Assembly: GCF_016722925.1 (NCBI RefSeq)
Contig: NZ_JAEQNC010000012.1
Location: 62,001-126,000 of the forward strand
Length of the DNA stretch: 64,000 bases
Origin: Phytoamicus setariae
Lineage (GTDB): Bacteria; Pseudomonadota; Alphaproteobacteria; Rhizobiales; Rhizobiaceae
Direction of reading: 5' to 3'
Both the position numbers and the translations under genes were made by a program. A model generated the notes under the pieces. It made no database searches, was not told where the DNA came from, and saw only the letters and a program-made list of their open reading frames with translations. Positions 1-64,000 of the stretch are shown piece after piece (the first letter of the stretch is position 1; every line of letters begins with the position of its first letter).

Positions 1-863
1 AGTTCGGCCAGATGTCGCTTGCGTTTCTTGGCGCGGGGATAGACCAGGCAATAGCTGTGGCCCAAGTCGATCGTGATGTCGGACAATGCCACCAGCCTTC
101 CGGCCGCCATATCGTCCAGAGCCATCATACGTTGACCAAGAGCAACGCCAATACCCTGACCGGCCAGATCCAGCGCAACACGCGAATTGCTGGCCTGAAA
201 CCCCTTGGTTGCCAAGTGCGGACTTAGCTTCGCTTTCACAAACCAGTCATGCCACGTCGGATGAGAAGCGAAACTCGGGCCCCAGCTTGTGTGCAACAAG
301 TCGTCACCTGGCACCATCGCCATGCCGTGGTCGCGCACTGCAGGATTGCGCTCCAGATATTCGGGGCTGCAAAGCGGAAGAACCACGTCATGCTCCAGCG
401 GGACAATGGCGTGCTCCGGATAATGAGTAGGATTGTAAGCGATCCGAAGGTCGATATTGTGCCGCGCAAAATCAACGGGATCCGGCTCGACCCTCAGGTC
501 GAACCGGAACTCCGGACACGAGCGGGAATAGCTGGTCAGCCGCGGAATGACCCATCTCTCCGCCACCGATTCGATTGCACTGACCACCAGTCGGGATCTG
601 GAGCGATCCAGAACGAGCTGTTCGGTAACCTCGGAAATCAGCTGCAAACCGACTGCAGCGCCGTCGAAAATGGCGTGTCCGGCATCTGTCAGGACAATGC
701 GGTTGTTTAGCCGCAGGAACATCTGTTTACCGAGGTAATCCTCCAGCTTGCGAATATGCTGGCTGATTGCCGCGGAGGAGACACCCATCTCTTCCGCGGC
801 CGCGACATAGCTGCCGGTCCGGGCGGCCGCTTCGAACGCCCGCAAGGCATTCAGGGGGGGCAA
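1..863 (-). CDS. LysR-family transcriptional regulator (GcvA-like), partial
   Basis: About 287 residues are readable on the minus strand and the frame runs off the left edge, so the C-terminus is missing. The N-terminus carries a typical LysR winged helix-turn-helix beginning LNALRAFEAAARTGSYVAAA, with the recognition segment SSAAISQHIRKLEDYLG. The rest matches the effector-binding domain of the GcvA/AmpR type. The start is uncertain. The frame has no ATG after an in-frame stop near 975, so the TTG at 863 is the closest plausible start. An ATG at 894 lies in another frame that would join this one across a run of seven C (854-860 on the plus strand). The gene is divergent from the oxygenase gene at 1221. 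By LysR convention it probably regulates that gene and the linked block. Confidence 0.88.
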   Translation of the reverse strand, partial: MPPLNALRAFEAAARTGSYVAAAEEMGVSSAAISQHIRKLEDYLGKQMFLRLNNRIVLTDAGHAIFDGAAVGLQLISEVTEQLVLDRSRSRLVVSAIESVAERWVIPRLTSYSRSCPEFRFDLRVEPDPVDFARHNIDLRIAYNPTHYPEHAIVPLEHDVVLPLCSPEYLERNPAVRDHGMAMVPGDDLLHTSWGPSFASHPTWHDWFVKAKLSPHLATKGFQASNSRVALDLAGQGIGVALGQRMMALDDMAAGRLVALSDITIDLGHSYCLVYPRAKKRKRHLAE

Positions 864-1129
864 AGTCAGGGGAATTGTCGTCGGCCCTCGGCATTCGGTT
901 GGATAGTGGTCAGGTTCTAGCCAGGCGCAGCGATTGCCAGGAGCCAAGGTGACCGCGAGATGGCAATCATATCAGCAAATCGCGCTCTGGCAATGCAACG
1001 ACGGTTGCGGCGGACATTGCACAGACACCGCGAGATACTTGGTCAGCCGGTGCGTTTACGCAGCGCACCGCATCTTTAACTGACTGGGTCGTACACGCGC
1101 AGCTGAAAGTAACCGCCCGACAGTGCATA

Positions 1130-1158
1130 AGTTTTTCTTAGGCAGCGTAATTTTTTGG
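1130..1158 (+). promoter_or_regulatory. Putative LysR binding element, copy A
   Basis: This A/T-rich stretch contains TTCTTAGGCA followed by AATTTTTTG. It lies in the intergenic region between the divergent LysR and oxygenase genes. An almost identical string, with one base inserted and a few substitutions, recurs at 4269-4299 before the transporter operon. The part TAAGTTTTTCTTA, starting one base upstream at 1128, is an imperfect dyad of the kind LysR proteins bind. Function is inferred from position and repetition. Confidence 0.55.
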
Positions 1159-1220
1159 CCGATTGCGCAACTCAAGTTCCCCGGCGAAGATCCGAAGCAC
1201 TGCAAATCGGAGGATGTAGT

Positions 1221-2012
1221 ATGAAACATGTTATCGACCTCGAAACCTATCCACTGGACCGTCCCGAAAGCCTCGAATACGCGGCTCTTGTTGAGAGCTG
1301 CAAAGAGCGTCTTGCTGCCGACGGCATGTTTGAACTGCCCGGGTTCATGCGTGCCGAAGCGACCAGGGCCGCCGCCGATGCGGCAAAGCCCGCCATGGCG
1401 ACAGAGAGCTTTCGTCACGCCCGCCAGCACAACATCTATTTTCGCGACACCGTCGAGGGGTTGAGCGACGACCATCCTGCCATGGCCAAGGTCGAGACAG
1501 TGAACCATACGCTTTGCGCGGACCAATTGGCGGGAAATCCGGTTATCGATCTCTACGAGTGGCAACCCTTCGCCGACTTCCTCGCCGCCACGATGGGCAA
1601 GGATGTGCTTTATCATATGGAAGATCCGATGGCGCGGGTAAACGTCCAGGCGAGTCGCGACGGCGAGGCTTTGAACTGGCATTTCGACAGATCGGAGTTC
1701 ACCACGACGATCCTGCTTCAGGCGGCCGATGAAGGGGGTGAGCTGGAATACCGCAAGGACCTGCGCACGCCTGAAACACCAAACTTTGATGGTGTTGCCG
1801 CCGTGTTGCGCGGTGAGGACCCGGAAGTCAAAAAGGCGACGCTGAAGGCAGGCGCGCTGAATGTCTTCCGTGGCGTCAATACCCTGCACCGCGTTGTGCG
1901 GGTCAAGGGGCCGACTGAGCGCATGGTCGCAATTTTTGCTTTCTTCAACCATCCGGGCGTCGTCATGACGGCGAAGGAGCAGCTTGGTTTCTACGGCCGG
2001 TCTGTTGCCTGA
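1221..2012 (+). CDS. 2-oxoglutarate/Fe(II)-dependent oxygenase, small-molecule type
   Basis: 263 residues. The start ATG at 1221 is chosen because it follows an AGGAGG-like site (GGAGGATGTAGT). The double-stranded beta-helix iron site is readable: an HxD motif at His154-x-Asp156 (WHFDRSEF), a distal His near 223 (TLHRV), and an Arg near 234 that would bind the 2-oxoglutarate carboxylate. An HxD rather than HxG/A motif argues for hydroxylation rather than halogenation within this enzyme group. The expected reaction is O2- and 2-oxoglutarate-dependent hydroxylation or desaturation of a soluble metabolite, perhaps an amino-acid derivative. The substrate cannot be read from sequence. It is followed by the MIO-less lyase gene and shares an upstream motif with the transporter operon. 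Confidence 0.82.
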   Translation: MKHVIDLETYPLDRPESLEYAALVESCKERLAADGMFELPGFMRAEATRAAADAAKPAMATESFRHARQHNIYFRDTVEGLSDDHPAMAKVETVNHTLCADQLAGNPVIDLYEWQPFADFLAATMGKDVLYHMEDPMARVNVQASRDGEALNWHFDRSEFTTTILLQAADEGGELEYRKDLRTPETPNFDGVAAVLRGEDPEVKKATLKAGALNVFRGVNTLHRVVRVKGPTERMVAIFAFFNHPGVVMTAKEQLGFYGRSVA

Positions 2013-2055
2013 GATCTGAGCGAGCACTGCAGTTGTCGAGATGTCGTGAATCGAC

Positions 2056-2082
2056 GAGGGCCATCATAGAATGCTGGCCCTC
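2056..2082 (+). terminator. Stem-loop downstream of the oxygenase gene
   Basis: A perfect 8-bp stem, GAGGGCCA/TGGCCCTC, encloses an 11-base loop 44 bases after the oxygenase stop. There is no strong T-run, so it may be a weak terminator or an RNA-stabilising hairpin. Confidence 0.4.
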
Positions 2083-2361
2083 CAGCTTCCAGCAGATGGC
2101 TGCACAAGGGCGTTTTCTGGCTGGCGGCCATCAGGGCCGGATGCGCTTTGTAGCAATCCGCGTGCTGTCGATGCGCAGCAATCTGTGCCCATCCCCTAGC
2201 ATGTATGTCGACATCATGCTGATGGACCCACGCCCATCGCGCTCTGCTGCCATTCTTGTCCCGGACCATGACGCCCGTCGCCCGCACTTAAAAATAACGT
2301 CCGGCTCCAGGCCGGATATCGTAGTCTTGAAACAGTGACGGCTGCCCCGGGTGCCATAGAA

Positions 2362-2376
2362 GTTAGGCGCAAAACC
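2362..2376 (+). promoter_or_regulatory. Short copy C of the shared LysR-block motif
   Basis: GTTAGGCGCAAAAC resembles the centre of the elements at 1130 and 4269 (TTAGGCA..GC..AA). It sits about 55 bases before the lyase start. The match is short and could be chance; its position in the same regulon is what makes it worth noting. Confidence 0.3.
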
Positions 2377-2429
2377 TGCCAACGATCATGTTGGCTGTTT
2401 CCGGTGGCGCCGAGAAAGAAGGATACTCC

Positions 2430-3929
2430 ATGGCTGAAGGCGTCGTATTGAATGATGCGCTGAACTGGCGCGACCTGTGTTTGGTGGCCGGGGGCGCTCG
2501 GCTGGTTCTGTCTGATGCCGCCCGCGGGCGGATCACCACATCGCAGCGCTTGGTAGAAGAAATTGTTGAACGCTCTATTCTTGGCTATGGGATCAACACC
2601 GGTGTCGGCGCGTTGTCCGACGTTATCGTCGATCGTTCTCAACAGGGTATGCTGTCGCACAATATCCTGCACAGCCATTGCGTGGGTGTCGGCAGCCCCC
2701 TCGGATCCCAGGAAACCCGCGCGATCATGGCAGCGCAAATTGCCAACTTCGCCCACGGCTATTCCGGTATCCGGCTGGAAACTGTCGAAGCCTTGCTGAC
2801 GCTGCTCAATGCCGGGATCGAGCCGGTCATCCCGTCACGCGGATCCGTTGGGTATCTGGCCCACGCCGCCGAGATCGGTCTTGTGTTGATCGGCGAAGGA
2901 CAGGCCCTTTGTCAGGGCAGGATCGTGTCGGGCGCCGAGGCTCTTGAGCGCGTCGGGCTGCGGCCGATGCAGCTTCGTGCTAAGGAGGGTTTGAGCCTGG
3001 TGAATGGTACGCCATGCGCCACCGGACTTGCGGCCTTGGCTCTCGCCCGACATGAGCGCCTGATGGATTGGAGCGATGCGGCAGCCGCAATGAGCTATGA
3101 AAACCTCGGCGGGCAAGTCGATGTGTTCGACGAGCAGGCTATGGCCTTGCGCTCGTCGCCAGGGGTCTCTGCCGTGGGTGCAAGCCTGCGGTTCTACCTC
3201 CACGGCAGCGCCATACTGGCGGCGTCGATGGGTCGGCGTACCCAGGACCCGCTCAGCCTGCGCGCCATTCCCCAGATCCATGGCGCGGCGCGGGATTTGT
3301 TCGAGCAGATCTGCGTCACCGTCGATCGGGAACTGCAAAGCGTGACCGACAATCCCGCAATCGTCGGTACGGCGGGTTCGCCGCGTGTGCTATCGCAGGC
3401 CCATGCTGTAGGTGCGGCGCTCGGTTTTGCCATGGACAATCTTGCGATTGCTACGGCAGAACTGGCCGAGATTTCGGAGCGGCGCATCGATCGGCTGGTA
3501 AATCCTCTCGTCAGTGGTTTGCCCGCCTTTCTTGCAGCCCGAACCGGCATAGCGTCAGGATTCATGATCGCGCAGTATACTGCGGTATCGCTTGTGTCCG
3601 AAAATCGACGGCTAGCCGCCCCGGCAAGCCTTGATGGGGGCGTAACCTCCGCGCTTCAGGAGGATATATTGACCCACGCGACACCCGCAGCTTTCAAGGC
3701 ATTGGCCGTTATCGACAATCTGGAGCTGATCCTCACCATCGAATTGCTAGCCGCAGCACAAGCTTATGATTGCCAGCCTGCCGCGTTGCATCGCGCGCCA
3801 GGCACAGATTCGTTGTATCGGGCCGTACGGGCCAGGGTCCCCACATACGCGGATGACAGGCCGCTTAATGCGGATTTCGCGCGGGTGCGACCGCTCTTGT
3901 CCGAACCGCTGCATCGTATTTCCGCATAA
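2430..3929 (+). CDS. Aromatic amino acid lyase (HAL/PAL) family protein lacking the MIO tripeptide
   Basis: 499 residues from the ATG at 2430, preceded by GAAAGAAGGA. The fold-defining motifs of histidine/phenylalanine ammonia-lyases are present: YGINTGVG (53-60, with the catalytic Tyr), NGT (192-194), QDPLSLR (272-278), TDNPA (306-310), SENRRL (390-395) and QED (410-412). The cofactor segment is changed: canonical GSVGASGDLAPLAH reads GSVGYLAHAAEIG (138-150), which is an exact loss of Ala-Ser-Gly. The protein therefore cannot form the MIO electrophile. As I recall, ergothionase, an MIO-independent trimethylamine lyase acting on ergothioneine, is a homolog of this family. By analogy this enzyme may eliminate a good leaving group such as trimethylamine from a betaine. 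The substrate is not known. Annotation as histidine ammonia-lyase would be misleading. Confidence 0.85.
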   Translation: MAEGVVLNDALNWRDLCLVAGGARLVLSDAARGRITTSQRLVEEIVERSILGYGINTGVGALSDVIVDRSQQGMLSHNILHSHCVGVGSPLGSQETRAIMAAQIANFAHGYSGIRLETVEALLTLLNAGIEPVIPSRGSVGYLAHAAEIGLVLIGEGQALCQGRIVSGAEALERVGLRPMQLRAKEGLSLVNGTPCATGLAALALARHERLMDWSDAAAAMSYENLGGQVDVFDEQAMALRSSPGVSAVGASLRFYLHGSAILAASMGRRTQDPLSLRAIPQIHGAARDLFEQICVTVDRELQSVTDNPAIVGTAGSPRVLSQAHAVGAALGFAMDNLAIATAELAEISERRIDRLVNPLVSGLPAFLAARTGIASGFMIAQYTAVSLVSENRRLAAPASLDGGVTSALQEDILTHATPAAFKALAVIDNLELILTIELLAAAQAYDCQPAALHRAPGTDSLYRAVRARVPTYADDRPLNADFARVRPLLSEPLHRISA

Positions 3930-4003
3930 ATACATCTGGCCGCTGGAAGACGCAGGCTTTCATCGCCGGCCTGTGCTGCTATGGCCGCAACGTACAGTGG
4001 ATC

Positions 4004-4033
4004 GTTCATGCGCCGATGATCCGGCGCATGAAC
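4004..4033 (+). terminator. Strong stem-loop after the lyase gene
   Basis: A perfect 12-bp stem, GTTCATGCGCCG/CGGCGCATGAAC, with a six-base loop (ATGATC), 75 bases after the lyase stop. No T-run follows it. It probably separates the lyase transcript from the transporter operon. Confidence 0.45.
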
Positions 4034-4268
4034 GCGGCTGGGATGGAAATCCTGTTCGCCCCGGCCTTATCGATTGAGGCGATCGATTTACGCTAGGCGA
4101 ATAGGCCGAGCGGATGTAACTCGCCTTTGCGAGGCATATTCCCAGGCTGTTCTCTTCTGTCTTTACCACTGCTGGCCTTGATGAAAGTTAATGCGGATGT
4201 CCGTTGGACAAGATCTGCAATCCGAGAGCGTCAATAGATCAATATACACTCAAAAAGTGTTTGTGTTT

Positions 4269-4299
4269 AGTTTATCTTAGGCAAGCCAAATTTTTTGAG
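4269..4299 (+). promoter_or_regulatory. Putative LysR binding element, copy B
   Basis: This contains TCTTAGGCAAGC followed by AAATTTTTTG, nearly identical to the element at 1130-1158 in both order and spacing. It lies 100-130 bases upstream of the binding-protein start. Two such copies before two separate transcription units suggest one regulator, most simply the divergent LysR. Confidence 0.55.
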
Positions 4300-4398
4300 A
4301 GGTTGTCGCCCTGTAAACATCCGCTAACGTCCCCCTACATCCCCGCGTATCCGATTGGGCTGGAGGTCCAAACGCGGGGAGTACAAGGGAGGAACGTT

Positions 4399-6057
4399 AT
4401 GCCGGCAAAATTTAGCGCGCTGGATCTGCTGCGTCGCAGACTTACCGCGAATGAAAACCACCTCGTCGATGGGCTCCTTGCTGGGAGAGTGAGCCGCCGG
4501 GAATTTCTTCGTCACGGTTCGTTGCTGGGGCTTTCCGTGCCGATGATGGGGGGGATTTCGGCTGCGGTAGGTCTCTCAGTAGCGCCGCAACGCGCTTTTA
4601 GCCAGCCTGCCGGCGGGACAGTTCGCTACGGGCAGATCGTTCCAGGCGGAACAATGAACCCTCTTACCGTCGCAGATGCCGCTGGCGTTACGGTTATGTC
4701 GCAGTACGGTGAAACACTGGTCCTTTCGGACGCCGACCTGAAGATAAAGCCGTTGTTGGCCGAAAGCTGGAAACCCAATGACGATGGTACGGTCTGGACC
4801 TTCAAGCTTCGTCAGGGCGTAAAGTTCCACAATGGCGAGGCAATGACGGCAGATGACGTTGTCGCCACTTTCGATCGGCTCTGCGATCCGGCCAACGCAT
4901 CAAACGCACTTTCCGTGTTCGCTGGATTGCTGTCGAAGGGCGGCACGCGCAAGGTCGACGAACACACGGTGGAGTTTCATCTGGAACAGGCGAACGGCAA
5001 TTTCCCCTATGCTGTTTCAACCGACAACTACAATGCCATCATCGTCCCGGCTGCCATGCCGGCATCCGGCGATGAGACGATGATCGGCACCGGCCCCTTC
5101 AGGCTTGAGACCTATACGCCCAAAGTTGGCGCCAGCTTTGTACGCAATCCGGATTATTGGGGCGCGCCTGCGCTGCCGGACCGGGTAGAGGCAAACTTCT
5201 TCGACGACTACCAGCCGCAGATTTTCGCGCTTCAAGCCGGGCAGATAGATGTCATCCAGCAGTTGCCGGTACTGCTGTCAACGGGCCTGATAAACGATCC
5301 CAACGCCGCAATCCTCAACACCCCATCGTCGATTCACCACCAAGTCCACATGAAGGTCGACCGAGGGCTTTTCAAGGACAAACGTGTCCGCCGTGCTATC
5401 GCGCTCTGTATCGATCGGCCGACCCTGGTTAACGGACTTTTGCAGGGCCGCGGGCAAATCGGTAACGACAATCCGTTCATGCCCACCTACCCGTCAACCG
5501 GTCAAAACGTTCCTCAACGCCAAAAGAACATCGCAGAGGCCAAGCAGCTTATGGAAGCGGCTGGCATGTCGGCAGGTTTCGAGGCGACTCTGACCACCGA
5601 GAAATACCTGGAAATTCCGGAATATGCAGTCCTTATCCAGAATGCGGTCAAGGAGATCAACGGCAACATTTCGCTCAACATCATGGATCAGGGTGCCTAT
5701 TATGGCGACTCCGTTCCGAGCAAATCTCCCTGGCTCGATTGCGAGATGGGCATAACCGACTATGGACATCGGGGTGTGCCCAATGTCGTGCTGCAGGCTT
5801 CCCTGAGCAGCACCGGCACCTGGAATGCAGCCAGTTTCAAGAATGCGGAATACGACACTCTTGTCGCGGGCTATGTGCGCGCACTTGACCTTGAGGCACA
5901 GCGCGAGGCGTCCGGGAAGATTCAGTCCCTTCTGTTGGACGAGAGTCCGATCCTCTTCGGCTATTTTCAGGACATGCTGAGCGCCACCAGCAAAACTGTC
6001 AGCGGGGTGACCCTGACTGCAATGGGCCATCTGTTCCTGGCTCAAGCCAAGGTCTGA
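4399..6057 (+). CDS. ABC transporter substrate-binding protein, family 5 (peptide/opine/nickel type), Tat-exported
   Basis: 552 residues from the ATG at 4399, placed after GGGAGGAACGTT. The N-terminus has a twin-arginine signal (SRREFLRHG, residues 32-40) followed by a hydrophobic stretch and an AFSQ-type cleavage region, so the folded protein is probably exported by Tat. The mature part has the SBP_bac_5 hallmarks: LAESWKPNDDGTVWTFKLRQ and GVKFHNGEAMTADDVVATF. It captures a small ligand in the periplasm for the two permeases and ATPase downstream. Family 5 proteins bind peptides but also opines, betaine-like compounds and sugars, so the ligand is open. A 13-bp hairpin follows the stop codon, which fits higher expression of the binding protein than of the permeases. 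Confidence 0.92.
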   Translation: MPAKFSALDLLRRRLTANENHLVDGLLAGRVSRREFLRHGSLLGLSVPMMGGISAAVGLSVAPQRAFSQPAGGTVRYGQIVPGGTMNPLTVADAAGVTVMSQYGETLVLSDADLKIKPLLAESWKPNDDGTVWTFKLRQGVKFHNGEAMTADDVVATFDRLCDPANASNALSVFAGLLSKGGTRKVDEHTVEFHLEQANGNFPYAVSTDNYNAIIVPAAMPASGDETMIGTGPFRLETYTPKVGASFVRNPDYWGAPALPDRVEANFFDDYQPQIFALQAGQIDVIQQLPVLLSTGLINDPNAAILNTPSSIHHQVHMKVDRGLFKDKRVRRAIALCIDRPTLVNGLLQGRGQIGNDNPFMPTYPSTGQNVPQRQKNIAEAKQLMEAAGMSAGFEATLTTEKYLEIPEYAVLIQNAVKEINGNISLNIMDQGAYYGDSVPSKSPWLDCEMGITDYGHRGVPNVVLQASLSSTGTWNAASFKNAEYDTLVAGYVRALDLEAQREASGKIQSLLLDESPILFGYFQDMLSATSKTVSGVTLTAMGHLFLAQAKV

Positions 6058-6063
6058 TTGCTT

Positions 6064-6093
6064 CTGCACGCTCCGCTTGCGCGGAGCGTGCAG
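6064..6093 (+). promoter_or_regulatory. Intercistronic hairpin between binding protein and permease genes
   Basis: A perfect 13-bp stem, CTGCACGCTCCGC/GCGGAGCGTGCAG, with a four-base loop (TTGC) begins seven bases after the stop codon. In other ABC operons such hairpins protect the upstream binding-protein mRNA or attenuate read-through. That role is inferred here. Confidence 0.6.
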
Positions 6094-6114
6094 ATCAATC
6101 GCAAGCGACGTGAT

Positions 6115-7080
6115 ATGGAGGCGAACATAGTTAGCTATGTAATCAGAAGATTTGGCTTTGCCCTTGTGACGCTTTGGGTGCTTAGCCTTCTCGTTTTTGC
6201 CGGATCGCATATTCTGCCGGGGAATGTCGGCCGGGCAATGCTTGGCCCCTTTGCGGATCAGCGTGCCGTGGATGCACTCAATCATGAAATGGGAGCCGAC
6301 CGGCCGCTTGTCCGGCAATATGTCGACTGGATGGCAGGTTTCGTTACCGGGGATCTGGGCAAATCCTCCGCATACAGGATGCCTGTCGCGCAGTTCTTGA
6401 CGGGTGCGTTGGCCAACTCCGCCAAACTGGCATTCATGGGCTTCCTGATGGTTGTCCCGCTCAGTATCCTGGGCGGTGTGATTGCGGCCGTCTACCGCCG
6501 AAGCGCCATCGACAAGGCGATTTCGATCATTGGAATATCGGCGACGGTCGTGCCTGAGTTTATTTCAGCCATCCTCATGATCCTGGTTTTCGGCATCTGG
6601 CTGCAATGGTTTCCAATTTCGGCTGTCTGGCCAGCAGGCTCTGGTGTCGGCACGCAGCTCTACCATCTGTTCCTGCCTTCGATCCCGTTGGTGCTTGTGC
6701 TCTTTGGATACATTGCGCGGATGACGCGGGCGAGCATGATCGAGGCGCTCGATTCCGATTACACGCGCACGGCAATCCTGAAAGGACTGTCATATCCGTT
6801 GGTCATCTGGCGACACTGTCTGCGGAACGCGCTCGCGCCGACAATAAGCGTGATCGCCTCGCAGACGGTCTACCTGATTGGTGGCCTTGTCGTGATCGAA
6901 CTCATCTTCCGGTATCAGGGCATTGGTAGCCTGATCTATTTCGCAGCCAAGAAAAAGGATTTCCCCATGTTGCAGGCAGGCGTGATGTCCGTCGGCGCCA
7001 TCTTTGCGGTCGTCACGCTCATCGCTGATCTGATGTTTGCCGCCCTCAATCCCCGCATTCGTCTCGAGGGACGCTCATGA
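6115..7080 (+). CDS. ABC transporter permease, DppB type
   Basis: 321 residues. The ATG at 6115 is preferred over the in-frame TTG at 6058 because the family starts with a short N-terminus ending in YVIRRFGFALVTL, and because the 6058-6114 stretch contains the intercistronic hairpin. Six hydrophobic segments are visible, and the C-terminal half has the cytoplasmic EAA-like loop around TRASMIEALDSDYTRTAILKG, where the ATPase docks. It forms the inner-membrane channel with the product at 7077. The stop overlaps the next start (ATGA), indicating translational coupling. Confidence 0.93.
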   Translation: MEANIVSYVIRRFGFALVTLWVLSLLVFAGSHILPGNVGRAMLGPFADQRAVDALNHEMGADRPLVRQYVDWMAGFVTGDLGKSSAYRMPVAQFLTGALANSAKLAFMGFLMVVPLSILGGVIAAVYRRSAIDKAISIIGISATVVPEFISAILMILVFGIWLQWFPISAVWPAGSGVGTQLYHLFLPSIPLVLVLFGYIARMTRASMIEALDSDYTRTAILKGLSYPLVIWRHCLRNALAPTISVIASQTVYLIGGLVVIELIFRYQGIGSLIYFAAKKKDFPMLQAGVMSVGAIFAVVTLIADLMFAALNPRIRLEGRS

Positions 7081-7958
7081 GCGTGCAAACCATAACAGCA
7101 TCGGGTGCATCGGAGCCCAAGCGCATTTTATCGAACTTCGAACGCGATCTGTACCGCCTCTTGCGCACGCCGTCGTTTGTAGTCGGCTTCTCGATCGTCA
7201 TGTTCTGGCTGCTCTGCGCAATTTTCGGGCCGTTCATTGTGCATCACGATCCGTTTGCCGACAATCTGCTGATGTCGCTCAAGCCCCCATCATGGGAGCA
7301 TTGGTTCGGGACCGATCAGCTGGGGCGCGATATATTTTCGCGCGTGCTGGTCGGGTCACGCGACATTCTGACCGTTGCCCCGATCGCGACAATACTGAGC
7401 ACGGTCCTTGGCACCACCCTCGGCCTGGTCATGGGCTACTATGGTGGTTGGGTCGACGAGATATTAAGTCGTCTGGTTGATGCCATTCTTGCGCTGCCTA
7501 CCATTATCGTCGCGCTGCTTGCACTGACCGCGCTCGGAACGTCGATCATTACCGTCGTGGTTGTCATCGCCTTCACCTTTTCACCCATCATCGCGCGCAC
7601 TGTCCGAAGTGCAGTCCTCACGGAATGTTCGCTCGATTACATCGCTGTCGCCGAACTGAGGCATGACTCGCACTTTTACATCCTGTTTGCCGAAATATTG
7701 CCGAATGTGATCCGACCGGTGCTTGTCGAGACCACAGTGCGCCTTGGCTATGCGATTTTCACCGTCGCGACGCTTAGCTTCATTGGCTTTGGCATTCAGC
7801 CGCCATCGGCGGATTGGGGGCTGTCAATATCGTCGAACTACGTCTTGATGGCCGGCGGCTTCTGGTGGACCGTCGTTTTCGACGGCGCGGCTATCACCTC
7901 TCTCGTCGTTGCAATCAACCTGATCGCCGACGGCCTTGAAAGTCTTTCCTATGACTGA
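7077..7958 (+). CDS. ABC transporter permease, DppC type
   Basis: 293 residues. The ATG overlaps the stop of the previous gene. It has an N-terminal membrane helix (FVVGFSIVMFWLLCAIFGPF), then the GTDQLGRDIFSRVLVGSRDI segment typical of DppC/OppC proteins, and five further helices. The coupling loop near residues 190-215 (VRSAVLTECSLDYIAVAELR) contains the EAA-like motif. It is the second half of the membrane channel. The downstream ATPase start (7951) overlaps its final codons, so the four transport genes form one tight operon. Confidence 0.93.
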   Translation: MSVQTITASGASEPKRILSNFERDLYRLLRTPSFVVGFSIVMFWLLCAIFGPFIVHHDPFADNLLMSLKPPSWEHWFGTDQLGRDIFSRVLVGSRDILTVAPIATILSTVLGTTLGLVMGYYGGWVDEILSRLVDAILALPTIIVALLALTALGTSIITVVVVIAFTFSPIIARTVRSAVLTECSLDYIAVAELRHDSHFYILFAEILPNVIRPVLVETTVRLGYAIFTVATLSFIGFGIQPPSADWGLSISSNYVLMAGGFWWTVVFDGAAITSLVVAINLIADGLESLSYD

Positions 7959-9981
7959 GCAGCACAGCCCATATGCATTGTCCTTTGAAGACGTTGGCGT
8001 TGCCTACCGCGTCAAGGGCGTGGAGCAGCAGATTCTCAATGGAATAACGCTCAACATCAAGAACGGCGAGGCCTACGGCATCGTCGGGGAATCCGGATCT
8101 GGCAAGTCCACCGCAGCCTTTGCTGCCCTGCGATACCTTCCGAGCAATGGCTCTGTCACGGGCGGGCGGATACTGATCGACGGCAAGGACATCGCTGCGA
8201 TGAGCGAGCGCAGCCTGCGGCAAGTGCGGCGTACTTCCGTAGCGATGGTGTATCAGGATCCATCCCGGGCGCTGAATCCGTCCATCCGCATCGGTCGGCA
8301 GATCCAGGAGATATTCGCTCTTTCGGGCGTGCCTCGGGCGGAATGGGTCGCGCGCACGATCGACGTGCTGAACAAGGTGCGCATCAGCGACCCGCAGCGG
8401 GTTATGGATCGATATCCCCATCAGTTGTCAGGCGGAATGCAACAGAGAATATGCATCGCCATGGCGATCGCCAGCAATCCCCGCCTTCTGGTGCTGGACG
8501 AGCCCACAACGGGCCTTGACGCGACGGTTGAGGCCGATGTGCTCGATCTGATTCAGCAACTTCGACAGGAACTTTCGACCGCTGTTCTCTTTATCAGTCA
8601 TAACCTTGGCATCATCGGGCAGATCTGCGACCGCGTTGGGGTGTTTTATGCGGGAAGATTGGTGGAGGAGGGTGCCGCGCACGAGTTGTTCCGCGCCCCA
8701 AAACACCCCTATACCGCTGGGATTCTAAGCTGCTTGCCAAGGGCAGGACGGACGAAATCTACGCCGCTGGAGACGATACCTGGCGTTCCCCCCCAGCCCG
8801 GCAGCATCAAATCGGGTTGCGTGTTTGCTTCCCGATGCAGCATCGCCGCGCCACGCTGCCATGCTGAAGATCCGCAGCCACTGCAGATTGCGGGTCGGAT
8901 GACCAAATGCCATTATCCGGAAAGCGTCGACGCAATGACGATTGAGCCGCCGCAACGGCTCGAACCGAGCGCCGTATCGGAAGACATCATTCTGGATATC
9001 GAAGGCGTCAACAAGACGTTCGGCGGCCCCAACCTGGAATTCCGCGTCCTGCGCAACATCAATTTGAAGCTTCGGGCCGGTGAGACGCTTGGGATCGTCG
9101 GTGAATCCGGCAGCGGAAAGACGACGCTCGCCCGCAGTATCCTGGGGCTGATCTCTCCCGATGCAGGCAGTAAGATCGCCCTGATGGGACAGCCGCTGTC
9201 GGCCACGACGAAGAAACGCACCCGAGCGCAATCGAAGCAGCTTCAGATTGTTTTTCAGAACCCCGATACAGCGCTTAACCGCTCGCAGTCCATTCGTCGG
9301 ACGATAGGCAGGACAATCAGCGTGTTGGCCGGACTTTACGGTGCTGCACGTAACAAGCGCGTGGAAGACCTTGCAAAGTCGGTCCGGCTGGACGCACGTT
9401 TTCTGGAGATGCTGCCACGCCAGCTCTCAGGTGGGCTGAAGCAGCGTGTTGCCATCGCGCGCGCCTTTGCAAGCGATCCGCAGATTGTCGTCTGTGACGA
9501 GCCGACGTCGGCGCTTGATGCCTCCGTTCAGGCAGCAATTCTGAATGTGCTTGTCTCGCTTCAGGCCGCGCATAAGGTTGGCTACATCCTGATCTCGCAC
9601 GATCTGGGCGTCGTGCAATATCTCTCGGACCGAATAGCGGTGATGTACTTGGGCGAGCTTGTGCAGGTGGGGCCGGCGAGCGAGATCTTCGACGGTCCGC
9701 AACACCCCTATACGGCAGCATTGCTGTCCGCTGTCCCCGATGTTTACGGCCGCCGTAATGAAAGGGTCAAGCTGACTGGAGAGATGCCATCAGCCGCCAC
9801 TATTCCCAGTGGCTGCGTTTTTCATTCGCGCTGTCTGCACAGGATTTCGGGCAAGTGCGACGTCGAGCCTCCCAAGAATCAGATGATCGGCGACGATCAT
9901 GTCATCCGCTGCCATTTGCCGGCCAGCGAACTATTGCACTTTCGAAACAATGAAAGCGAACGGAGTTTTTTCGAGACCTGA
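7951..9981 (+). CDS. Fused dipeptide-type ABC transporter ATPase (DppD-DppF fusion)
   Basis: 676 residues carrying two complete nucleotide-binding domains in one chain. The first has Walker [10 protein letters not shown] (46-54), signature LSGGMQQR and Walker [13 protein letters not shown]. The second has Walker [10 protein letters not shown] near residue 390, signature LSGGLKQR and Walker [13 protein letters not shown]. Each half ends with the cysteine-containing extension of the oligopeptide-transporter ATPases (SGCVFASRC and SGCVFHSRC). It energises import through the permeases at 6115 and 7077. Fusion of DppD and DppF is common in Rhizobiales; the same arrangement occurs again at 48092-49948. 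Confidence 0.93.
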
Positions 9982-10084
9982 AAATATATGGAAACACTCC
10001 AATACCCGCACTTGCTGCAATCGCGTGAGGTTCCCAGCGAAACACCGAAGACACCCCAGTTCAACAGAAGAAACGAGACCAGAA

Positions 10085-11014
10085 TTGGCGCCACAGCAAA
10101 TAATCATCGACTGCGATCCCGGAATTGATGACGCCATAGCCATTCTATTGGCTTTGGCGTCGCCCCATGAAATCGAGGTCCGCGCAATCCATACGGTCGT
10201 CGGCAATCGTTCGGTCGACAAGGCGGAACTGAATGCACGCCGCATCCTGTCGCTCGTCGGTCGCGGTGACATCGCCGTGCATCGCGGTTGCGAGCGCTAT
10301 CTGATGCAGGCCGCTCCACAGCATCAATCGTCTCATGGATCCGATGGACTTGGGGAAGTGGAATTAGACGATCCCGATTTTACGGCCCGGCCGCAACATG
10401 CTGTCGACGCTCTCATTTCCCAGATCAATGCCACCCCGGGAGAGGTGACGGTCTGCGCCATTGGTCCCCTGACAAACATCGCGCTGGCGCTTGTCAAAGA
10501 ACCCGAGATTGCTGCCAAAATCCAACGCATCGTCTTTATGGGTGGCGCGGCCTTTGGTCCCGGAAATATGACATCCCAGGCCGAGTTCAATATTTGGTGC
10601 GATCCCTATGCCGCTCGGATTGTATTGAGTTTCGGCATTCCAACGACCATGTTCGGACTCGATGTCACGAACAAATGCCGGATCATTCATGGGCTGATAG
10701 ACGAGCTTGCCGCTCTAAAAGCCCCGGCCGCCCGAAAAGCCGCAGAAATGCTAAGGCATTATTCTCTGAGCGATACGGCACTCCACGATGCCTGTGTCAT
10801 CGCCTATCTGATCGATCAGACGCTCTTTTCCGGCGTCGATGCTTATCTGACAGTCGACACCACTGATGGCCCATGCTTTGGGCGAACCGTTGCCGACGTA
10901 ACCGAATGGGATTTGAAAGGCCACACCCCGAATTGCCTCGTGATGACCGAAGTGGACGATATCCGCGTACTCGCTTTGATAAGGAGCCGTCTCGCGGGGG
11001 TGTTTTGTGGTTGA
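10085..11014 (+). CDS. Nucleoside hydrolase (IUNH family)
   Basis: 309 residues from a TTG start at 10085. Upstream in-frame codons reach an ATG at 9950, inside the previous gene, but the added 45 residues look unlike the family, which starts just before the DCDPG motif. The Ca2+-binding signature DCDPGIDDA is at residues 9-17. GPLTNIALAL and the segment around GNMTSQAEFN also fit inosine/uridine-preferring hydrolases. The family cleaves N-ribosidic bonds to give ribose and a base. Position at the end of the transporter operon suggests it acts on the imported compound or a product, so N-glycoside cleavage may be part of this pathway. Specificity cannot be read. Confidence 0.88.
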   Translation: MAPQQIIIDCDPGIDDAIAILLALASPHEIEVRAIHTVVGNRSVDKAELNARRILSLVGRGDIAVHRGCERYLMQAAPQHQSSHGSDGLGEVELDDPDFTARPQHAVDALISQINATPGEVTVCAIGPLTNIALALVKEPEIAAKIQRIVFMGGAAFGPGNMTSQAEFNIWCDPYAARIVLSFGIPTTMFGLDVTNKCRIIHGLIDELAALKAPAARKAAEMLRHYSLSDTALHDACVIAYLIDQTLFSGVDAYLTVDTTDGPCFGRTVADVTEWDLKGHTPNCLVMTEVDDIRVLALIRSRLAGVFCG

Positions 11015-11103
11015 GAACGGAGGTGGCTCTTGGCTGCGCATTCCGGCCCAATGTAATCCAGCCTGCGAAATTGGCCGCATTGGCGGGGCAATCCGCATCC
11101 AAT

Positions 11104-11705
11104 TTACCCCCGCGTCAGATTTCGTCTGAACATCCGGCTTTTGGCATTGGATGGAGAGGGAGTGACCTTGCCCCAAGTTTTATCCAGTTTTGAGTTTGCT
11201 CCAGCGGTTTTGGGTTGCTGTATTTGGGGTGTAGCGGCGGGTTGCGGTGCGGAGCCATTTCGGCTGCGCGGCACCACATCGGGTCGCGGGTTGATGGTCT
11301 GAGCGAACTCGGCGGGTGTCAGCCAGCCGAGGCCGGAGTGCGGTCGGTGATCGTTGTAATCGCTGCGCCAGTTCGAAAGCGCCGATCGGGCATGGGTCAG
11401 TGACGAGAAGAGGGTTTCGTTCAAGAGTTCGTCTCGCAGCGGCCCGCTGAAGCTTTCGATGAAGGCGTTCTGGATCGGCTTGCCCGGTGCAATATAGTGC
11501 CAATCCACCTTGGCCCGGTCCGTCCATTGCAGAATCGCGTTGCTGGTGAACTCGCTGCCGTTGTCACTGACGATCATCTTGGGTTTGCCGCGCTCGTCGA
11601 TGATCCGATCCAGCTCACGGGCAACCCGCAGACCAGATAGCGATGTATCGGCGACGAGTGTCAGGCACTCCCTGGGGTGATCGAATTTTACGCCGTCGCT
11701 TTCCT
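11104..11705 (-). pseudogene. IS3-family transposase (OrfB) C-terminal remnant
   Basis: The minus-strand frame reads as the retroviral-integrase-like domain of an IS3 OrfB. It includes [20 protein letters not shown], then [15 protein letters not shown] with the second catalytic Asp, then [17 protein letters not shown] with the catalytic Glu. The N-terminal part of OrfB and the whole of OrfA are absent: similarity stops near 11700 and the first catalytic Asp region is degraded (FDHPRE instead of DDFTRE). The C-terminus runs past the usual end to 11104. It is a dead fragment separating the lyase/transporter block from the NUDIX unit. Confidence 0.85.
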
Positions 11706-11944
11706 ATTCCGGCAGCAGCTAACATGCACTCTTGAAATTGCCGCATTGCACCGCCACATAGGGCTTATGCAAATAGGCACGATTATCAGGCTTTCGAGGC
11801 TCATCGATCAAGCATGCTCCCTTACCCGGAGCAGGCAGCCTTGATTCTGTAACGCCGCCACAGACCCGCCGCTCCGGGAACCACACGATCAAACAGTGCG
11901 GTTCATTTCGCGCCGTTTATACGGCGCACCGATGGAGCGTATCC
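11706..11944. other. Intergenic region with a GCGCCGT/ACGGCGC hairpin
   Basis: No gene was recognised. A 7-bp perfect stem with loop TTAT lies at 11910-11927, just upstream of the zinc-ribbon ORF. It could be an operator or part of the 5' untranslated region. The remainder shows nothing that I can name. Confidence 0.35.
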
Positions 11945-12133
11945 ATGTCCGTGTTCCGGCCCCGTCCGATCTGCATCACCTGTAACCGTCAACTTCCCGG
12001 CGCCGCCACCCGGTGCCCCTGGTGCAAGACGCCAATCCTCGCCATTGCCGCCCGCCGCACGTCCAGCGCCGTTCACCAATGGGGTGCCCATCTAGCCCAC
12101 TCCGGCCGATTCGGCGGGGGTGACGGACAATGA
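11945..12133 (+). CDS. Small zinc-ribbon protein
   Basis: A 62-residue protein with two CxxC pairs (CITC at 10-13 and CPWC at 24-27, CX2C-X10-CX2C), a spacing expected for a small zinc ribbon. The ATG at 11945 overlaps nothing upstream. Its TGA overlaps the ATG of the NUDIX gene (ATGA at 12130), so the two are probably co-translated. I do not recognise a named family. The stop-start overlap and the cysteine pattern support it as a real gene; its arginine-rich tail is low complexity. Confidence 0.6.
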   Translation: MSVFRPRPICITCNRQLPGAATRCPWCKTPILAIAARRTSSAVHQWGAHLAHSGRFGGGDGQ

Positions 12134-12666
12134 GCTATGCAATGAAAACCGGCGATCACGCCTTGAGGCCTAGCGGCGTGGACGATTTGCAGCAGGTCGG
12201 TGTTCTTCCCTGGCGCATCCGGCGCGACGGCGAACTGAGGGTCCTGCTCATCACTTCGCGCAGGCGGGGGCGATGGATCGTGCCCAAGGGATGGCCGATG
12301 GAAGGCTGTTCGCCCCTCGTCGCGGCTTCGCGGGAAGCCTTCGAAGAGGCCGGGATATTCGGGGACATTTCGCCGGCGCCTGTGACGACATATCGCTACG
12401 TCAAGACGCTGGACGACGGCTCGCAAGCTCTCTGTCGGGTTTCCGTGATCGGCATGAACGTGCGCGGCACGCTCAGCCATTGGCGCGAGAAGGAGCAGAG
12501 GCAGCGGCGGTGGTTTTCCCTGGATGCCGCAGCAGACCGGCTTGACGATGCCGAACTTGCCACGTTCGTGAGGGCACTTGATACCGCGCCGGAGCGCCCG
12601 GAGGCCTTCAGTCGGCCTGGCAGGCGCAATCTGCCGTTCGACGCCCTGCACACGACCGGGAACTGA
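12130..12666 (+). CDS. NUDIX hydrolase
   Basis: 178 residues. The NUDIX helix is recognisable as GWPMEGCSPLVAAS followed by REAFEEAGI (residues about 57-79). The REXXEE core that binds the divalent metal is intact, while the first Glu of the consensus G-x5-E is a Cys. A PKGWPM-type box of this kind occurs in alphaproteobacterial NUDIX proteins related to diphosphoinositol-polyphosphate hydrolases. It should hydrolyse a nucleoside diphosphate linked to another moiety. The substrate is unknown. It is coupled to the zinc-ribbon ORF and followed by a GC-rich hairpin. Confidence 0.88.
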   Translation: MSYAMKTGDHALRPSGVDDLQQVGVLPWRIRRDGELRVLLITSRRRGRWIVPKGWPMEGCSPLVAASREAFEEAGIFGDISPAPVTTYRYVKTLDDGSQALCRVSVIGMNVRGTLSHWREKEQRQRRWFSLDAAADRLDDAELATFVRALDTAPERPEAFSRPGRRNLPFDALHTTGN

Positions 12667-12694
12667 GGACGCGCCGATGTTTCCAACGGGTTTT

Positions 12695-12714
12695 GCCCGC
12701 CGCTGCCGGCGGGC
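12695..12714 (+). terminator. GC-rich hairpin after the NUDIX gene
   Basis: An 8-bp perfect stem, GCCCGCCG/CGGCGGGC, with loop CTGC, 28 bases past the NUDIX stop. TTTT precedes it on the plus strand, so it would act better on the minus strand. It is a plausible but weak terminator. Confidence 0.4.
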
Positions 12715-12884
12715 CTCTGTCTCTCCCATTCGCAGGGTCAGCGTCGGACGCTGATAGCCTGGCGCCACTACCTGCGACGGCAAGAGTGGCGCCAGGGGTT
12801 TGCCAGATCCGAGATTGAAACCTGCGGAGCAACGCTGGCCCATCCTTGCGCCGGCCGTTGCCCATTTTTGAGAAAGAGCCAGCA

Positions 12885-13091
12885 ATGAGCTTCCGATACA
12901 TCCATACGTTCCCCATCAGCGGCGCGAACAAGCTACCCCGCTTCAAGCAATGGGCGGCCGAGAACATTCCGGGCGTCGCCCTGTCCCTGCCGCCCCAGGT
13001 GCCGGTCAAGAGCATGGCCCTGACGGTGCGGCTGAAATCCATCGAGGACCGCAACGTGCTGGTCGGGAAACTGGAAGGCGTAAGCTTCTAG
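12885..13091 (+). CDS. Conserved-looking small protein of unknown function
   Basis: 68 residues, ATG at 12885 behind AGAAAGAGCC. The sequence (starts MSFRYIHTFPISGANKLPRF) is mixed in composition, without a signal peptide or membrane helix, and looks like a small folded alpha/beta domain. I do not recognise the family. It stands alone between two hairpins (12695 and 13109), which suggests its own transcript. Confidence 0.5.
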   Translation: MSFRYIHTFPISGANKLPRFKQWAAENIPGVALSLPPQVPVKSMALTVRLKSIEDRNVLVGKLEGVSF

Positions 13092-13108
13092 GAACAATTC
13101 CTGCAAAA

Positions 13109-13144
13109 GTGCCTGGCGGGTTTGCGTAAAAACGCTCCAGGCAC
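13109..13144 (+). terminator. Stem-loop after the 68-residue ORF
   Basis: GTGCCTGG pairs with CCAGGCAC, enclosing a 20-base loop that holds a second small stem (GCGT/ACGC). It lies 17 bases past the stop codon. The nested structure is terminator-like but lacks a clear T-run. Confidence 0.45.
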
Positions 13145-13303
13145 CTGAAACGGCGGCGAACGACCGGCTTTTTACCGCTTCCTAAACATTCGGCTCCACA
13201 AGGATGTTTATGGGGAGTGGTCGCGTCGTTCGCCATCGTGCCCTTTCACGCATCCCGATACACCGACTTTCCCTCGATACCAGCGATTTTTGGACAAGAC
13301 ATC

Positions 13304-14962
13304 ATGGTAAAGGCCCTCGTTTCCCACCCGCGCTATGCGGTGTTCTTCTGCTCCGGCGCAACCGCGCTCGCCTCTCTTGGCGGCGGCCTGCTGTACAGCG
13401 GCTGGCTGTTCGTCGCCGCCGCGATCTGCGGCGCCCTGTTCCTTCTCGGCCTTCACGATCTGCGCCAGCACAAGCACGCGATCCTGCGCAACTATCCGGT
13501 GGTCGGGCACCTGCGCTTCCTCCTGGAAAGCATCCGGCCGGAAATCCGCCAGTACATCATCGAAAGCGACAATGACGCGGTTCCGTTCAACCGGCAGGAT
13601 CGCGGCCTCGTCTACCAGCGCGCCAAGGGCGTGGAAGACAAACGGCCCTTCGGCACGATCGAGAATGTCTACGGTTCCGGATATGCCTGGCTCACCCATT
13701 CCGCGATCCCGGTCACCATCGTCGATACCGACTTCCGGGTGAGCGTCGGCGGCCCGGCCTGCAAGCAGCCCTATAGCGCCAGCCTTTACAACATCTCGGC
13801 CATGAGCTTCGGCTCGCTCTCGGCCAATGCCATCCTCGCCCTCAACACCGGGGCAAGGAAGGGTGGTTTCGCCCACGATACCGGGGAGGGCAGCATCAGC
13901 CGCTACCACCGGCAGGGCGGCGGTGACTTGATCTACCAGATCGCCTCGGGCTATTTCGGCTGCCGCGGCGACGATGGTCGGTTCTCTGCGGAAAAGTTCG
14001 CCGAGCTTTCCGCCGATCCCCAGATCAAGATGATCGAGATCAAGCTGAGCCAGGGGGCGAAGCCCGGCCACGGCGGCATGCTGCCGGCCTCGAAGATTTC
14101 GCCCGAAATCGCCGAGGCGCGCGGTATCCCGATGGGCATCGACTGCCTGTCGCCTGCTGCCCACAGCACGTTTTCGACGCCGATCGGCCTGATGCAGTTC
14201 GTCGGCCAGTTGCGTGAACTTTCGGGCGGCAAGCCCGTCGGATTCAAATTGTGCATCGGCCACCGCCGGGAGTTCATGAGCATGGTCAAGGCCATGCTGC
14301 GGACGGGCATCGTTCCGGATTTCATCGTGGTCGATGGCGCGGAAGGCGGGACGGGTGCCGCCCCGGTCGAATTCGCCAACCGGGTCGGGATGCCGATGCT
14401 CGAGGGCCTGACCTTCGTTCACAACACGCTGCGGGGCGCAGGCATTCGCAATCAGGTCAAGATCGGCGCCGCAGGCAAGATCGTGTCGGCCTTCGACATT
14501 GCCCGCACGCTGGCGCTCGGCGCTGACTGGTGCAATGCCGCGCGCGGCTTCATGTTCGCCATCGGCTGCATCCAGGCGCAGTCCTGCCATACCAATCAGT
14601 GCCCGGTCGGGATCGCCACCCAGGACCCCATACGCCAGCGCGCAATCGACCTTGGCGACAAGAGCGACCGCGTCGCCCGCTTCCATCGCAACACCATGCG
14701 GGCGCTGGGGGAAATCGCCGGTGCCGCCGGCCTGAACGATCCCAGCAACTTCATGCCCTACCATTTCATGTTCCGGCAGAAGGACAACGAGTTCCTCGAC
14801 GGCAACGAGGCCTATCCCTATCTGCCCGAAGGCTTCCTCGTGTCGGGCGCGGAAATTCCGGAACTCGCCGATTGGCACGATCGCTGGGACCGCGCCGGCG
14901 CCGACAGTTTTGCGCCGCCCGAAATCCCGCACGGGCCGTTTCGGAAGCGCAAGGCGGCGTAA
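13304..14962 (+). CDS. Membrane-anchored FMN-binding glutamate synthase-domain protein
   Basis: 552 residues from the ATG at 13304. Two N-terminal hydrophobic segments (about residues 11-50) are followed by the central FMN domain of glutamate synthase: SAMSFGSLS, GEGSISRYH, EIKLSQGAKPGHGG, DGAEGGTGAAP and the C-terminal cysteine cluster around CIQAQSCHTNQCPVGIA. The amidotransferase domain and the GXGXXG-rich C-terminal domain of true GltB are absent. Such stand-alone proteins are widespread in Proteobacteria; the physiological reaction is not settled. No GltD-like partner is adjacent. It appears monocistronic. Confidence 0.9.
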   Translation: MVKALVSHPRYAVFFCSGATALASLGGGLLYSGWLFVAAAICGALFLLGLHDLRQHKHAILRNYPVVGHLRFLLESIRPEIRQYIIESDNDAVPFNRQDRGLVYQRAKGVEDKRPFGTIENVYGSGYAWLTHSAIPVTIVDTDFRVSVGGPACKQPYSASLYNISAMSFGSLSANAILALNTGARKGGFAHDTGEGSISRYHRQGGGDLIYQIASGYFGCRGDDGRFSAEKFAELSADPQIKMIEIKLSQGAKPGHGGMLPASKISPEIAEARGIPMGIDCLSPAAHSTFSTPIGLMQFVGQLRELSGGKPVGFKLCIGHRREFMSMVKAMLRTGIVPDFIVVDGAEGGTGAAPVEFANRVGMPMLEGLTFVHNTLRGAGIRNQVKIGAAGKIVSAFDIARTLALGADWCNAARGFMFAIGCIQAQSCHTNQCPVGIATQDPIRQRAIDLGDKSDRVARFHRNTMRALGEIAGAAGLNDPSNFMPYHFMFRQKDNEFLDGNEAYPYLPEGFLVSGAEIPELADWHDRWDRAGADSFAPPEIPHGPFRKRKAA

Positions 14963-15055
14963 AGGCCTGAGGATCTGGTCGGTCAAGGTGTCGATTTCGA
15001 GAGCCGAGCTTATAGAACCCGAACCTGAGCTTGCCCCCACAATCTCTGAGCGGAG

Positions 15056-15595
15056 AAATTCGGTCGGCACTTTGCCGGCGAAATACGCAAACGATCCGCC
15101 GGCCGGCTTGGAGACAAATGGCACCTCGATGAGGTCGTCATTTCCATCTGTGGCAGGAAACATTGGCTGTGGCGGGCTGTCGATCAGGATGGCTTCGTTC
15201 TCGACGAGATCGTCCAGACCCGCCGCGATACCAAAGCTGCCAAGCGATTGCTGGTCAGGCTGCTGAAGAAGCTAGGTTTGGTGCCGAAGCGCATTATCAC
15301 CGACAAGCTGCGCTCATACGCTGCTGCAAAGCGGGAAGTCACGCCAGGTGTCGAGCATCGATCTCATAAGGGGCTCAACAACCGGGCGGAGAATTCTCAC
15401 GTACCATTGCGAAAACGAGAACGGATGATGCAGAGATTTCGATCAATCGGCGGCTTGCAACGCTTCGTATCGATTTTATCGGCAGTTCGAAATCTCTTCG
15501 TCGCACCGCATCAAAAACGCTCAGCTCTGGCCACCCACATCCATCGGATCCGCGCTATGGCCCAGTGGAAAGCCGTGACCGGCGCAAGTGCTTGA
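15056..15595 (+). pseudogene. IS6-family transposase remnant lacking the N-terminus
   Basis: About 180 codons of an IS6-type DDE transposase: KWHLDEVVI (first Asp), TDKLRSY (second Asp), HRSHKGLNNRAENSH (Glu), then MAQWKAVTGASA at the C-terminus. All three catalytic acidic residues remain, but the N-terminal helix-turn-helix region is missing before KFGRHFAGEIRK and no start codon is available at the junction. It joins the glutamate-synthase-domain gene to the sugar block, so it probably marks a recombination point. Confidence 0.85.
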
Positions 15596-15620
15596 TTTCT
15601 CAGACACACACCATGCTTGA

Positions 15621-15880
15621 TCATTGATGAAACAACGTGACATCGCCCAGCGAACGGATCACCGCGTCTGCCACCTGCCTGACGGCATCGCCATCGAGTT
15701 CCAACCAGCCTATGGCGCCTGGAGCAATTGCATGCGCTGCGCCGCCTCCGCACATTCGCAGCCGGCTTTATCGAAAAGCGCCGCCTTTATCACCGATATC
15801 CAGACCGAGCGGCGCCGGAATTCTCAAGTCCCATATCAGATGGCCGGCGATCACCTTCAGGTGCCATGCCGTGCAAGCGA
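15621..15880 (-). pseudogene. Unrecognised decayed coding remnant
   Basis: Right after the YciI-like gene the minus strand has coding-like but broken frames. One ends in GHLIWDLRIPAPLGLDIGDK. A later one, in a different frame, ends in AIAPGAIGWLELDGDAVRQV and reaches a stop at 15621. Together they look like the tail of a gene of the same operon that was cut by the IS6 remnant. I cannot name the family, and chance open frames are possible in GC-rich DNA. Confidence 0.3.
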
Positions 15881-16177
15881 TCAACCGCCGTTCGCGCGAT
15901 TATCGATCCGCATGATGAACTGGTTGATCTTAATGTCTTTCCATACATTTTCCCGATGGAAGGGATCGTTATGGTTGAATACGATCACGTCGTCGATCGA
16001 ATCTGCGGAGACGACGAAAAGCGAACCGATCATCGTCTCCCCGTCCTCGGCTACCAGCGGCCCGGAAATCACCGTCTTCACGGCCGCGGCCGCAAGATAT
16101 GCCTTGTGTGCCTCATAATGCGCGAGGCGCTTTTGTACCCCGCCGTCATGGTCGAGGCAATGGATGGCGAAAAGCAT
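15881..16177 (-). CDS. YciI-like small protein
   Basis: 99 residues from the ATG at 16177, preceded by AAAGGACCTC. The sequence matches the YciI fold, a dimeric ferredoxin-like domain: MLFAIHCLDHDGG, the KRLAHYEAHKAYL helix, GPLVAEDGETMIGSLFVV and NDPFHRENVWKDI. The conserved His-Asp pair (HCLD) and the PF(H)-type motif are visible. Members occur with catabolic enzymes and sometimes act on muconolactone-like intermediates; most are uncharacterised. It is the last intact gene of the operon read from 25541. Confidence 0.75.
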   Translation of the reverse strand: MLFAIHCLDHDGGVQKRLAHYEAHKAYLAAAAVKTVISGPLVAEDGETMIGSLFVVSADSIDDVIVFNHNDPFHRENVWKDIKINQFIMRIDNRANGG

Positions 16178-16287
16178 CAGTGAGGTCCTTTCCGGAAAGC
16201 AAGCTGCGAATCCGTGGCCAGGGACATGACGGCTTCCCTGCAAGAGCGCGGAAGCCGTCAGACGGTAGCAAGCGGTTGAAGCCTATT

Positions 16288-17205
16288 TCAAGGCTTCAAC
16301 GTCTGGACAAACCAGTCGCGTGCGAAGCCAGCCGCTTTCTCGACCTTGGACTGGTCGGAATAAAGCGTCATATGCGAGGTATGCGGCAGGACTTCGAGCT
16401 TCTTGTTGGTGCAGGGAATCTGGTTGAAGGCGCCGATTTCGAGATCCCAGAGCGTCAGGTCATCACCTTCGGCGACAATCATCAGCGTCGGAGTATTGTA
16501 GATCCGCTTCACGAACGGGCCGACATCGTAATTCAGCAGCAGATCGACGGATTCCACCGTGCTCTTGTTCTGGTAGAGCGGCGCGGTGCTGTTCTTGATC
16601 GACATGAAGGTGCGCACGGTTTCCGGGAACGGCCAGGAGGAGACTTCACTGGCTGAATCCTCGGTCGCATGCGGCAGATAGAGCCGTTCGCCCGGCTTCT
16701 CATAGCGCAGCTTGCGGTCTTCCAGGATGAGATCCCAGAGCGCGCGATATTCCATCGTGCCATGGGCGCGGCGCATGTTCTCGTACCCATCGATGACCGG
16801 GATCTGCGATACGATCGATTTTACACGCGGATCGGTTGCGGCAAGGATCAGCGCATGACCGCCGGAATAGGAAATGCCCCAGACACCGAGCCGGTCCGGA
16901 TCGCACAGTTCATGCCGTTCCAGGAAGCTGATGGCATTCTCGTAATCGCGGATCTGCTGCCAGGGATCGAGATGCTGCGGCTTGTCGCCGTCGCTGACGC
17001 CCAGATTGCGATAATCGAAGACCAGCGCATTGATTCCGGCTTCGGCAAAAGCTTGCGCATAGGTCGGCATGACGATCTCGCGCACGTAGCACCAGCCCCC
17101 GGCCAGCACGACGGCGGGGGATTTCCTGCTTTCGTCGCCGACATACAGCCAGCCGCGGATGGTAAAGCCTTCTGATTGAAATTCTACATCGATACGCTTT
17201 GTCAT
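16288..17205 (-). CDS. Alpha/beta hydrolase, dienelactone/CocE-like
   Basis: 305 residues. Features of an alpha/beta hydrolase are the strand AVVLAGGWCYVREI (31-44), the nucleophile elbow WGISYSGG (109-116; a GxSYxG form with Ser112), an acidic residue in the MIVAEGDDLT strand, and the terminal His in PHTSHMTLY. It is probably a cytoplasmic esterase or C-C/C-O hydrolase. Acetoin-type E2 proteins can carry a related hydrolase domain, but no lipoyl domain is seen here. It follows the E1 gene by 31 bases, and a LacI-type palindrome lies in that gap. Confidence 0.85.
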   Translation of the reverse strand: MTKRIDVEFQSEGFTIRGWLYVGDESRKSPAVVLAGGWCYVREIVMPTYAQAFAEAGINALVFDYRNLGVSDGDKPQHLDPWQQIRDYENAISFLERHELCDPDRLGVWGISYSGGHALILAATDPRVKSIVSQIPVIDGYENMRRAHGTMEYRALWDLILEDRKLRYEKPGERLYLPHATEDSASEVSSWPFPETVRTFMSIKNSTAPLYQNKSTVESVDLLLNYDVGPFVKRIYNTPTLMIVAEGDDLTLWDLEIGAFNQIPCTNKKLEVLPHTSHMTLYSDQSKVEKAAGFARDWFVQTLKP

Positions 17206-17224
17206 ACTGTCTCCTTGCGCTTGT

Positions 17225-17234
17225 CAATCGATTG
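17225..17234. promoter_or_regulatory. LacI-type operator core between E1 and hydrolase genes
   Basis: CAATCGATTG, extended on one side to a full TGCAATC half-site, identical to the core of four other sites in the window. It starts 20 bases before the hydrolase ATG. A TTGACA overlaps it on the minus strand as at 25591, but the start codon is too close for a -10 element. It may act as an intra-operon block or be left from rearrangement. Confidence 0.55.
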
Positions 17235-17236
17235 CA

Positions 17237-19297
17237 TTAGGTGGCAAAATTCGAATTGCCCTGTCCCTGGACGTAGCAGACCGTGCGCGCGGCATCGGCC
17301 ACGCGCCTGGCATTGGGGATCAGATCCCGTTCGAGATTGGCGTTGTAGGGCATAGGCACATCGTCCATGCCGACACGAAGAACCGGGGCGTCGAGATCGT
17401 CGAACGCCTGTTCCATGATCTGGGCCGAGATTTCCGCCCCGAAGCCGTGGGTCTTCCAGCCCTCGGTGACAACCACGCAACGGTTGGTCTTGCGGACGGA
17501 GTCAAGGATGGTCGGCATATCCAACGGCCGCAGCGTCCGCGGATCGATGACCTCCGCCTCAATGCCCTGTCGGGCAAGTTCCTTGGCCGCGGCGAGCGCC
17601 ACATCGACCATGGCCATGGTGGCAACGATCGTCACGTGACTGCCCTCGCGGCGGATCTTCGCCTTGCCGATCGGCAGGCGATAGCGCTGCTCCGGCACCG
17701 GGCCATTGCTCATCTGATAAAGCAGCTTGTGTTCGATAAAGACGACCGGATTGTTGTCCTCGATCGCCGCAGCCAGCAGGCCCTTGGCGTCGTAGGGATT
17801 GGACGGACCAATCACCACCAGTCCGGGCACATGCGCAAACCAGCTTTCCAGCGACTGCGAATGCTGCGCGCCGAGGCGGATGCCGCCGCCCTGCGGGCCT
17901 CGTATCACCAGCGGGATGGCAATTTCCCCGCCGAGCATGAAGCGCAGCTTGGCGGCCTGGTTGACGATTGCGTCCATCATATGCGTGATGAAATCGAAGA
18001 ACTGCACTTCGACGATCGGCCGCATACCGGTCATTGCCGCACCGACTGCGGCATTGGCCAGCACGTTTTCCGAGATCGGCGTGTCGCGCACCCGGCTCGC
18101 GCCATGGGCTTCCTGCAGGCCTTTGGTAGCGGCGAACAGACCGCCGATCCGGCCGACATCCTCGCCCATGACAAGAACCGAGGGATCGCGGGCAAGTTCC
18201 TGATCCATCGCCTCGCGTACGGCCTCGACATAGCCGAGCATGCGGCTGCCCGGATCGGGCTCGCCCATGTCGGGCAAAAGCGGCGCTGTGACCGAGGGAA
18301 AGAGAATGGCCGATGTCGGCTCGGCCGCGGCTTCCGCAATGCTGACGCAGGCATCGATCTCCAGAGCCACGCCGGCCTTAATTTCATCCAGCCGCATCGC
18401 ATTCACTTGCCGCTCGGCCAGCACCTCGCCAAGTTGCCTGATTGGATCCTTCTGGTTCAGCCAGAGGTCTTCCTCCTCCACCGGCCGATAGCGCGGCAGG
18501 TTGGTGCGCATCGAATGGTCGCCCCAGCGATAGGTCATCGCCTCGATCAGGCTTGGCCCCGCCCCCGCGCGCGCCCGGGTCACCGCGCGGCTTGTGGCTT
18601 CGAGCACGCTCAGCACGTCGTTGCCGTCGATTGTCTCGCCGGGAATGCCATAGGATGCGGCGCGCCTTGAAATTTCCGGCACGGCGGACGCTTCGGCAAC
18701 ACCAAGCGAGAGGCCGTAGCGGTTGTTCTCACACAGGAAAATGACAGGCAGCTTCCAGAGGGCAGCGAGATTGAGCGCCTCGTGAAAGATGCCCTCGTTG
18801 GCGGCCCCATCTCCGAAGAAGGCGACGGTCACCTGCTTGCTGCCGCGAATATCGGACGACAGCGCCGCACCCGTGCCGATACCAAGGCCGGCGCCGACGA
18901 TGCCGTTGGCGCCCAGAATGCCATGCTTCATCGAAGCAATATGCATCGAGCCGCCCATGCCATGGCCATAGCCGGTGTCCTTGCCAAACAGTTCGGCCAT
19001 CATCGACCCGAGATCGGCGCCCTTGGCGATGCAATGACCATGGCCGCGATGATTGGAGACGATATAGTCGTCTGCCGCCAATGCGGCGCAAGCTCCAACT
19101 GCAACCGCCTCCTGGCCGATACAGGAATGTGCAGTGCCTTTGATGATACCCTTCTTGAAGAGTTCGGTTGCCCGCTCCTCAAACAGCCGGATGCGCCAGA
19201 GCTCCTTGTAGAAGCGCTCCAGCACCTCCGTGTCCGGCCCCGGCGCGACTTCGCCTGCCGGTTTGGTCGACCGGGACCTGGGGACGGCATTCTTCAT
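17237..19297 (-). CDS. Fused alpha-beta E1 component of a 2-oxoacid/acetoin-type dehydrogenase (TPP enzyme)
   Basis: 686 residues. The ATG at 19297 overlaps the stop of the SDR gene (ATGA), which is why it is preferred over longer frames. The alpha half has GHGMGGSMHI (111-120) and the thiamine-diphosphate motif GDGAANEGIFHEAL ending at CENN (162-192). The beta half starts near residue 355 (YVEAVREAMDQEL) and has VLVMGEDVG, FFDFITHMMDAIVNQAAK and GPQGGGIRLGAQHSQ. Decarboxylation of a 2-oxoacid, or cleavage of acetoin, and acyl transfer to lipoamide would be expected, but no E2 or E3 gene is nearby. It sits with two SDRs, suggesting oxidation of a hydroxyketone or hydroxyacid before this step. 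Confidence 0.9.
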   Translation of the reverse strand: MKNAVPRSRSTKPAGEVAPGPDTEVLERFYKELWRIRLFEERATELFKKGIIKGTAHSCIGQEAVAVGACAALAADDYIVSNHRGHGHCIAKGADLGSMMAELFGKDTGYGHGMGGSMHIASMKHGILGANGIVGAGLGIGTGAALSSDIRGSKQVTVAFFGDGAANEGIFHEALNLAALWKLPVIFLCENNRYGLSLGVAEASAVPEISRRAASYGIPGETIDGNDVLSVLEATSRAVTRARAGAGPSLIEAMTYRWGDHSMRTNLPRYRPVEEEDLWLNQKDPIRQLGEVLAERQVNAMRLDEIKAGVALEIDACVSIAEAAAEPTSAILFPSVTAPLLPDMGEPDPGSRMLGYVEAVREAMDQELARDPSVLVMGEDVGRIGGLFAATKGLQEAHGASRVRDTPISENVLANAAVGAAMTGMRPIVEVQFFDFITHMMDAIVNQAAKLRFMLGGEIAIPLVIRGPQGGGIRLGAQHSQSLESWFAHVPGLVVIGPSNPYDAKGLLAAAIEDNNPVVFIEHKLLYQMSNGPVPEQRYRLPIGKAKIRREGSHVTIVATMAMVDVALAAAKELARQGIEAEVIDPRTLRPLDMPTILDSVRKTNRCVVVTEGWKTHGFGAEISAQIMEQAFDDLDAPVLRVGMDDVPMPYNANLERDLIPNARRVADAARTVCYVQGQGNSNFAT

Positions 19298-20067
19298 GAG
19301 AACAGGCATCCACCGTTGACGTCGATGGTGGCGCCAGTGATGTAGGAGCTTTCCGGCGAGACAAGGAACTTGATCGCATCGGCGATTTCCGAAGGTTCGG
19401 CGGCGCGCTCGAGCGGGATCTTGTCCCATTCGATCTTCTTCATTTCCTCGAAGCTGATGTTGCGGTTCTGCGCTTCTTCCTTCAGCGCATTGAGGTGCAT
19501 GCTGGTCGCGACATTGCCCGGTGCCACGGTGTTAACGCGAATCTTGTCGCGGGCGAGTTCATCGGCCGCCGTGTGCGTCAGTGAGATCAGGCCGGCCTTT
19601 GAGGCGCAATAAGCGGCGAAGAAGCCGTGGCCACTCTTGCCATACCAGCTCGACACGGTGACGATCGCCGCACCCTTGGCTTCGCGCAGCGCCGGGATGA
19701 ATGTCTTCATCATCACCAGGTTGACGCGCAGGTTGATGTTCATCACCCGGTCCCATTCCCCGAGTTCCAGCGTCTCGATCGAACCGACCTTCTGCAGCAC
19801 GCCGGCGACCAGGGCTAGGCCCTTGAGCGGATGACCGATCTTGGCTACCGCGGTGGAGATGCCCTTGATCGACGCCTCGTCGGTAAGGTCGGCAACGACG
19901 CCGACGAAGGATTGACCTTCGCCCTTGTGGAGCGAGGCGGCAACCTCGTTGACGGCGTCAACCGCGTCGACGAGTACCAGCGACCAGCCGTCCGCAGCGA
20001 GTTTGTCGGCCGTTGCCCGGCCGATGCCGCCGGCAGCGCCTGTCAGGATTGCAGTCTTCCCGCTCAT
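19294..20067 (-). CDS. Short-chain dehydrogenase/reductase (first of pair)
   Basis: 257 residues. The ATG at 20067 overlaps the stop of the upstream SDR. The NAD(P) motif TGAAGGIG (9-16) is followed by VDA, a binding-strand acidic residue that favours NAD. The usual NAG is replaced by VAGVL. The catalytic Ser and YxxxK are in VSSWYG and YCASK. It should interconvert an alcohol and a ketone. Within the operon it is placed between another SDR and the TPP enzyme. Confidence 0.88.
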   Translation of the reverse strand: MSGKTAILTGAAGGIGRATADKLAADGWSLVLVDAVDAVNEVAASLHKGEGQSFVGVVADLTDEASIKGISTAVAKIGHPLKGLALVAGVLQKVGSIETLELGEWDRVMNINLRVNLVMMKTFIPALREAKGAAIVTVSSWYGKSGHGFFAAYCASKAGLISLTHTAADELARDKIRVNTVAPGNVATSMHLNALKEEAQNRNISFEEMKKIEWDKIPLERAAEPSEIADAIKFLVSPESSYITGATIDVNGGCLFS

Positions 20068-20852
20068 TGCAGCACCATCCCACCGTCGATAACCAACATC
20101 TGCCCTGTCATGTAGTCCGATCCCGCCGACCAGAGGAAGCGCACGGTACCGACCACGTCGCTCGGCTGCGCCACGCGACCCAGCAGGATCTGGCTTGCCA
20201 TCGAGGACATTGCCTCGCCCGGTTTGGAGCTCGCGCCCATCTTGTAGAGATCGTCGTCCAGTTTCTCCCACAGCGGCGTATCGACCACGCCAGGACCAAA
20301 GGCGTTCACGGTGATGCCCTTGCCGGCAAGCGCCCGGGCGCCGGCCTGGGTCAGGCTGATCACCGCCGCCTTGCTGGCGGAATAGGGTGCAAAATCGGGA
20401 AAACCCGTACGGCCGGCAATCGAGGCGGTATTGATGATCTTGCCCTTCGTACCATGTGCAATCATCGCCTTGGCAGCTTCCTGGATGCCGATCAGCACGC
20501 CCAGCGAATTGACTTCGATAATGTTGCGCCAGGTCTCCTCGGTGATTTCGAGAAAAGGCTCCGGCTTGTTGAAGCCGGCATTGTTGACCATGACGTTGAT
20601 CGATCCGAACAGCTTCTGGCATTCGGCGACAGCAGCGGCGACCTCGGCGCGTTTGGTGACATTGACCTTGGCGAAGGCGAATTTGCCGGGATGAGTCTTG
20701 TTGAGCTCCGCAACTGTCGCTTCGCCCGTCGCCGGATCCATGTCGGCGATCAACACGCCGAAACCGTCTTCTGCCAATGCTGCCGCGATTGCGCGGCCTA
20801 TGCCACGGGCGGCGCCGGTTACGATCGCGCCACCTTTTTCCGGATAAGCCAT
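20064..20852 (-). CDS. Short-chain dehydrogenase/reductase (second of pair)
   Basis: 262 residues, ATG at 20852 after GGAGGAAATGAA-like sequence. It has TGAARGIG (12-19), the NAG motif (VNNAGFNKPEP), Ser in NTASIAG and YSASK. The Asp at the end of the second strand (IADMD) points to NAD. It resembles the diacetyl/acetoin and sorbitol dehydrogenase branch, which would match the acetoin-type E1 downstream, but SDR substrate calls from sequence alone are weak. It overlaps the next SDR gene by four bases. Confidence 0.88.
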   Translation of the reverse strand: MAYPEKGGAIVTGAARGIGRAIAAALAEDGFGVLIADMDPATGEATVAELNKTHPGKFAFAKVNVTKRAEVAAAVAECQKLFGSINVMVNNAGFNKPEPFLEITEETWRNIIEVNSLGVLIGIQEAAKAMIAHGTKGKIINTASIAGRTGFPDFAPYSASKAAVISLTQAGARALAGKGITVNAFGPGVVDTPLWEKLDDDLYKMGASSKPGEAMSSMASQILLGRVAQPSDVVGTVRFLWSAGSDYMTGQMLVIDGGMVLQ

Positions 20853-20863
20853 TTCATTTCCTC

Positions 20864-21844
20864 CTAGGATGCTGTTTGCTTGATTGTGCCGCGGATTCCG
20901 GATCGGGACCCGCCGCGTTTTCTGAGCCAGTAATCGAGAAGCAGCATGGCGAGCAGGATGCCGCCGATGACGATGCTCTCGAACGAACCGGCGATGCCGC
21001 CGAGCGAGACGGCGGTGGAAACCAGCCGAATGATCAGCGCGCCGATCAGGACGTTGACGACGGTGCCGCGGCCACCTTCGAGCGGCACGCCGCCCACCAC
21101 CGCCGCCGTTATGCCGGCCAACAGGAAACTCTCGAAGCCAAGGCCCGACGCCGAGCCCGAACGCACAGCTGCGAGAATTCCCGCGAGTGCGCCGAGCAAC
21201 GCCGAGCCGGCGAAAGCGACCATGTAGATCCGTGTCGTGTTAACACCGGAGCCGCGGGCACGCTCGGCATGGCCACCCACCGCATACATCGACAGGCCTG
21301 TCGTCGTGTAGCGCATCAGCACGCCGACGATAATGACAACGAAGATGCCGATCAGCCCGAGGACGGTGACGGGCCCGATGCGCGCGACCAGCGCGTCGGA
21401 GACCCAGAAGAGGTCGCCCGGGAGGATGGCGGGGCGCTGCGGCGCCATGACGAGAGCCAATCCCCGCAGGCCGATCAGCGTGCAGACTGTGAGAACCATG
21501 GAATTGATGCCGGTGCGGCCGATGATATAGCCGATACCGGCGCCATAGATCGCCGCGACACCGAGTGCAACGACGATGCCGAGCAACAGCGAGACGCCGG
21601 CGATCTTGAGCGCGATGATTGCCGCCACTGCCGCGACGGAGGCGATCGACAGGTCGAGCTGACCGACAACCATTGTTAGCATTATACCCGCGCCGACAAG
21701 CGCGATCAGGCCGACATTTTCGACCACCGAGGACGCCGTTGCGACCGAAGCGAAACCGGGAATGATGAGGCAAAGTCCTACCGCGAGGACGATGCAGATC
21801 GCGATGCGGCCGTGAAAACCGGTGTCCATCTTGAGACCGCTCAT
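20864..21844 (-). CDS. Ribose/xylose-type ABC transporter permease
   Basis: 326 residues with about eight to ten hydrophobic segments of the BPD_transp_2 family. GIMLTMVVGQLDLSIASVAA matches the conserved GIDLSVG-like region of RbsC proteins, and GGVPLEGGRGTVVNVLIGAL matches the second conserved block. It forms part of the inner-membrane channel with the permease at 21841. Two separate permeases with one RbsA-like ATPase is the layout seen in some autoinducer-2, rhamnose and erythritol systems, so an unusual sugar or polyol is possible. Confidence 0.92.
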   Translation of the reverse strand: MSGLKMDTGFHGRIAICIVLAVGLCLIIPGFASVATASSVVENVGLIALVGAGIMLTMVVGQLDLSIASVAAVAAIIALKIAGVSLLLGIVVALGVAAIYGAGIGYIIGRTGINSMVLTVCTLIGLRGLALVMAPQRPAILPGDLFWVSDALVARIGPVTVLGLIGIFVVIIVGVLMRYTTTGLSMYAVGGHAERARGSGVNTTRIYMVAFAGSALLGALAGILAAVRSGSASGLGFESFLLAGITAAVVGGVPLEGGRGTVVNVLIGALIIRLVSTAVSLGGIAGSFESIVIGGILLAMLLLDYWLRKRGGSRSGIRGTIKQTAS

Positions 21845-22836
21845 TTGCCGCGCTCCTTCATCAGGGTGATGGTGAGCAGCACGGCGCCGGCCAATATACC
21901 CTTGGCGAGTTCACGCATGCCGGCATCGATGCCAAGCAGGAGCATGATATTGCTGAGCATGGTGAGCACAATGGCCCCAAGACCGGCCCGCCACAATTGA
22001 CCTTCCCCGCCCTGGATGGCGATGCCGCCGACCAGGATCGCCGCCACGACATCGATGGTCAGCCCGCGGAACATGTCGCTCTTTGCCTGCGACACCTGGC
22101 CGACCACAAGGATACCGACCACTGCCGCCAGAAGGCCGGCGATGACAAAGGCGATGATAACGATGCGCTTCGTCGGGATGCCGATCAGTTCGGCCGCCTT
22201 GTCGTTGGCGCCGGTCAGCACGATCTGCCGGCCGAGCGTCGTGCGGCTGAGGAACCACGTGCCGACAGCCACCAGCACCAGAAAGATCAGCGCCTGGTTC
22301 GGGATGCCTAAGGTCAGGCCACCGCCGATCGATGCCATCGGGTTGTCGGAGAGTGTCAGGGTGCGGTTGTCTGCGAGCCAGACCACGACGCCGAAAAGGA
22401 CCGAACCGAAAGCAAGCGTGGTGACGATCGGGTTCAGCCCCCGCGACACCAGATAGCCCTGGACGAAACCCAGAATGGCGGCGAGCACAAAGACGGCGAA
22501 AAGGGCGACAGCAAGCGGCATGCCGGCGAGGATAAGCGCGGCAAAGACGAAGGCCGCGGTCATCGCTTGCTGCTCCACAGCCAGGCTCACGAAGCGACCA
22601 CAAATGGTAATAGCCGCCGTGCCGATTGCTGCGATGCCGGTGATTGCCGAGGCTTGCACGACAGCAATCAGGTTTGGCGCCGTCGCAAAACCGCGAACCG
22701 AGACAGCCGCGATGAGGCCGATGACGATGACCGGGATGAAGGGCGATAGCGGCCCCAGCCGATCCCAACGCAAGCCTGCAACACCGGGAATTTTGACCGT
22801 CGGCTCCTGCCCCGAATTGCTCGAATTAATGGACAT
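21841..22836 (-). CDS. Ribose/xylose-type ABC transporter permease
   Basis: 331 residues, ATG at 22836 inside the end of the ATPase gene (11-base overlap). Hydrophobic segments and the conserved blocks SLAVEQQAMTAAFVFA, RGLNPIVTTLAFGS and GGIAIQGGEGQLWRAGLGAI identify the BPD_transp_2 family. It has a cytoplasmic N-terminus of about 30 residues. It pairs with the permease at 20864. The gene overlap and the four-base overlap with the next gene imply coupled translation. Confidence 0.92.
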   Translation of the reverse strand: MSINSSNSGQEPTVKIPGVAGLRWDRLGPLSPFIPVIVIGLIAAVSVRGFATAPNLIAVVQASAITGIAAIGTAAITICGRFVSLAVEQQAMTAAFVFAALILAGMPLAVALFAVFVLAAILGFVQGYLVSRGLNPIVTTLAFGSVLFGVVVWLADNRTLTLSDNPMASIGGGLTLGIPNQALIFLVLVAVGTWFLSRTTLGRQIVLTGANDKAAELIGIPTKRIVIIAFVIAGLLAAVVGILVVGQVSQAKSDMFRGLTIDVVAAILVGGIAIQGGEGQLWRAGLGAIVLTMLSNIMLLLGIDAGMRELAKGILAGAVLLTITLMKERGK

Positions 22837-24319
22837 CGGACGCTCCGTGCGTTATCAGCGTCACGAGGCTGTTGCGATCAAGCTCTCCCGCCGCAGCCGT
22901 GCGAACCAGCTTGTGGTCATGGAAGACGAAGACGCGTTCTGCAAAGCCGAGAACCTCGTCAAGATCGGTGCTGGCAATCAGGATGGTCAGTCCGTCGTCG
23001 GCAAGCGAGCGCAGCAGGGCGTAGATTTCGGCGCGGGCGCCGACATCGACGCCACGCGTCGGCTCTTCGAGCAACATCAGGCGCGGATGGCGCGACAGCC
23101 ATTTGCCGATGGATACCTTCTGCGCATTGCCACCTGAAAGAGATCTCACCTTGCGCTGGCGATAAGCGGGAACGATCGTCATGCGATCGGCGATGTTTTC
23201 GACGCCGCGGCTCAGCACCTTTTCGTTGGTGAGCTTCAACAGGCCGCGCGAGGCGAGATGCGGGGCAGAAAGCGACTCCCAGACCGGCCGGTCATGGAAG
23301 AAACCGTCGAACTGGCGATCATCGGAGCAATAGGCGATGCCTGCTCCGGCCCGTTCGGTGCTGCTTTTGGCGGCCAGAAGCACACCATTGATCTGGATGC
23401 CGCCGGCTTCCAGCGCAACGCGTCCCGCCACCGCGCGAAGCGGCTCTACGAAACCGCTGCCCAACTGGCCACATGTTGCCACGATCTCCCCTACCCGCAC
23501 GCCGATGCTGACGGGAGCGGCAAGGTCCGCCGTCTTGACAGCATCGAGTTGCAGAGCCATCGGCCGATCGTCGGCTGCGGCTGACCGCCTTTCCGGAAAA
23601 AGCTGCTCCAGTTCGCGGCCGATCATGGCCTGGACGATGCGGGGAATACCGGCGTCCTTGACCGCAAACTCGTCCGCCAGCTTGCCATTGCGCAGCACCA
23701 CCGCCTGATCGCAAATTTCGTCAAGTTCGTTCAACCGGTGCGTGATGTAGAGAACGATATTTCCTTCCTTCGCCAATCTGCGGACGGCCTGGTGCACCAG
23801 GTCGATGTCGCGATCGGCCAAAGCCGCGCTCGGCTCATCGAGCACGAGCACACTTGCCTTCTGCGAGAGCATCCGGGCGATTTCCACGAGCTGGCGCTCA
23901 CCGATCGACAAGTCGGAAACTGGTGTATCGGGATCGAGATCGGCAAGGCCGAGACGGGCAAGGTAGACCTGGCAATCCTTGGCAGCCTTTCGGCGGCTGA
24001 GCCAGCCGCCGCCAGCGGCGAGCATGAAATTCTCCGCGACGGTCAAATTCGGCAGAACGCTGATTTCCTGCTGCACGACCGCGACGCCGGCGCGACGCGC
24101 CCTATCCGGCGTGGAAAGATCCACAGCAGTGCCATCAACGGTGATCGTCCCGCTGGTCGGCACGACGAGGCCGGACAGAATCTTCACAAGCGTGGACTTG
24201 CCCGCGCCGTTTTCGCCAAGAAGAGCGGTAACGCTACCACGCCCGGCCGAAAAACTTACATTCGACAGGGCGTGAATCGGTCCATAGGACTTCGAAACTC
24301 CGCTCATCGCCAACATCAT
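22826..24319 (-). CDS. Sugar ABC transporter ATP-binding protein (RbsA/MglA type)
   Basis: 497 residues with two nucleotide-binding domains. The first has Walker A GENGAGKST (35-43), signature LSIGERQLVEIARM and Walker B VLVLDEPSAAL. The second, as usual in this family, has a degenerate Walker A (GQLGSGFVEPLRAV) but a good signature LSGGNAQKVSIGKWL and LLEEPTRGVDVGA. It drives import through the two permeases downstream. The ATG at 24319 begins MMLAMSGVSKSYG. An A/G-rich site precedes it. Confidence 0.93.
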   Translation of the reverse strand: MMLAMSGVSKSYGPIHALSNVSFSAGRGSVTALLGENGAGKSTLVKILSGLVVPTSGTITVDGTAVDLSTPDRARRAGVAVVQQEISVLPNLTVAENFMLAAGGGWLSRRKAAKDCQVYLARLGLADLDPDTPVSDLSIGERQLVEIARMLSQKASVLVLDEPSAALADRDIDLVHQAVRRLAKEGNIVLYITHRLNELDEICDQAVVLRNGKLADEFAVKDAGIPRIVQAMIGRELEQLFPERRSAAADDRPMALQLDAVKTADLAAPVSIGVRVGEIVATCGQLGSGFVEPLRAVAGRVALEAGGIQINGVLLAAKSSTERAGAGIAYCSDDRQFDGFFHDRPVWESLSAPHLASRGLLKLTNEKVLSRGVENIADRMTIVPAYRQRKVRSLSGGNAQKVSIGKWLSRHPRLMLLEEPTRGVDVGARAEIYALLRSLADDGLTILIASTDLDEVLGFAERVFVFHDHKLVRTAAAGELDRNSLVTLITHGASDVH

Positions 24320-24422
24320 CGTTATCCTAAATCAAAGAAGAAAGGGGGAGCCGGCCACTGACCTCGGTCGCGAGGCCCGCTCTCATTTTATGAGCCCGGC
24401 GCGTTGCCGGACGCGCCAGTCA

Positions 24423-25541
24423 TCAATAGACGCAATGATCGTTGAAGGTCTGACCCCAGAGCTTGAAGTTGTTCAGTACGTCGCCTGCCTTGGCCGGATC
24501 ATTGCCGACAACCACCTGCGGGTTGGGAATGATGTTGACCTTGCTCGGGGCAAAATTGAACTCCGGCCGGGCATCCGTGGTATCGGGGGCGACATATTCG
24601 CCATCCTTGACCTGCTTGCCATATTCGAAATAGCGCGCCACGACATTGATCGAGAACCAGCCCTCGAGACCGGCCGCCTGGACGCCCGTTGCGAATTCCT
24701 TGGCGGTGCCGATCGCGGAAATGTCGGCAATGCAGGTGGCGCTGACGAGATAGACATCCTTGCCTGGAGTCAGCCCTGCTTCCTCGAGCGCCTTGACCGC
24801 GCCGGTCACCGGACCGTCCGACATGCCGTAGACGAAATCGATGCCGCCGTCGCGGATGCTCGGGATCAGCTGGCTCATAGCCTTGTAGCCGCTGGCGTTG
24901 TCGAAGCCCGCGAACTCCGTTCCGACGATGGTGAAGGGCTTGTCCTTGGTCGCATCCTTGAAGCCGGCCTCGCGGTCATCGCCGGCCGAATAGCCTGGAA
25001 TGAACTTGAGGATCACCATGTTGCCGCCGTCTCCGTGCAACGTGTTGCCCGCCTTGACGAAAGCGTCGCGTGCCTCGATTGCATTTTTTGCAGCAATCTG
25101 CCCGTTGAAGAAGTCGTTGACGCCGGCATAGGCGACGACGAGATCCTTGGCCTCGGGCTGGACGCCCTGATTGACCTGGAACACGGGCACGCCGCTGCGG
25201 CTCAGACGATTGAGGGTCGCCAGTCCCGCCTGGTTGTCGGCCGGCCACCAGACGTAGGCGAGGGGTTGTTCGGGCATGCCGAGACGTTGCTGCGCCTGCG
25301 CATCCTGCTCGGTCTGGTCGAAATTGTTTTCGATTACCGTCAGCTTGTAGTTGCCTTCCTTGGCACTCTGCTCGGCGCCGCGGATCCATTGCGCCAGATA
25401 GGCGTTGCTGCGGCTCGGCATCAGCACGACGATTTCCTTGCCCTCACCGTCCAGCGTGCCATCCGGCTCCTGAGCAAGCGCTGGAGCGGCAAACGACATT
25501 GCAAGACCCACATAGAGGGCGGTCTGCGTATGAAACTTCAT
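24423..25541 (-). CDS. Sugar ABC transporter periplasmic binding protein
   Basis: 372 residues, ATG at 25541 behind GGGAGGAAACC. A Sec signal peptide is clear (MKFHTQTALYVGLAMSFAAP, cleavage near ALAQ). The mature protein is a type-I periplasmic binding protein (Peripla_BP_4): KEIVVLMPSRSNAYLAQWIRG, VYGMSDGPVTGAV and the GLTPGKDVYLV strand. The ligand is probably a sugar or polyol. It is the first gene of the operon under the promoter/operator at 25566-25600. Confidence 0.92.
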   Translation of the reverse strand: MKFHTQTALYVGLAMSFAAPALAQEPDGTLDGEGKEIVVLMPSRSNAYLAQWIRGAEQSAKEGNYKLTVIENNFDQTEQDAQAQQRLGMPEQPLAYVWWPADNQAGLATLNRLSRSGVPVFQVNQGVQPEAKDLVVAYAGVNDFFNGQIAAKNAIEARDAFVKAGNTLHGDGGNMVILKFIPGYSAGDDREAGFKDATKDKPFTIVGTEFAGFDNASGYKAMSQLIPSIRDGGIDFVYGMSDGPVTGAVKALEEAGLTPGKDVYLVSATCIADISAIGTAKEFATGVQAAGLEGWFSINVVARYFEYGKQVKDGEYVAPDTTDARPEFNFAPSKVNIIPNPQVVVGNDPAKAGDVLNNFKLWGQTFNDHCVY

Positions 25542-25565
25542 GGTTTCCTCCCAAGAATTACGGTT

Positions 25566-25593
25566 AGTCTAGTTAGGTTCACTCTCTTGTCAA
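25566..25593 (-). promoter_or_regulatory. Promoter of the binding-protein operon
   Basis: On the minus strand a perfect TTGACA (25593-25588) is followed, 16 bases on, by TAGACT (25571-25566). The -35 hexamer overlaps the operator, so repressor binding would block RNA polymerase directly. Confidence 0.7.
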
Positions 25594-25600
25594 TCGATTG
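25591..25600. promoter_or_regulatory. LacI-type operator before the binding-protein gene
   Basis: The CAATCGATTG core, extended to TGCAATC on one side. It overlaps the -35 hexamer of the promoter above and lies between the lacI gene and the operon it probably controls. Confidence 0.75.
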
Positions 25601-25700
25601 CATAAAATGTGTCGAAATTTTTTCTTCGAGCGATTATGTGTAGTTTTTTTGATTTTCAACTGGACCCGAGCAGCCAGGCGCACTGCCTTTTCAAGCAGAC

Positions 25701-26732
25701 CTACGACGAGGCCCGGACGAGAAGCGATGGTGAAAATACGCTGGTTTTCCAGGCGTAATCCCGGTTTTCAATGAGGTTGCTCACCAGGCGCGCGGCATGC
25801 CTGCCCACCTCGACGGTGGGATAATCAACCGTGCTGAGCGGAATCGCCAGGACACGTGAAATCTGCGTGTTGTTGAAGCCGACGATGGCAAAGTCTTCAG
25901 GACAGCGAAAGCCGCCCGATCGCAAGTCCTCCACCAGGCCAATCGCGATGGAATCGTTGTGGGCAAAGATCGCCGTCGGGCGCGGTGATGCGTTGAGAAT
26001 CGATGCAAAGCTGTCACGACCTTCCTGGGTCGTGGCATTCCTGACGATCAGCGACGACGGAACCTCGACGAGCCCCGACTGCTTGCAGACATGTGAAAAG
26101 CCAAGGGCGCGATTGCGAAACGTCGCCGCCGCAACGGGGCCTTGTACCTGACACACATACTTGTGGCCACGGGCTGCAAAATGGGCAGCAACCATGGCGC
26201 CGCCGGCTTGATCATCACAAAGTGCCGAAGGCAGATCGATGCCCCGAATGCTACGGATTGCCAGAACAATGGGCACTTGTTCAGCGGCCGAACGCAGGAT
26301 ATCGGCTTGATCGTCGCTCGCGGCAAGCGAAATGATGGCATCCACCCGCCGCGACAGAAACCGGTGAAGCAGATCTCGCGTCGCAGACAGATCATCACGC
26401 GTTTCGCCGATAAGGGGTGTGATGTTGGGCAGGCCGGTGCCGTGCAGTTCCGCCATGATCTGGCGCAGCACGGTGATGAAAATCTCGTTCTCGAGGTCGG
26501 AGACGATGATGCCGACAGTATCGGTGCGCCCCTTGCGCAACGCCGCAGCCGTCAAATCGGTCCGGTACCCGAGTTTCATTGCTGCTTCACGCACACGAAG
26601 CCGCGTTTCCAGGCCGACGAGATGGGACTTATCCTCGCTAAGCGCCCGCGATACGGTCGAGCGGTCGAGGTTCAGCGCCTCAGCGAGTTCCTTCATGTTC
26701 GGCCGCGAACTGCGGCTGCTGTCCTTCTTCAC
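25701..26732 (-). CDS. LacI-family transcriptional repressor
   Basis: 343 residues from a GTG at 26732, chosen because GGAGGAG sits five bases upstream; the longer frame from 26819 would include the operator and promoter. The helix-turn-helix NMKELAEALNLDRSTVSRAL (12-31) and hinge region are typical, followed by a sugar-binding-protein-like effector domain (DTVGIIVSDLENEIF, IFAHNDSIAIGLVEDLRSGG, FAIVGFNN). It should bind the CAATCGATTG palindromes in this window and be released by an inducer derived from the transported compound. It is transcribed away from the dehydrogenase at 26925, with an operator between them. Confidence 0.92.
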   Translation of the reverse strand: MKKDSSRSSRPNMKELAEALNLDRSTVSRALSEDKSHLVGLETRLRVREAAMKLGYRTDLTAAALRKGRTDTVGIIVSDLENEIFITVLRQIMAELHGTGLPNITPLIGETRDDLSATRDLLHRFLSRRVDAIISLAASDDQADILRSAAEQVPIVLAIRSIRGIDLPSALCDDQAGGAMVAAHFAARGHKYVCQVQGPVAAATFRNRALGFSHVCKQSGLVEVPSSLIVRNATTQEGRDSFASILNASPRPTAIFAHNDSIAIGLVEDLRSGGFRCPEDFAIVGFNNTQISRVLAIPLSTVDYPTVEVGRHAARLVSNLIENRDYAWKTSVFSPSLLVRASS

Positions 26733-26790
26733 GAAGTCTCCTCCACGCTGAACACCGGCAAGCGCCTCCGCTCCGTCCAATGTGATCGGC

Positions 26791-26819
26791 ACGTTAGTCT
26801 TGCAATCGATTGCAGTCAA
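26791..26819 (-). promoter_or_regulatory. Promoter of the lacI gene
   Basis: On the minus strand, TTGACT (26819-26814), a 17-base spacer and TAACGT (26796-26791). The full operator fills the spacer, indicating autoregulation. Confidence 0.6.
26801..26814. promoter_or_regulatory. LacI-type operator in the lacI/dehydrogenase intergenic region
   Basis: TGCAATCGATTGCA, a perfect 14-bp palindrome. It lies between the divergent lacI gene and the dehydrogenase gene, so one site may control both. Confidence 0.8.
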
Positions 26820-26924
26820 GTCTCCTGATGTGATAAACCTCGCCTGGAAGAGCGGCGGCGGTTCGTCGTCCGCGCCGTTCTATCGCAAATGCGCGCACTC
26901 AATGGAAGCGTGAGGAGGAATGAG

Positions 26925-27839
26925 ATGAGCAACAAGATGGCTCTGGGCTGGGCAGGAATCGGCAAAATGGGCTCTCCGATGAGCCGAAGGGTGCTTGCGG
27001 CGGGATATCCGCTCACCGTTTTCGATCCCGTCGCGGCGAACCGGGCCGACGTCGTTGACGAGGGTGCCGCCGTAGCACACTCGTTGGCGGAACTCGCCGA
27101 AGCTGCCGACGTCATATTCCTCACCGTTCCGAATGATCATGTTCTCGGGCAGATAGTGCTCGGCCCGGACGCCTTGGGGACCGCCATGAAGCCGAGGCAA
27201 GTGCTGGTCGACATGAGCACCGTCTCGCCGAAGATTTCCTCCGAGGTGGCGATGTGCCTTGCAGCGAAGGAAATCGATTATCTGCGCGCCCCCGTTTCGG
27301 GAAGCACAACCACCGCTTCCAGCGGAACCCTCACGGTCATGGTGTCCGGCAACGAGAGCATCTGCCGGAGATTGGAACCGATCTTCTCCTGTTTCACGTC
27401 CAGGCTCCGCCTTGTCGGCACGGGGGAAGAGGCTCGCTACCTGAAGCTGGTCATAAACTCACTGGTCGGCGCTACGTCAGCATTGCTTGGCGAGGCGCTG
27501 ACCTTGGGCCGCAAGGGCGGGCTGTCGATCGAGACCATGCTTGATGTCATCGGCGAGAGTGCGGTCGCCTCCCCGCTGATCGCCTACAAGCGCGACATGC
27601 TGGTAAGCGGCGATTTCGACCCGGCTTTCACGGTCTCGCAGATGATGAAGGATTTCGATCTCATACTCGATGCTGCGAAAGGCGCGCATGCCCCGATGTA
27701 TCTGGCGTCCCTGGTCCGGCAACACTTTGAGGCGGCGTGGGCCGGAGGATCGGCGGAGAAGGACTTCTTCGTCCTTTCCGAACACTATGCGCGACTTGCC
27801 GGATTGCAGGAGGCGGGCTCAGGGAGCGGTCTGCCCTAA
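26925..27839 (+). CDS. NAD-binding beta-hydroxyacid dehydrogenase (3-hydroxyisobutyrate dehydrogenase family)
   Basis: 304 residues from the ATG at 26925, after GAGGAGGAATGAG. The N-terminal Rossmann motif GIGKMG (11-16), the substrate-binding block APVSGSTTTASSGTL and the helix with the catalytic Lys (YLKLVINSLVG) identify the family that includes 3-hydroxyisobutyrate, tartronate semialdehyde and L-threonate dehydrogenases. The exact substrate is not readable. It is divergent from lacI over an operator, so its substrate is likely an intermediate of the imported compound. Confidence 0.88.
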   Translation: MSNKMALGWAGIGKMGSPMSRRVLAAGYPLTVFDPVAANRADVVDEGAAVAHSLAELAEAADVIFLTVPNDHVLGQIVLGPDALGTAMKPRQVLVDMSTVSPKISSEVAMCLAAKEIDYLRAPVSGSTTTASSGTLTVMVSGNESICRRLEPIFSCFTSRLRLVGTGEEARYLKLVINSLVGATSALLGEALTLGRKGGLSIETMLDVIGESAVASPLIAYKRDMLVSGDFDPAFTVSQMMKDFDLILDAAKGAHAPMYLASLVRQHFEAAWAGGSAEKDFFVLSEHYARLAGLQEAGSGSGLP

Positions 27840-27850
27840 CGGCCAACCTC

Positions 27851-28879
27851 TTACCTGCCCTCGATTACCTCCAGCGCACGCCGTGCGAAGCGTTCGGCGA
27901 GCGGCGCAACATCGGCGGCGTTGGCGGCTGCGGCATTGCCCGCCCTTGCCCGGTCGGCGATGCCGATGAAGATCACCGCAAACCGAAACAGTGCGAAAGC
28001 CACATGAAACCGTTGTAGCGGAGCTGTGGGGATCGCCTCGTCGTAATAGCGTTTGAGAAACGCCGACTCGCTCGGCAGATGCAGTGCCTCGATGTCGAGG
28101 CCGAGGATGCCGCCATATTCACCCGGCGCGGTATGCCAGGGCATGACGCAGAAACCGAGATCGGCAAGGGGATGGCCCAGCGTCGAGAGTTCCCAGTCGA
28201 GAATGGCAACGACCCTTGATTCCCTAGGGTGGAACAGCATGTTGCCAAGCCGGAAGTCGCCATGGGCGATCGACACCGCACCGTCATCCGGCGGCATGTT
28301 TGTCGGCAGCCAATCAGCCAGCCGATCGAGCGCCGCGATCCGTGCACTCGGTGACTCCAGCCATTGCTTCGTCCAGCGGTTGATCTGGCGTTCGAAGTAA
28401 TTGCCTGGACGGCCAAAGTCGCCGAGACCGACATGGTCGGGCCTCAGGGCATGCAATTTCGCCAGCGCATCCGCCATGCCGGAATAGATTTCGTTGCGGG
28501 CCTCGCGCGGCAGTTCCGGCAGGGCGCAATCGGAAAACACCCGGCCCTCTACCCGCTCCATCAGATAAAACGGCGTGCCGAGCAGATCTGTGTCCTCATG
28601 CAGCAGGATCGGCCTCGGCACCGGCACGTTAGTGGGGTGAAGCGCGCTCAGAACGCGATACTCACGTTCGATCGCATGTGCGCCAGGCAGGATCGGACCG
28701 GCCGGCTTCTTGCGCAGCACCATTCGCTCGCCGCCGTATGTGACGAAGTAGGTCGGATTGGACTGGCCGCCGCTAATCCTTTCCAGTTGCAAGCTTCCCC
28801 TGCCAAACTTTGCGGAAAGGAAGTCGCGCAGCAATTCGGGATCGAAATCGACTGACGTACCAGATGTCTCAAGCGTCAC
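27851..28879 (-). CDS. APH/ACAD10-like phosphotransferase
   Basis: 342 residues with the aminoglycoside/choline-kinase fold. The ATP-anchoring Lys lies in MVLRKKP (53-59), the catalytic loop is HGDFRLGN (206-213) and the metal site is DWE (228-230). It belongs to the acyl-CoA-associated branch (ACAD10 N-domain, LvaA-like) rather than to antibiotic kinases: the segment RPILLHEDTDLLGTPFYLME and the adjacent acyl-CoA ligase support this. In the levulinic acid pathway of Pseudomonas putida a kinase of this type phosphorylates a 4-hydroxyacyl-CoA. A comparable role is an inference. The start lies 21 bases after the ligase stop. Confidence 0.85.
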   Translation of the reverse strand: MTLETSGTSVDFDPELLRDFLSAKFGRGSLQLERISGGQSNPTYFVTYGGERMVLRKKPAGPILPGAHAIEREYRVLSALHPTNVPVPRPILLHEDTDLLGTPFYLMERVEGRVFSDCALPELPREARNEIYSGMADALAKLHALRPDHVGLGDFGRPGNYFERQINRWTKQWLESPSARIAALDRLADWLPTNMPPDDGAVSIAHGDFRLGNMLFHPRESRVVAILDWELSTLGHPLADLGFCVMPWHTAPGEYGGILGLDIEALHLPSESAFLKRYYDEAIPTAPLQRFHVAFALFRFAVIFIGIADRARAGNAAAANAADVAPLAERFARRALEVIEGR

Positions 28880-28900
28880 GACAAAGTTCTCACAATCACA

Positions 28901-30520
28901 TCATTTCGCATTGTCGCCGTCGCCGGAGTCGCGGGCGATCTCGCGCAGAAGGAATTTCTGGATCTTGCCGGTTGCCGTCTTCGGCAGTTCGCGGAACAGG
29001 AATCTTCGCGGCAGCTTGAAACCTGCCAGCCGCGCGCGGCAGAAGGCCCCTATTTCATCGGCTTCCAGCGTACTGCCCATCCGCAGCTCTATGAAGGCCA
29101 CCGGAATCTCGCCCCATTTCGGATCGGGCGCGGCGACCACAGCAGCCATCAACACGCCTGGATGCTGGTGCAGGACACTCTCCAATTCAAGGCTCGATAT
29201 ATTCTCGCCGCCGGAGATGATCACATCCTTGGAACGGTCCTTGATCTCGATATCGCCTTCTGCATGCACGATGGCCAGATCGCCGGTGTGAAATCTGCCA
29301 TCCGCAAAGGCCTGCTCGGTCGCCTCCGCATCCCGATAGTAGCCCATCATCAGGGTGTTGCCGCGCAGCAGGATCTCTCCCGCCGCGGCGCCATCATGGG
29401 CCACTTCGCATCCGTGCTCATCGACGACCGCCAGCCGGTTAGCCGTGAGGTGACGCGTGCCCTGCCGCGCCAGCAACGCCGCCTTGTCGGTAGCCGGCAG
29501 GCCGGCTTCGTGCGTCGACAGGATGCGCATGGTCACGGGGCCGAAGGATTCCGTCAGGCCATAGAGATGGATCAGGTCGAAGCCCAGCGCATACATTTCG
29601 GCGATCAGTGCACTGGTTGGCGATGCGCCGCCGGTCGCCACGGTGATACGGCGGCTGGGGTCGCGCTTCAGCTTGTCGGGATGATTGAGCAACATATAGA
29701 GCACGACCGGTGCACAGGCCATGTGTGTTATATCGCGCTCGGCGATGACCGAGAATATCAGCGCCGGCTCGACCCTGTCCAGACAGACATGCAGCCCGCC
29801 GGCGGCGGTGATCGCCCAGGTGTGGCACCAGCCGCTGCAGTGGAACATCGGCAGCACCCAGAGGTAACTGGTCCGATGATCGAACCGCATGGCAAAGACA
29901 TTGCCGATGGCATTCAGATAGGCGCCGCGATGATGATAAACGACGCCTTTTGGCTTGCCCGTCGTGCCTGACGTGTAGTTCAGACAAATCGGCTGCCACT
30001 CGTCGATCACGTTGGTGAGGAGATCATCCGGAAGGGCGCCGCCCATGTCCAGCAAGTGCAAATCGGCGGTTGCATCGGCCCTGCCGCTTTCCGACAGCCG
30101 AAACACCGGCACACCGTGTTCCGCCGCTGCGGCCGCAGCAATCGGATACGAGACTGGATCGGCGATCAGCAACCGGCTTTCGGAATGGCCCAATACATAG
30201 CCCACCGTTGCCTGATCAAGGCGTGTATTGATCGCATTCAGAACCGCGCCGACCAAAGGCACGGCATAGTGCGCAGCAAGCATTTCCGGCCTGTTGGCGC
30301 ACATCAGCGACACGACATCACCGGATGATACACCCTGTTGGCTCAGAAAGTCGGCCATGGCGGACACAAGCGCGCCGAATTGGCCATAGGTCAGCTCGCA
30401 ATCGCGCCAGACGACGGCCGGCCGCTCCGGAAAAATATGGACGGCGCGATCGAGAAAATCGAGCGGCGTCAGAGGGCGGTGGTTTGCCATGCGCCGCTCA
30501 AGATGGGGGTCAAGTCTCAT
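28901..30520 (-). CDS. AMP-forming acyl-CoA synthetase (medium-chain type)
   Basis: 539 residues. The AMP-binding motif YTSGTTGKPKGV occurs around residues 180-191. YGLTESFGP, GDLAIVHAEGDIEIKDRSKD and the C-terminal catalytic Lys in PKTATGKIQKF complete the ANL-superfamily set. It activates a carboxylic acid with ATP and CoA through an acyl-adenylate. It is followed at once by the APH-type kinase, so a hydroxyacyl-CoA product may be phosphorylated next. No operator core was seen directly upstream. Confidence 0.93.
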   Translation of the reverse strand: MRLDPHLERRMANHRPLTPLDFLDRAVHIFPERPAVVWRDCELTYGQFGALVSAMADFLSQQGVSSGDVVSLMCANRPEMLAAHYAVPLVGAVLNAINTRLDQATVGYVLGHSESRLLIADPVSYPIAAAAAAEHGVPVFRLSESGRADATADLHLLDMGGALPDDLLTNVIDEWQPICLNYTSGTTGKPKGVVYHHRGAYLNAIGNVFAMRFDHRTSYLWVLPMFHCSGWCHTWAITAAGGLHVCLDRVEPALIFSVIAERDITHMACAPVVLYMLLNHPDKLKRDPSRRITVATGGASPTSALIAEMYALGFDLIHLYGLTESFGPVTMRILSTHEAGLPATDKAALLARQGTRHLTANRLAVVDEHGCEVAHDGAAAGEILLRGNTLMMGYYRDAEATEQAFADGRFHTGDLAIVHAEGDIEIKDRSKDVIISGGENISSLELESVLHQHPGVLMAAVVAAPDPKWGEIPVAFIELRMGSTLEADEIGAFCRARLAGFKLPRRFLFRELPKTATGKIQKFLLREIARDSGDGDNAK

Positions 30521-30888
30521 TGTGTCCTCTCATGCCGTCTCCCTACGACATCGGTGGCAAGGGCGGTCTTGCCGGCATTGTCCTCAATCAAAACGATTTG
30601 CTTTCAGCGATTGACCGACGCGCATATCCGCCGACCATGCAGCCCGGGTTCGTCTTCATGGAGGCACGGTCCTTTCCGCCGCCTCCCTGAAGAAGGGAGG
30701 CGAGCAGAAGTGCTTCACGCTCGACAATCCCGACTTGATGGCCGCGCTGATCAAGCCCCCTGCAGCGAGACTGGCATGTCAAGCCGAGCAAATGCCGCAA
30801 ACGTGGAACCGGCATCGACAAGCACATCCGAGCCGCGTCGAATTTCGTCGATGCGGCCGGGCCTAAACTTGCACCGCCTGTTCGCGGA
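30521..30888. other. Intergenic region between acyl-CoA ligase and aldo/keto reductase genes
   Basis: No recognisable gene. The minus strand has a short open stretch ending at 30751 (VLVDAGSTFAAFARLDMPVS in part) that could be the tail of a lost gene, but I cannot assign it. A GC-rich hairpin lies at 30680-30702. Confidence 0.4.
30680..30702 (-). terminator. Hairpin downstream of the aldo/keto reductase operon
   Basis: CGCCTCCCT/AGGGAGGCG, a 9-bp perfect stem with a five-base loop. It lies about 190 bases past the aldo/keto reductase stop on the minus strand. AGGAAAGG rather than T follows it, so termination is uncertain. Confidence 0.4.
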
Positions 30889-31908
30889 TCACGCCGGTGT
30901 CGGAGCGTGCTGTCGAATAAGACCGTCCTTCTTCAGCTCCGCCCAGAAGTCAGCCGGTATCGGCCGCTCGATCAACGCCACGTTCTGGTCGAGATGCTTA
31001 CTTGTGCGTGTGCCGGGAATGTTGGTTGCGATTGCCGGATGGGCGAGAACGAATTGCAAAGCCGCGGCTGCCAGCGGTACGTCGTAGCGCTTGCAAACAC
31101 CTTCGATCCGCGAGACGCGATCAAGAATCTCCGGGCCTGCCTCACTGTAATTGTAATGCGCGCCCTTGACCGCGCCGGTTGCCAGAATGCCGCTGTTGAA
31201 GCCGCCGCCCAGCACGACGGAAACATCGCGCGCCTCGCAGAGCGGCAGGAATGTATCGAGGGCATCCTGCTCGAGCAACGTATAGCGGCCCGCCAGCAGG
31301 AAGCAGTCGAAATCGCGCTCCCTGAGCGCCGCCTCGCAGACCTGCCACTCGTTGCAGCCGACGCCGATTGCCTTCACCAACCCTTCGGATCGCAGCTTTT
31401 CAAGCGCCTTGTAGCCGCTGTCCATGGCGGTGCGGAAATGTACCTTCTGCAATTCCGTGCCATGCGTGAAGGTATCGATGTCGTGAATGAACAGGATATC
31501 GAACCGCGAGATACCCATGCGCTGCATGCTGTCCTCGAAGGACCGCATGATGGCGTCATAGCCGTAGTCATGGATGACCTCGAAAGGCGGCATATCGACC
31601 CAGAAGAAGGATGTGAGCCCGCCCTGCGGGACCGGCTTCAACAGCCGGCCGACCTTGGTGGAGAGTACATACTCGTCGCGCGGAAAGGCGCGCAGGGATT
31701 CGCCGAGCCTGTGTTCGGACAGGCCATGACCATACATCGGCGCCGTATCGAAATAGCGAATCCCGGAATCCCAGGCGTGCTGGATGACGTCGCGCGCATC
31801 CTCCTCGGGCACTGCCCGGAACTGGTTGCCGAGCGGCGCAGTTCCGAAGCCCATCGCGGTGACTTCCAACCCGCCACGGCCAAATTTTCTCTTCAGCGAT
31901 GCCTTCAT
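30889..31908 (-). CDS. Aldo/keto reductase (D-threo-aldose/L-fucose dehydrogenase group)
   Basis: 339 residues. The family's catalytic tetrad is visible: Asp54 and Tyr59 in YFDTAPMYG, Lys85 in LSTKVGR, and His near 142 in ILFIHDID. The N-terminus FGRGGLEVTAMGFGTAPLGN and the segment GKLGR-like WVDMPPFEVIHDYGYDAIM resemble the D-threo-aldose 1-dehydrogenase and pyridoxal 4-dehydrogenase branch. It probably oxidises the sugar imported by the transporter encoded just upstream (31935-35736), with NAD(P). It is the last gene of that operon. Confidence 0.87.
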   Translation of the reverse strand: MKASLKRKFGRGGLEVTAMGFGTAPLGNQFRAVPEEDARDVIQHAWDSGIRYFDTAPMYGHGLSEHRLGESLRAFPRDEYVLSTKVGRLLKPVPQGGLTSFFWVDMPPFEVIHDYGYDAIMRSFEDSMQRMGISRFDILFIHDIDTFTHGTELQKVHFRTAMDSGYKALEKLRSEGLVKAIGVGCNEWQVCEAALRERDFDCFLLAGRYTLLEQDALDTFLPLCEARDVSVVLGGGFNSGILATGAVKGAHYNYSEAGPEILDRVSRIEGVCKRYDVPLAAAALQFVLAHPAIATNIPGTRTSKHLDQNVALIERPIPADFWAELKKDGLIRQHAPTPA

Positions 31909-31934
31909 CGCAGCCTCCTTCTCACTTGATGCGC

Positions 31935-32906
31935 CTACTTGATGAACGAGTATTTCGAGCGGTCGATCGTCAGAGACACGGCGAGAATGATTACCAATCC
32001 CTTGACGATATCCTGGGTGAAGCTATTGACCTCGGTGACATCCATGCCATTGGTCAGGATGGCGATGACGAGCACGCCGAGGAACGTGCGATGCGGCCCG
32101 CCTATGCCGCCGGAAAGCGCCGTTCCCCCCATCACCACCGCGGCAATGGAATTGAGCAGCAGGCTCGAGCCGGCTGTCGGGGTGCCTGCGCCGACCTGGC
32201 CTGTCATGATGACACCAGCAAAGCCGCAGATCGCGCCGGCCAGCATGAAGGTCACCACCTTGTAGAATACGACCGCAACGCCGGCATTGGCTGCGACGAT
32301 CTCCCCGCCGCCGATCGCATAGAGATAGCGGCCGAGCTTGGTTCGGAACACGACGACTGTCAGCACAGCCGTCGCCAGCAGCGCGAACCAAATGACATTG
32401 GGGACGCCGAGCAGCGCCGCGCCGTTGACCAGATCCGGCAAGGCGCCGTCCATGAACAGGATCGATTGTCCCTGGGAGATCTGGTTCGTCACGCCCGACA
32501 GGATCGACAGCATGCCGAGCGTCACCAGGAAGGACGGCACCTTCAGCCCTGTCACCAGGCCGCCATTCAGCAGACCGACAACGCCGCCGACGCCGACGGC
32601 AGTGAGCGTAGCCCCGAACACACCGAAACGGTCGACCGTCAGTGCCGCGAGAATACCCGTCAGCGTCACCAGCGCGCCGACGGAAAGATCGATCGAGCCA
32701 ATCAAGATAACCAGCGTCCCGGCAAGCGCCACGATCAGCAGCACCGAGGATTGGCGGCCGATATTGAGCGCATTGGCCGGCGAAAAGAACAGCGGGTTCA
32801 TATAGGTGAAATAGGCGATAAGCACGATGATCGCGGCGATCGGCAGCACGATCGTTCGAAGGTCGAAGCTGCTTCGGGAATTCTTGGTGGACGATACTTC
32901 AGTCAT
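31935..32906 (-). CDS. Ribose-type ABC transporter permease
   Basis: 323 residues of the BPD_transp_2 family, with about eight membrane helices. Conserved blocks include GTLVILIGSIDLSVGALVTL (RbsC-like) and GGTALSGGIGGPHRTFLGV. It forms a homodimeric channel for the ATPase at 32915 and the binding protein at 34483. The gene begins nine bases after the ATPase stop. Confidence 0.93.
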   Translation of the reverse strand: MTEVSSTKNSRSSFDLRTIVLPIAAIIVLIAYFTYMNPLFFSPANALNIGRQSSVLLIVALAGTLVILIGSIDLSVGALVTLTGILAALTVDRFGVFGATLTAVGVGGVVGLLNGGLVTGLKVPSFLVTLGMLSILSGVTNQISQGQSILFMDGALPDLVNGAALLGVPNVIWFALLATAVLTVVVFRTKLGRYLYAIGGGEIVAANAGVAVVFYKVVTFMLAGAICGFAGVIMTGQVGAGTPTAGSSLLLNSIAAVVMGGTALSGGIGGPHRTFLGVLVIAILTNGMDVTEVNSFTQDIVKGLVIILAVSLTIDRSKYSFIK

Positions 32907-32914
32907 TGAAAATC

Positions 32915-34486
32915 CTATAACATGGCCGCGACAACATCGACTTCGCGGGGCTTGGCACCCCTGGGCGCGTCGATCACCGCCGAAACCCTGCCGTCGCGAA
33001 GCACGAGAATACGGTTTGAAAGCCCGATCAGCTCGGGTAGATTGTCCGACACCAGAAGAACGGCACCACCGCTCGCGGCGATCTCCCGCATCAGCGAATA
33101 GATATCCTCCTTGGCGCCAACGTCCAGCCCTCGGCCCGGATCGTCAAGGACCAGAATCCTCGCCCCGTTTGCAAGCCACTTGGCGAAAACGATCTTTTGC
33201 TGATTGCCGCCCGAGAGCGTGCGGCAATGCACAGCCGGACCGGGGGTGCGAACTTTCAGCCGATTGATCCAGTCGAGCGCCATCGCACGACTGCGCCGCG
33301 CGGAGATCACCCCGAGGAAGCCAGCGCCCAACTGCTTGAGATTGGGCAATGTGAGATTCCATTCGACCGTTTCGGTGCCGATGATGCCCGCGATCGTTCG
33401 TTCGGATGGAACGTAACCTATGCCCTGACGGATGGCTTGGCGCCGGGAACCGGGCGCCAACGTCGTCCCGAAGGCCAGCACATTGCCCGAACTCTGCTGC
33501 TCGGCGCCCGCCACGATGCGGGCCAGCGACGACTTGCCCGAGCCGAGAACGCCCGCAACACCGAGGATTTCTCCATGATGTAGATCGAGCGAGACGCCCT
33601 TGAGATGGCCCGGCCTTTCGATGTTCTCGACGCGCAGTGCCACCTTCGGTTCCGGCTCGCGCTGGCTAGCCTCGCGATAATACTGGTCGTTGCGTTGGCG
33701 GCCGACGATCAGCTCATGCAATTCGGTTTCAGTGATGCTGCCGGTCGGCCGCTGGTCGATCACGCGCCCGTCTTTCAGGGCGACGACTTCGTCGCAGGTG
33801 GCGAAAACATCCGCCAGCCGATGCGACACCAGCACGAAAGACGCGCGGGATCGCCAGCGCCGGATGCCGGCAAACAGCTTTTCCGCCTCTACATCCGATA
33901 GCGCGCTGGTCGGTTCATCGAGCAGGATGATCGGCTCGACGGGATAAATGCGGCTGAGCGCGAACGCTTTGGCGATCTCGACGAGTTGTCGCTCGCCAAA
34001 GGACAGGGTTCCTGTGATCGCCGTCGGATCGATATCGACCTGCAACTCGTCCAGGACCTGGCGTGCCTCGTCGATCATCGCCTTGCGGCGCAGCCAGCCG
34101 CCCAGCGCGAACTTGTCTTCTCTTCCGAGGAAAATGTTCTCGAAGACGGGGATATTTGAAATAAGCCCCTGCTCCTGGAACACCGTCGCAATTCCGTTGC
34201 GCGCCGCTTGCGTCGGATGGCCGAAACGCACCTCCGCCCCGTTGATCGCAATCGAGCCAGTATCCGGACGCACGGTGCCGTTGACAATCGACAGCAGCGT
34301 CGATTTGCCGGCACCGTTTTCGCCGACGAGGCCGATCATCTGGTGGCGCCGGAGCACGAAACTTACCTCCGAAAGAGCCGTCACTCCCGGATAGGATTTT
34401 GTTATGCCGCGAAGTTCGAGTGCCGGCGCAAGAGCGCGCCGGTCACCCGCAGGCTCGCGAACAAGGGTCGCGGGCATGGACGTCAT
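32915..34486 (-). CDS. Sugar ABC transporter ATP-binding protein (RbsA type)
   Basis: 523 residues, two nucleotide-binding domains: VGENGAGKST, LSFGERQLVEIAK and IILLDEPTSAL in the first; GVLGSGKSSL, LSGGNQQKIVFAKWL and LVLDDPGRGLDVGA in the second. Unlike its counterpart at 22826, the second P-loop is intact (GSGKSS), which could mean two active ATP sites. The ATG overlaps the stop of the binding-protein gene by four bases. Confidence 0.93.
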   Translation of the reverse strand: MTSMPATLVREPAGDRRALAPALELRGITKSYPGVTALSEVSFVLRRHQMIGLVGENGAGKSTLLSIVNGTVRPDTGSIAINGAEVRFGHPTQAARNGIATVFQEQGLISNIPVFENIFLGREDKFALGGWLRRKAMIDEARQVLDELQVDIDPTAITGTLSFGERQLVEIAKAFALSRIYPVEPIILLDEPTSALSDVEAEKLFAGIRRWRSRASFVLVSHRLADVFATCDEVVALKDGRVIDQRPTGSITETELHELIVGRQRNDQYYREASQREPEPKVALRVENIERPGHLKGVSLDLHHGEILGVAGVLGSGKSSLARIVAGAEQQSSGNVLAFGTTLAPGSRRQAIRQGIGYVPSERTIAGIIGTETVEWNLTLPNLKQLGAGFLGVISARRSRAMALDWINRLKVRTPGPAVHCRTLSGGNQQKIVFAKWLANGARILVLDDPGRGLDVGAKEDIYSLMREIAASGGAVLLVSDNLPELIGLSNRILVLRDGRVSAVIDAPRGAKPREVDVVAAML

Positions 34487-35736
34487 TTGAACGGGCCGGA
34501 CTTGTAGTGGTCGGCATAAAGCTTGGTCACGGCGTCGAACTCCGCCTTCCAGCTCGCATCGCGGTAGGCCGCGTTGAGCTTGTCCTCACCTTCCTGGCCA
34601 GCCCACTGTGTCGTCGGGTCGATTGGGTAGATATTGTTCTGCGGATCCCAGTTGTCAGGATTGAGCGTGCGGCTCATCTTCTTGAAGTCGAACGGCAATT
34701 CCGCGCTTTGATAGACTTTCTGGTCGATCGAGGCCGCCGTTTCGGCAGTCGCGGTCAACGACCCCGTATAGAGCAGTCTTTCGGCCAGGGTTGGCTTCCA
34801 GCCCGCCAGCGCATCGAACAGGGTCACGGCAGCAAAGCCCGCCTGGTAAGGCGCGAGCGATGTGTTGGTGGCGACGTACTGCTCGCCCTTGGCCACTTCC
34901 TGCAGGCTCTCGGAAAGGCCGTCGATACCGGCGACCTTCACATGCGTCATATTGCGCTCCTTGAGCACGCTGAGCGCGCCAAGTGCCATGGAATCGTTCT
35001 GTCCGAACACGGCCTTCATATTCGGATAAGCCGTAACCATACTGAGCATGACCGTGCGGGCCTTTTCACGAACCCAGTCGCCACGCGGATTGCCGACCAG
35101 CTTAATGCCCGGAAACTCGGCCGCCGCCTTGACGACGCCGGCGGTGCGCGCATCGTCGGTCGGTGCGGCCAGTCCCTTGATATGGACGACTTCCCCCTCA
35201 CCGCCGATCGACTTGAACAGCTCCTTGGCTACCTGATAACCGGCATCGACGGAGTTGGCGGTCATGTAGTTGACGAAGTAGTCGCCCACATCAGATGGCG
35301 TGAACCAGGCCGGAATTTCCCAGACAGCGGTGTAATAGATCTGGTTTTCCTGGCAGAGCTTGGCAATCATCGGCACTTCGCCGGCCGCGATGACTGTGTT
35401 GATCAGCATGTTGGCGCCCTGGGTGGGCAGGCCTCGCACCTGCGAGATTTCCCGCGCCGCGTCGTTGTCGTGGTAGAGCTCGATCTGCTCGGTACCCAGA
35501 GCAGCCGACGTCGCCTTGAAGCCTTTGATGAAGGCTGCCCAATAGTCGTTCGCGGGCGTGGCCACCAGCGTCGCTGCCTTCTTGGTTGCGGCCATGGCTC
35601 CGTTTCCGAAGCCGCCCATGCTCAGCCCTGCCGGCACGCTGATGCCCGCTGCTGCAGCAAGCTGCATGAAGACCCGCCGCGACACCGGATTGCGCAGATG
35701 CGCCCCGACCTTGATAATATTCTCCTCTTGAGACAA
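34483..35736 (-). CDS. Sugar ABC transporter substrate-binding protein, Tat-type signal
   Basis: 417 residues. The start is a TTG at 35736, six bases after GGGAGGAG; no ATG fits as well. A twin-arginine signal (VSRRVFMQLAAAAGIS) indicates Tat export, which is unusual for a sugar-binding protein. The mature part is a type-I binding fold: AVFGQNDSMALGALSVLKE and VKVAGIDGLSESLQEV. It delivers ligand to 31935/32915. An operator (35760-35775) lies 24 bases upstream of the start. Confidence 0.9.
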   Translation of the reverse strand: MSQEENIIKVGAHLRNPVSRRVFMQLAAAAGISVPAGLSMGGFGNGAMAATKKAATLVATPANDYWAAFIKGFKATSAALGTEQIELYHDNDAAREISQVRGLPTQGANMLINTVIAAGEVPMIAKLCQENQIYYTAVWEIPAWFTPSDVGDYFVNYMTANSVDAGYQVAKELFKSIGGEGEVVHIKGLAAPTDDARTAGVVKAAAEFPGIKLVGNPRGDWVREKARTVMLSMVTAYPNMKAVFGQNDSMALGALSVLKERNMTHVKVAGIDGLSESLQEVAKGEQYVATNTSLAPYQAGFAAVTLFDALAGWKPTLAERLLYTGSLTATAETAASIDQKVYQSAELPFDFKKMSRTLNPDNWDPQNNIYPIDPTTQWAGQEGEDKLNAAYRDASWKAEFDAVTKLYADHYKSGPFK

Positions 35737-35759
35737 GCTTCACTCCTCCCTTGGAATTT

Positions 35760-35775
35760 ATGCAATCGATTGCAT
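35760..35775. promoter_or_regulatory. LacI-type operator before the second binding-protein gene
   Basis: ATGCAATCGATTGCAT, a perfect 16-bp palindrome and the longest version in the window. It lies between the orphan promoter and the TTG start at 35736, where repressor would act on transcription reading into the operon. Confidence 0.8.
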
Positions 35776-35906
35776 TTGTAAACCGCAAAAACCGCTCTTC
35801 TCCCACGAACCCAACAATATCTTTGACAATAGGACAAGGTCGCCCGTGAGAAACGGAACGTCGACTCAAATCGGAGTTGATGGCTTCCTCCCAAAAACTC
35901 AGCGCC

Positions 35907-35934
35907 AGTTTAACCGCGTCGAAATCTTTGTCAA
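35907..35934 (-). promoter_or_regulatory. Promoter with a vestigial translation start
   Basis: On the minus strand TTGACA (35934-35929), a 16-base spacer and TAAACT (35912-35907). Downstream GGGAGGAAGCC (35892-35882) is followed by ATC (35881-35879) exactly where the otherwise very similar promoter at 25566 has GGGAGGAAACC followed by ATG. It probably drives the 35736 operon, but its own start codon is lost. Confidence 0.6.
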
Positions 35935-35941
35935 TCGATTG
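35932..35941. promoter_or_regulatory. LacI-type operator overlapping the orphan promoter
   Basis: The CAATCGATTG core with one TGCAATC half. It overlaps the -35 as at 25591. Its centre is 169 bp from that of the 35760 operator, close to 16 helical turns, which would permit a repressor loop. Confidence 0.75.
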
Positions 35942-36257
35942 CAGAGCGGCAAATCAGAAATCGCTTCGGATTTGCGAGCTAGCGCGCGCTCCGTGAACTT
36001 GAAAGACCCGCATTGCAAGGTCCAGGCCGACAATGCTAACTTCTTTCATGGATGCTCACTCCTCTAAATGACGTTCTGGCGAACATCACTTTGGCACATC
36101 ACGATGCCGTCGGGAGGGTGCATCACCAAGCACGGCAATCCGAGCTATCGCTTCATCAGCAAACCACCTCGACCGGGTCAGCGTCTGCTATTGTTGACCC
36201 TTCAGGTAGCGACGAATAAGATTTTTCGACCAACGCTCTGAACGTCGGGTTTCTTGT

Positions 36258-37376
36258 ATGCTCCCAAGACCTTTTACAAGCCACTTTTCCAGGTCTCATG
36301 TGATGCCACTTGCCTGCCTCGTTGTGGCTTTGACGCTTCAAATCGGGGGATCGAGGATCGAGCACTCCGGGACGTCCGTCTTCGTAGCCGTGTCCGTTCT
36401 CGCAATCGGACTTGTGTTGTCGACGGTGTTCGTCGTTTTGCAGCACGCCGAGTTTATTGCACATCATATTGGGGAACCTTACGGAACCCTCGTTCTCACA
36501 TTTTCGGTCACGACGATTGAAGTGTCGATCATTGTTTCCATGATGCTCCACGGCGCGAACAATCCGACGTTGGCCCGTGAATCCGTATTTTCGACGGTGA
36601 TGATTGTTTGTTGCGGGGTCGTCGGAATCTGTCTGACGTTAGGTGGATGGCGGCACCACTATCAGGATATCAAAAAACAAGGCACGGATGCGTTCCTGGC
36701 AATCCTTATCGCACTGACCGTGCTGACGATGGTCCTTCCCAATTTTACACTCACGACCGGTCCCGGAACGTTTTCTGCCACGCAACTTGCTTTCGTGAGT
36801 GTTCTCTCGGTCTTCCTTTATGGGAGTTTTCTCTTTGCACAAACGGTCAGTCAAAAGCAGGATTTCCTTGATGAGCTTGTTGGTGATACCGCGAAGGAAG
36901 GCCACAGCACTGCTTCCACGGGACTGGCTGTTCACTTTATTTTGCTGATCCTGGGCTTGATAGGCATCGTGCTGTTGACCAAACAGGTTGCCGCAGGTGT
37001 CGAAGACGGGCTTCAACTCTTGCACGTCGCGCAGACCGACTCGATTGTCGGTGCTTTGATTGCCCTAGTCGTACTGATGCCTGAGGCGGTATCGGCCATA
37101 AAGGCATCGCTGGCCAATCAGCTTCAGCGCGGCTTGAATATCGCTTTAGGTTCCGCTTGCGCAACAATTGGAATGACTATTCCGGCGGTCGCCATTGCCA
37201 GCCTGATTTCAGGACGAGGCCTGACGCTCGGTCTTAACCCAGGGGACACTGTCTTGATGCTGCTTGCACTCGTCATCAGTCTCGTCAGCTTTGGCACGGG
37301 ACGCACTACGTTTCTCGCCGGGATCACCCACCTTGTCGTCTTTCTTGCCTTTGTTCTTTTGACTGCGATACCCTAG
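36258..37376 (+). CDS. Ca2+/H+ antiporter, ChaA/CaX-like
   Basis: 372 residues with about ten to eleven hydrophobic helices. The two ion-exchanger repeats carry their acidic motifs: HHIGEPYGTLVLTFSVTTIEV (first, with Glu in GEPYGT and TIEV) and MPEAVSAIKASL (second), followed by GSACATIGMTIPAVA. This matches the sodium/calcium exchanger superfamily, ChaA branch, which exports Ca2+ (or Na+/K+) for protons across the inner membrane. The first ATG at 36258 lacks a good ribosome site; Met at 36303 is an alternative. It appears monocistronic, and no link to the neighbours is evident. Confidence 0.88.
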   Translation: MLPRPFTSHFSRSHVMPLACLVVALTLQIGGSRIEHSGTSVFVAVSVLAIGLVLSTVFVVLQHAEFIAHHIGEPYGTLVLTFSVTTIEVSIIVSMMLHGANNPTLARESVFSTVMIVCCGVVGICLTLGGWRHHYQDIKKQGTDAFLAILIALTVLTMVLPNFTLTTGPGTFSATQLAFVSVLSVFLYGSFLFAQTVSQKQDFLDELVGDTAKEGHSTASTGLAVHFILLILGLIGIVLLTKQVAAGVEDGLQLLHVAQTDSIVGALIALVVLMPEAVSAIKASLANQLQRGLNIALGSACATIGMTIPAVAIASLISGRGLTLGLNPGDTVLMLLALVISLVSFGTGRTTFLAGITHLVVFLAFVLLTAIP

Positions 37377-37490
37377 CACCACATTGGCGGGCCTTTGGCG
37401 TCAACTGCGTTAAGGGTGATGTCATGTCTGGATGGCGCCCGTTTGGCGATCTGATTTTGGCGATGTTCGCGCTTTACGGATCGGATGCAG

Positions 37491-37721
37491 TTATGTCTTC
37501 CGGATATCATTGGCAAAGTAACTGCCGAATTTCTCAGCCCAGAGCCGCACGGTCTGGTGAGAGACGATGACGCCACGGGCGGCCAGCATATCCTCGACGG
37601 TGCGCAGACTGAGGGGAAACCGGAAATAGAGCCACACCGAATGGCCAATCACCACTGCAGGAAATCGATGGCGTCGATAAAGTGGATCACGGGCAAGTCG
37701 GGTCATACCGATAGATCCCAC
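37491..37721 (-). pseudogene. IS6-family transposase N-terminal fragment
   Basis: 76 residues: YRRHRFPAVVIGHSVWLYFR, then FPLSLRTVEDMLAARGVIVS and QTVRLWAEKFGSYF, the N-terminal DNA-binding region of an IS6-type transposase. The frame stops before the catalytic domain, so it is inactive. It lies between the antiporter and the amidohydrolase operon. It is a different copy from those at 15056, 56902 and 63379. Confidence 0.85.
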
Positions 37722-37800
37722 ATTTTGATCGATACTCGGTTAACGTTGCAATGCCCCTTTCTGCCCACAACACGCGTTCCATGCGCCATCGTGAAACGAT

Positions 37801-38904
37801 CTAGAATGAGAACGTCGAGACGAGTTTTGCTGCTTGGGTGATCGCATCCTGCTGCCAGGGCCGCAATTGCTGTCCGGCATAATTCTGGAAAACCGGCAGG
37901 AAGGGATCGTCGATATGGGTTTTGATCCCCGAAAGCTGCTCCATCACGGCGAGGCCGCAATAGGGCACGTAGGCGGCCGAATATCCGCCCTCATGCGACA
38001 TGACCAGCCGTCCGCCACAGAGTTCATCGGCGGCCTGCATAAGCATCCTCGTCATCTCGCGATAGGTGCCGCTATGCAGCATCATGCGGCCGAGCGGATC
38101 GGCACCCGACGCATCGAAGCCTGACGGCACCACGATCAGATCTGGCTTGTAGGCCCTCAATGCCGGAAGCACGACCTGTTCAAACGCAGCTATATAGGCG
38201 TCGTGGCCGCTGCCGGCGGGAAGCGGCACGTTGATGTTGTAGCCGAAACCCGCCCCCTCCCCGCGCTCCTCGCGGTCGCCGCTGTCATGCGGATAAAGAC
38301 GCTCCTGGTGCAGTGAAATCGTCAGGACGCCCGGATCGCTCCAGAAGGCCGCCTGGGTACCGTTGCCGTGATGCACGTCCCAGTCGACGGTCGCTACGCG
38401 CTCGAACCTGTGCTTTGTGCGTGCCTTGAGAATGGCGACAGGAATGTTGCCGAACAGGCAGAAACCCATGCCCTTGTCGGCTTCGGCATGGTGGCCCGGC
38501 GGCCGCACCAGCGCGTAGCCGTTCTTGAGCTCACCGGACAGGACCTTGTCCATCAACGAATGCGTACCGCCGGCCGCAAGGCAGGCAATTTCGTAGCTGC
38601 CACGGCCGAAGGGCGTCAGATAGCTGGCGTCGCCGCCACGGTCGTCGCTCTCGGCCTTGATGCGTCTGATATAGTCGCGCGTGTGGAAGCGGGCGAGATC
38701 GTCCTCGTCAACAGGGGCGGACTTGACGCTAACCAATTGATCGGTCAGGCCCGAGACCTCCATGAGGTTCTTGAAGCGCCGCTTGGTCGATGCGTTTTCA
38801 GCATGTTCGCCCGGCTCCACGGTCAGGCTTGCCGGAAAGAACTGCGAGGCCGGTCCGGTCTCGTGCCAGAGATAGAGTTCGTGGAAATTCCAGCCTGTCT
38901 TCAC
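37801..38904 (-). CDS. Class II histone deacetylase-like amidohydrolase
   Basis: 367 residues of the arginase/deacetylase superfamily. Motifs in order: LVRPPGHHAEADKGMGFC (proton-relay His pair), VDWDVHHGNGTQ (zinc Asp and His), ISLHQERLYP and VVPSGFDASGADPLG (zinc Asp). Bacterial members deacetylate acetylpolyamines or other N-acetylated amines in the cytoplasm. It is the last gene of the operon that starts with an amidase and imports a solute, which fits release of an amine from an amide. It is not a chromatin enzyme. Confidence 0.92.
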   Translation of the reverse strand: MKTGWNFHELYLWHETGPASQFFPASLTVEPGEHAENASTKRRFKNLMEVSGLTDQLVSVKSAPVDEDDLARFHTRDYIRRIKAESDDRGGDASYLTPFGRGSYEIACLAAGGTHSLMDKVLSGELKNGYALVRPPGHHAEADKGMGFCLFGNIPVAILKARTKHRFERVATVDWDVHHGNGTQAAFWSDPGVLTISLHQERLYPHDSGDREERGEGAGFGYNINVPLPAGSGHDAYIAAFEQVVLPALRAYKPDLIVVPSGFDASGADPLGRMMLHSGTYREMTRMLMQAADELCGGRLVMSHEGGYSAAYVPYCGLAVMEQLSGIKTHIDDPFLPVFQNYAGQQLRPWQQDAITQAAKLVSTFSF

Positions 38905-38997
38905 GGCGTTTCCCCTTCAAAGGATTGTAGCTACAGTTGCAGATGGTGAGCCACACACCCTTCTCCGGGTGTAAGGCAACATCACGTCCATGCATTT

Positions 38998-39021
38998 GTC
39001 GCGGCCGTCGCCGGCCGCGAC
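38998..39021 (-). terminator. Intercistronic hairpin between GMC oxidoreductase and amidohydrolase genes
   Basis: A 10-bp perfect stem, GTCGCGGCCG/CGGCCGCGAC, with loop TCGC in the 161-base gap. There is no T-run. It may reduce read-through into the amidohydrolase gene or protect the upstream message. A smaller dyad (ACACCC/GGGTGT) lies near 38955-38972. Confidence 0.45.
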
Positions 39022-39065
39022 CGGCCCGAAGATCTCCGCGCGCGCGCGAGTTATGGCTCGTCTCC

Positions 39066-40649
39066 TTAACCTCCAAGGATTTTTTCGGCGGCGCGCTCGG
39101 CCACCATAATCGTCGGTGCGTTGAGATTGCCCGATACCATCAGCGGGATGGCCGAGGCATCGGCAATGCGGATGCCTTCGAGCCCATGTACTTTCATTGT
39201 CGCCGGATCGGTGACGGCCATCCTGTCGATGCCCATGCGGCAGGTGCTGGAAGGATGATAGAGTGTCGTCATATGGCCACGCACATACTCCGCGATCTCG
39301 GCATCCGTCTGGCATTCCGCACTCGGCGCCAGTTCGTGATCGATCAACTCGCGGATCGGTGATTGCGCCAGAATGTTGCGGTTGATACGCGCACCCCGGA
39401 CCATGGTGGCCAGATCGATGCCAGCGGGATCGGAGATGAAATACTTCGGATCGATCGATGGATACTCGATCGGATCGGCCGAACGGAGCTTGATCTCGCC
39501 CCTGCTCTTGGGCCTCTGCAGGGTCGAATGGGCGGTGATGCCGGAGCGGCCTCCGAGGAATCGCGTGTAGTCGCGATGAGGTGTGATCGCACCGTAGAGC
39601 TGCAGGTCGGGTTCAATGCCCTCGCGGCTGCAGACATGGCCGCCGGATGCCACCCAGGGCGAAGTGCGCACGCCGGTTCGATGATCCCGCCATTCCTCAA
39701 AGCTTGCGGCGATGGTGTCGTCGGTCCACGCGCCGATGCCCATTGGCTCCTTGGTGTAGAATGTGATCGGGATATTGAGATGGTCCTGCAGGTCCTTGCC
39801 GACGCCCGGCAGATCGTGGACCGGCTTGATGCCGACGGCTGCGAGCTCGTCGGCAGGTCCGATGCCGGACAACATCATGATCTGGGCTGTACCGATTGCG
39901 CCACCGGTCATCACCACCTCGCTGTCGGCATGGACAGTTTCGGCAACGCCATTGACGAGGTAGTTGACGCCCTTCACACGGCCGCCCTCGATGATCAGCC
40001 CTGTGACCAGCACACCTGTCTTCAGCGTGATGTTGCCACGTTCGAGCGCCGGCCGCAGGTAGGACTTGCCGGTACCCCAGCGCTCACCGTTCTTGATGGT
40101 GAACTGGAAGAGTCCGACCCCCTCCTGCGCCTCGCCATTGTAATCCGGATTGTACTTGTAGCCAGCGGCCGTGGCAGCCTCTATCCACATGTGCTCGTAC
40201 TTGTCGACATAGGGCACGTCTTCAATGTGCAGCGGCCCGAAATTGCCGTGATAGGGGCTGTCTCTGAAATTTGCATTGTTCTCCGACTTGAGAAAGACCG
40301 GAAAGACATCTTTCCACCCCCACCCGGCGCAGCCAAGCGCTTCCCAGGCGTCATAGTCCGACGGAAGGCCACGGATGTAGATCATGGCGTTCAGCGCACC
40401 CGATCCGCCCACCATCTTGCCGCGCGGCCAGAAGATGCGGCGACCGCGACAGCCAGCCTGCGGCTCAGTGTAATAGCCCCAGTCGGCGGAGGTGTTGAAC
40501 ATCGTCACCCAGTCCGAAGGGACATCGGAATTGATCGGCGCGGCACGGCCGGCCTCAAGCACGAGGATCTTGCGGTTCGGATCGGCGCCAAGACGACTGG
40601 CGACCACGCATCCTGACGAGCCGGCACCGATGATGATGGTATCGTACAT
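39066..40649 (-). CDS. GMC-family FAD oxidoreductase (choline dehydrogenase-like)
   Basis: 527 residues from the ATG at 40649, preceded by AATAAGGGGAAATCC. The FAD-binding motif IIGAGSSGCVVASRL is at 6-20, the GMC signature 1 is WPRGKMVGGSGALNAMIYIR, and the C-terminal active-site region contains YHPSSTCRMG (catalytic His) and NLNAPTIMVAERAAEKI. The group oxidises primary alcohols such as choline, ethanolamine-like compounds, polyethylene glycol or alkanols. The context (amidase, amidohydrolase, amino-acid-type transporter) suggests an amino alcohol or amide-derived alcohol. Choline dehydrogenase as such is not supported. Confidence 0.92.
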   Translation of the reverse strand: MYDTIIIGAGSSGCVVASRLGADPNRKILVLEAGRAAPINSDVPSDWVTMFNTSADWGYYTEPQAGCRGRRIFWPRGKMVGGSGALNAMIYIRGLPSDYDAWEALGCAGWGWKDVFPVFLKSENNANFRDSPYHGNFGPLHIEDVPYVDKYEHMWIEAATAAGYKYNPDYNGEAQEGVGLFQFTIKNGERWGTGKSYLRPALERGNITLKTGVLVTGLIIEGGRVKGVNYLVNGVAETVHADSEVVMTGGAIGTAQIMMLSGIGPADELAAVGIKPVHDLPGVGKDLQDHLNIPITFYTKEPMGIGAWTDDTIAASFEEWRDHRTGVRTSPWVASGGHVCSREGIEPDLQLYGAITPHRDYTRFLGGRSGITAHSTLQRPKSRGEIKLRSADPIEYPSIDPKYFISDPAGIDLATMVRGARINRNILAQSPIRELIDHELAPSAECQTDAEIAEYVRGHMTTLYHPSSTCRMGIDRMAVTDPATMKVHGLEGIRIADASAIPLMVSGNLNAPTIMVAERAAEKILGG

Positions 40650-40659
40650 GGATTTCCCC

Positions 40660-41727
40660 TTATTCTGTGGCCGGAGCCGGTTTTTCCAGCAGTCTGGCCG
40701 CAATGGCGCCGTCGTTTCGGCGTCGCAGCCAGCGGACGAGATCGGTTAGCCGTCCGACCAGGCCCTTGGGCATCAGGATGATCGAAACGGCGATGATGAT
40801 GCCGAGGCCGAGCGTGCGGAACTCGCCCGCCTCGCGCATCAGTTCGTCGGCAGAGACCAACACGATCGTGCCGACCAGCGGCCCCCAGAAGGTGCCGACG
40901 CCACCGACCACGACGATTGCGATGATGAACATCAACTGCGACATCGACAGGATGCCGGGCCCGATCGCCTGGAAATGCGCGGCATAGAGGCCGCCGGCGA
41001 GGCCGGTGAAAAAGGCCGAGATGCCGAACACCAGAAGCTGGGACTGGAAGCGGTTGACGCCCCGCGCCACCGCATATCCGGGATTGTCCTTGAGGGCCCG
41101 GAAGGCCAGGCCGATCGGGCTTTTGACCACCGCATATGTGAAGATCATGGTTAGCGCGAAGAGCGTGGCGACGATGGCATAATTGCCGACCAGCCATTTC
41201 CCCTTGAGCATTGCGCGCATGCCAAGATCGCCGAAACGTGCAAAGCCTACGGCGCCGCCCGTGAACTGCCTGCAGATCGAACCGACCATGGTGTAGCACT
41301 CAGTATCGGTCACGATCAGGAGGTACATGGTCTGCGCTATGGCGAGCGACAGCAGCGCCACATAGACCCCGGTCAATCGCAGGCAGGCAAGCCCGACGAT
41401 CAGCGAAAATATCACCGCGGCGAGAGCCCCGGGCACCAGTGCCGCCCAGACGTTCCAGCCGAAATAGAAGCACAGCATCGCTGTGACATAGCCGCCGAAT
41501 GCGTAAATCGCCATCTGCGCCAGGCTGAAGATACCGGCAAAGCCGAAGAGCAGGTTCCACTGCGAGGCGATGATGGCATAGAAAAGCGCCAGCACCACCT
41601 GGCCGAGAATGTAACGGCTGTCGATCATGAAGGGCAGCGTGATGGCGGCGATGATCAACACGAGACTGATGAGCAAATCGAGGCGCGTGCTGCGGGTGAG
41701 GCCTTTGGCGGGTTTTGTCATCGACAT
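40660..41727 (-). CDS. Branched-chain amino acid-type ABC transporter permease, LivM
   Basis: 355 residues, about nine to ten hydrophobic segments. SQWNLLFGFAGIFSLAQMAIYAFGGYVTAM and GGVGTFWGPLVGTIVLV are the conserved LivM blocks. It is one of two channel subunits, with LivH at 41732. Such systems carry amino acids, urea, short amides or polyamine-like solutes in Rhizobiales. Spacing to the neighbours is 4 and 10 bases. Confidence 0.93.
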   Translation of the reverse strand: MSMTKPAKGLTRSTRLDLLISLVLIIAAITLPFMIDSRYILGQVVLALFYAIIASQWNLLFGFAGIFSLAQMAIYAFGGYVTAMLCFYFGWNVWAALVPGALAAVIFSLIVGLACLRLTGVYVALLSLAIAQTMYLLIVTDTECYTMVGSICRQFTGGAVGFARFGDLGMRAMLKGKWLVGNYAIVATLFALTMIFTYAVVKSPIGLAFRALKDNPGYAVARGVNRFQSQLLVFGISAFFTGLAGGLYAAHFQAIGPGILSMSQLMFIIAIVVVGGVGTFWGPLVGTIVLVSADELMREAGEFRTLGLGIIIAVSIILMPKGLVGRLTDLVRWLRRRNDGAIAARLLEKPAPATE

Positions 41728-41731
41728 TTCC

Positions 41732-42619
41732 TCACATACGCCGGATCTGGATACGGCCGAACAGACCGGCGGGACGCCAGATCAGCACGGCCATGACGAC
41801 AAAGAGCAGCGTCGGAAAGCCCCAGCGTGCGCCGGCGGCATATTGGACGAAGGCTTCGAGCATGGCGAGGCCAAAGGCCGCCGCCACCGCGCCAGGCAGG
41901 TTGCCGAGACCCGCCACCACACACATGATGAAGGCTTTCAGCATCGGGTCGTTGCCGAGTGGCGGCGACAGTTGCGTCATCGAGGAGACCATAACGCCGC
42001 AGACACCGGCCAGCGCGCCGGATAGGACTAGCACCTGGAAATAGACCCGATTGACCGCCACGCCCATCAATTGTGCCGCTTCACGGTTCTGCGCGGTGGC
42101 GCGTATCGCGCGACCCATCCGCGTCCTGCTCATCAACAGCGCCACTAGGATCATCATCACAATCACGACCAGCACGATCAGCATGTTCTGATAGGGTATG
42201 GCGACAGGCCCGAACGCGATGGAGCCGGCGGCCGAGATCGGCTGTTTCAGCGGCTGGCCACCATAGAGCAACAGGATGGAATTTTCGAGCGCGATGCCGA
42301 CGCCGACAGTGGCGATCATCACGTTGGATTCGAAGGTCGCCTTGTCGTTGCCGAGCAGGTTGCGGACCACGACGAAGTAGAGCAGTCCGCCCGCCACCGC
42401 GCCCGTAAGAACAGAAAACAGGAAACCCACCGGCGCCGGCAATCCCAGCGTCGTCGAGGCCGTGTAGGCGGCATAACCGCCAAGCGTCAGCAAGGCGGCA
42501 TGCGCCATGTTGAGCATACCCATAGAACCCCAGACGAGTGAAAGGCCGACGGTTGCAAGTGCATAGAGCGCACCGGTCGTCAGTCCCGCAATGATGACGG
42601 ATGAGAGAATATAGAGCAT
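41732..42619 (-). CDS. Branched-chain amino acid-type ABC transporter permease, LivH
   Basis: 295 residues with about eight hydrophobic segments. YALATVGLSLVWGSMGMLNMAHAALLTLGG is the LivH block, and GVCGVMVSSMTQLSPPLGND and GLGNLPGAVAAAFGLAMLEAF follow it. It pairs with LivM to form the channel. It begins five bases after the LivF stop. Confidence 0.93.
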   Translation of the reverse strand: MLYILSSVIIAGLTTGALYALATVGLSLVWGSMGMLNMAHAALLTLGGYAAYTASTTLGLPAPVGFLFSVLTGAVAGGLLYFVVVRNLLGNDKATFESNVMIATVGVGIALENSILLLYGGQPLKQPISAAGSIAFGPVAIPYQNMLIVLVVIVMMILVALLMSRTRMGRAIRATAQNREAAQLMGVAVNRVYFQVLVLSGALAGVCGVMVSSMTQLSPPLGNDPMLKAFIMCVVAGLGNLPGAVAAAFGLAMLEAFVQYAAGARWGFPTLLFVVMAVLIWRPAGLFGRIQIRRM

Positions 42620-42624
42620 GCCGG

Positions 42625-43350
42625 TCAGCCTCCAAGATATGTTGCGAGAAGCTCGTCCCGAGCCAGCAACTCGGCGGGCGGGCCCGACCAGACGATTTCA
42701 CCATCGTCGAGCAGATGCAGTTGATCGGCGAGGTCGGCGACGCGCGCAGGATTCTCTTCAACCAGCAGGATCGTGTGGCCGCTTTTCGATAGTTCTGAAA
42801 TGACACCGTAGATCTGTTCGATGATTAGCGGTGCGAGCCCCAGCGACGGCTCGTCGATCAGAAGGATATCGCCGCCCATCATCAGCCCACGGCCGATGCC
42901 GACCATACGCCGCTCTCCTCCCGAAAGCGACGAAGCGATCTGGTTGCGGCGGTCGGAGAGTTTCGGCAGCAACGTATAGACCTCGTCGAGCCTGCGATCG
43001 ACTTCGGCCTTGGACGGTGCAAGATAAGCCCCCATGAGCAGGTTCTCAAGAACGCTCATTTCCGGAAACAGCATGTCGCCCTGCGGCACATGCGCCACAC
43101 CAAGTGCAGCGATCGCGTGGGGTTTTGCGATTGCTTCGCCACCATTGATGCTGATCGTGCCGCCCTTCAGGGGCACGATGCCGGAGATTGTCTTGAGCAG
43201 GGTGGACTTGCCATGGCCATTCGGGCCGACGACCGTGATAAATTCGCCGGCGGCGATATCGAATGAAATGCCTTTGAGCACGGTGAGTTCGCGATAACCC
43301 GATACCACGTTCCTCAGGCTCAGAACGGGCGGCTTGCCAGACGACGTCAT
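42625..43350 (-). CDS. Branched-chain amino acid-type ABC transporter ATPase, LivF
   Basis: 241 residues: Walker A GPNGHGKST (about 43-51), Q-loop VAHVPQGDMLF, signature LSGGERRMVGIGRGL and Walker B ILLIDEPSLGLAP. The signature is canonical, unlike that of its partner LivG. The His in the P-loop (GPNGHGKST) is frequent in LivF. It overlaps the LivG stop by four bases. Confidence 0.94.
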   Translation of the reverse strand: MTSSGKPPVLSLRNVVSGYRELTVLKGISFDIAAGEFITVVGPNGHGKSTLLKTISGIVPLKGGTISINGGEAIAKPHAIAALGVAHVPQGDMLFPEMSVLENLLMGAYLAPSKAEVDRRLDEVYTLLPKLSDRRNQIASSLSGGERRMVGIGRGLMMGGDILLIDEPSLGLAPLIIEQIYGVISELSKSGHTILLVEENPARVADLADQLHLLDDGEIVWSGPPAELLARDELLATYLGG

Positions 43351-44147
43351 GTCTGCGCCTCCCCTTCGGCAAAGAATGTCTTGAGCCGTTTTTGCGTGCC
43401 TTCGCCAAGATAGGTCTCGACCACCACCGGGTCCTCGGCCACCTGGCTCGGCAGGCCCTCGAAGATCTTCTTGCCATGATGCATGATCAGCACCCGGCTC
43501 GAAAGCGCCAGAAGGAAGCGCATGACATGTTCGATAAGAACGACCGTGAGCCCCTCTTGCTTGAGCTTGAGCACGAGTTCCATGATGTGGTCGATCTCGG
43601 TCGCGTTGAGGCCGCCCACCGGTTCGTCGAGAAACAGGATCTTCGGCTTGGTGGCAATGGCTCCTGCGATCATCAGCAGCTTGCGGTCAAGAACCGGCAG
43701 TTGCGCAACCGTCTCGTCGGCCTTGTTGGACAGACCCACGAAGGCCAGGGCTTCCTCCGTCTGCGCGCGAACATCCTTGCCGAGGCTGAAGCTGGGAACC
43801 GGGCGTTTGCCCTTGCCGAAATACGCGGCGATGTCGATATTCTCACGCACCGTCAGGCTTTCGAATGCCGCATTGAGCTGGAATGTTCGGGCCATGCCGA
43901 GCTGGCAGATCCGGTCCGCACCCATGGCGGTAATTTCCTGCCCGCTGAAGTGGACGCGACCGCCGGTGGCCGGCGTGATCCCCGTCACGACATCGAAAAA
44001 GGTCGTTTTTCCCGCACCGTTCGGTCCGCCGATGCCGACGATCTCGCCCTCCCATACCGTGAGCGACATGCCATCGACCGCTGCAAGCGATCCAAACCGT
44101 TTCACAACATTATCGCAGTCGAGCAGCGCCTGTCCGCCGTCCGTCAT
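43347..44147 (-). CDS. Branched-chain amino acid-type ABC transporter ATPase, LivG, with divergent signature motif
   Basis: 266 residues from the ATG at 44147 (MTDGGQALLDCDNVV). Walker A GPNGAGKTT (41-49), Walker B ILFLDEPVGGL (170-180) and the H-loop IEHVM are intact. The signature, usually LSGGQ or LAYGQ, reads LPVLDRK (150-156), so its composite ATP site may be weak. The segment RTFQLNAAFESLTVRENI is characteristic of LivG. An upstream in-frame ATG at 44183 would add 12 residues and lacks a better ribosome site. Confidence 0.92.
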   Translation of the reverse strand: MTDGGQALLDCDNVVKRFGSLAAVDGMSLTVWEGEIVGIGGPNGAGKTTFFDVVTGITPATGGRVHFSGQEITAMGADRICQLGMARTFQLNAAFESLTVRENIDIAAYFGKGKRPVPSFSLGKDVRAQTEEALAFVGLSNKADETVAQLPVLDRKLLMIAGAIATKPKILFLDEPVGGLNATEIDHIMELVLKLKQEGLTVVLIEHVMRFLLALSSRVLIMHHGKKIFEGLPSQVAEDPVVVETYLGEGTQKRLKTFFAEGEAQT

Positions 44148-44222
44148 AGTACCGCTCCGTTCTCGATGGACACCGGCCGGCATATCCGGCCGGTGTGGTT
44201 GGCAAGCAGAAAAGCGCCGCGA

Positions 44223-45521
44223 CTATTTGATCCAAGGTGGCAGAACGAAGTCAGCCTCGGCATAGAGCGCGGGCGAGATCAGCTTCGGATCGGTCTTGTG
44301 GTCCTGATGCTGCAGGAACTGATGCGGCATGCCGAGCGACGGATCCTTGACCTGGCCGGGATAGCAATAGGCCGACTGACCGGCGGGATCGGCGCGGTAG
44401 ATGCCATTGACACCGCGATAGACGAAGCGACGCATGGAAGCCGCGACCTTCCTGGTGCCTTCCTTGTTGAACGGTTCGCTGGGCCCGCCCGCGATGGCGG
44501 CGGAAAGTGCCCACATCCACAAGCCGTCATAGGTCTGCGAACCCGTGAGATAGGCCGCATTGGGTCCGAATTTCGCACGGTAGCTCTCGCGGAAGGATTT
44601 CGAATAGTCGTCGGGCAGGCAACCGATGACCGTCGAATAGACAACGCCGTTGACGGCTTCGCCGCCGATTTCGCGGAAGGCGGGCAGCGAGGGGCCGTAC
44701 TGCATGTAGACAAGGCTGTTGGTCGGCTGCGGCAGGAACTGCACCATGAACTGGGCGAGGTCCTGCGGTAGGAAGTGGGTGACGATGATTGCCGCCGGCG
44801 GATCCTGGCGGAGTTTGGCGAGCGTCGGGCCCCACTGGTTGGTCGGGAACGGCACGGTCTCGAACAACGAAACTTCGAAGCCGAATTCGGCAGCCTTATC
44901 TCGGATCGCATTGGCGATCACGACGGAATATTCATTGGCCGATGGAATGATGGCGATCTTCTTGTTCGGCATTGTCCACTTGCCGTTGTCGGCAAGCGTC
45001 TTGAGGAAATCGAGGCAGCCAGGGCCGTACCAATATTCCGGCGGATCGCCCTGGAAGGAGCCGTAATAGCGCTCCGGGTCGGTCTTGAATTTCTCGTTGT
45101 GCGAGATCAGCGTGTTGTAGTGCATAAAGATGATGTCGTTGTCGGCTGCGACATCCATCTCCGTCATGTTGGTACCGTAGTTGTAGCCGTTGATGATCAC
45201 GGGCACGTTGAATCGGTCGACGAGACGTTGCATCGCCTGGCTAACGAAGTCCGCGCCCATTTCCTTGGTGTCTTCGACATGGATCTCGACCGGCCGGCCG
45301 AGAATACCGCCGGCGGCATTGATCTCCGCAGCCGCCAGCTCGAGGCCGTTCTTGAATTCGATGCCGTCGGCGGCGGAAATACCGGACATCGGCAAAGCCG
45401 AACCCACGGGAATGGGCGTTGCATCCTGGGCCTGGGCGGTGCTGTTCAAATCGGCAAGGAGCATCCCGCCAGTGGCACCGGCTCCGAGAACTCCCTGTAG
45501 CATTGCACGTCTGTTGATCAT
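44223..45521 (-). CDS. Branched-chain amino acid-type ABC transporter substrate-binding protein
   Basis: 432 residues. The N-terminus has two Arg before a hydrophobic stretch (INRRAMLQGVLGAGATGGML), a Tat-like signal, with cleavage near AQAQ. The mature protein fits the Peripla_BP_6 family (VGSALPMSGISAADGIEFKNG; AAAEINAAGGILGRPVEIHV). Close relatives bind amino acids, urea or short amides; the adjacent amidase would fit an amide, but the ligand is not readable. It precedes LivG. Confidence 0.92.
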   Translation of the reverse strand: MINRRAMLQGVLGAGATGGMLLADLNSTAQAQDATPIPVGSALPMSGISAADGIEFKNGLELAAAEINAAGGILGRPVEIHVEDTKEMGADFVSQAMQRLVDRFNVPVIINGYNYGTNMTEMDVAADNDIIFMHYNTLISHNEKFKTDPERYYGSFQGDPPEYWYGPGCLDFLKTLADNGKWTMPNKKIAIIPSANEYSVVIANAIRDKAAEFGFEVSLFETVPFPTNQWGPTLAKLRQDPPAAIIVTHFLPQDLAQFMVQFLPQPTNSLVYMQYGPSLPAFREIGGEAVNGVVYSTVIGCLPDDYSKSFRESYRAKFGPNAAYLTGSQTYDGLWMWALSAAIAGGPSEPFNKEGTRKVAASMRRFVYRGVNGIYRADPAGQSAYCYPGQVKDPSLGMPHQFLQHQDHKTDPKLISPALYAEADFVLPPWIK

Positions 45522-45571
45522 AACGAGTACCCCTTATTTGTTGGTTTCATGCGTCATGTGTCGTTCTGTGC

Positions 45572-46969
45572 TTACCTGGAAACGATCTCCTCCAGGCGGG
45601 CGGCGGCGGAAAGAACAGAGGCGTCCTGCCCCCTCGCTCCGACGATCTGCAGACCGATAGGCAGTCCGGCGACAGTGACTCCGGCCGGTATCACTGCAGC
45701 GGGTTGTTGGCTGAGATTGATAGGGAAAGAGAACCCGGCCCATTCAGTCCAGCGCTTGAACTCTCCGCCAGTGGGCACTTCCAGCCCGGCCCCGAAGGCG
45801 GGCACCGCTGTGCCAGGGGAAATCAGGTAGTCATAGTCGGCGAGCAGCTTGTCCATCGCCACGCCGAAATCGGCACGCCGGGCCTGGGCCGCCACCACCG
45901 CCGTCGAGCCGTATTGGGCACCTTGTCTCGCGATATCGAGGAACCCCGGGTCGATGCCTGCCCGCTCCGTCTCCGGTACCATCGAGAGCCGCATCGCCGC
46001 ACCGGAAAACCAGTGATGATGGAAAAGCGACAGCAGGTCGTCGCCGGGCAGGTCGATGGCTTCGACGGTCGCCCCGGCCGCGCTGAGTTTGCCAGCCACT
46101 CTTGCGATGGCCGCCTCGATTTCGGGATCGAGCGTCCCTGCCGCCGGCTTCGACCAATATCCCATGCGCTTGCCGGCAAGGTCGGCTTGCACCGCATCCA
46201 GCGGCGCCAGTGCGCCCACACCCTGGGACCAGTCGTTCAGGTCCCGCCCGGACATCGCCTTCAGCATGATCGCAGCGTCGGCGGCGCTACGCGTCATCGG
46301 CCCGATATGGGCCACAGTACCAAAACTGCTGGCCGGATAGGCTGGCACACGGCCGAATGTCGGCTTCAGCCCGACAACGCCGCAGAAGGAGGCAGGGATG
46401 CGGATCGAGCCGCCGCCATCGGTTCCGAGGTGAAACACACCGGCACCAACAGCTGCCGCCACTGCCGCGCCGCCCGAGGAACCGCCGGAGGTCTTTTCCG
46501 CGTTCCAGGGATTGCGTGTCACGCCAAAGAGCGCGCTGTCGGTGACTGCCTTCCAGCCGAATTCCGGCGTCGTCGTCTGGGCGATGAAGGTCAGACCCGC
46601 CTTGCGCATCAGTGCAACGGAGGGGGCATCCCGGGAAAACGCCTGATCGGATGTGGTCGCGCTTCCGTAGCGCACGCTCCAGCCGTCGACCCAGACGATG
46701 TCCTTGATCGTCGTCGGCACGCCATCCGCTTCCGACAGCGGTTCGCCGGCGGCCCAGCGCCGTTCGGATTCCCGGGCGGAGTTGAGCGCGCCCTTGCTAT
46801 CGACAAATGTGAAAGCATTGAAATCAGAGTTGATCTCTTCGGCACGGTCAAGCGTCGCCTTCGCCACCTCGACCGGCGAGAGGCTGCGGCTGCGGTAGGC
46901 GGCCGCCAGTTGCGCGGCATCAAGAAGGCACAGCTCTCCCGCCCCTGCGAGAGGGTTCCTTGACGGCAT
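45572..46969 (-). CDS. Amidase (amidase signature family)
   Basis: 465 residues from the ATG at 46969 ([11 protein letters not shown]). The Ser-cisSer-Lys triad is visible: Lys in [12 protein letters not shown], the Gly/Ser-rich signature [17 protein letters not shown] with the cis-Ser, and the nucleophilic Ser in [16 protein letters not shown]. It hydrolyses a carboxamide to acid and ammonia or amine. It is the first gene of the operon 46969-37801 and is divergent from LysR at 47108, over a 10-bp inverted repeat. It may act after import or on a precursor. Confidence 0.92.
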
Positions 46970-47055
46970 ATCCGGTATTCCTTCGTTCGTTCCCGATCTG
47001 CTCTTGTGGGCAGATTCATTTGAATGGGCGTAGATTGGCGCTTTCAAGCGCCTTC

Positions 47056-47093
47056 ATAAAATGTATTCTTTCATATTACTTATTACATTTTAT
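47056..47093. promoter_or_regulatory. Inverted repeat in the amidase/LysR divergent region
   Basis: ATAAAATGTA (47056-47065) and TACATTTTAT (47084-47093) form a perfect 10-bp inverted repeat with an 18-base spacer in A/T-rich DNA. Position between the divergent genes suggests the LysR binding site controlling both. Confidence 0.7.
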
Positions 47094-47107
47094 GGATATT
47101 ATTCATC

Positions 47108-48064
47108 ATGAGGCTTAGCATCCGACAGTTGCGTTACGTCTGCGAAGTCGCGCGTCTGGGCAGCATTCAGGCTGCCTCCAAGGCCATGAACATCTCGCAA
47201 TCTTCAATCCTTGCGGCCATCACGCAGGCGGAAGGCGATATGGGGGCACGCATTTTCGAGCGGCGCCCGTCCCGCGGCGTGCAGATCACCCCGGCTGGCG
47301 AGCGCTTCGTCAGCGCGGCCCGGATCATGCTGTCGGCAACAACCGAGTTCGACCGCGCGATCGGCGACCTTTCCGACCGTGTGCCGCAAGTCCTGCGCAT
47401 CGGCTGCTTCGAGCCGTTCGGCGCACTTTTCATGCCGGAAATGCTGCGCCGCTATGTCGATCATGTCGGCGACGTGGAGATCGACCTCCTGGAGGGCAAC
47501 CAGGTCCAGCTTCAGGCCTGGCTTGCCGAAGGTCTCATCGACCTCGCTATCCTCTACGATATCGGCGCGATCCCAACCGGTTCCATCACCCGCATCTGCA
47601 AGGTGCCTGCGCACGCGCTGCTGCATGCCGATGATCCGCTCGCCGAACGTGACGCTGTAACGCTCTCGGACCTCGCCACCCGCCCTTTCGTTCTTCTCGA
47701 CATGCCCCAGACTGCTACCTACCTGCTGACGCTTTTCGACATCCTGGCCAAGCGGCCGGAGGTGCGCTTTCGTACGCGATCCTACGAGACGGCGCGATCG
47801 GCCGTTGCCTCCGGCTTCGGCATGGCGATCCTGAACATGCGGCCGATCGGCAGGGCAACGACCGACGGCTTGGCGATCGCCCGCCGGCCAATCCTCGACG
47901 AACTGCCTCCGCCATCGGTCAGCATCCTCGATCTCTACGGCAATGCCAAGCCGCTCTTCGTGCGGCTTTTCATAGAAATCTGCCGTCGCTTTTTCCAGGA
48001 GGTCGGGCCGGAGAGGTTTTCGGTGACTACCAAGGACAAGCAGGGGGCGTTGATATGGCCCTGA
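47108..48064 (+). CDS. LysR-family transcriptional regulator
   Basis: 318 residues. The N-terminal helix-turn-helix is MRLSIRQLRYVCEVARLGSI, with SKAMNISQSSILAAITQAEG as the recognition part, then the periplasmic-binding-like effector domain (VLRIGCFEPFGALFMPEMLR). No signs of truncation. It is divergent from the amidase operon and is the probable activator of it, with an inducer that could be the imported amide or its acid product. Confidence 0.92.
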   Translation: MRLSIRQLRYVCEVARLGSIQAASKAMNISQSSILAAITQAEGDMGARIFERRPSRGVQITPAGERFVSAARIMLSATTEFDRAIGDLSDRVPQVLRIGCFEPFGALFMPEMLRRYVDHVGDVEIDLLEGNQVQLQAWLAEGLIDLAILYDIGAIPTGSITRICKVPAHALLHADDPLAERDAVTLSDLATRPFVLLDMPQTATYLLTLFDILAKRPEVRFRTRSYETARSAVASGFGMAILNMRPIGRATTDGLAIARRPILDELPPPSVSILDLYGNAKPLFVRLFIEICRRFFQEVGPERFSVTTKDKQGALIWP

Positions 48065-48091
48065 TCGGGCGTTCAGCTCATCAAGCCACTG

Positions 48092-49948
48092 TCATTCGTC
48101 GATCCGCACCAAATGCCCCGGCGAGACTTCCCGGTAGCGTCGCTCGGGCGCAACGAAATCGAGGGGACGGATCGGCGTGCGCAGTTCGTTGATTGGCTGG
48201 TTTCGCCGCAGGTGCCTGCGGGACGGATCAGGCACGGTGACCGCTCCAATCAGCCTTTGTGTGTAGGTGTGTTGCGGCCGCTCAAGAATTTCCGCCCGCG
48301 GTCCTATTTCGACGATCTCGCCAAGATACATCACAGCAATGCGATGGCTTATCCGCTCGACCACGGCGATGTCGTGCGAGATGAACAGGAATGCGATGCC
48401 CATCTTGTCCTGAATATCCAGCAGCAGGTTCACCACTTGGGCTTTGACAGAGACATCCAGCGCCGAGACAGACTCGTCCGCGATGATCACCTTCGGATCC
48501 AGCATCAGCGCCCGGGCAATGCAAACGCGCTGGCGCTGCCCGCCCGAAAACTCATGCGGATAGCGCTCCAGCATCGATGGCGAGAGATCGACCTGCTCCA
48601 TCAGCCTGGCGGCCTTGGCCCGAGCCTGATCCGCGCTTCCCAGCCCGTGTTCGCGGTACGGCTCCACCAGCGCGTCGCCGACCGTCATGCGCGGGTTCAT
48701 GCTGGCGAGCGGATCCTGTGGAATCATCTGGATCTCGCAGCGCTTGCTGCGCATCGCTTCGGACGAAAGCTTGAACAGTTCGTCATTGCCAAGCCGCACG
48801 CTGCCGGTCGAGCTGCTATTCAACCGGATAATCGACTTGCCCGTGGTCGACTTGCCACAACCGGATTCGCCGACCAGCGACAGGGTTTCGCCCGCAAAAA
48901 TCGAAAACGATACGTTTTCTACCGCATGCACGCGCGCAATGCGGCGATTGAGCATGCCGCCGCGGACATCGAAGCGCGTCACCAGGTTGCGTACATCCAG
49001 AAGCGGCTGGCTCATATCCGGCTGCCGCTCAAGAGGCATCGGTGGATTGATCACGCCCGTTTGCATGTCGACTTCCGCAAACCGCAAAGGGGCCGGCTCG
49101 CCTTTCATGCTGCCTAGCGTCGACACGCTCGCCAGAAGTGCACGTGTATAGATTTCACGCGGATTGGCGAACACCTCTGCTGTCAGCCCCTGCTCGACCG
49201 GATTGCCGCGATACATCACCACTGTCCGATCCGCCATTTCCGCCACCACTCCCATATCATGGGTGATGAACAGCATGGCCATGCCGTACTCGGCCTGCAG
49301 ATCCTTCAGCAGATCGAGGATTTCTCCCTGTACGGTCACGTCCAGCGCTGTGGTCGGCTCGTCGGCAATCAGCAATTTCGGGCGCGACGCAAGAGCCATC
49401 GCAATCATGACGCGCTGGCGCATCCCGCCTGAAAAAGCATGCGGATAGTCGTCCATGCGTTGCGCTGCGTTCGGAATGCGAACTCGCTCAAGCAGGGCGA
49501 TCGCCTCGTTGCGCGCCTCGGTCTTCGACAACCTGCGGTGCGAGGTCAGCGCCTCGATGATCTGGTCACCCACCCGATGGATCGGATGCAGACTGGTCAT
49601 CGGTTCCTGGAAGATCATCGCGACCGTCTGGCCACGAATATCCCGGATCATCCCCGCCTCGTCGAGTTTGAGGATATCCTTTCCGTCCAGAATGATCTCG
49701 CCTTCCAGTCTGCTGGTCGCAGGATCGAGCAGCCGCATGATCGATAGCGACGTCACGCTCTTGCCCGAACCGGATTCCCCGACCAGCGCCACTGTTTCAC
49801 CGGTGGCGATATCGAAGGACAGGTCCTTGACGACACGGTTCCACTTGCCCCGCGACCCCAGGAAAGAGACGTTCAGATTGCGGAGAGACAGCATTGCGCC
49901 CTTATTCTGCGCCGGCCCGCCGGCGTCTTCTTTCAAGGCCACGTTCAT
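48092..49948 (-). CDS. Fused peptide-type ABC transporter ATPase (DppD-DppF fusion)
   Basis: 618 residues. The ATG at 49948 overlaps the permease stop (ATGA). The first domain has [27 protein letters not shown] and [14 protein letters not shown]; the second has [28 protein letters not shown] and [14 protein letters not shown]. In the second Walker B the usual DEP is DES. Unlike the fusion at 7951, the cysteine-rich extension between the two domains is absent. It energises the importer encoded at 49945-53663. Confidence 0.93.
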
Positions 49949-50916
49949 GCCCGCCTCATTCTCGGATCGATCAGGATACATACGAGATCGACCAGTGCAT
50001 TGGCGACCACCACGAAGAAGGAGGCATAAAGCACCGTCGTCATGATCATCGGCAGGTCGAGCACCTTGAGCGCCTGATAGGTCAGGCGGCCGACGCCATT
50101 GATGCCGAACACCACCTCCGTCAGCACCGCCGCCCCCCCGACGAGCACACCGAAATCCATGCCGAACATGATGACGATGGGAATGATGGCGCTACGGGTC
50201 GCATGCTTCAAAAGTACTTTGCGGCCGCTCAGCCCCTTGGCGCGAGCGGTCCGGATGAAATCCTCATGATAGGTTTCGATAATGCCGGTCCTCAGCATCC
50301 GCCCGTAAAGGCCGATATAGAGGAAGGCCAGCGTCAGCCAGGGAAAGATCATCGATTTAAGCCACAAACCGGGATCTTCTGACAATGGCGTATAGCCAAG
50401 CGCCGGAACCCAGGAAAAGGCCCATGTATTGTGGAGCCGGCTCTGGGTCACCAGGTTCACCATTTCGCCGACCCAGAAGACGGGCATGGCGACGGCCATC
50501 ATCGAAATGCCCATCAGGAGTTTGTCCGGCCACCGGTCCTTGAAGGCTGCCGCGAGGATACCTGTCAAGGTGCCTCCGAGCATCCAGAAGATTGCCGCGC
50601 CTGTAACCAGCGAGAGCGTCGCGGGCGCAGCTGCCACGACAGCGGGAATGATCTCCTGGCCGCGGTTCGCGAAGGAGGTAAGATCCTGCGTGACGAACAG
50701 CCGCTTCATCATCAGCCCGTATTGGACGTAGATCGGCCGGTCGAAACCGAAATCCTTGCGGACGGCCTCGACGGTTTCCTGCGCGGCGTTGCGGCCGGCG
50801 ATGCGTGCGGCCGGATCCGAGCCCGGCGTGGCGAAAAAGATCAGGAAGGTGATGACGGAAAGCCCGAACATCACCACCACCATGCGCAACAAGCGTGAAA
50901 CAATTGCAGCGAGCAT
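49945..50916 (-). CDS. Peptide-type ABC transporter permease, DppB
   Basis: 323 residues with six hydrophobic segments. The typical start is VSRLLRMVVVMFGLSVITFLIF and the C-terminal coupling loop is RMLRTGIIETYHEDFIRTARAKG. It begins three bases after the DppC stop and overlaps the ATPase start. It forms the channel with the permease at 50920. Confidence 0.94.
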   Translation of the reverse strand: MLAAIVSRLLRMVVVMFGLSVITFLIFFATPGSDPAARIAGRNAAQETVEAVRKDFGFDRPIYVQYGLMMKRLFVTQDLTSFANRGQEIIPAVVAAAPATLSLVTGAAIFWMLGGTLTGILAAAFKDRWPDKLLMGISMMAVAMPVFWVGEMVNLVTQSRLHNTWAFSWVPALGYTPLSEDPGLWLKSMIFPWLTLAFLYIGLYGRMLRTGIIETYHEDFIRTARAKGLSGRKVLLKHATRSAIIPIVIMFGMDFGVLVGGAAVLTEVVFGINGVGRLTYQALKVLDLPMIMTTVLYASFFVVVANALVDLVCILIDPRMRRA

Positions 50917-50919
50917 ATC

Positions 50920-51963
50920 TCAGCGTCCCCGTGCGGATTTGGGATCGAGAACGTCGCGCAGCACGTCACCCAGAAGGTTGAGCAGCAGGACCGTCGCCAT
51001 GATTGCGATGCCCGGCGCCATGGAAACCACCGGGCGTGAATAAAGCAGGGATTGACCATCCTGCAGGATGGTGCCCCAGCTTGCGTTCGGCGGCTGTACG
51101 CCCACCGACAGGAAGGACAGCGAGCTTTCCGTAACGATGTTGAGCGCCATCAGCATTGGCGCAAAGACAATCAGCGTCGTGGAAACATTCGGCAGAATGT
51201 GCTTCCACAGGATGCGCGACGGACGGATGCCCAGTCCCCGCGCTGCCAGAATGAATTCGCTCTGGTTCAGGGCAAGCACCCGGCCCCGGATCGGTCGTGC
51301 GACATAAGGCACGTAGACAAGACCAATGATGAGGATCGGCACGATCAGGCTGCTCGACGATATCTCGAACGGGCCGATGGCAAGGCTTCGGCCAATCATC
51401 ACAATGGAAAGCGAGATGGCCAGAAGATAGACAGGAAAGGCCCAGATGATATCGATGACATTGGAAAGCACGCCATCCACCAAGCCGCCCAGATAACCGG
51501 CGGCAATACCGACGACCGCTGCAACCAACAGGCACAGCACCGTCGAGGCGCCGGCGATCAACAGGGAATTGCGACCACCGTAGAACAGCCGCGCGGCGAC
51601 GTCGCGCCCCTGCGCGTCCGCGCCAAGGAAATATTGTCCACCCCAGGTGGGACCGATCGGGGTGACGCCGAGGCCCAGTCCTTCCGTCGATTGCTGCATG
51701 ACCGGAACGCGCTTGCCGTCCAGTTCGATTTTCGCCGAAAGACCGGAGCGGAAAGGATCCGCCTTGGACACATATTTGGCGTAGACCGGCGCCATCAGCG
51801 TGGCAATGACAATCAGCAGGAGAAGGCTTGCCGATATCACGGCGGTGGGGCTCGCCAGCAGCCCTTCGAGGACACGCCTCCAGGGCCCCCGACGTGACCA
51901 TCCTTCATCCCCGGCCGAAACGGCCGGGGACAGAGCGGTCTGCTCGTTCGATGGGATCGTCAT
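50920..51963 (-). CDS. Peptide-type ABC transporter permease, DppC
   Basis: 347 residues from the ATG at 51963, after GTGAAGGAA. It has an N-terminal helix (PTAVISASLLLLIVIATLMA), the FLGADAQGRDVAARLFYGGR block, further helices, and the coupling loop RVLALNQSEFILAARGLGIR. It starts five bases after the stop of the binding-protein gene, so the operon is tight. A longer open frame upstream reads through the binding-protein gene and is not used. Confidence 0.93.
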   Translation of the reverse strand: MTIPSNEQTALSPAVSAGDEGWSRRGPWRRVLEGLLASPTAVISASLLLLIVIATLMAPVYAKYVSKADPFRSGLSAKIELDGKRVPVMQQSTEGLGLGVTPIGPTWGGQYFLGADAQGRDVAARLFYGGRNSLLIAGASTVLCLLVAAVVGIAAGYLGGLVDGVLSNVIDIIWAFPVYLLAISLSIVMIGRSLAIGPFEISSSSLIVPILIIGLVYVPYVARPIRGRVLALNQSEFILAARGLGIRPSRILWKHILPNVSTTLIVFAPMLMALNIVTESSLSFLSVGVQPPNASWGTILQDGQSLLYSRPVVSMAPGIAIMATVLLLNLLGDVLRDVLDPKSARGR

Positions 51964-51968
51964 TTCCT

Positions 51969-53663
51969 TCACTGAACCCAGGAGTTCCCGACCAGCCAAT
52001 GGAACTGGCTGGAGAACTGGTAGTTGCCCAGGCGCTTGGAGTTCAGATCGACATCCTTCGGCGTGAAGAGCGGAACGGCCGGAGCCAGCGCCATCATGTC
52101 GTGGTCGATCTTGCCCCATTCCTTGTTCGCCGCTTCCGGATCGGTTGCGGCCAGCGCCATCGCGGCCTTCATGCGATCATCAAGCGATTTGTCGCAAATG
52201 CCCGACATGTTGACCGAAGAATCCGAACCGGGCGTGAAGCTGTCACAACCGAACAGCACATTCAGGAAGTTCGAAGGCGCGGGATAATCCTGATACCACT
52301 GCGTCACCGAAATCTGCACTTTGTTGTTGGTGTTCTGGATATAGGTGAACTGGATATCGCCCGAGATGGATTGAACGGTGGCGTCGTATCCGAGATCGGA
52401 AAGTACCGTCTGCAGATAGGTGCCGACAGCGCGCGATGTTGCGGTGTCGTCGCTGACGACGGTCACCTTCTGGCCCTTGGTGCCGGATTCCTCGACCAGC
52501 GCATGCGCCTTGTCCATGTCCGGAGCGCTCCAATCCGTGCCGGGGTTTGCGGTGTAATCGCAATGGGGATCGTGGCCTGGCATATCTGGCGGCAGGATGG
52601 TGCAAACCGGCGACGCCAGGGCGGGTCCGCCGAACAGCGAAACGAGCGCATCGCGATCAACAGCATAGTTCAGTGCCTGACGCACCCGCACGTCGTTGAA
52701 CGGCGCGAGATTGGTGTTCATGGGCGCATACCACCAGGCGTTCAGCGGCGAAACGCGCAGCAGGTCGGGATTGCTGACGCTCAGTTCCGCAAGACGGTCC
52801 GTCGGCACCGGCTCGTACATCCAGTCAGCCTGACCATTGAGGATGGCGTTAACAGCCGCTTCCTCGGTACCGCCGAAGGTATATTCGATACGGTCCGGAT
52901 AGCCCTTGGGCTGGGCTTCCTTGCTCCATTCTTTGAAGTTTGGATTGCGAACCATGATGAGCGAGGCGTTGGGATCGTAGCTTTCGAACATGTAGGCGCC
53001 CGTGCCGGGGATCGGTGCGTTGCCGGCATCCTTTGCCACTGTGTCGGCGGGCATGATCGCCGCATGCGGCACCGCAAGCTTGTAGAGGAACTCCGCATCC
53101 GGCGCTACGAGATTAATCGTTACCGTATTGTTGGCGGCATCGCCAACAACGCCACCTTCGAGCGTGCAGGTTTCGGCTGCCGCGAGGCATTTGTCAGCGC
53201 CCACGATGCCGCTGTAGAAACTGCCTGAAGTCGGGCTACGCACCTTGAAGATACGCTGGAAGGACGCCACGACGTCGTCGACCGTCAGGTCCTTGCCATT
53301 CGAGAACTTGATACCCTTCCGCAGCTTGAAGGTGTAGCTCCGACCGTCGCTGGAAAGCGTCGGCATGTCCTCGGCCAGATCCGGTACAACCTCGGCGCTT
53401 TGCGGACCGGCAACCTTCTTGAAGGTCATCAAGCCGTCATGGGTGTAGAGATAAAGCTGCCAGTAGCGCGCCGTATAATTGATGTGCGGATCAAGCGTTC
53501 CCTCTGAGGACACGCCGAGCAGCTTCATTGTGCCGCCGTAGTGGGCGGCGTCGGCATCCTGCGCCTGCGCCGGCTGGAAAGCCACGCATAGCGCAAGCGC
53601 TGTCGCGCTGAGAAACACACGGCTGCGCGCAGCAAGACCGGTCAGCATTTGGGTTCTGTCCAT
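51969..53663 (-). CDS. ABC transporter substrate-binding protein, family 5
   Basis: 564 residues from the ATG at 53663, behind GGGAGAACAAT. A Sec signal peptide is visible (RVFLSATALALCVAFQPAQA). The mature part shows the family-5 blocks LAEDMPTLSSDGRSYTFKLR and GIKFSNGKDLTVDDVVASFQ. The ligand is most likely a peptide given the peptidase genes on both sides. It is only distantly similar to the family-5 protein at 4399, which uses a Tat signal. Confidence 0.92.
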   Translation of the reverse strand: MDRTQMLTGLAARSRVFLSATALALCVAFQPAQAQDADAAHYGGTMKLLGVSSEGTLDPHINYTARYWQLYLYTHDGLMTFKKVAGPQSAEVVPDLAEDMPTLSSDGRSYTFKLRKGIKFSNGKDLTVDDVVASFQRIFKVRSPTSGSFYSGIVGADKCLAAAETCTLEGGVVGDAANNTVTINLVAPDAEFLYKLAVPHAAIMPADTVAKDAGNAPIPGTGAYMFESYDPNASLIMVRNPNFKEWSKEAQPKGYPDRIEYTFGGTEEAAVNAILNGQADWMYEPVPTDRLAELSVSNPDLLRVSPLNAWWYAPMNTNLAPFNDVRVRQALNYAVDRDALVSLFGGPALASPVCTILPPDMPGHDPHCDYTANPGTDWSAPDMDKAHALVEESGTKGQKVTVVSDDTATSRAVGTYLQTVLSDLGYDATVQSISGDIQFTYIQNTNNKVQISVTQWYQDYPAPSNFLNVLFGCDSFTPGSDSSVNMSGICDKSLDDRMKAAMALAATDPEAANKEWGKIDHDMMALAPAVPLFTPKDVDLNSKRLGNYQFSSQFHWLVGNSWVQ

Positions 53664-53741
53664 ATTGTTCTCCCTCTTGGGTTGCAAACTTATCAATACG
53701 TCTTTGTTCCATCCCCGACCGGAGGCCGGGAAAATTACGCC

Positions 53742-54635
53742 CTATTTCTTATCGCACTCCAGCAGGAAGTCGCCGACCAACTTCATGCAATCATCGAATT
53801 CCTCGACATGGGGCATGTGGCTGGAATTCGGAAAGATGTGCCAGCGCACGTCGGGGATGTGCTCCGCGAAAGGTCGCACCGTCGCTGGTGTCGCCTCGTC
53901 GTACGCACCGGAGATGAGCAGCGTGGGTACGTCGACCAGACGCAGCCGATCAATCGCGGTCCAATCCTTGAGAGTTCCGGTAATATGAAACTCGTTGGGA
54001 CCGATCATCAGATTATAGACATGCGAGTCTTCATCCATCGCATTGTGCGTGCGCTGCACCGCCGCGGGTGCCGGATCAAGACGGCAAACATGTCGGAGGT
54101 TGAATACCTTGGTTGCTTCGACGTAATCGGGGTGTGTAGTGGAATTCGCAGCTTCGTGATGCGACAAAACTGCCTGGACATCGGCGGGCAAGGCAGCGCG
54201 CAAACGCCCGGTCTCCTCGATCCATAATGGCATCGAGGCGGGACTGTCGGCCAGGATCAGCGCCTTCAGCCCTTCAGGCCGACTGATGGCGAATTCCGCC
54301 CCCATCATTCCACCCCAGGACTGCCCCAGAAGATAATAGCGCTCACCGATACCAAGGTGGTCGATCAGGTTGCGCAGTTCGTCGAGGAACAGGTCGACTG
54401 TCCAGAACTCGGCCCCCTCTTCCGGCAGCCGTGTCGAGCGGCCATTTCCAATCTGGTCATAATGGATAACAGCGCGCCCGGCTTCGGACAGCGCCTTGAA
54501 ACTGTCGACGTAGTCATGGGTGCAGCCCGGCCCACCATGGGCGACGATCAGAGGCGTGGCACCTGCGAGATCGCCCGTGACCCGGTACCACGTGCGGTAA
54601 TCGCCAAATCGCGCAAGACCCTCAACGGCTCCCAT
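53742..54635 (-). CDS. Proline iminopeptidase-like alpha/beta hydrolase (S33)
   Basis: 297 residues from the ATG at 54635, six bases after GGGGA; an ATG at 54641 is the alternative. The oxyanion motif HGGPG (33-37), nucleophile GQSWGG (Ser106), Asp in SGAYDEATP and His in NSSHMPHVE form the S33 catalytic set. The family removes N-terminal Pro or hydrolyses related amides and esters. Next to a peptide importer and an M17 aminopeptidase, cytoplasmic peptide breakdown is likely. Confidence 0.9.
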   Translation of the reverse strand: MGAVEGLARFGDYRTWYRVTGDLAGATPLIVAHGGPGCTHDYVDSFKALSEAGRAVIHYDQIGNGRSTRLPEEGAEFWTVDLFLDELRNLIDHLGIGERYYLLGQSWGGMMGAEFAISRPEGLKALILADSPASMPLWIEETGRLRAALPADVQAVLSHHEAANSTTHPDYVEATKVFNLRHVCRLDPAPAAVQRTHNAMDEDSHVYNLMIGPNEFHITGTLKDWTAIDRLRLVDVPTLLISGAYDEATPATVRPFAEHIPDVRWHIFPNSSHMPHVEEFDDCMKLVGDFLLECDKK

Positions 54636-55259
54636 CAGCATTCCCCACTTCACAATATTCAGAGACGGCCAAATGGCCAAGAAAATGGAGATTGCCGCAC
54701 CATCTGGATGATGTCCTCCAGAGGAGAGAAGCGTTTCAAACCTCCTTCACGGAAGCGACTGCCGAACAATGCTAGGTTCACCTCGCCACGACTGTCGATA
54801 CCCATGCGCGCACCCGGTTCCGATCGTGGATAATCGCTGGTTGCCCTGCCTATGCCAACCTCATGCCCCAGTCCGGGGAGCCAGATGAACAGTGGATCGA
54901 TCGCAGCTTCAAGCTTAAAAAAACTAAAGAAATTCATTTGATGCATAAAATAGTCAACACACAGGAATTACAAGCGGCCAAGCCGGCGTGAGCAGAGTTT
55001 TCGGTATAAATTTTTGCGCTTGCCACGACATCGCCTGTCGTGACATCGGCTGCCGGGAAAGGCGAAAACGTCTTGTCGCGCTGCCTGCCGCATCCGACGC
55101 TCGGGCCTGCACTGTGGATTCGACACTCCGAGTCTGATGGCTTGAGGCGGGGAACGCCGCCCTCTTCACAAATTTCAATAGCGGCCAGGACATCCCCTTT
55201 CCAATGGCTATCGCCAAGTCTATGACGATGCCCAGCACGAACAACCACAAGGTACGGGA
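54636..55259. other. Divergent intergenic region between peptidase genes
   Basis: Region of 624 bases with no gene I would defend. A minus-strand open frame of 95 codons (54659-54946) has no recognisable similarity and no clear ribosome site. A stem-loop CACGACA/TGTCGTG lies at 55024-55042. The promoters of both divergent units should lie here. Confidence 0.4.
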
Positions 55260-56768
55260 ATGTCAATCTCAATCAATTTTCTCACCGGTTCCGACGCTGT
55301 CGCACCAGCTCAATCCCCTGTTATCGTGGTCTTGCGCCTGGATGGCGGTTTCGGAAAGCATGCGACGGCGCTCAATGAAAATACCGGCGGGATGCTCGAC
55401 CGCGCATGCGCCAGCCCTCGCTGCAAGGGCGAATCGGGCGAGATCATCGATCTGCTGGCGCCTGTCGGTGTATCGGCCCGCCGCATCATCATTCTCGATC
55501 TGGGACCAAAGTCGAAGATCACGGCTCTTTCAGCCATGAAGGCTGGTGCCGAACTCGCCAAAAGACTGGAGGTCGAGGCCGAGACAGCGGCGACCCTATT
55601 GGCTGATCCGGTGTCCGATGCCGCACTTCCGTCCAGCGAGGTCATCGCCCGCCTGCTGTTGGGGATGCGGCTGCGCAATTACCGCTTCGCTCTCATGCCC
55701 AAGCAGGATACTTCACATGATATCGCCCTGACCCTCGTCGCCAACGACGGGGACAGGGCGGCCATCGACAGGCTTTCCGCCGTTGCCGAAGGTGTCAGCC
55801 TGGCCCGCACCCTCGTGAACTATCCCGCCAGTCACCTGCACCCCGACAATTTCGGCGACCATTTGGCCCCCCTTCGCGAGGCTGGAATCTCGGTTGAAGA
55901 ATATTGCTCCCCTGATCTCGAACGACTCGGTATGGGCGCGATCCTGGCTGTCGGCAACGGCTCCGACCGAAAACCGCGCCTGTTTACGCTTGAGTACAAG
56001 GGCGAAGGCGCGAGCGGCAAGCCGCTGGCTCTGGTCGGCAAGGGCATGTGTTTCGATGCCGGCGGCTTGTGCATCAAGACTGGCCCGCAGATGTTCACCA
56101 TGAAGGGAGACATGGGCGGCGCGGCGGCCGTGATCGGCACAATGCTTGCTCTTGCACGCCAGAAGACGCCTATCCATGTGGTGGGCGTGTTGGCCGTGGC
56201 CGAAAACATGCTGTCCGGCAGCTCCTACAAGCCGGGCGACATCGTCACGACCATGTCGGGCCGGACGGTGGAGGTGTACGACACCGACTGCGAAGGCAGA
56301 ATGGTGCTGTCGGATGCGCTCCACTACACAGCGACCCGCTTCGATCCTTGCGCGATCGTCGATCTGGCCACGCTGACATATTCCGTGATGCGCGGTCTCG
56401 GCCATGCCTTCGCCGGTCTCTTTGCTACCCATGACGAGCTGGCGACAGCGCTTCTGGCAGCCGGTGAAAAGACCGGCGAGCGTTTCTGGCGCCTGCCGCT
56501 TGATCCGGCCTATGACGACGGTCTCCGCTCGCAAGTTGCTGATCTGCGCCAGCACTCGCACGATCTTGAGGATGGCGATGCGCTATTCGCCGCAGCCTTC
56601 CTGAAAAATTTCGCCGAGGGCCGTCCGTGGGTCCATCTCGACATCGCCGGCAAGGAACTGATCGGCGAGGATCGGCTGCTGGCGCGGTCGGGTGGCGCCG
56701 GCTTCGGCGTCCAGATTCTGGAGGAATGGATAACCAGCAACAGCGCAAGCCTTCAAAAGCTCAGCTGA
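55260..56768 (+). CDS. M17 leucyl aminopeptidase-family metallopeptidase
   Basis: 502 residues. The C-terminal catalytic domain keeps the metal ligands: Lys261 and Asp266 in GKGMCFDAGG, Asp284 in MKGDMGGAAA, and Asp343 and Glu345 in DTDCEGRM, with the bicarbonate/transition-state Arg347. The family signature NTDAEGRL is altered at two places (Asn to Asp, Ala to Cys), which suggests shifted specificity. It removes N-terminal residues from peptides in the cytoplasm. It is divergent from the peptide import operon, which supports a shared role. Confidence 0.92.
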   Translation: MSISINFLTGSDAVAPAQSPVIVVLRLDGGFGKHATALNENTGGMLDRACASPRCKGESGEIIDLLAPVGVSARRIIILDLGPKSKITALSAMKAGAELAKRLEVEAETAATLLADPVSDAALPSSEVIARLLLGMRLRNYRFALMPKQDTSHDIALTLVANDGDRAAIDRLSAVAEGVSLARTLVNYPASHLHPDNFGDHLAPLREAGISVEEYCSPDLERLGMGAILAVGNGSDRKPRLFTLEYKGEGASGKPLALVGKGMCFDAGGLCIKTGPQMFTMKGDMGGAAAVIGTMLALARQKTPIHVVGVLAVAENMLSGSSYKPGDIVTTMSGRTVEVYDTDCEGRMVLSDALHYTATRFDPCAIVDLATLTYSVMRGLGHAFAGLFATHDELATALLAAGEKTGERFWRLPLDPAYDDGLRSQVADLRQHSHDLEDGDALFAAAFLKNFAEGRPWVHLDIAGKELIGEDRLLARSGGAGFGVQILEEWITSNSASLQKLS

Positions 56769-56804
56769 TCGGGCCAGCCACCAACCGAAACGCGGACGTT
56801 TAAC

Positions 56805-56831
56805 CGGGCGATTCTGACTGAATCGTCCGGG
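56805..56831 (+). terminator. Terminator-like hairpin after the M17 gene
   Basis: CCGGGCGATTC pairs with GAATCGTCCGG (one G-T pair) around loop TGACT, 36 bases past the stop codon, followed by GATTT. Confidence 0.5.
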
Positions 56832-56894
56832 ATTTGCGATGGCGAAGGCTTGTGGCGTTGTCACGTAAACCTGCTGTCAGTGAGTGGTGTGTAG

Positions 56895-57699
56895 GGTGAT
56901 CTCAGGTTAACTGGACCAAGTACACCATCGGCATGGTGTTTTGATCAGGCGGCAGTTGCGGTGACGGCTTTCCAATGTGCCATCGCTGTAATGCGATGCA
57001 GATGAATGGCGAGGGCTGAGTGTTTGGGGCGTGCGGGGACGAATAGATTCTGACCGCGGAGAAGACGCTGACGAAACGTTGCAGCGCGCGCGGCGAGGGG
57101 AACCGCTGCATCACTCGCTCTCGTTTCCGCAGAGGAAGATGAGAATTCTCGGCGCGGTTGTTCAGCCCCTTATGTGATCGATGCTCAACCGTGATCAATG
57201 ATCTGACGCCGTGCGGCGCGGTAAGAGCGAAGTTTGTCGGTGACGATGCGCTTCGGCATGCATCCCTGTTTCTTCATCAGCCGGATCAGAAGGCGCTTCG
57301 CAGCCTTGGTGTTGCGGCGGGCCTGGACGATCTCGTCGAGAACGTAGCCGTCTTGATCAACGGCGCGCCAGAGCCAATGTTTCCGGCCACCGATCGTCAC
57401 GACCACCTCGTCCAGATGCCAGATGTCGCTCGGGCTTGGCGGCTTCCGACGCAAGCGACCGGCATAGTCCGGACCGAATTTCTTCGCCCAGCAACGGATC
57501 GCCTCATAGGAAACAACAATGCCGCGATCCAGCAGCATCTCCTCCACCAAACGCAGGCTCAGTGGAAATCGGAAATACAGCCAGACCGCATGGGCGATCA
57601 CAGCGGGTGGAAAACGATGGCGCTTGTAGCTGACAGGAGACCCGATCATGGCGTAGAGATAGCCGCAAATCTTTCAGCAGCAGTTAACCTGACATCGCC
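56895..57699 (-). mobile_element. IS6-family insertion element with terminal inverted repeats
   Basis: An element of about 805 bp. The ends are inverted repeats: GGTGATCTCAGGTTAACTG at 56895-56913 and its partner at 57681-57699, matching at 17 of 19 positions with 12 identical inner bases (TCAGGTTAACTG). It carries one transposase gene, which is frameshifted. The flanking 8 bases are not identical (GTGTGTAG and GTTTTGGC), so no intact target duplication remains. Insertion or a later deletion destroyed the hydroxypyruvate reductase gene next to it. Confidence 0.8.
56902..57649 (-). pseudogene. Frameshifted IS6-family transposase
   Basis: The frame from 57649 reads the N-terminal domain, WHLDEVVVTIGGRKHWLWRA (first Asp) and TDKLRSYRAARR (second Asp), then stops after 154 codons. 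A second frame (57198 to 56902) continues with VEHRSHKGLNNRAENSHLPL, which has the catalytic Glu. A second shift lies after FSAVR, since the expected tail appears in a different frame (ALQRWHIGKPSPQLPP). At least two frameshifts make the transposase inactive. Confidence 0.88.
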
Positions 57700-57735
57700 G
57701 TTTTGGCCAGAAAGCATTCGTGAGATCTTTCTGGC

Positions 57736-57954
57736 CTACACCGGGACCGGATCGGCACAGCTCGGAACGAAATCCGCTGGAAGTTTGCGTTTCTCGCCGA
57801 AACACAACAAGGCGTCATAAACCCTCGGCGCCTCGCAGCGCTCCGCTTGTGTCAGCGGCGTGTCGTTGCGGTTCAGCGTGACGTCGAAGCGGCTTTCGAG
57901 AAAGTGTTCGCCCCCATCCTGCCAACGCCGAGTCGCCAGGATGCGCGGTTTCAA
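57736..57954 (-). pseudogene. Hydroxypyruvate/glyoxylate reductase (D-isomer 2-hydroxyacid dehydrogenase), truncated
   Basis: The minus-strand frame starting at 57954 reads MKPRILATRRWQDGGEHFLE then SRFDVTLNRNDTPLTQAE and RVYDALL, the N-terminus of the glyoxylate/hydroxypyruvate reductase family. After about 45-50 codons the similarity ends (CFGEKRKL follows) and the IS6 element lies just beyond. The NAD-binding and catalytic domains are gone. It is the fifth structural gene of the serine-cycle operon; a functional copy must exist elsewhere if the cycle runs. Confidence 0.75.
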
Positions 57955-57975
57955 GTCATTCGCCCATTCGCTGGC

Positions 57976-58875
57976 TCAGGCCGCCTTGTTCATCAGCGAG
58001 AGCACCTCGGACACGGTCTCGCCGAACGACGATGGCGTTGGCACGATCGTTACGCCGGCATTCTTCAGAATCTCAACCTTTTCCTGTGCCGACTCGCCAA
58101 AGGCGGAGATGATCGCTCCGGCATGGCCCATGCGCCGGCCTTTGGGCGCCGAAAGACCGGCGATGTAGGCGATCAGCGGCTTCTTCATATGGTCGCGTGC
58201 CCAGAGCGCGGCTTCCGCCTCCTGCGGGCCACCGATTTCGCCGATCATCAGCACCGCATCGGTGCCCGGGTCCTGTTCGAAAAGTTCGAGCATGTCCTTG
58301 AAAGACGAACCGTTGATCGGATCGCCGCCAATGCCGACCGAGGTCGAGACGCCGATGCCGTATGATTTCATCTGGCTGGCGGCCTCATAGCCGAGGGTTC
58401 CCGACCGACCGACAATGCCGATCCGGCCCGGCAGGTAGATCGAGTCCGGCATGATGCCCATCAGAGCTTCGCCGGGCGTGATCATGCCCGCGCAGTTCGG
58501 GCCGATCAGGGTCATGCGCTCCTCGAAGCGATAGCGCCGCATGTAACGCTTGACCCTGATCATGTCCTGGGAGGGGATGCCGTCAGTGATGCACACGCAG
58601 AGGCGGATGCCGGCATCCGCCGCCTCCATGATCGAATCGGCCGCGAAGGGTGGCGGCACGAAGACAATCGACGCTTCGGCGCCGGTCTCCTGTACGGCAC
58701 CCTTGACGGTGTTGAACACCGGTAGTCCGAGATGGGTCCGGCCGCCTTTGCCTGGCGTCACACCGCCTACGACATTGGTGCCGTAGTGCCTCATCTCTTC
58801 GGCATGGAAGCTGCCGATCTTGCCGGTGAAACCCTGGACGATGATGCGCGTGTTCTTGTTGAGAAGAATGGACAT
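57976..58875 (-). CDS. mtkB: Malate-CoA ligase alpha subunit (malate thiokinase small subunit)
   Basis: 299 residues of the succinyl-CoA synthetase alpha family. CoA-binding N-terminus VQGFTGKIGSFHAEEM, GGVTPGKGG, IGPNCAGMITPGE and the phospho-His region GRRMGHAGAIIS. Placement with sgaA, mclA and mtkA identifies it as the small subunit of malate thiokinase rather than of the TCA-cycle enzyme. It joins malate and CoA to L-malyl-CoA using ATP. It follows mtkA by 12 bases. Confidence 0.9.
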   Translation of the reverse strand: MSILLNKNTRIIVQGFTGKIGSFHAEEMRHYGTNVVGGVTPGKGGRTHLGLPVFNTVKGAVQETGAEASIVFVPPPFAADSIMEAADAGIRLCVCITDGIPSQDMIRVKRYMRRYRFEERMTLIGPNCAGMITPGEALMGIMPDSIYLPGRIGIVGRSGTLGYEAASQMKSYGIGVSTSVGIGGDPINGSSFKDMLELFEQDPGTDAVLMIGEIGGPQEAEAALWARDHMKKPLIAYIAGLSAPKGRRMGHAGAIISAFGESAQEKVEILKNAGVTIVPTPSSFGETVSEVLSLMNKAA

Positions 58876-58887
58876 ATCGAAGGCTCC

Positions 58888-60072
58888 TCAGGCAGCTTGT
58901 TGTGTGGTGACCGAACGCCAGGCAGCGACGGCCTTGTCGGCAGCCTCGGCGAGTGTTTCGGCAATGATGATATCCTCGCCGGAATCGGCAAGGATGCGGC
59001 GGCCTTCCTCCATATTGGTGCCGGACAGCCGGACGACGAGCGGCACAGGCACGCCGACCTCGCGTAACGCCTTGATGATGCCCTCTGCCACCCAGTCGCA
59101 GCGATTGATGCCGGCGAAGATATTGACCAGGATCGTCTCGACGTTCTTGTCGCTCAACACGGCGCGGAAAGATTTCGCGACGCGTTCGGGCGAGGCCCCA
59201 CCGCCGATATCGAGAAAATTCGCCGGTTCACCGCCGGCGATCTTGATCATATCCATGGTCGCCATTGCCAACCCCGCACCGTTGATGATGCAGCCGATGC
59301 GGCCATCGAGCCCGACGTAGGAAAGGCCGCGATCGGATGCGAAGGTTTCACGCGGGTCTTCCTGGCTCTTGTCGCGCATTTCAGAAATATGCGGTCGGCG
59401 GAAGAGAGCGTTTTCGTCGAAGCTCATCTTGGCGTCGAGCGCCACGAGTCCGCCTTGACGGGTAACGGCCAGCGGATTGATCTCGAGCATCGAGGCGTCG
59501 TATTCGACGAAGGCGCGATAGCACCCAAGCAGCGTCTGGGTCGCTCGACCGATCAGCGCGTTATCGATACCGAGACCAAAGGCGATCTCGCGGGCCTGGA
59601 AATCCTGCATTCCGACGCCGGGATCGACCGTGGCGCGAATGATCGAGTCCGGCTCTGCCGCCGCGATCTCCTCGATCTCCATGCCGCCCGACGACGAGGC
59701 GACGATCATGATGCGTTCGGATTTGCGGTCGAGAACGAAGCCGAGATAAATCTCGCGCTCGATATCCATGGCTTCCTCAATATAGAGGCGGCTGACCAGT
59801 TTTCCCTGCGGCCCGGTCTGGTGGGTAATGAGCTTGCGGCCGAGCATACGCTCGGAGGCTTCGACGATCTGCTGGTCGGAGGTGCAAATCGCAATGCCGC
59901 CCGCCTTGCCCCGCGCGCCGGAATGGATCTGTGCCTTGACCACCCAGCGGTCGCCACCGATCTCGCTTGCGCGATAGGCCGCCTGTTCCGGGCTATAGGC
60001 AAGTCCGCCGCGCGGAATGTGGATCTGGTAGCGTGCGAGCAGTTCTTTGGTCTGGTATTCGTGTATGTCCAT
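58888..60072 (-). CDS. mtkA: Malate-CoA ligase beta subunit (malate thiokinase large subunit)
   Basis: 394 residues: an ATP-grasp protein starting [17 protein letters not shown], with [15 protein letters not shown] (nucleotide site), [20 protein letters not shown] and the C-terminal CoA-ligase part ([39 protein letters not shown]). Pairs with the alpha subunit to form malyl-CoA in the serine cycle. The residues and context favour malate thiokinase over succinyl-CoA synthetase. The gap to mclA is 17 bases. Confidence 0.9.
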
Positions 60073-60089
60073 GGTCGGGCTCCTGTCGT

Positions 60090-61034
60090 TCAGCGGCCGC
60101 CTGTGGCGATGGCGTCATGTGTTGCAAGCACGTTGCGTGCCATGCGTTCGGAAGCTGCGTCGATCATCTTACCGTCGAGCGAGGCGGCACCCCTGCCCTG
60201 GCTTTCCGCGACCTTCAGCGCGTCGATGATACGGCGGGCGCGATCGACTTCCTTCTCGGGCGGCGAGAAGATCTCGTTGGCGAGCGCGATCTGGCTCGGA
60301 TGGATGGCCCACTTGCCCTCGATGCCGAGTGCGGCGGCACGGCGGGCGGCAGCCCTGTAACCATCCGGATCGGAGAAGTCGCCAAACGGCCCGTCGATGG
60401 CGCGCAGGCCATAGGCGCGGCAGGCGACCGTCATGCGCGACAGGCCGAAATGCCATTGGTCGCCGGGATAGTCCGGGTTGAGCCCGCCGATATTGACGGT
60501 GCGCGCCTTGAGGCTCGCGGCATAGTCGGCGACGCCGAAATGCATGGCTTCCAGCCGGCCACCGAACGACGCGATGGCTTCAACATTGGCCATGCCGAGC
60601 GCGGTCTCGATCAGTGCCTCGAGGCCGACGTGGGTTTTGTAGCCCTTGGCGATCTCGATCTGGTTGACCATGGCCTCAACCATGTAGAGGTCGGCCGGCA
60701 CGCCGACCTTCGGCACCAAGAGCGTGTCGATCCGGTCACCGGCCTGTTCCATGAGGTCAACGACGTCGCGATACATGTAGTGGGTATCGAGACCGTTGAT
60801 GCGCACCGAAATCGTCTTGCCGCGGGCGCGCCAGTCGATCTGGTTCAGCGCAGCGACGATGTTGGCACGGGCACGCTCCTTGTCCGGCGGTGCTACGGCA
60901 TCCTCGATATCGAGAAAGATATAGTCAGCATCCGAATTGGCGGCTTTCTCGATCATGTCCGGGTTGGAGCCCGGAACGGCGAGTTCGCTGCGCTGCAGCC
61001 GGAGCCGGCGGAGATGGTTGATTGTATGGCTCAT
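60090..61034 (-). CDS. mclA: L-malyl-CoA/beta-methylmalyl-CoA lyase
   Basis: 314 residues of the HpcH/HpaI-CitE family. [40 protein letters not shown] with the metal Asp/Glu, [18 protein letters not shown]-type region, [15 protein letters not shown] and [17 protein letters not shown] match the malyl-CoA lyases of methylotrophs. It cleaves malyl-CoA to glyoxylate and acetyl-CoA. It lies between sgaA and mtkA in the operon, which links glyoxylate release to serine formation. Confidence 0.93.
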
Positions 61035-61057
61035 ATATTCCTCCCCATTCAGTCTTT

Positions 61058-62248
61058 TCAGGCGGCCCTGGCGGTCGTTGCGGTGGCGGCAGCGCGGAAC
61101 TGGTTGATCGCAGCCCCCACGCCCGAGCCCGCTTCGATCTTCACGCCGCAGTCAAGCAGCGTGAGCTCGGCGGCCCCGAGCGCGCCGAGAACCATCCCCT
61201 CGTTCAGCGAACCGAGATGGCCGATGCGGAACACCTTGCCGGCCACCTTGCTCAGCCCGCTGCCGAGCGAGGTATTGTAGGCGCGGTAGGCGTGCTGGAT
61301 GACTTCGACGCCATCGATACCCTCAGGCAGGCGGATCGCGGACACGGTGTCGGAGTGCCACTTCGGTTCGGTCGCGCAGAGTTTCAGGCCCCAGGCGGTG
61401 ACCGCCGCGCGGACGCCGTTCGCGAGATGATGGTGACGGGCGAAGATGTTCTCGAGTCCTTCCTCGAAGATCAGCTCCAGCGAGGCACGCAGGCCGCGCA
61501 GCAACTGCGTCGGCGGCGTATAGGGGAAATAGCCTATGTCGTTGGTCTTGATCATGTCCTCGAAAGAGAAGTAGCAACGAATGTGACGCCCGGTCTTGGA
61601 AGCCTCCAGCGCCTTCTGGCTCACCGAGAGGAAGCCCAGGCCCGCGGGAAGCATGAAGCCCTTCTGCGAACCGGAGACGGCGCAATCGACGCCCCATTCG
61701 TCCTGGCGGAAATCGATCGAGCCGATCGAGGAAACGCCATCGACGAAGAGCAGCGCCGGATGGCCGGCAGCATCGAGCGCCCGGCGAACGGCCGCCACGT
61801 CGGAGGTCACCCCCGTCGCCGTCTCGTTCTGCGTTACGAAGACAGCCTTGATCCGATGCGCCTTGTCGGCGGCCAGCTTTTCGGCATAAAGCTCCACCGG
61901 CACACCGGTGCCCCATTCCATGTCGAGGCAATCGACCTTAAATCCGAGGCGCTCGGCCATATCGACCCAGAGATGCGAGAACTGCCCGAAGCGGCTCATC
62001 AGCACGTTATCGCCGGGCGACAGCACGTTGGTCATCGCAGCTTCCCAGGCGCCTGTGCCGGACGACGGGTAGATGAAAACACGACCGGTCTCGTTCTTGA
62101 ATACCTTCTTCAGATCGGCAAAGAGCGGCAGGGTGAGTTCAGGAAAACGCGCCGAGCGCATATCCTCCATCGATAGGTTCATCGCCTGGCGAACCTCTTC
62201 AGGAATGTTGGTGGGGCCGGGAATGAAAAGATGGACGTAGCCTGACAT
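61058..62248 (-). CDS. sgaA: Serine-glyoxylate aminotransferase
   Basis: 396 residues from the ATG at 62248, after GGAGGAACC. The family start GYVHLFIPGPTNIPEEVRQA, FVTQNETATGVTSDV, VDGVSSIGSIDFRQDEWG and the PLP Lys in VSGSQKGFMLPAGL are clear, with RIGHLGSLNEGMVLGAL near the C-terminus. It transfers the amino group of serine to glyoxylate to give glycine and hydroxypyruvate. It is the first structural gene of the operon, directly downstream of the LuxR-type regulator. Confidence 0.93.
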   Translation of the reverse strand: MSGYVHLFIPGPTNIPEEVRQAMNLSMEDMRSARFPELTLPLFADLKKVFKNETGRVFIYPSSGTGAWEAAMTNVLSPGDNVLMSRFGQFSHLWVDMAERLGFKVDCLDMEWGTGVPVELYAEKLAADKAHRIKAVFVTQNETATGVTSDVAAVRRALDAAGHPALLFVDGVSSIGSIDFRQDEWGVDCAVSGSQKGFMLPAGLGFLSVSQKALEASKTGRHIRCYFSFEDMIKTNDIGYFPYTPPTQLLRGLRASLELIFEEGLENIFARHHHLANGVRAAVTAWGLKLCATEPKWHSDTVSAIRLPEGIDGVEVIQHAYRAYNTSLGSGLSKVAGKVFRIGHLGSLNEGMVLGALGAAELTLLDCGVKIEAGSGVGAAINQFRAAATATTARAA

Positions 62249-62432
62249 GGTTCCTCCGAATGCTTTGTCCGTTTCCGGACCTTTTCCTCGGAAGCCAAGC
62301 TGCCTTTCGGGCCATCTTCGCACAACACTCGATCAGGCAGAAAAGCGATGCCGGATGGGTAGGATCAAAAGGTCGCAGCGGGTGGGAAAAACTGGCGGCG
62401 GCTAGGATCGACCTACCCGAACGGGCGGCTCG

Positions 62433-63074
62433 TCAGTCCTGCTTGCGCCGCCGCTCCCTGGTGTAGAGCGCGACAGCCATGGCACGGTTCCGTACCTCGA
62501 GCTTGTCGTAAAGATTCTTGAGGTGGTATTTCACAGTGTTTTCGGAAATACCGGTGCGCACGGCGACCTGGGTGTTGCTCCAGCCGTCGGCAAGCATGCC
62601 CAGAAGCTCGGTTTCGCGGGACGTGAGCTGCGAGAAGGGTGTGCACGAGATTTTGGAGAGCACTGTGTAGGGAATGCAGATGCGGCCCTTCATGACAGCC
62701 GTCAGCGTCGCGAACAGGATTTCCGGATCCTCGAACTGGTAGCACAGACCGTTGACGCCGAGCCGGATGGTTTCGGCAACGATCGCCGGATCGGGGGTAT
62801 CCGCAAACAGGACGATCTTCGGATCCAGACCTATCCGAGCGAGGTCGCCGAGCACATCTGGTGCCTCGGCGTCGACGAGCTGCCAGCTTAGCAAAACGCA
62901 ATCGACTTCCAGTTGCGGCAGCTTTTCGCACAACTCGGTCGATGAACGAGCCGTTTCAACGACCGAGAACTTAGCATTTTCGAGGAAAAGACCACGTAGC
63001 GCCGCCACGACCAGAGGATTGCGTTCGGCGATCAGAACGCGGCCGCCGGCATCTTGCGGTGTAGGTGTCGCCAT
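62433..63074 (-). CDS. LuxR/NarL-type regulator with a degenerate receiver domain
   Basis: 213 residues from the ATG at 63074 (MATPTPQDAGGR), behind AAGGCGC. The N-terminal CheY-like domain starts RVLIAERNPLVVAALRGLF, and the C-terminal GerE helix-turn-helix is LTSRETELLGMLADGWSNTQ followed by ISENTVKYHLKNLYDKL. The phospho-acceptor Asp expected in VDCVLLSWQL is Ser63, and the acidic pair at the N-terminus is reduced to AER. It therefore probably does not work as a phosphorylated response regulator. No histidine kinase is nearby. It is likely the local regulator of the serine-cycle operon. Confidence 0.85.
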   Translation of the reverse strand: MATPTPQDAGGRVLIAERNPLVVAALRGLFLENAKFSVVETARSSTELCEKLPQLEVDCVLLSWQLVDAEAPDVLGDLARIGLDPKIVLFADTPDPAIVAETIRLGVNGLCYQFEDPEILFATLTAVMKGRICIPYTVLSKISCTPFSQLTSRETELLGMLADGWSNTQVAVRTGISENTVKYHLKNLYDKLEVRNRAMAVALYTRERRRKQD

Positions 63075-63378
63075 GCGCCTTGTCCTCGTTGACGCTAATC
63101 GTCCCGACACTGCGGGTAGCAAACACTAACACTGCGATTTCCATTCATTCATCAGTAAACGACGCAACGTCAACCGGGAAACGACGTATTTTGCTCAAAA
63201 CAGTCGTGAAAGTGACGGACAAGCGCGCATGTCGGATGAATTTCAACCCGGAAACCGGTTTGCGGGCCGCCCATGCGGTCGTACTGTTGTTGCATGCTCA
63301 GTCCGGCCGCTTCCCGTTTTTCCCGGAAGCTCCCGGTTTCGAGCAAACGCTCTTCGCATCGAGACGAAGATCGTGGCC

Positions 63379-63660
63379 GACCCTAGCAACGACCATTTCG
63401 TCCAGATGCCATTTGTCGGCAAAACTTCCCCTGGATCGACGTCGGATGGCACGGGCAGATTCCCGGCCGAACTTGGCAGCCCATTCCGCGACTGTCTGGA
63501 ACGAAACTTCAATGCCGCGCTCAGCCAGCAGATCTTCAACATGACGCAGGCTCAGCGGAGAGCGAAAATAGAGCCACACCGCATGCGCTATGATCTCGGC
63601 GGGAAAACGATGACGCTTGTAACGGGGCGTCGTGACATCGGTCGGCGGGTTCGGGCTCAT
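63379..63660 (-). pseudogene. IS6-family transposase N-terminal fragment
   Basis: From the ATG at 63660 the frame reads MSPNPPTDVTTPRYKRHRFP, then AEIIAHAVWLYFRSPLSLRH, SFQTVAEWAAKFGRESARA and FADKWHLDEMVV, after which similarity is lost near 63379 while the frame runs on to 63298. The second Asp and the Glu of the catalytic triad are absent. This is the fourth IS6 piece in the window and flanks the serine-cycle operon on the side opposite to the element at 56895. Confidence 0.8.
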
Positions 63661-63826
63661 GCCCATAAATACCGCCGCAAATGTTAAGGCGACGCTACCG
63701 CTAAATGCTGCAGGGAGTCGCGATGGAACCTGCCAAACAACTAGGAGATTGAAAGGTTCCATCACGATGTCTGTCAAATTTCATAGATGCTAATATGGAA
63801 GCAGACCCAACTGTGAGGAGTGTACC

Positions 63827-64000
63827 ATGAAGCGCTTTGTATTCGCAGCAATCGCCTTTGCATCTGTCTTTTCGGCAACCGCAAAAGCGGAGGCATGGAC
63901 CCGCGGGTGGCACGGATATCATGAGGCTAAGTACGGGTGGTATCGCGGGCCGGGCGTCGTAATCGGTCCCGGATTCGGAAATGTCGCAGTGACCGACGAC
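63827..64000 (+). CDS. Small secreted protein, partial
   Basis: The ATG at 63827 follows TGAGGAGTGTACC, a strong ribosome site. The first 22 residues form a Sec signal peptide (MKRFVFAAIAFASVFSATAK, cut near AKA). The exported part starts EAWTRGWHGYHEAKYGWYRG, rich in Gly, Trp and His, followed by GPGVVIGPGFGN. The frame is open to the right edge (58 codons seen). Such short Gly/His/Trp-rich exported proteins are common in rhizobia and have no known function. Confidence 0.65.
   Translation, partial: MKRFVFAAIAFASVFSATAKAEAWTRGWHGYHEAKYGWYRGPGVVIGPGFGNVAVTDD

What the first reader, a model, noticed from the sequence alone, without database searches (positions are those of the whole stretch)
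2430..3929. HAL/PAL-family lyase with an exact deletion of the MIO-forming Ala-Ser-Gly
All the structural motifs of the family are present (YGINTGVG, NGT, QDPLSLR, TDNPA, QED), yet GSVG-ASG-DLAPLAHMS is GSVG-YLAHAAEIG, a clean three-residue loss with the next residue Asp changed to Tyr. Without MIO the enzyme cannot activate an ammonium leaving group in the usual way. From established knowledge, ergothionase is an MIO-independent homolog that eliminates trimethylamine from a betaine. This protein could be an ergothionase or a lyase for another quaternary amino acid (hercynine, tyrosine or tryptophan betaine). No thiourocanate hydratase is seen nearby, so a new pathway is possible.
Basis: partly seen in the sequence, partly recalled or inferred. 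Interest (0 to 1): 0.85.

Follow-up and report, generated by a model that had tools for sequence, protein, structure and literature searches.

The report
Probable hercynine-splitting relative of HutH
A bacterial enzyme related to the first enzyme of histidine breakdown has lost its built-in cofactor and most likely splits hercynine (trimethylated histidine) into urocanate and trimethylamine, but no activity has been measured.

Summary
Window 2430-3929 (+) encodes a 499-residue HAL/PAL-family protein whose MIO-forming Ala-Ser-Gly is cleanly missing (GSVG-Y-LAH). It is no sequencing error: the 80 relatives kept by the genome scan all share it. They form one clade apart from ergothionase types. 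The clade keeps the imidazole and catalytic residues of histidine lyase, but Tyr280 is Leu (as in ergothionase types), Phe329 is Ala or Pro, and ergothionase's Lys is absent. The window genome has a separate ergothioneine cluster with its own ergothionase-like gene. Of the 80 loci, 35 carry hut enzyme genes nearby and 39 more only a HutC-like regulator; the six HutU tested are ordinary urocanases. In one genome the hut cluster has this lyase and no ASG-bearing lyase was found. In the window genome's family the gene co-occurs with trimethylamine monooxygenase, and in one genome it sits beside a tmm-tdm-dmm cluster. Gene order suggests it is the 'hutH1' of Pseudomonas, not needed on histidine. 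Best explanation: MIO-free hercynine -> urocanate + trimethylamine (0.67). The substrate is inferred, not assayed. Ergothionase itself is not supported. The window copy stands outside the hut cluster, in another transport cassette.

The parts
1..947 (-). LysR/GcvA-type regulator, divergent from the cassette; its start lies 39 bases outside the window
   Evidence: L221:9961-10947; GcvA subfamily model 226 bits, below its cut-off 288; LysR-like genes lie beside the dioxygenase in L212, L217 and L180 as read by eye
1221..2012 (+). 2OG-Fe(II) oxygenase of the HalD Pfam family (reads HFD; hydroxylase-like by recall)
   Evidence: PF23169 42.8 bits, cut-off 26; 79% identical homologue in the P. humi lyase locus L024, in 1 of the 80 loci
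2430..3929 (+). MIO-less HutH-family lyase, proposed hercynine trimethylamine-lyase
2841..2864 (+). GSVGYLAH: site of the Ala-Ser-Gly loss, Tyr142 at 2853-2855
3252..3254 (+). Leu275, in place of HAL Tyr280; shared with ergothionase types
3405..3407 (+). Ala326, in place of HAL Phe329
3576..3578 (+). Tyr383, where the ergothionase types have Lys
3660..3662 (+). Glu411, equivalent of imidazole-binding HAL Glu414 (role recalled)
4204..6057 (+). family 5 solute-binding protein of an ABC importer
   Evidence: PF00496 253 bits; 68% identical to the binding protein in the WSM1497 cluster; not found in the 80 relatives' loci
6058..7080 (+). ABC permease (Dpp/Opp B type)
   Evidence: PF00528
7077..7958 (+). 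ABC permease (Dpp/Opp C type)
   Evidence: PF00528 and PF12911
7936..9981 (+). fused double ATPase of the ABC importer
   Evidence: PF00005 two stretches, PF08352
9899..11014 (+). nucleoside hydrolase-family protein; membership of the cassette unsure
   Evidence: PF01156 298 bits; found in 0 of 80 loci and 0 of 12 dioxygenase or lyase loci

Best explanation
The protein is a MIO-free trimethylamine-lyase of the HutH superfamily. It binds hercynine (N-alpha-trimethyl-histidine) by its imidazole (His83, Glu411), takes the beta-proton with Tyr53, and expels trimethylamine, which is already a good leaving group and needs no MIO adduct; the product is urocanate. Loss of MIO, Tyr280->Leu and Phe329->Ala make room for the bulky N(CH3)3 group. 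Urocanate enters the ordinary hut pathway; trimethylamine can enter Tmm-Tdm-Dmm. Shown: the deletion, its conservation, the clade, the residues, the gene neighbourhoods, the co-occurrence. Inferred: the substrate, the mechanism, the role of the pocket changes.
For: Deletion and Tyr in 80 of 80 kept relatives. Tyr53, His83, Asn195, Gln277, Arg283, Met382 and Glu414 in 100 of 100 clade rows, a HAL-type pocket; Leu at 280 in 100 of 100 and in 4 of 4 ergothionase types, Tyr in 44 of 45 MIO rows, the 45th being a PDB Y280F mutant. hutF, hutU, hutI or hutG in 35 of 80 loci, U+I+G together in 18, a HutC-like regulator alone in 39, ergothionase-like genes in 0. Six of six HutU scanned are urocanate hydratases (914-997 bits, cut-off 375), under both thiourocanate cut-offs. 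L024 (Pseudogemmobacter humi): hutC-F-W-V-lyase-I-G-U, and the genome shows only two PF00221 genes, neither with ASG. Betaine-type importer genes in 20 of 80 loci (the permease and binding protein scanned match choline/betaine models below cut-off). In 247 genomes of the window's family Tmm is in 19 of 41 with the gene and 27 of 206 without, p 5.6e-6; by genus 9 of 20 and 12 of 89, p 0.003. L225 carries dmm-tmm-tdm and lyase-ABC-hutC within 16 kb. The window genome has Tmm, TMAO demethylase and a DmmA-family gene and a hut cluster.
Against: No activity or ligand data. The window copy is not in the hut cluster, which is on contig C33. 45 of 80 loci show no hut enzyme gene and 56 of 80 no hutU in up to 10 kb each side; in 39 the only link is a GntR regulator at 35% identity or more to HutC. 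44 of 80 have an octopine/basic-amino-acid-type importer. In 19 of 20 genomes searched whole, another HutH-scoring gene (346-394 bits) exists, so 'no other HutH' rests on one genome. 22 of 41 genomes with the gene lack Tmm. HutXWV is reported to take part in histidine uptake in P. fluorescens. The Fisher tests ignore kinship; the genus test answers that only in part.
Confidence: 0.67

Rival explanations
1. It is an ergothionase: ergothioneine -> thiourocanate + trimethylamine.
For: Both lack MIO and carry Leu at the Tyr280 place; same fold, TM 0.90 to 6s7j; an AU test does not reject all MIO-less rows of the tree as one clade (p 0.15 and 0.35). In L123, outside the 80 loci, both gene types share one cluster.
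Against: Different clade, ergothionase Lys absent in 100 of 100, PDB HALs score above 6s7j (293 against 188 bits), six HutU partners are urocanases, and the genome has a separate Ert cluster with an ergothionase-like gene.
Confidence: 0.08
2. It is a lyase for another imidazole betaine, such as ergothioneine sulfonate or S-methyl-ergothioneine, or for dimethyl-histidine.
For: Imidazole pocket kept. A bacterial ergothioneine sulfonate pathway is cited in PMC13405746, in connection with Agrobacterium radiobacter (passages; that paper is not held).
Against: The six HutU scanned are ordinary urocanases and stay under the S-methyl-thiourocanate cut-off; HutI and HutG homologues are present in 23 and 19 of 80 loci.
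Confidence: 0.1
3. It is a lyase for a different aromatic betaine (tryptophan, tyrosine or phenylalanine betaine), at least in the window copy, whose cassette is not in a hut cluster.
For: The window oxygenase and binding protein have relatives in a WSM1497 cluster with an MttB-like and a Rieske gene, for an unnamed N-methyl compound.
Against: His83, Met382 and Glu414 kept; 11 MIO rows of another type have Lys at 382 and 11 have Gln at 414. The P. humi locus has both the oxygenase and a hut cluster.
Confidence: 0.08
4. It is a catalytically dead HutH copy that helps or regulates the active HutH.
For: An ASG-bearing HutH lies in 13 of 80 loci; hutH1 is not needed on histidine in P. fluorescens.
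Against: Catalytic and imidazole residues invariant in 100 of 100; importer genes beside it in many loci; present with a hut cluster in a genome where no ASG lyase was found.
Confidence: 0.05
5. It is an ordinary histidine ammonia-lyase that works without MIO.
For: In P. humi it is the only HutH-like gene of the hut cluster.
Against: No MIO, no Tyr280, hutH models under their cut-offs (474.6 of 524, 463.7 of 539); the P. fluorescens hutH1, which I equate with this family by gene order only, is not needed on histidine.
Confidence: 0.02

Closest known systems
HutH1 of the Pseudomonas hut operon (hutTu-hutXWV-hutH1 module, PMC8871633, passage)
   Same: Order hutU, hutX, hutW, hutV, MIO-less gene, ASG HutH, hutI, hutG in L122 fits the described module; GSVGY---LTH; same clade
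   Different: Second tier of scores, 580-644 bits against 740-867 for full-length window-type genes; Pro at the Phe329 place in 9 rows.
Ergothionase, T. denticola (PDB 6s7j)
   Same: PF00221 fold, no MIO, Leu at the Tyr280 place; works like it in the proposed elimination of trimethylamine
   Different: SSIGEG-D (one residue short) instead of GSVGY (three short); Lys after Gln against Tyr383; separate clade
Histidine ammonia-lyase, P. putida HutH (PDB 1b8f)
   Same: Closest solved fold, TM 0.92, 35% identity; imidazole pocket and Tyr53
   Different: No MIO, no Tyr280, no Phe329
Ert ergothioneine utilisation cluster (NCBIfam thiourocanate hydratase, ErtD, ErtE)
   Same: Also begins with a trimethylamine-lyase step (by recall)
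   Different: In this genome it is a separate locus (C18) with its own ergothionase-like gene

Membership tests
MIO-dependent histidine ammonia-lyase (HutH) | Ala-Ser-Gly triad forming MIO | tested here: not met
   GSVGYLAH
MIO-dependent histidine ammonia-lyase (HutH) | Curated hutH models above cut-off | tested here: not met
   474.6 of 524 and 463.7 of 539.15 bits
MIO-dependent histidine ammonia-lyase (HutH) | Imidazole-binding His83 and Glu414 and base Tyr53 | tested here: met
   100 of 100 clade rows; residue roles recalled
MIO-dependent histidine ammonia-lyase (HutH) | Deaminates histidine | not testable with these tools
   needs an assay
Ergothionase | PF00221 fold without MIO | tested here: met
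Ergothionase | Lys that stabilises the thiolate (Lys384; number and role recalled; position 383 by my count of 6s7j) | tested here: not met
   Tyr in 100 of 100, Lys in 4 of 4 ergothionase types
Ergothionase | Falls in the ergothionase clade | tested here: not met
   quick tree of 54 rows, SH-aLRT 100 for the HutH1-like branch and 98 for the ergothionase types; but joining the MIO-less rows is not rejected
Ergothionase | Linked thiourocanate hydratase | tested here: not met
   six HutU partners of relatives are urocanases; in this genome the hydratase found is on another contig
Proposed hercynine trimethylamine-lyase (HutH1-like) | GS[VA]GY deletion plus Leu at 280 in one clade | tested here: met
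   but a further GSVGY protein with Leu at 280 outside this clade's scores was met once (L201)
Proposed hercynine trimethylamine-lyase (HutH1-like) | Link to hut enzyme genes | tested here: inconclusive
   35 of 80 relatives, 39 more with a HutC-like regulator only; not the window copy itself
Proposed hercynine trimethylamine-lyase (HutH1-like) | Releases trimethylamine and urocanate from hercynine | not testable with these tools
   needs an assay

The most novel reading that the evidence does not exclude
A widespread, unnamed enzyme class in rhizobia, Burkholderia relatives and (by gene order) Pseudomonas splits hercynine into urocanate and trimethylamine. It explains the dispensable second HutH of hut operons, links the hut and trimethylamine pathways, and is a trimethylamine source not counted so far. 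MIO loss with Tyr280->Leu may have arisen separately in ergothionases and here.
Probability: 0.58. Interest if true: 0.75.

Novelty: new variant of a known kind. Interest (0 to 1): 0.62.

Why it matters
Where the plasmid records that I saw name the gene, they call it histidine ammonia-lyase, which is probably wrong. A hercynine lyase would give a function to hutH1 and its importer, a route for soil and plant bacteria to use a betaine made by fungi and other microbes, and a simple test case of how a cofactor is lost when the leaving group no longer needs it.

Tried and rejected
Ergothionase: rejected for this gene (above). Sequencing error or pseudogene: rejected, because the deletion is shared by 80 of 80 kept relatives and the frame is open. 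Aromatic amino acid lyase: weakened by Met382/Glu414. Search for a published hercynine lyase: full-text searches of the held CC-licensed library. I saw none in the listings, but several lists were capped (25 of 622, 40 of 156, 25 of 130, 15 of 24). No held paper has 'hercynine', 'urocanate' and 'trimethylamine' together. Most subscription papers and preprints are not held, so prior discovery is not excluded. Papers: PMC7653990, PMC13405746, PMC8871633, PMC12977541, PMC8069873 and PMC12772324 were seen as passages; all others only as search listings with the start of the abstract. Maurer 2019, Yan 2022 and two papers recalled by DOI were not held. Whether Tyr142 fills the MIO pocket could not be judged: I had no coordinates, the active site needs a tetramer, and residues 401-410 are modelled poorly. 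The role of the 2OG-Fe(II) oxygenase stayed open. On rechecking I corrected the hut count from 'any hut gene, 74 of 80' to 35 with enzyme genes and 39 with the regulator only, withdrew a claim that scores of 414 bits and below are all MIO lyases, and lowered the main odds from 0.70 to 0.67.

Full report
OBSERVATION. The gene is at 2430-3929 (+), 499 aa, with PF00221 at 494 bits. At the MIO site it reads GSVGYLAH where HAL reads GSVGASGDLAP. Eight NCBIfam models match and none reaches its cut-off.

CONSERVATION. All 80 have the same three-residue loss and the Tyr (recounted). Three other open frames picked up by a loose motif had no phmmer match and were dropped. Over 398 genomes of the window's phylum (read as Pseudomonadota from named loci), 168 had matches to the family profile. 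The listed scores fall in tiers: 766-859 bits (9 genes, window type) and 580-644 bits (14 genes, of which I read 9; all 9 are GSVGY types and 6 of the 9 have an ASG HutH in the stretch fetched). One gene at 418 bits is a third MIO-less type. Two genes read at 414 and 394 bits (L128, L129) bear ASG, but another at 394 bits (L201, from the Acidisoma genome) reads GSVGYLIATAH with QDPLSLR, so scores below 414 are not all MIO lyases; most of them were not read.

RESIDUES. On an alignment of 165 rows (150 unique) I compared 100 clade rows, 45 MIO rows, 4 ergothionase types and 1 third-type row. Tyr53, His83, Asn195, Gln277, Arg283, Met382 and Glu414 (P. putida HAL numbers) are the same in 100 of 100 clade rows. 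Position 280 is Leu in 100 of 100 clade rows and 4 of 4 ergothionase types; it is Tyr in 44 of 45 MIO rows, the other being a PDB mutant. Position 329 is Ala in 91 and Pro in 9 clade rows, Phe in all other rows. The residue after Gln385 is Tyr in the clade and Lys in 4 of 4 ergothionase types. Roles of these residues are recalled from HAL and ergothionase work, not tested. L201 is not in this count.

TREE. With 54 chosen rows of the 150 in a quick search, the HutH1-like rows are one side of a branch (SH-aLRT 100) and the ergothionase types another (98); 6s7j and three other rows have long branches. Holding the MIO-less rows together is not rejected (p 0.15 and 0.35), so two losses of MIO are favoured but not proven.

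FOLD. The model has mean pLDDT 88.2. Best PDB match is P. putida HAL (TM 0.92); ergothionase 6s7j is rank 15 (TM 0.90). By sequence HALs score above ergothionase too (293 against 188 bits).

NEIGHBOURHOODS. By tblastn (over 60% coverage, mostly at least 35% identity; 8 loci are cut short by contig ends) hutC-like genes are in 63 of 80 loci, hutF 35, hutD 25, hutU 24, hutI 23, hutG 19. At least one of F, U, I, G is in 35 of 80; U, I and G together in 18; hutC alone in 39; nothing in 6. Betaine-type importer genes are in 20, octopine/basic amino acid-type in 44, an ASG HutH in 13, an ergothionase-like gene in 0. Annotated cases: S. meliloti pSymB hutC-hutF-betaine ABC-lyase, R. etli with hutHa1 and hutHa2, B. 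pyrrocinia ABC-lyase-hutC, Aureimonas AU20 hutF-lyase-hutI-hutG-hutU; R. daejeonense has no hut gene near. HutU from six loci are urocanate hydratases. Of 20 genomes searched whole, 19 hold a further HutH-scoring gene; I read 10 of those loci, 9 with ASG and L201 without. The twentieth, P. humi, shows two PF00221 genes only: the lyase, and a distant one reading GSVGCG-D; its completeness was not given. [quoted passage not shown]

TRIMETHYLAMINE. The window genome holds trimethylamine monooxygenase (849 bits, cut-off 675), TMAO demethylase (1259, cut-off 1100) and a DmmA-family gene (113, cut-off 60) on contig C3. In 247 genomes of the window's family (read as Rhizobiaceae, since Sinorhizobium glycinis falls in it by matching coordinates) the lyase is in 41, Tmm in 46, both in 19 (p 5.6e-6; genera 9 of 20 against 12 of 89, p 0.003). 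In 4 of the 19, from two genera, both lie within 30 kb on one contig, read from the listings; in G514 they are 6.6 kb apart with tdm between.

THE WINDOW LOCUS. It differs from the usual setting: a LysR gene, a 2OG-Fe(II) oxygenase, the lyase, and a family 5 ABC importer, away from the hut cluster on C33. Three of 8 other genomes of the genus carry a copy of only 56% identity, and in the two whose surroundings I read it lies by hut genes, so the window copy probably came by transfer (inference). The oxygenase is 79% identical to one in the P. humi lyase locus next to a ProX-like binding protein (86 bits, below the cut-off of 215). Its 52-57% relatives: in WSM1497 beside an MttB-like gene (286 bits, cut-off 525), a Rieske gene (GbcA model 157 bits, cut-off 670) and a family 5 binding protein; in G051, G055 and G071 near a family 5 importer, in the first two with two enolase-like genes as read by eye; in G578 beside FAD-dehydrogenase-like genes, by eye; in G409 and UR115 no such set was seen, and G511 was not read. 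This leans to a quaternary-amine substrate but does not name it.

ERGOTHIONEINE. Contig C18 holds thiourocanate hydratase (1024 bits, cut-off 930), ErtD (766, 600), ErtE (591, 520) and an ergothionase-like gene whose best PDB match is 6s7j. So this genome already has that pathway elsewhere.

VERDICT. Hercynine trimethylamine-lyase at 0.67. The reaction is inferred from residues and neighbours; an assay decides. The searches named in Tried and rejected found no description, within their limits.

Noticed in passing
L126:6458-8032 (same gene as L110): A third MIO-less type: GSVGY---LGPEGH, but Tyr280 and Phe329 kept and hutH models near cut-off (538 of 524 and 533 of 539). Substrate unknown; one case only.
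   Followed up: partly
   Followed up: no
L139:1274-8658 (G000 contig C18): Ergothioneine cluster: ergothionase-like gene, ErtD, ErtE, thiourocanate hydratase, beside a Dpp-type importer.
   Followed up: yes
window 1221-2012; L179:6323-12718; L212; L217; L214: A 2OG-Fe(II) oxygenase recurs with MttB-like and Rieske genes, or with enolase-like or FAD-dehydrogenase-like genes (by eye), and often a shared family 5 binding protein: perhaps an undescribed N-methyl-compound module.
   Followed up: partly
L123:4513-10121: One cluster holds both an ergothionase-like gene and the MIO-less HutH1-like gene, with hutU, hutI, hutG and hutF.
   Followed up: no
L211:1499-3124 (P. humi genome): A distant PF00221 protein reading GSVGCG-D, so also without ASG.
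   Followed up: no
L014:8058-15755 and L086: In Ciceribacter and R. daejeonense the lyase lies between a desaturase-like gene and cytochrome c / molybdopterin dehydrogenase genes, with no hut genes near.
   Followed up: no
window 57976-62323 (-): Malate-CoA ligase beta (716 bits, cut-off 604), CitE-like lyase and BhcA-like aminotransferase (590 bits, cut-off 650): a possible C1 or glyoxylate assimilation set.
   Followed up: partly
window 11104-11577 (-): Transposase-like fragment (IS3-type by recall) just downstream of the cassette, in line with transfer.
   Followed up: no
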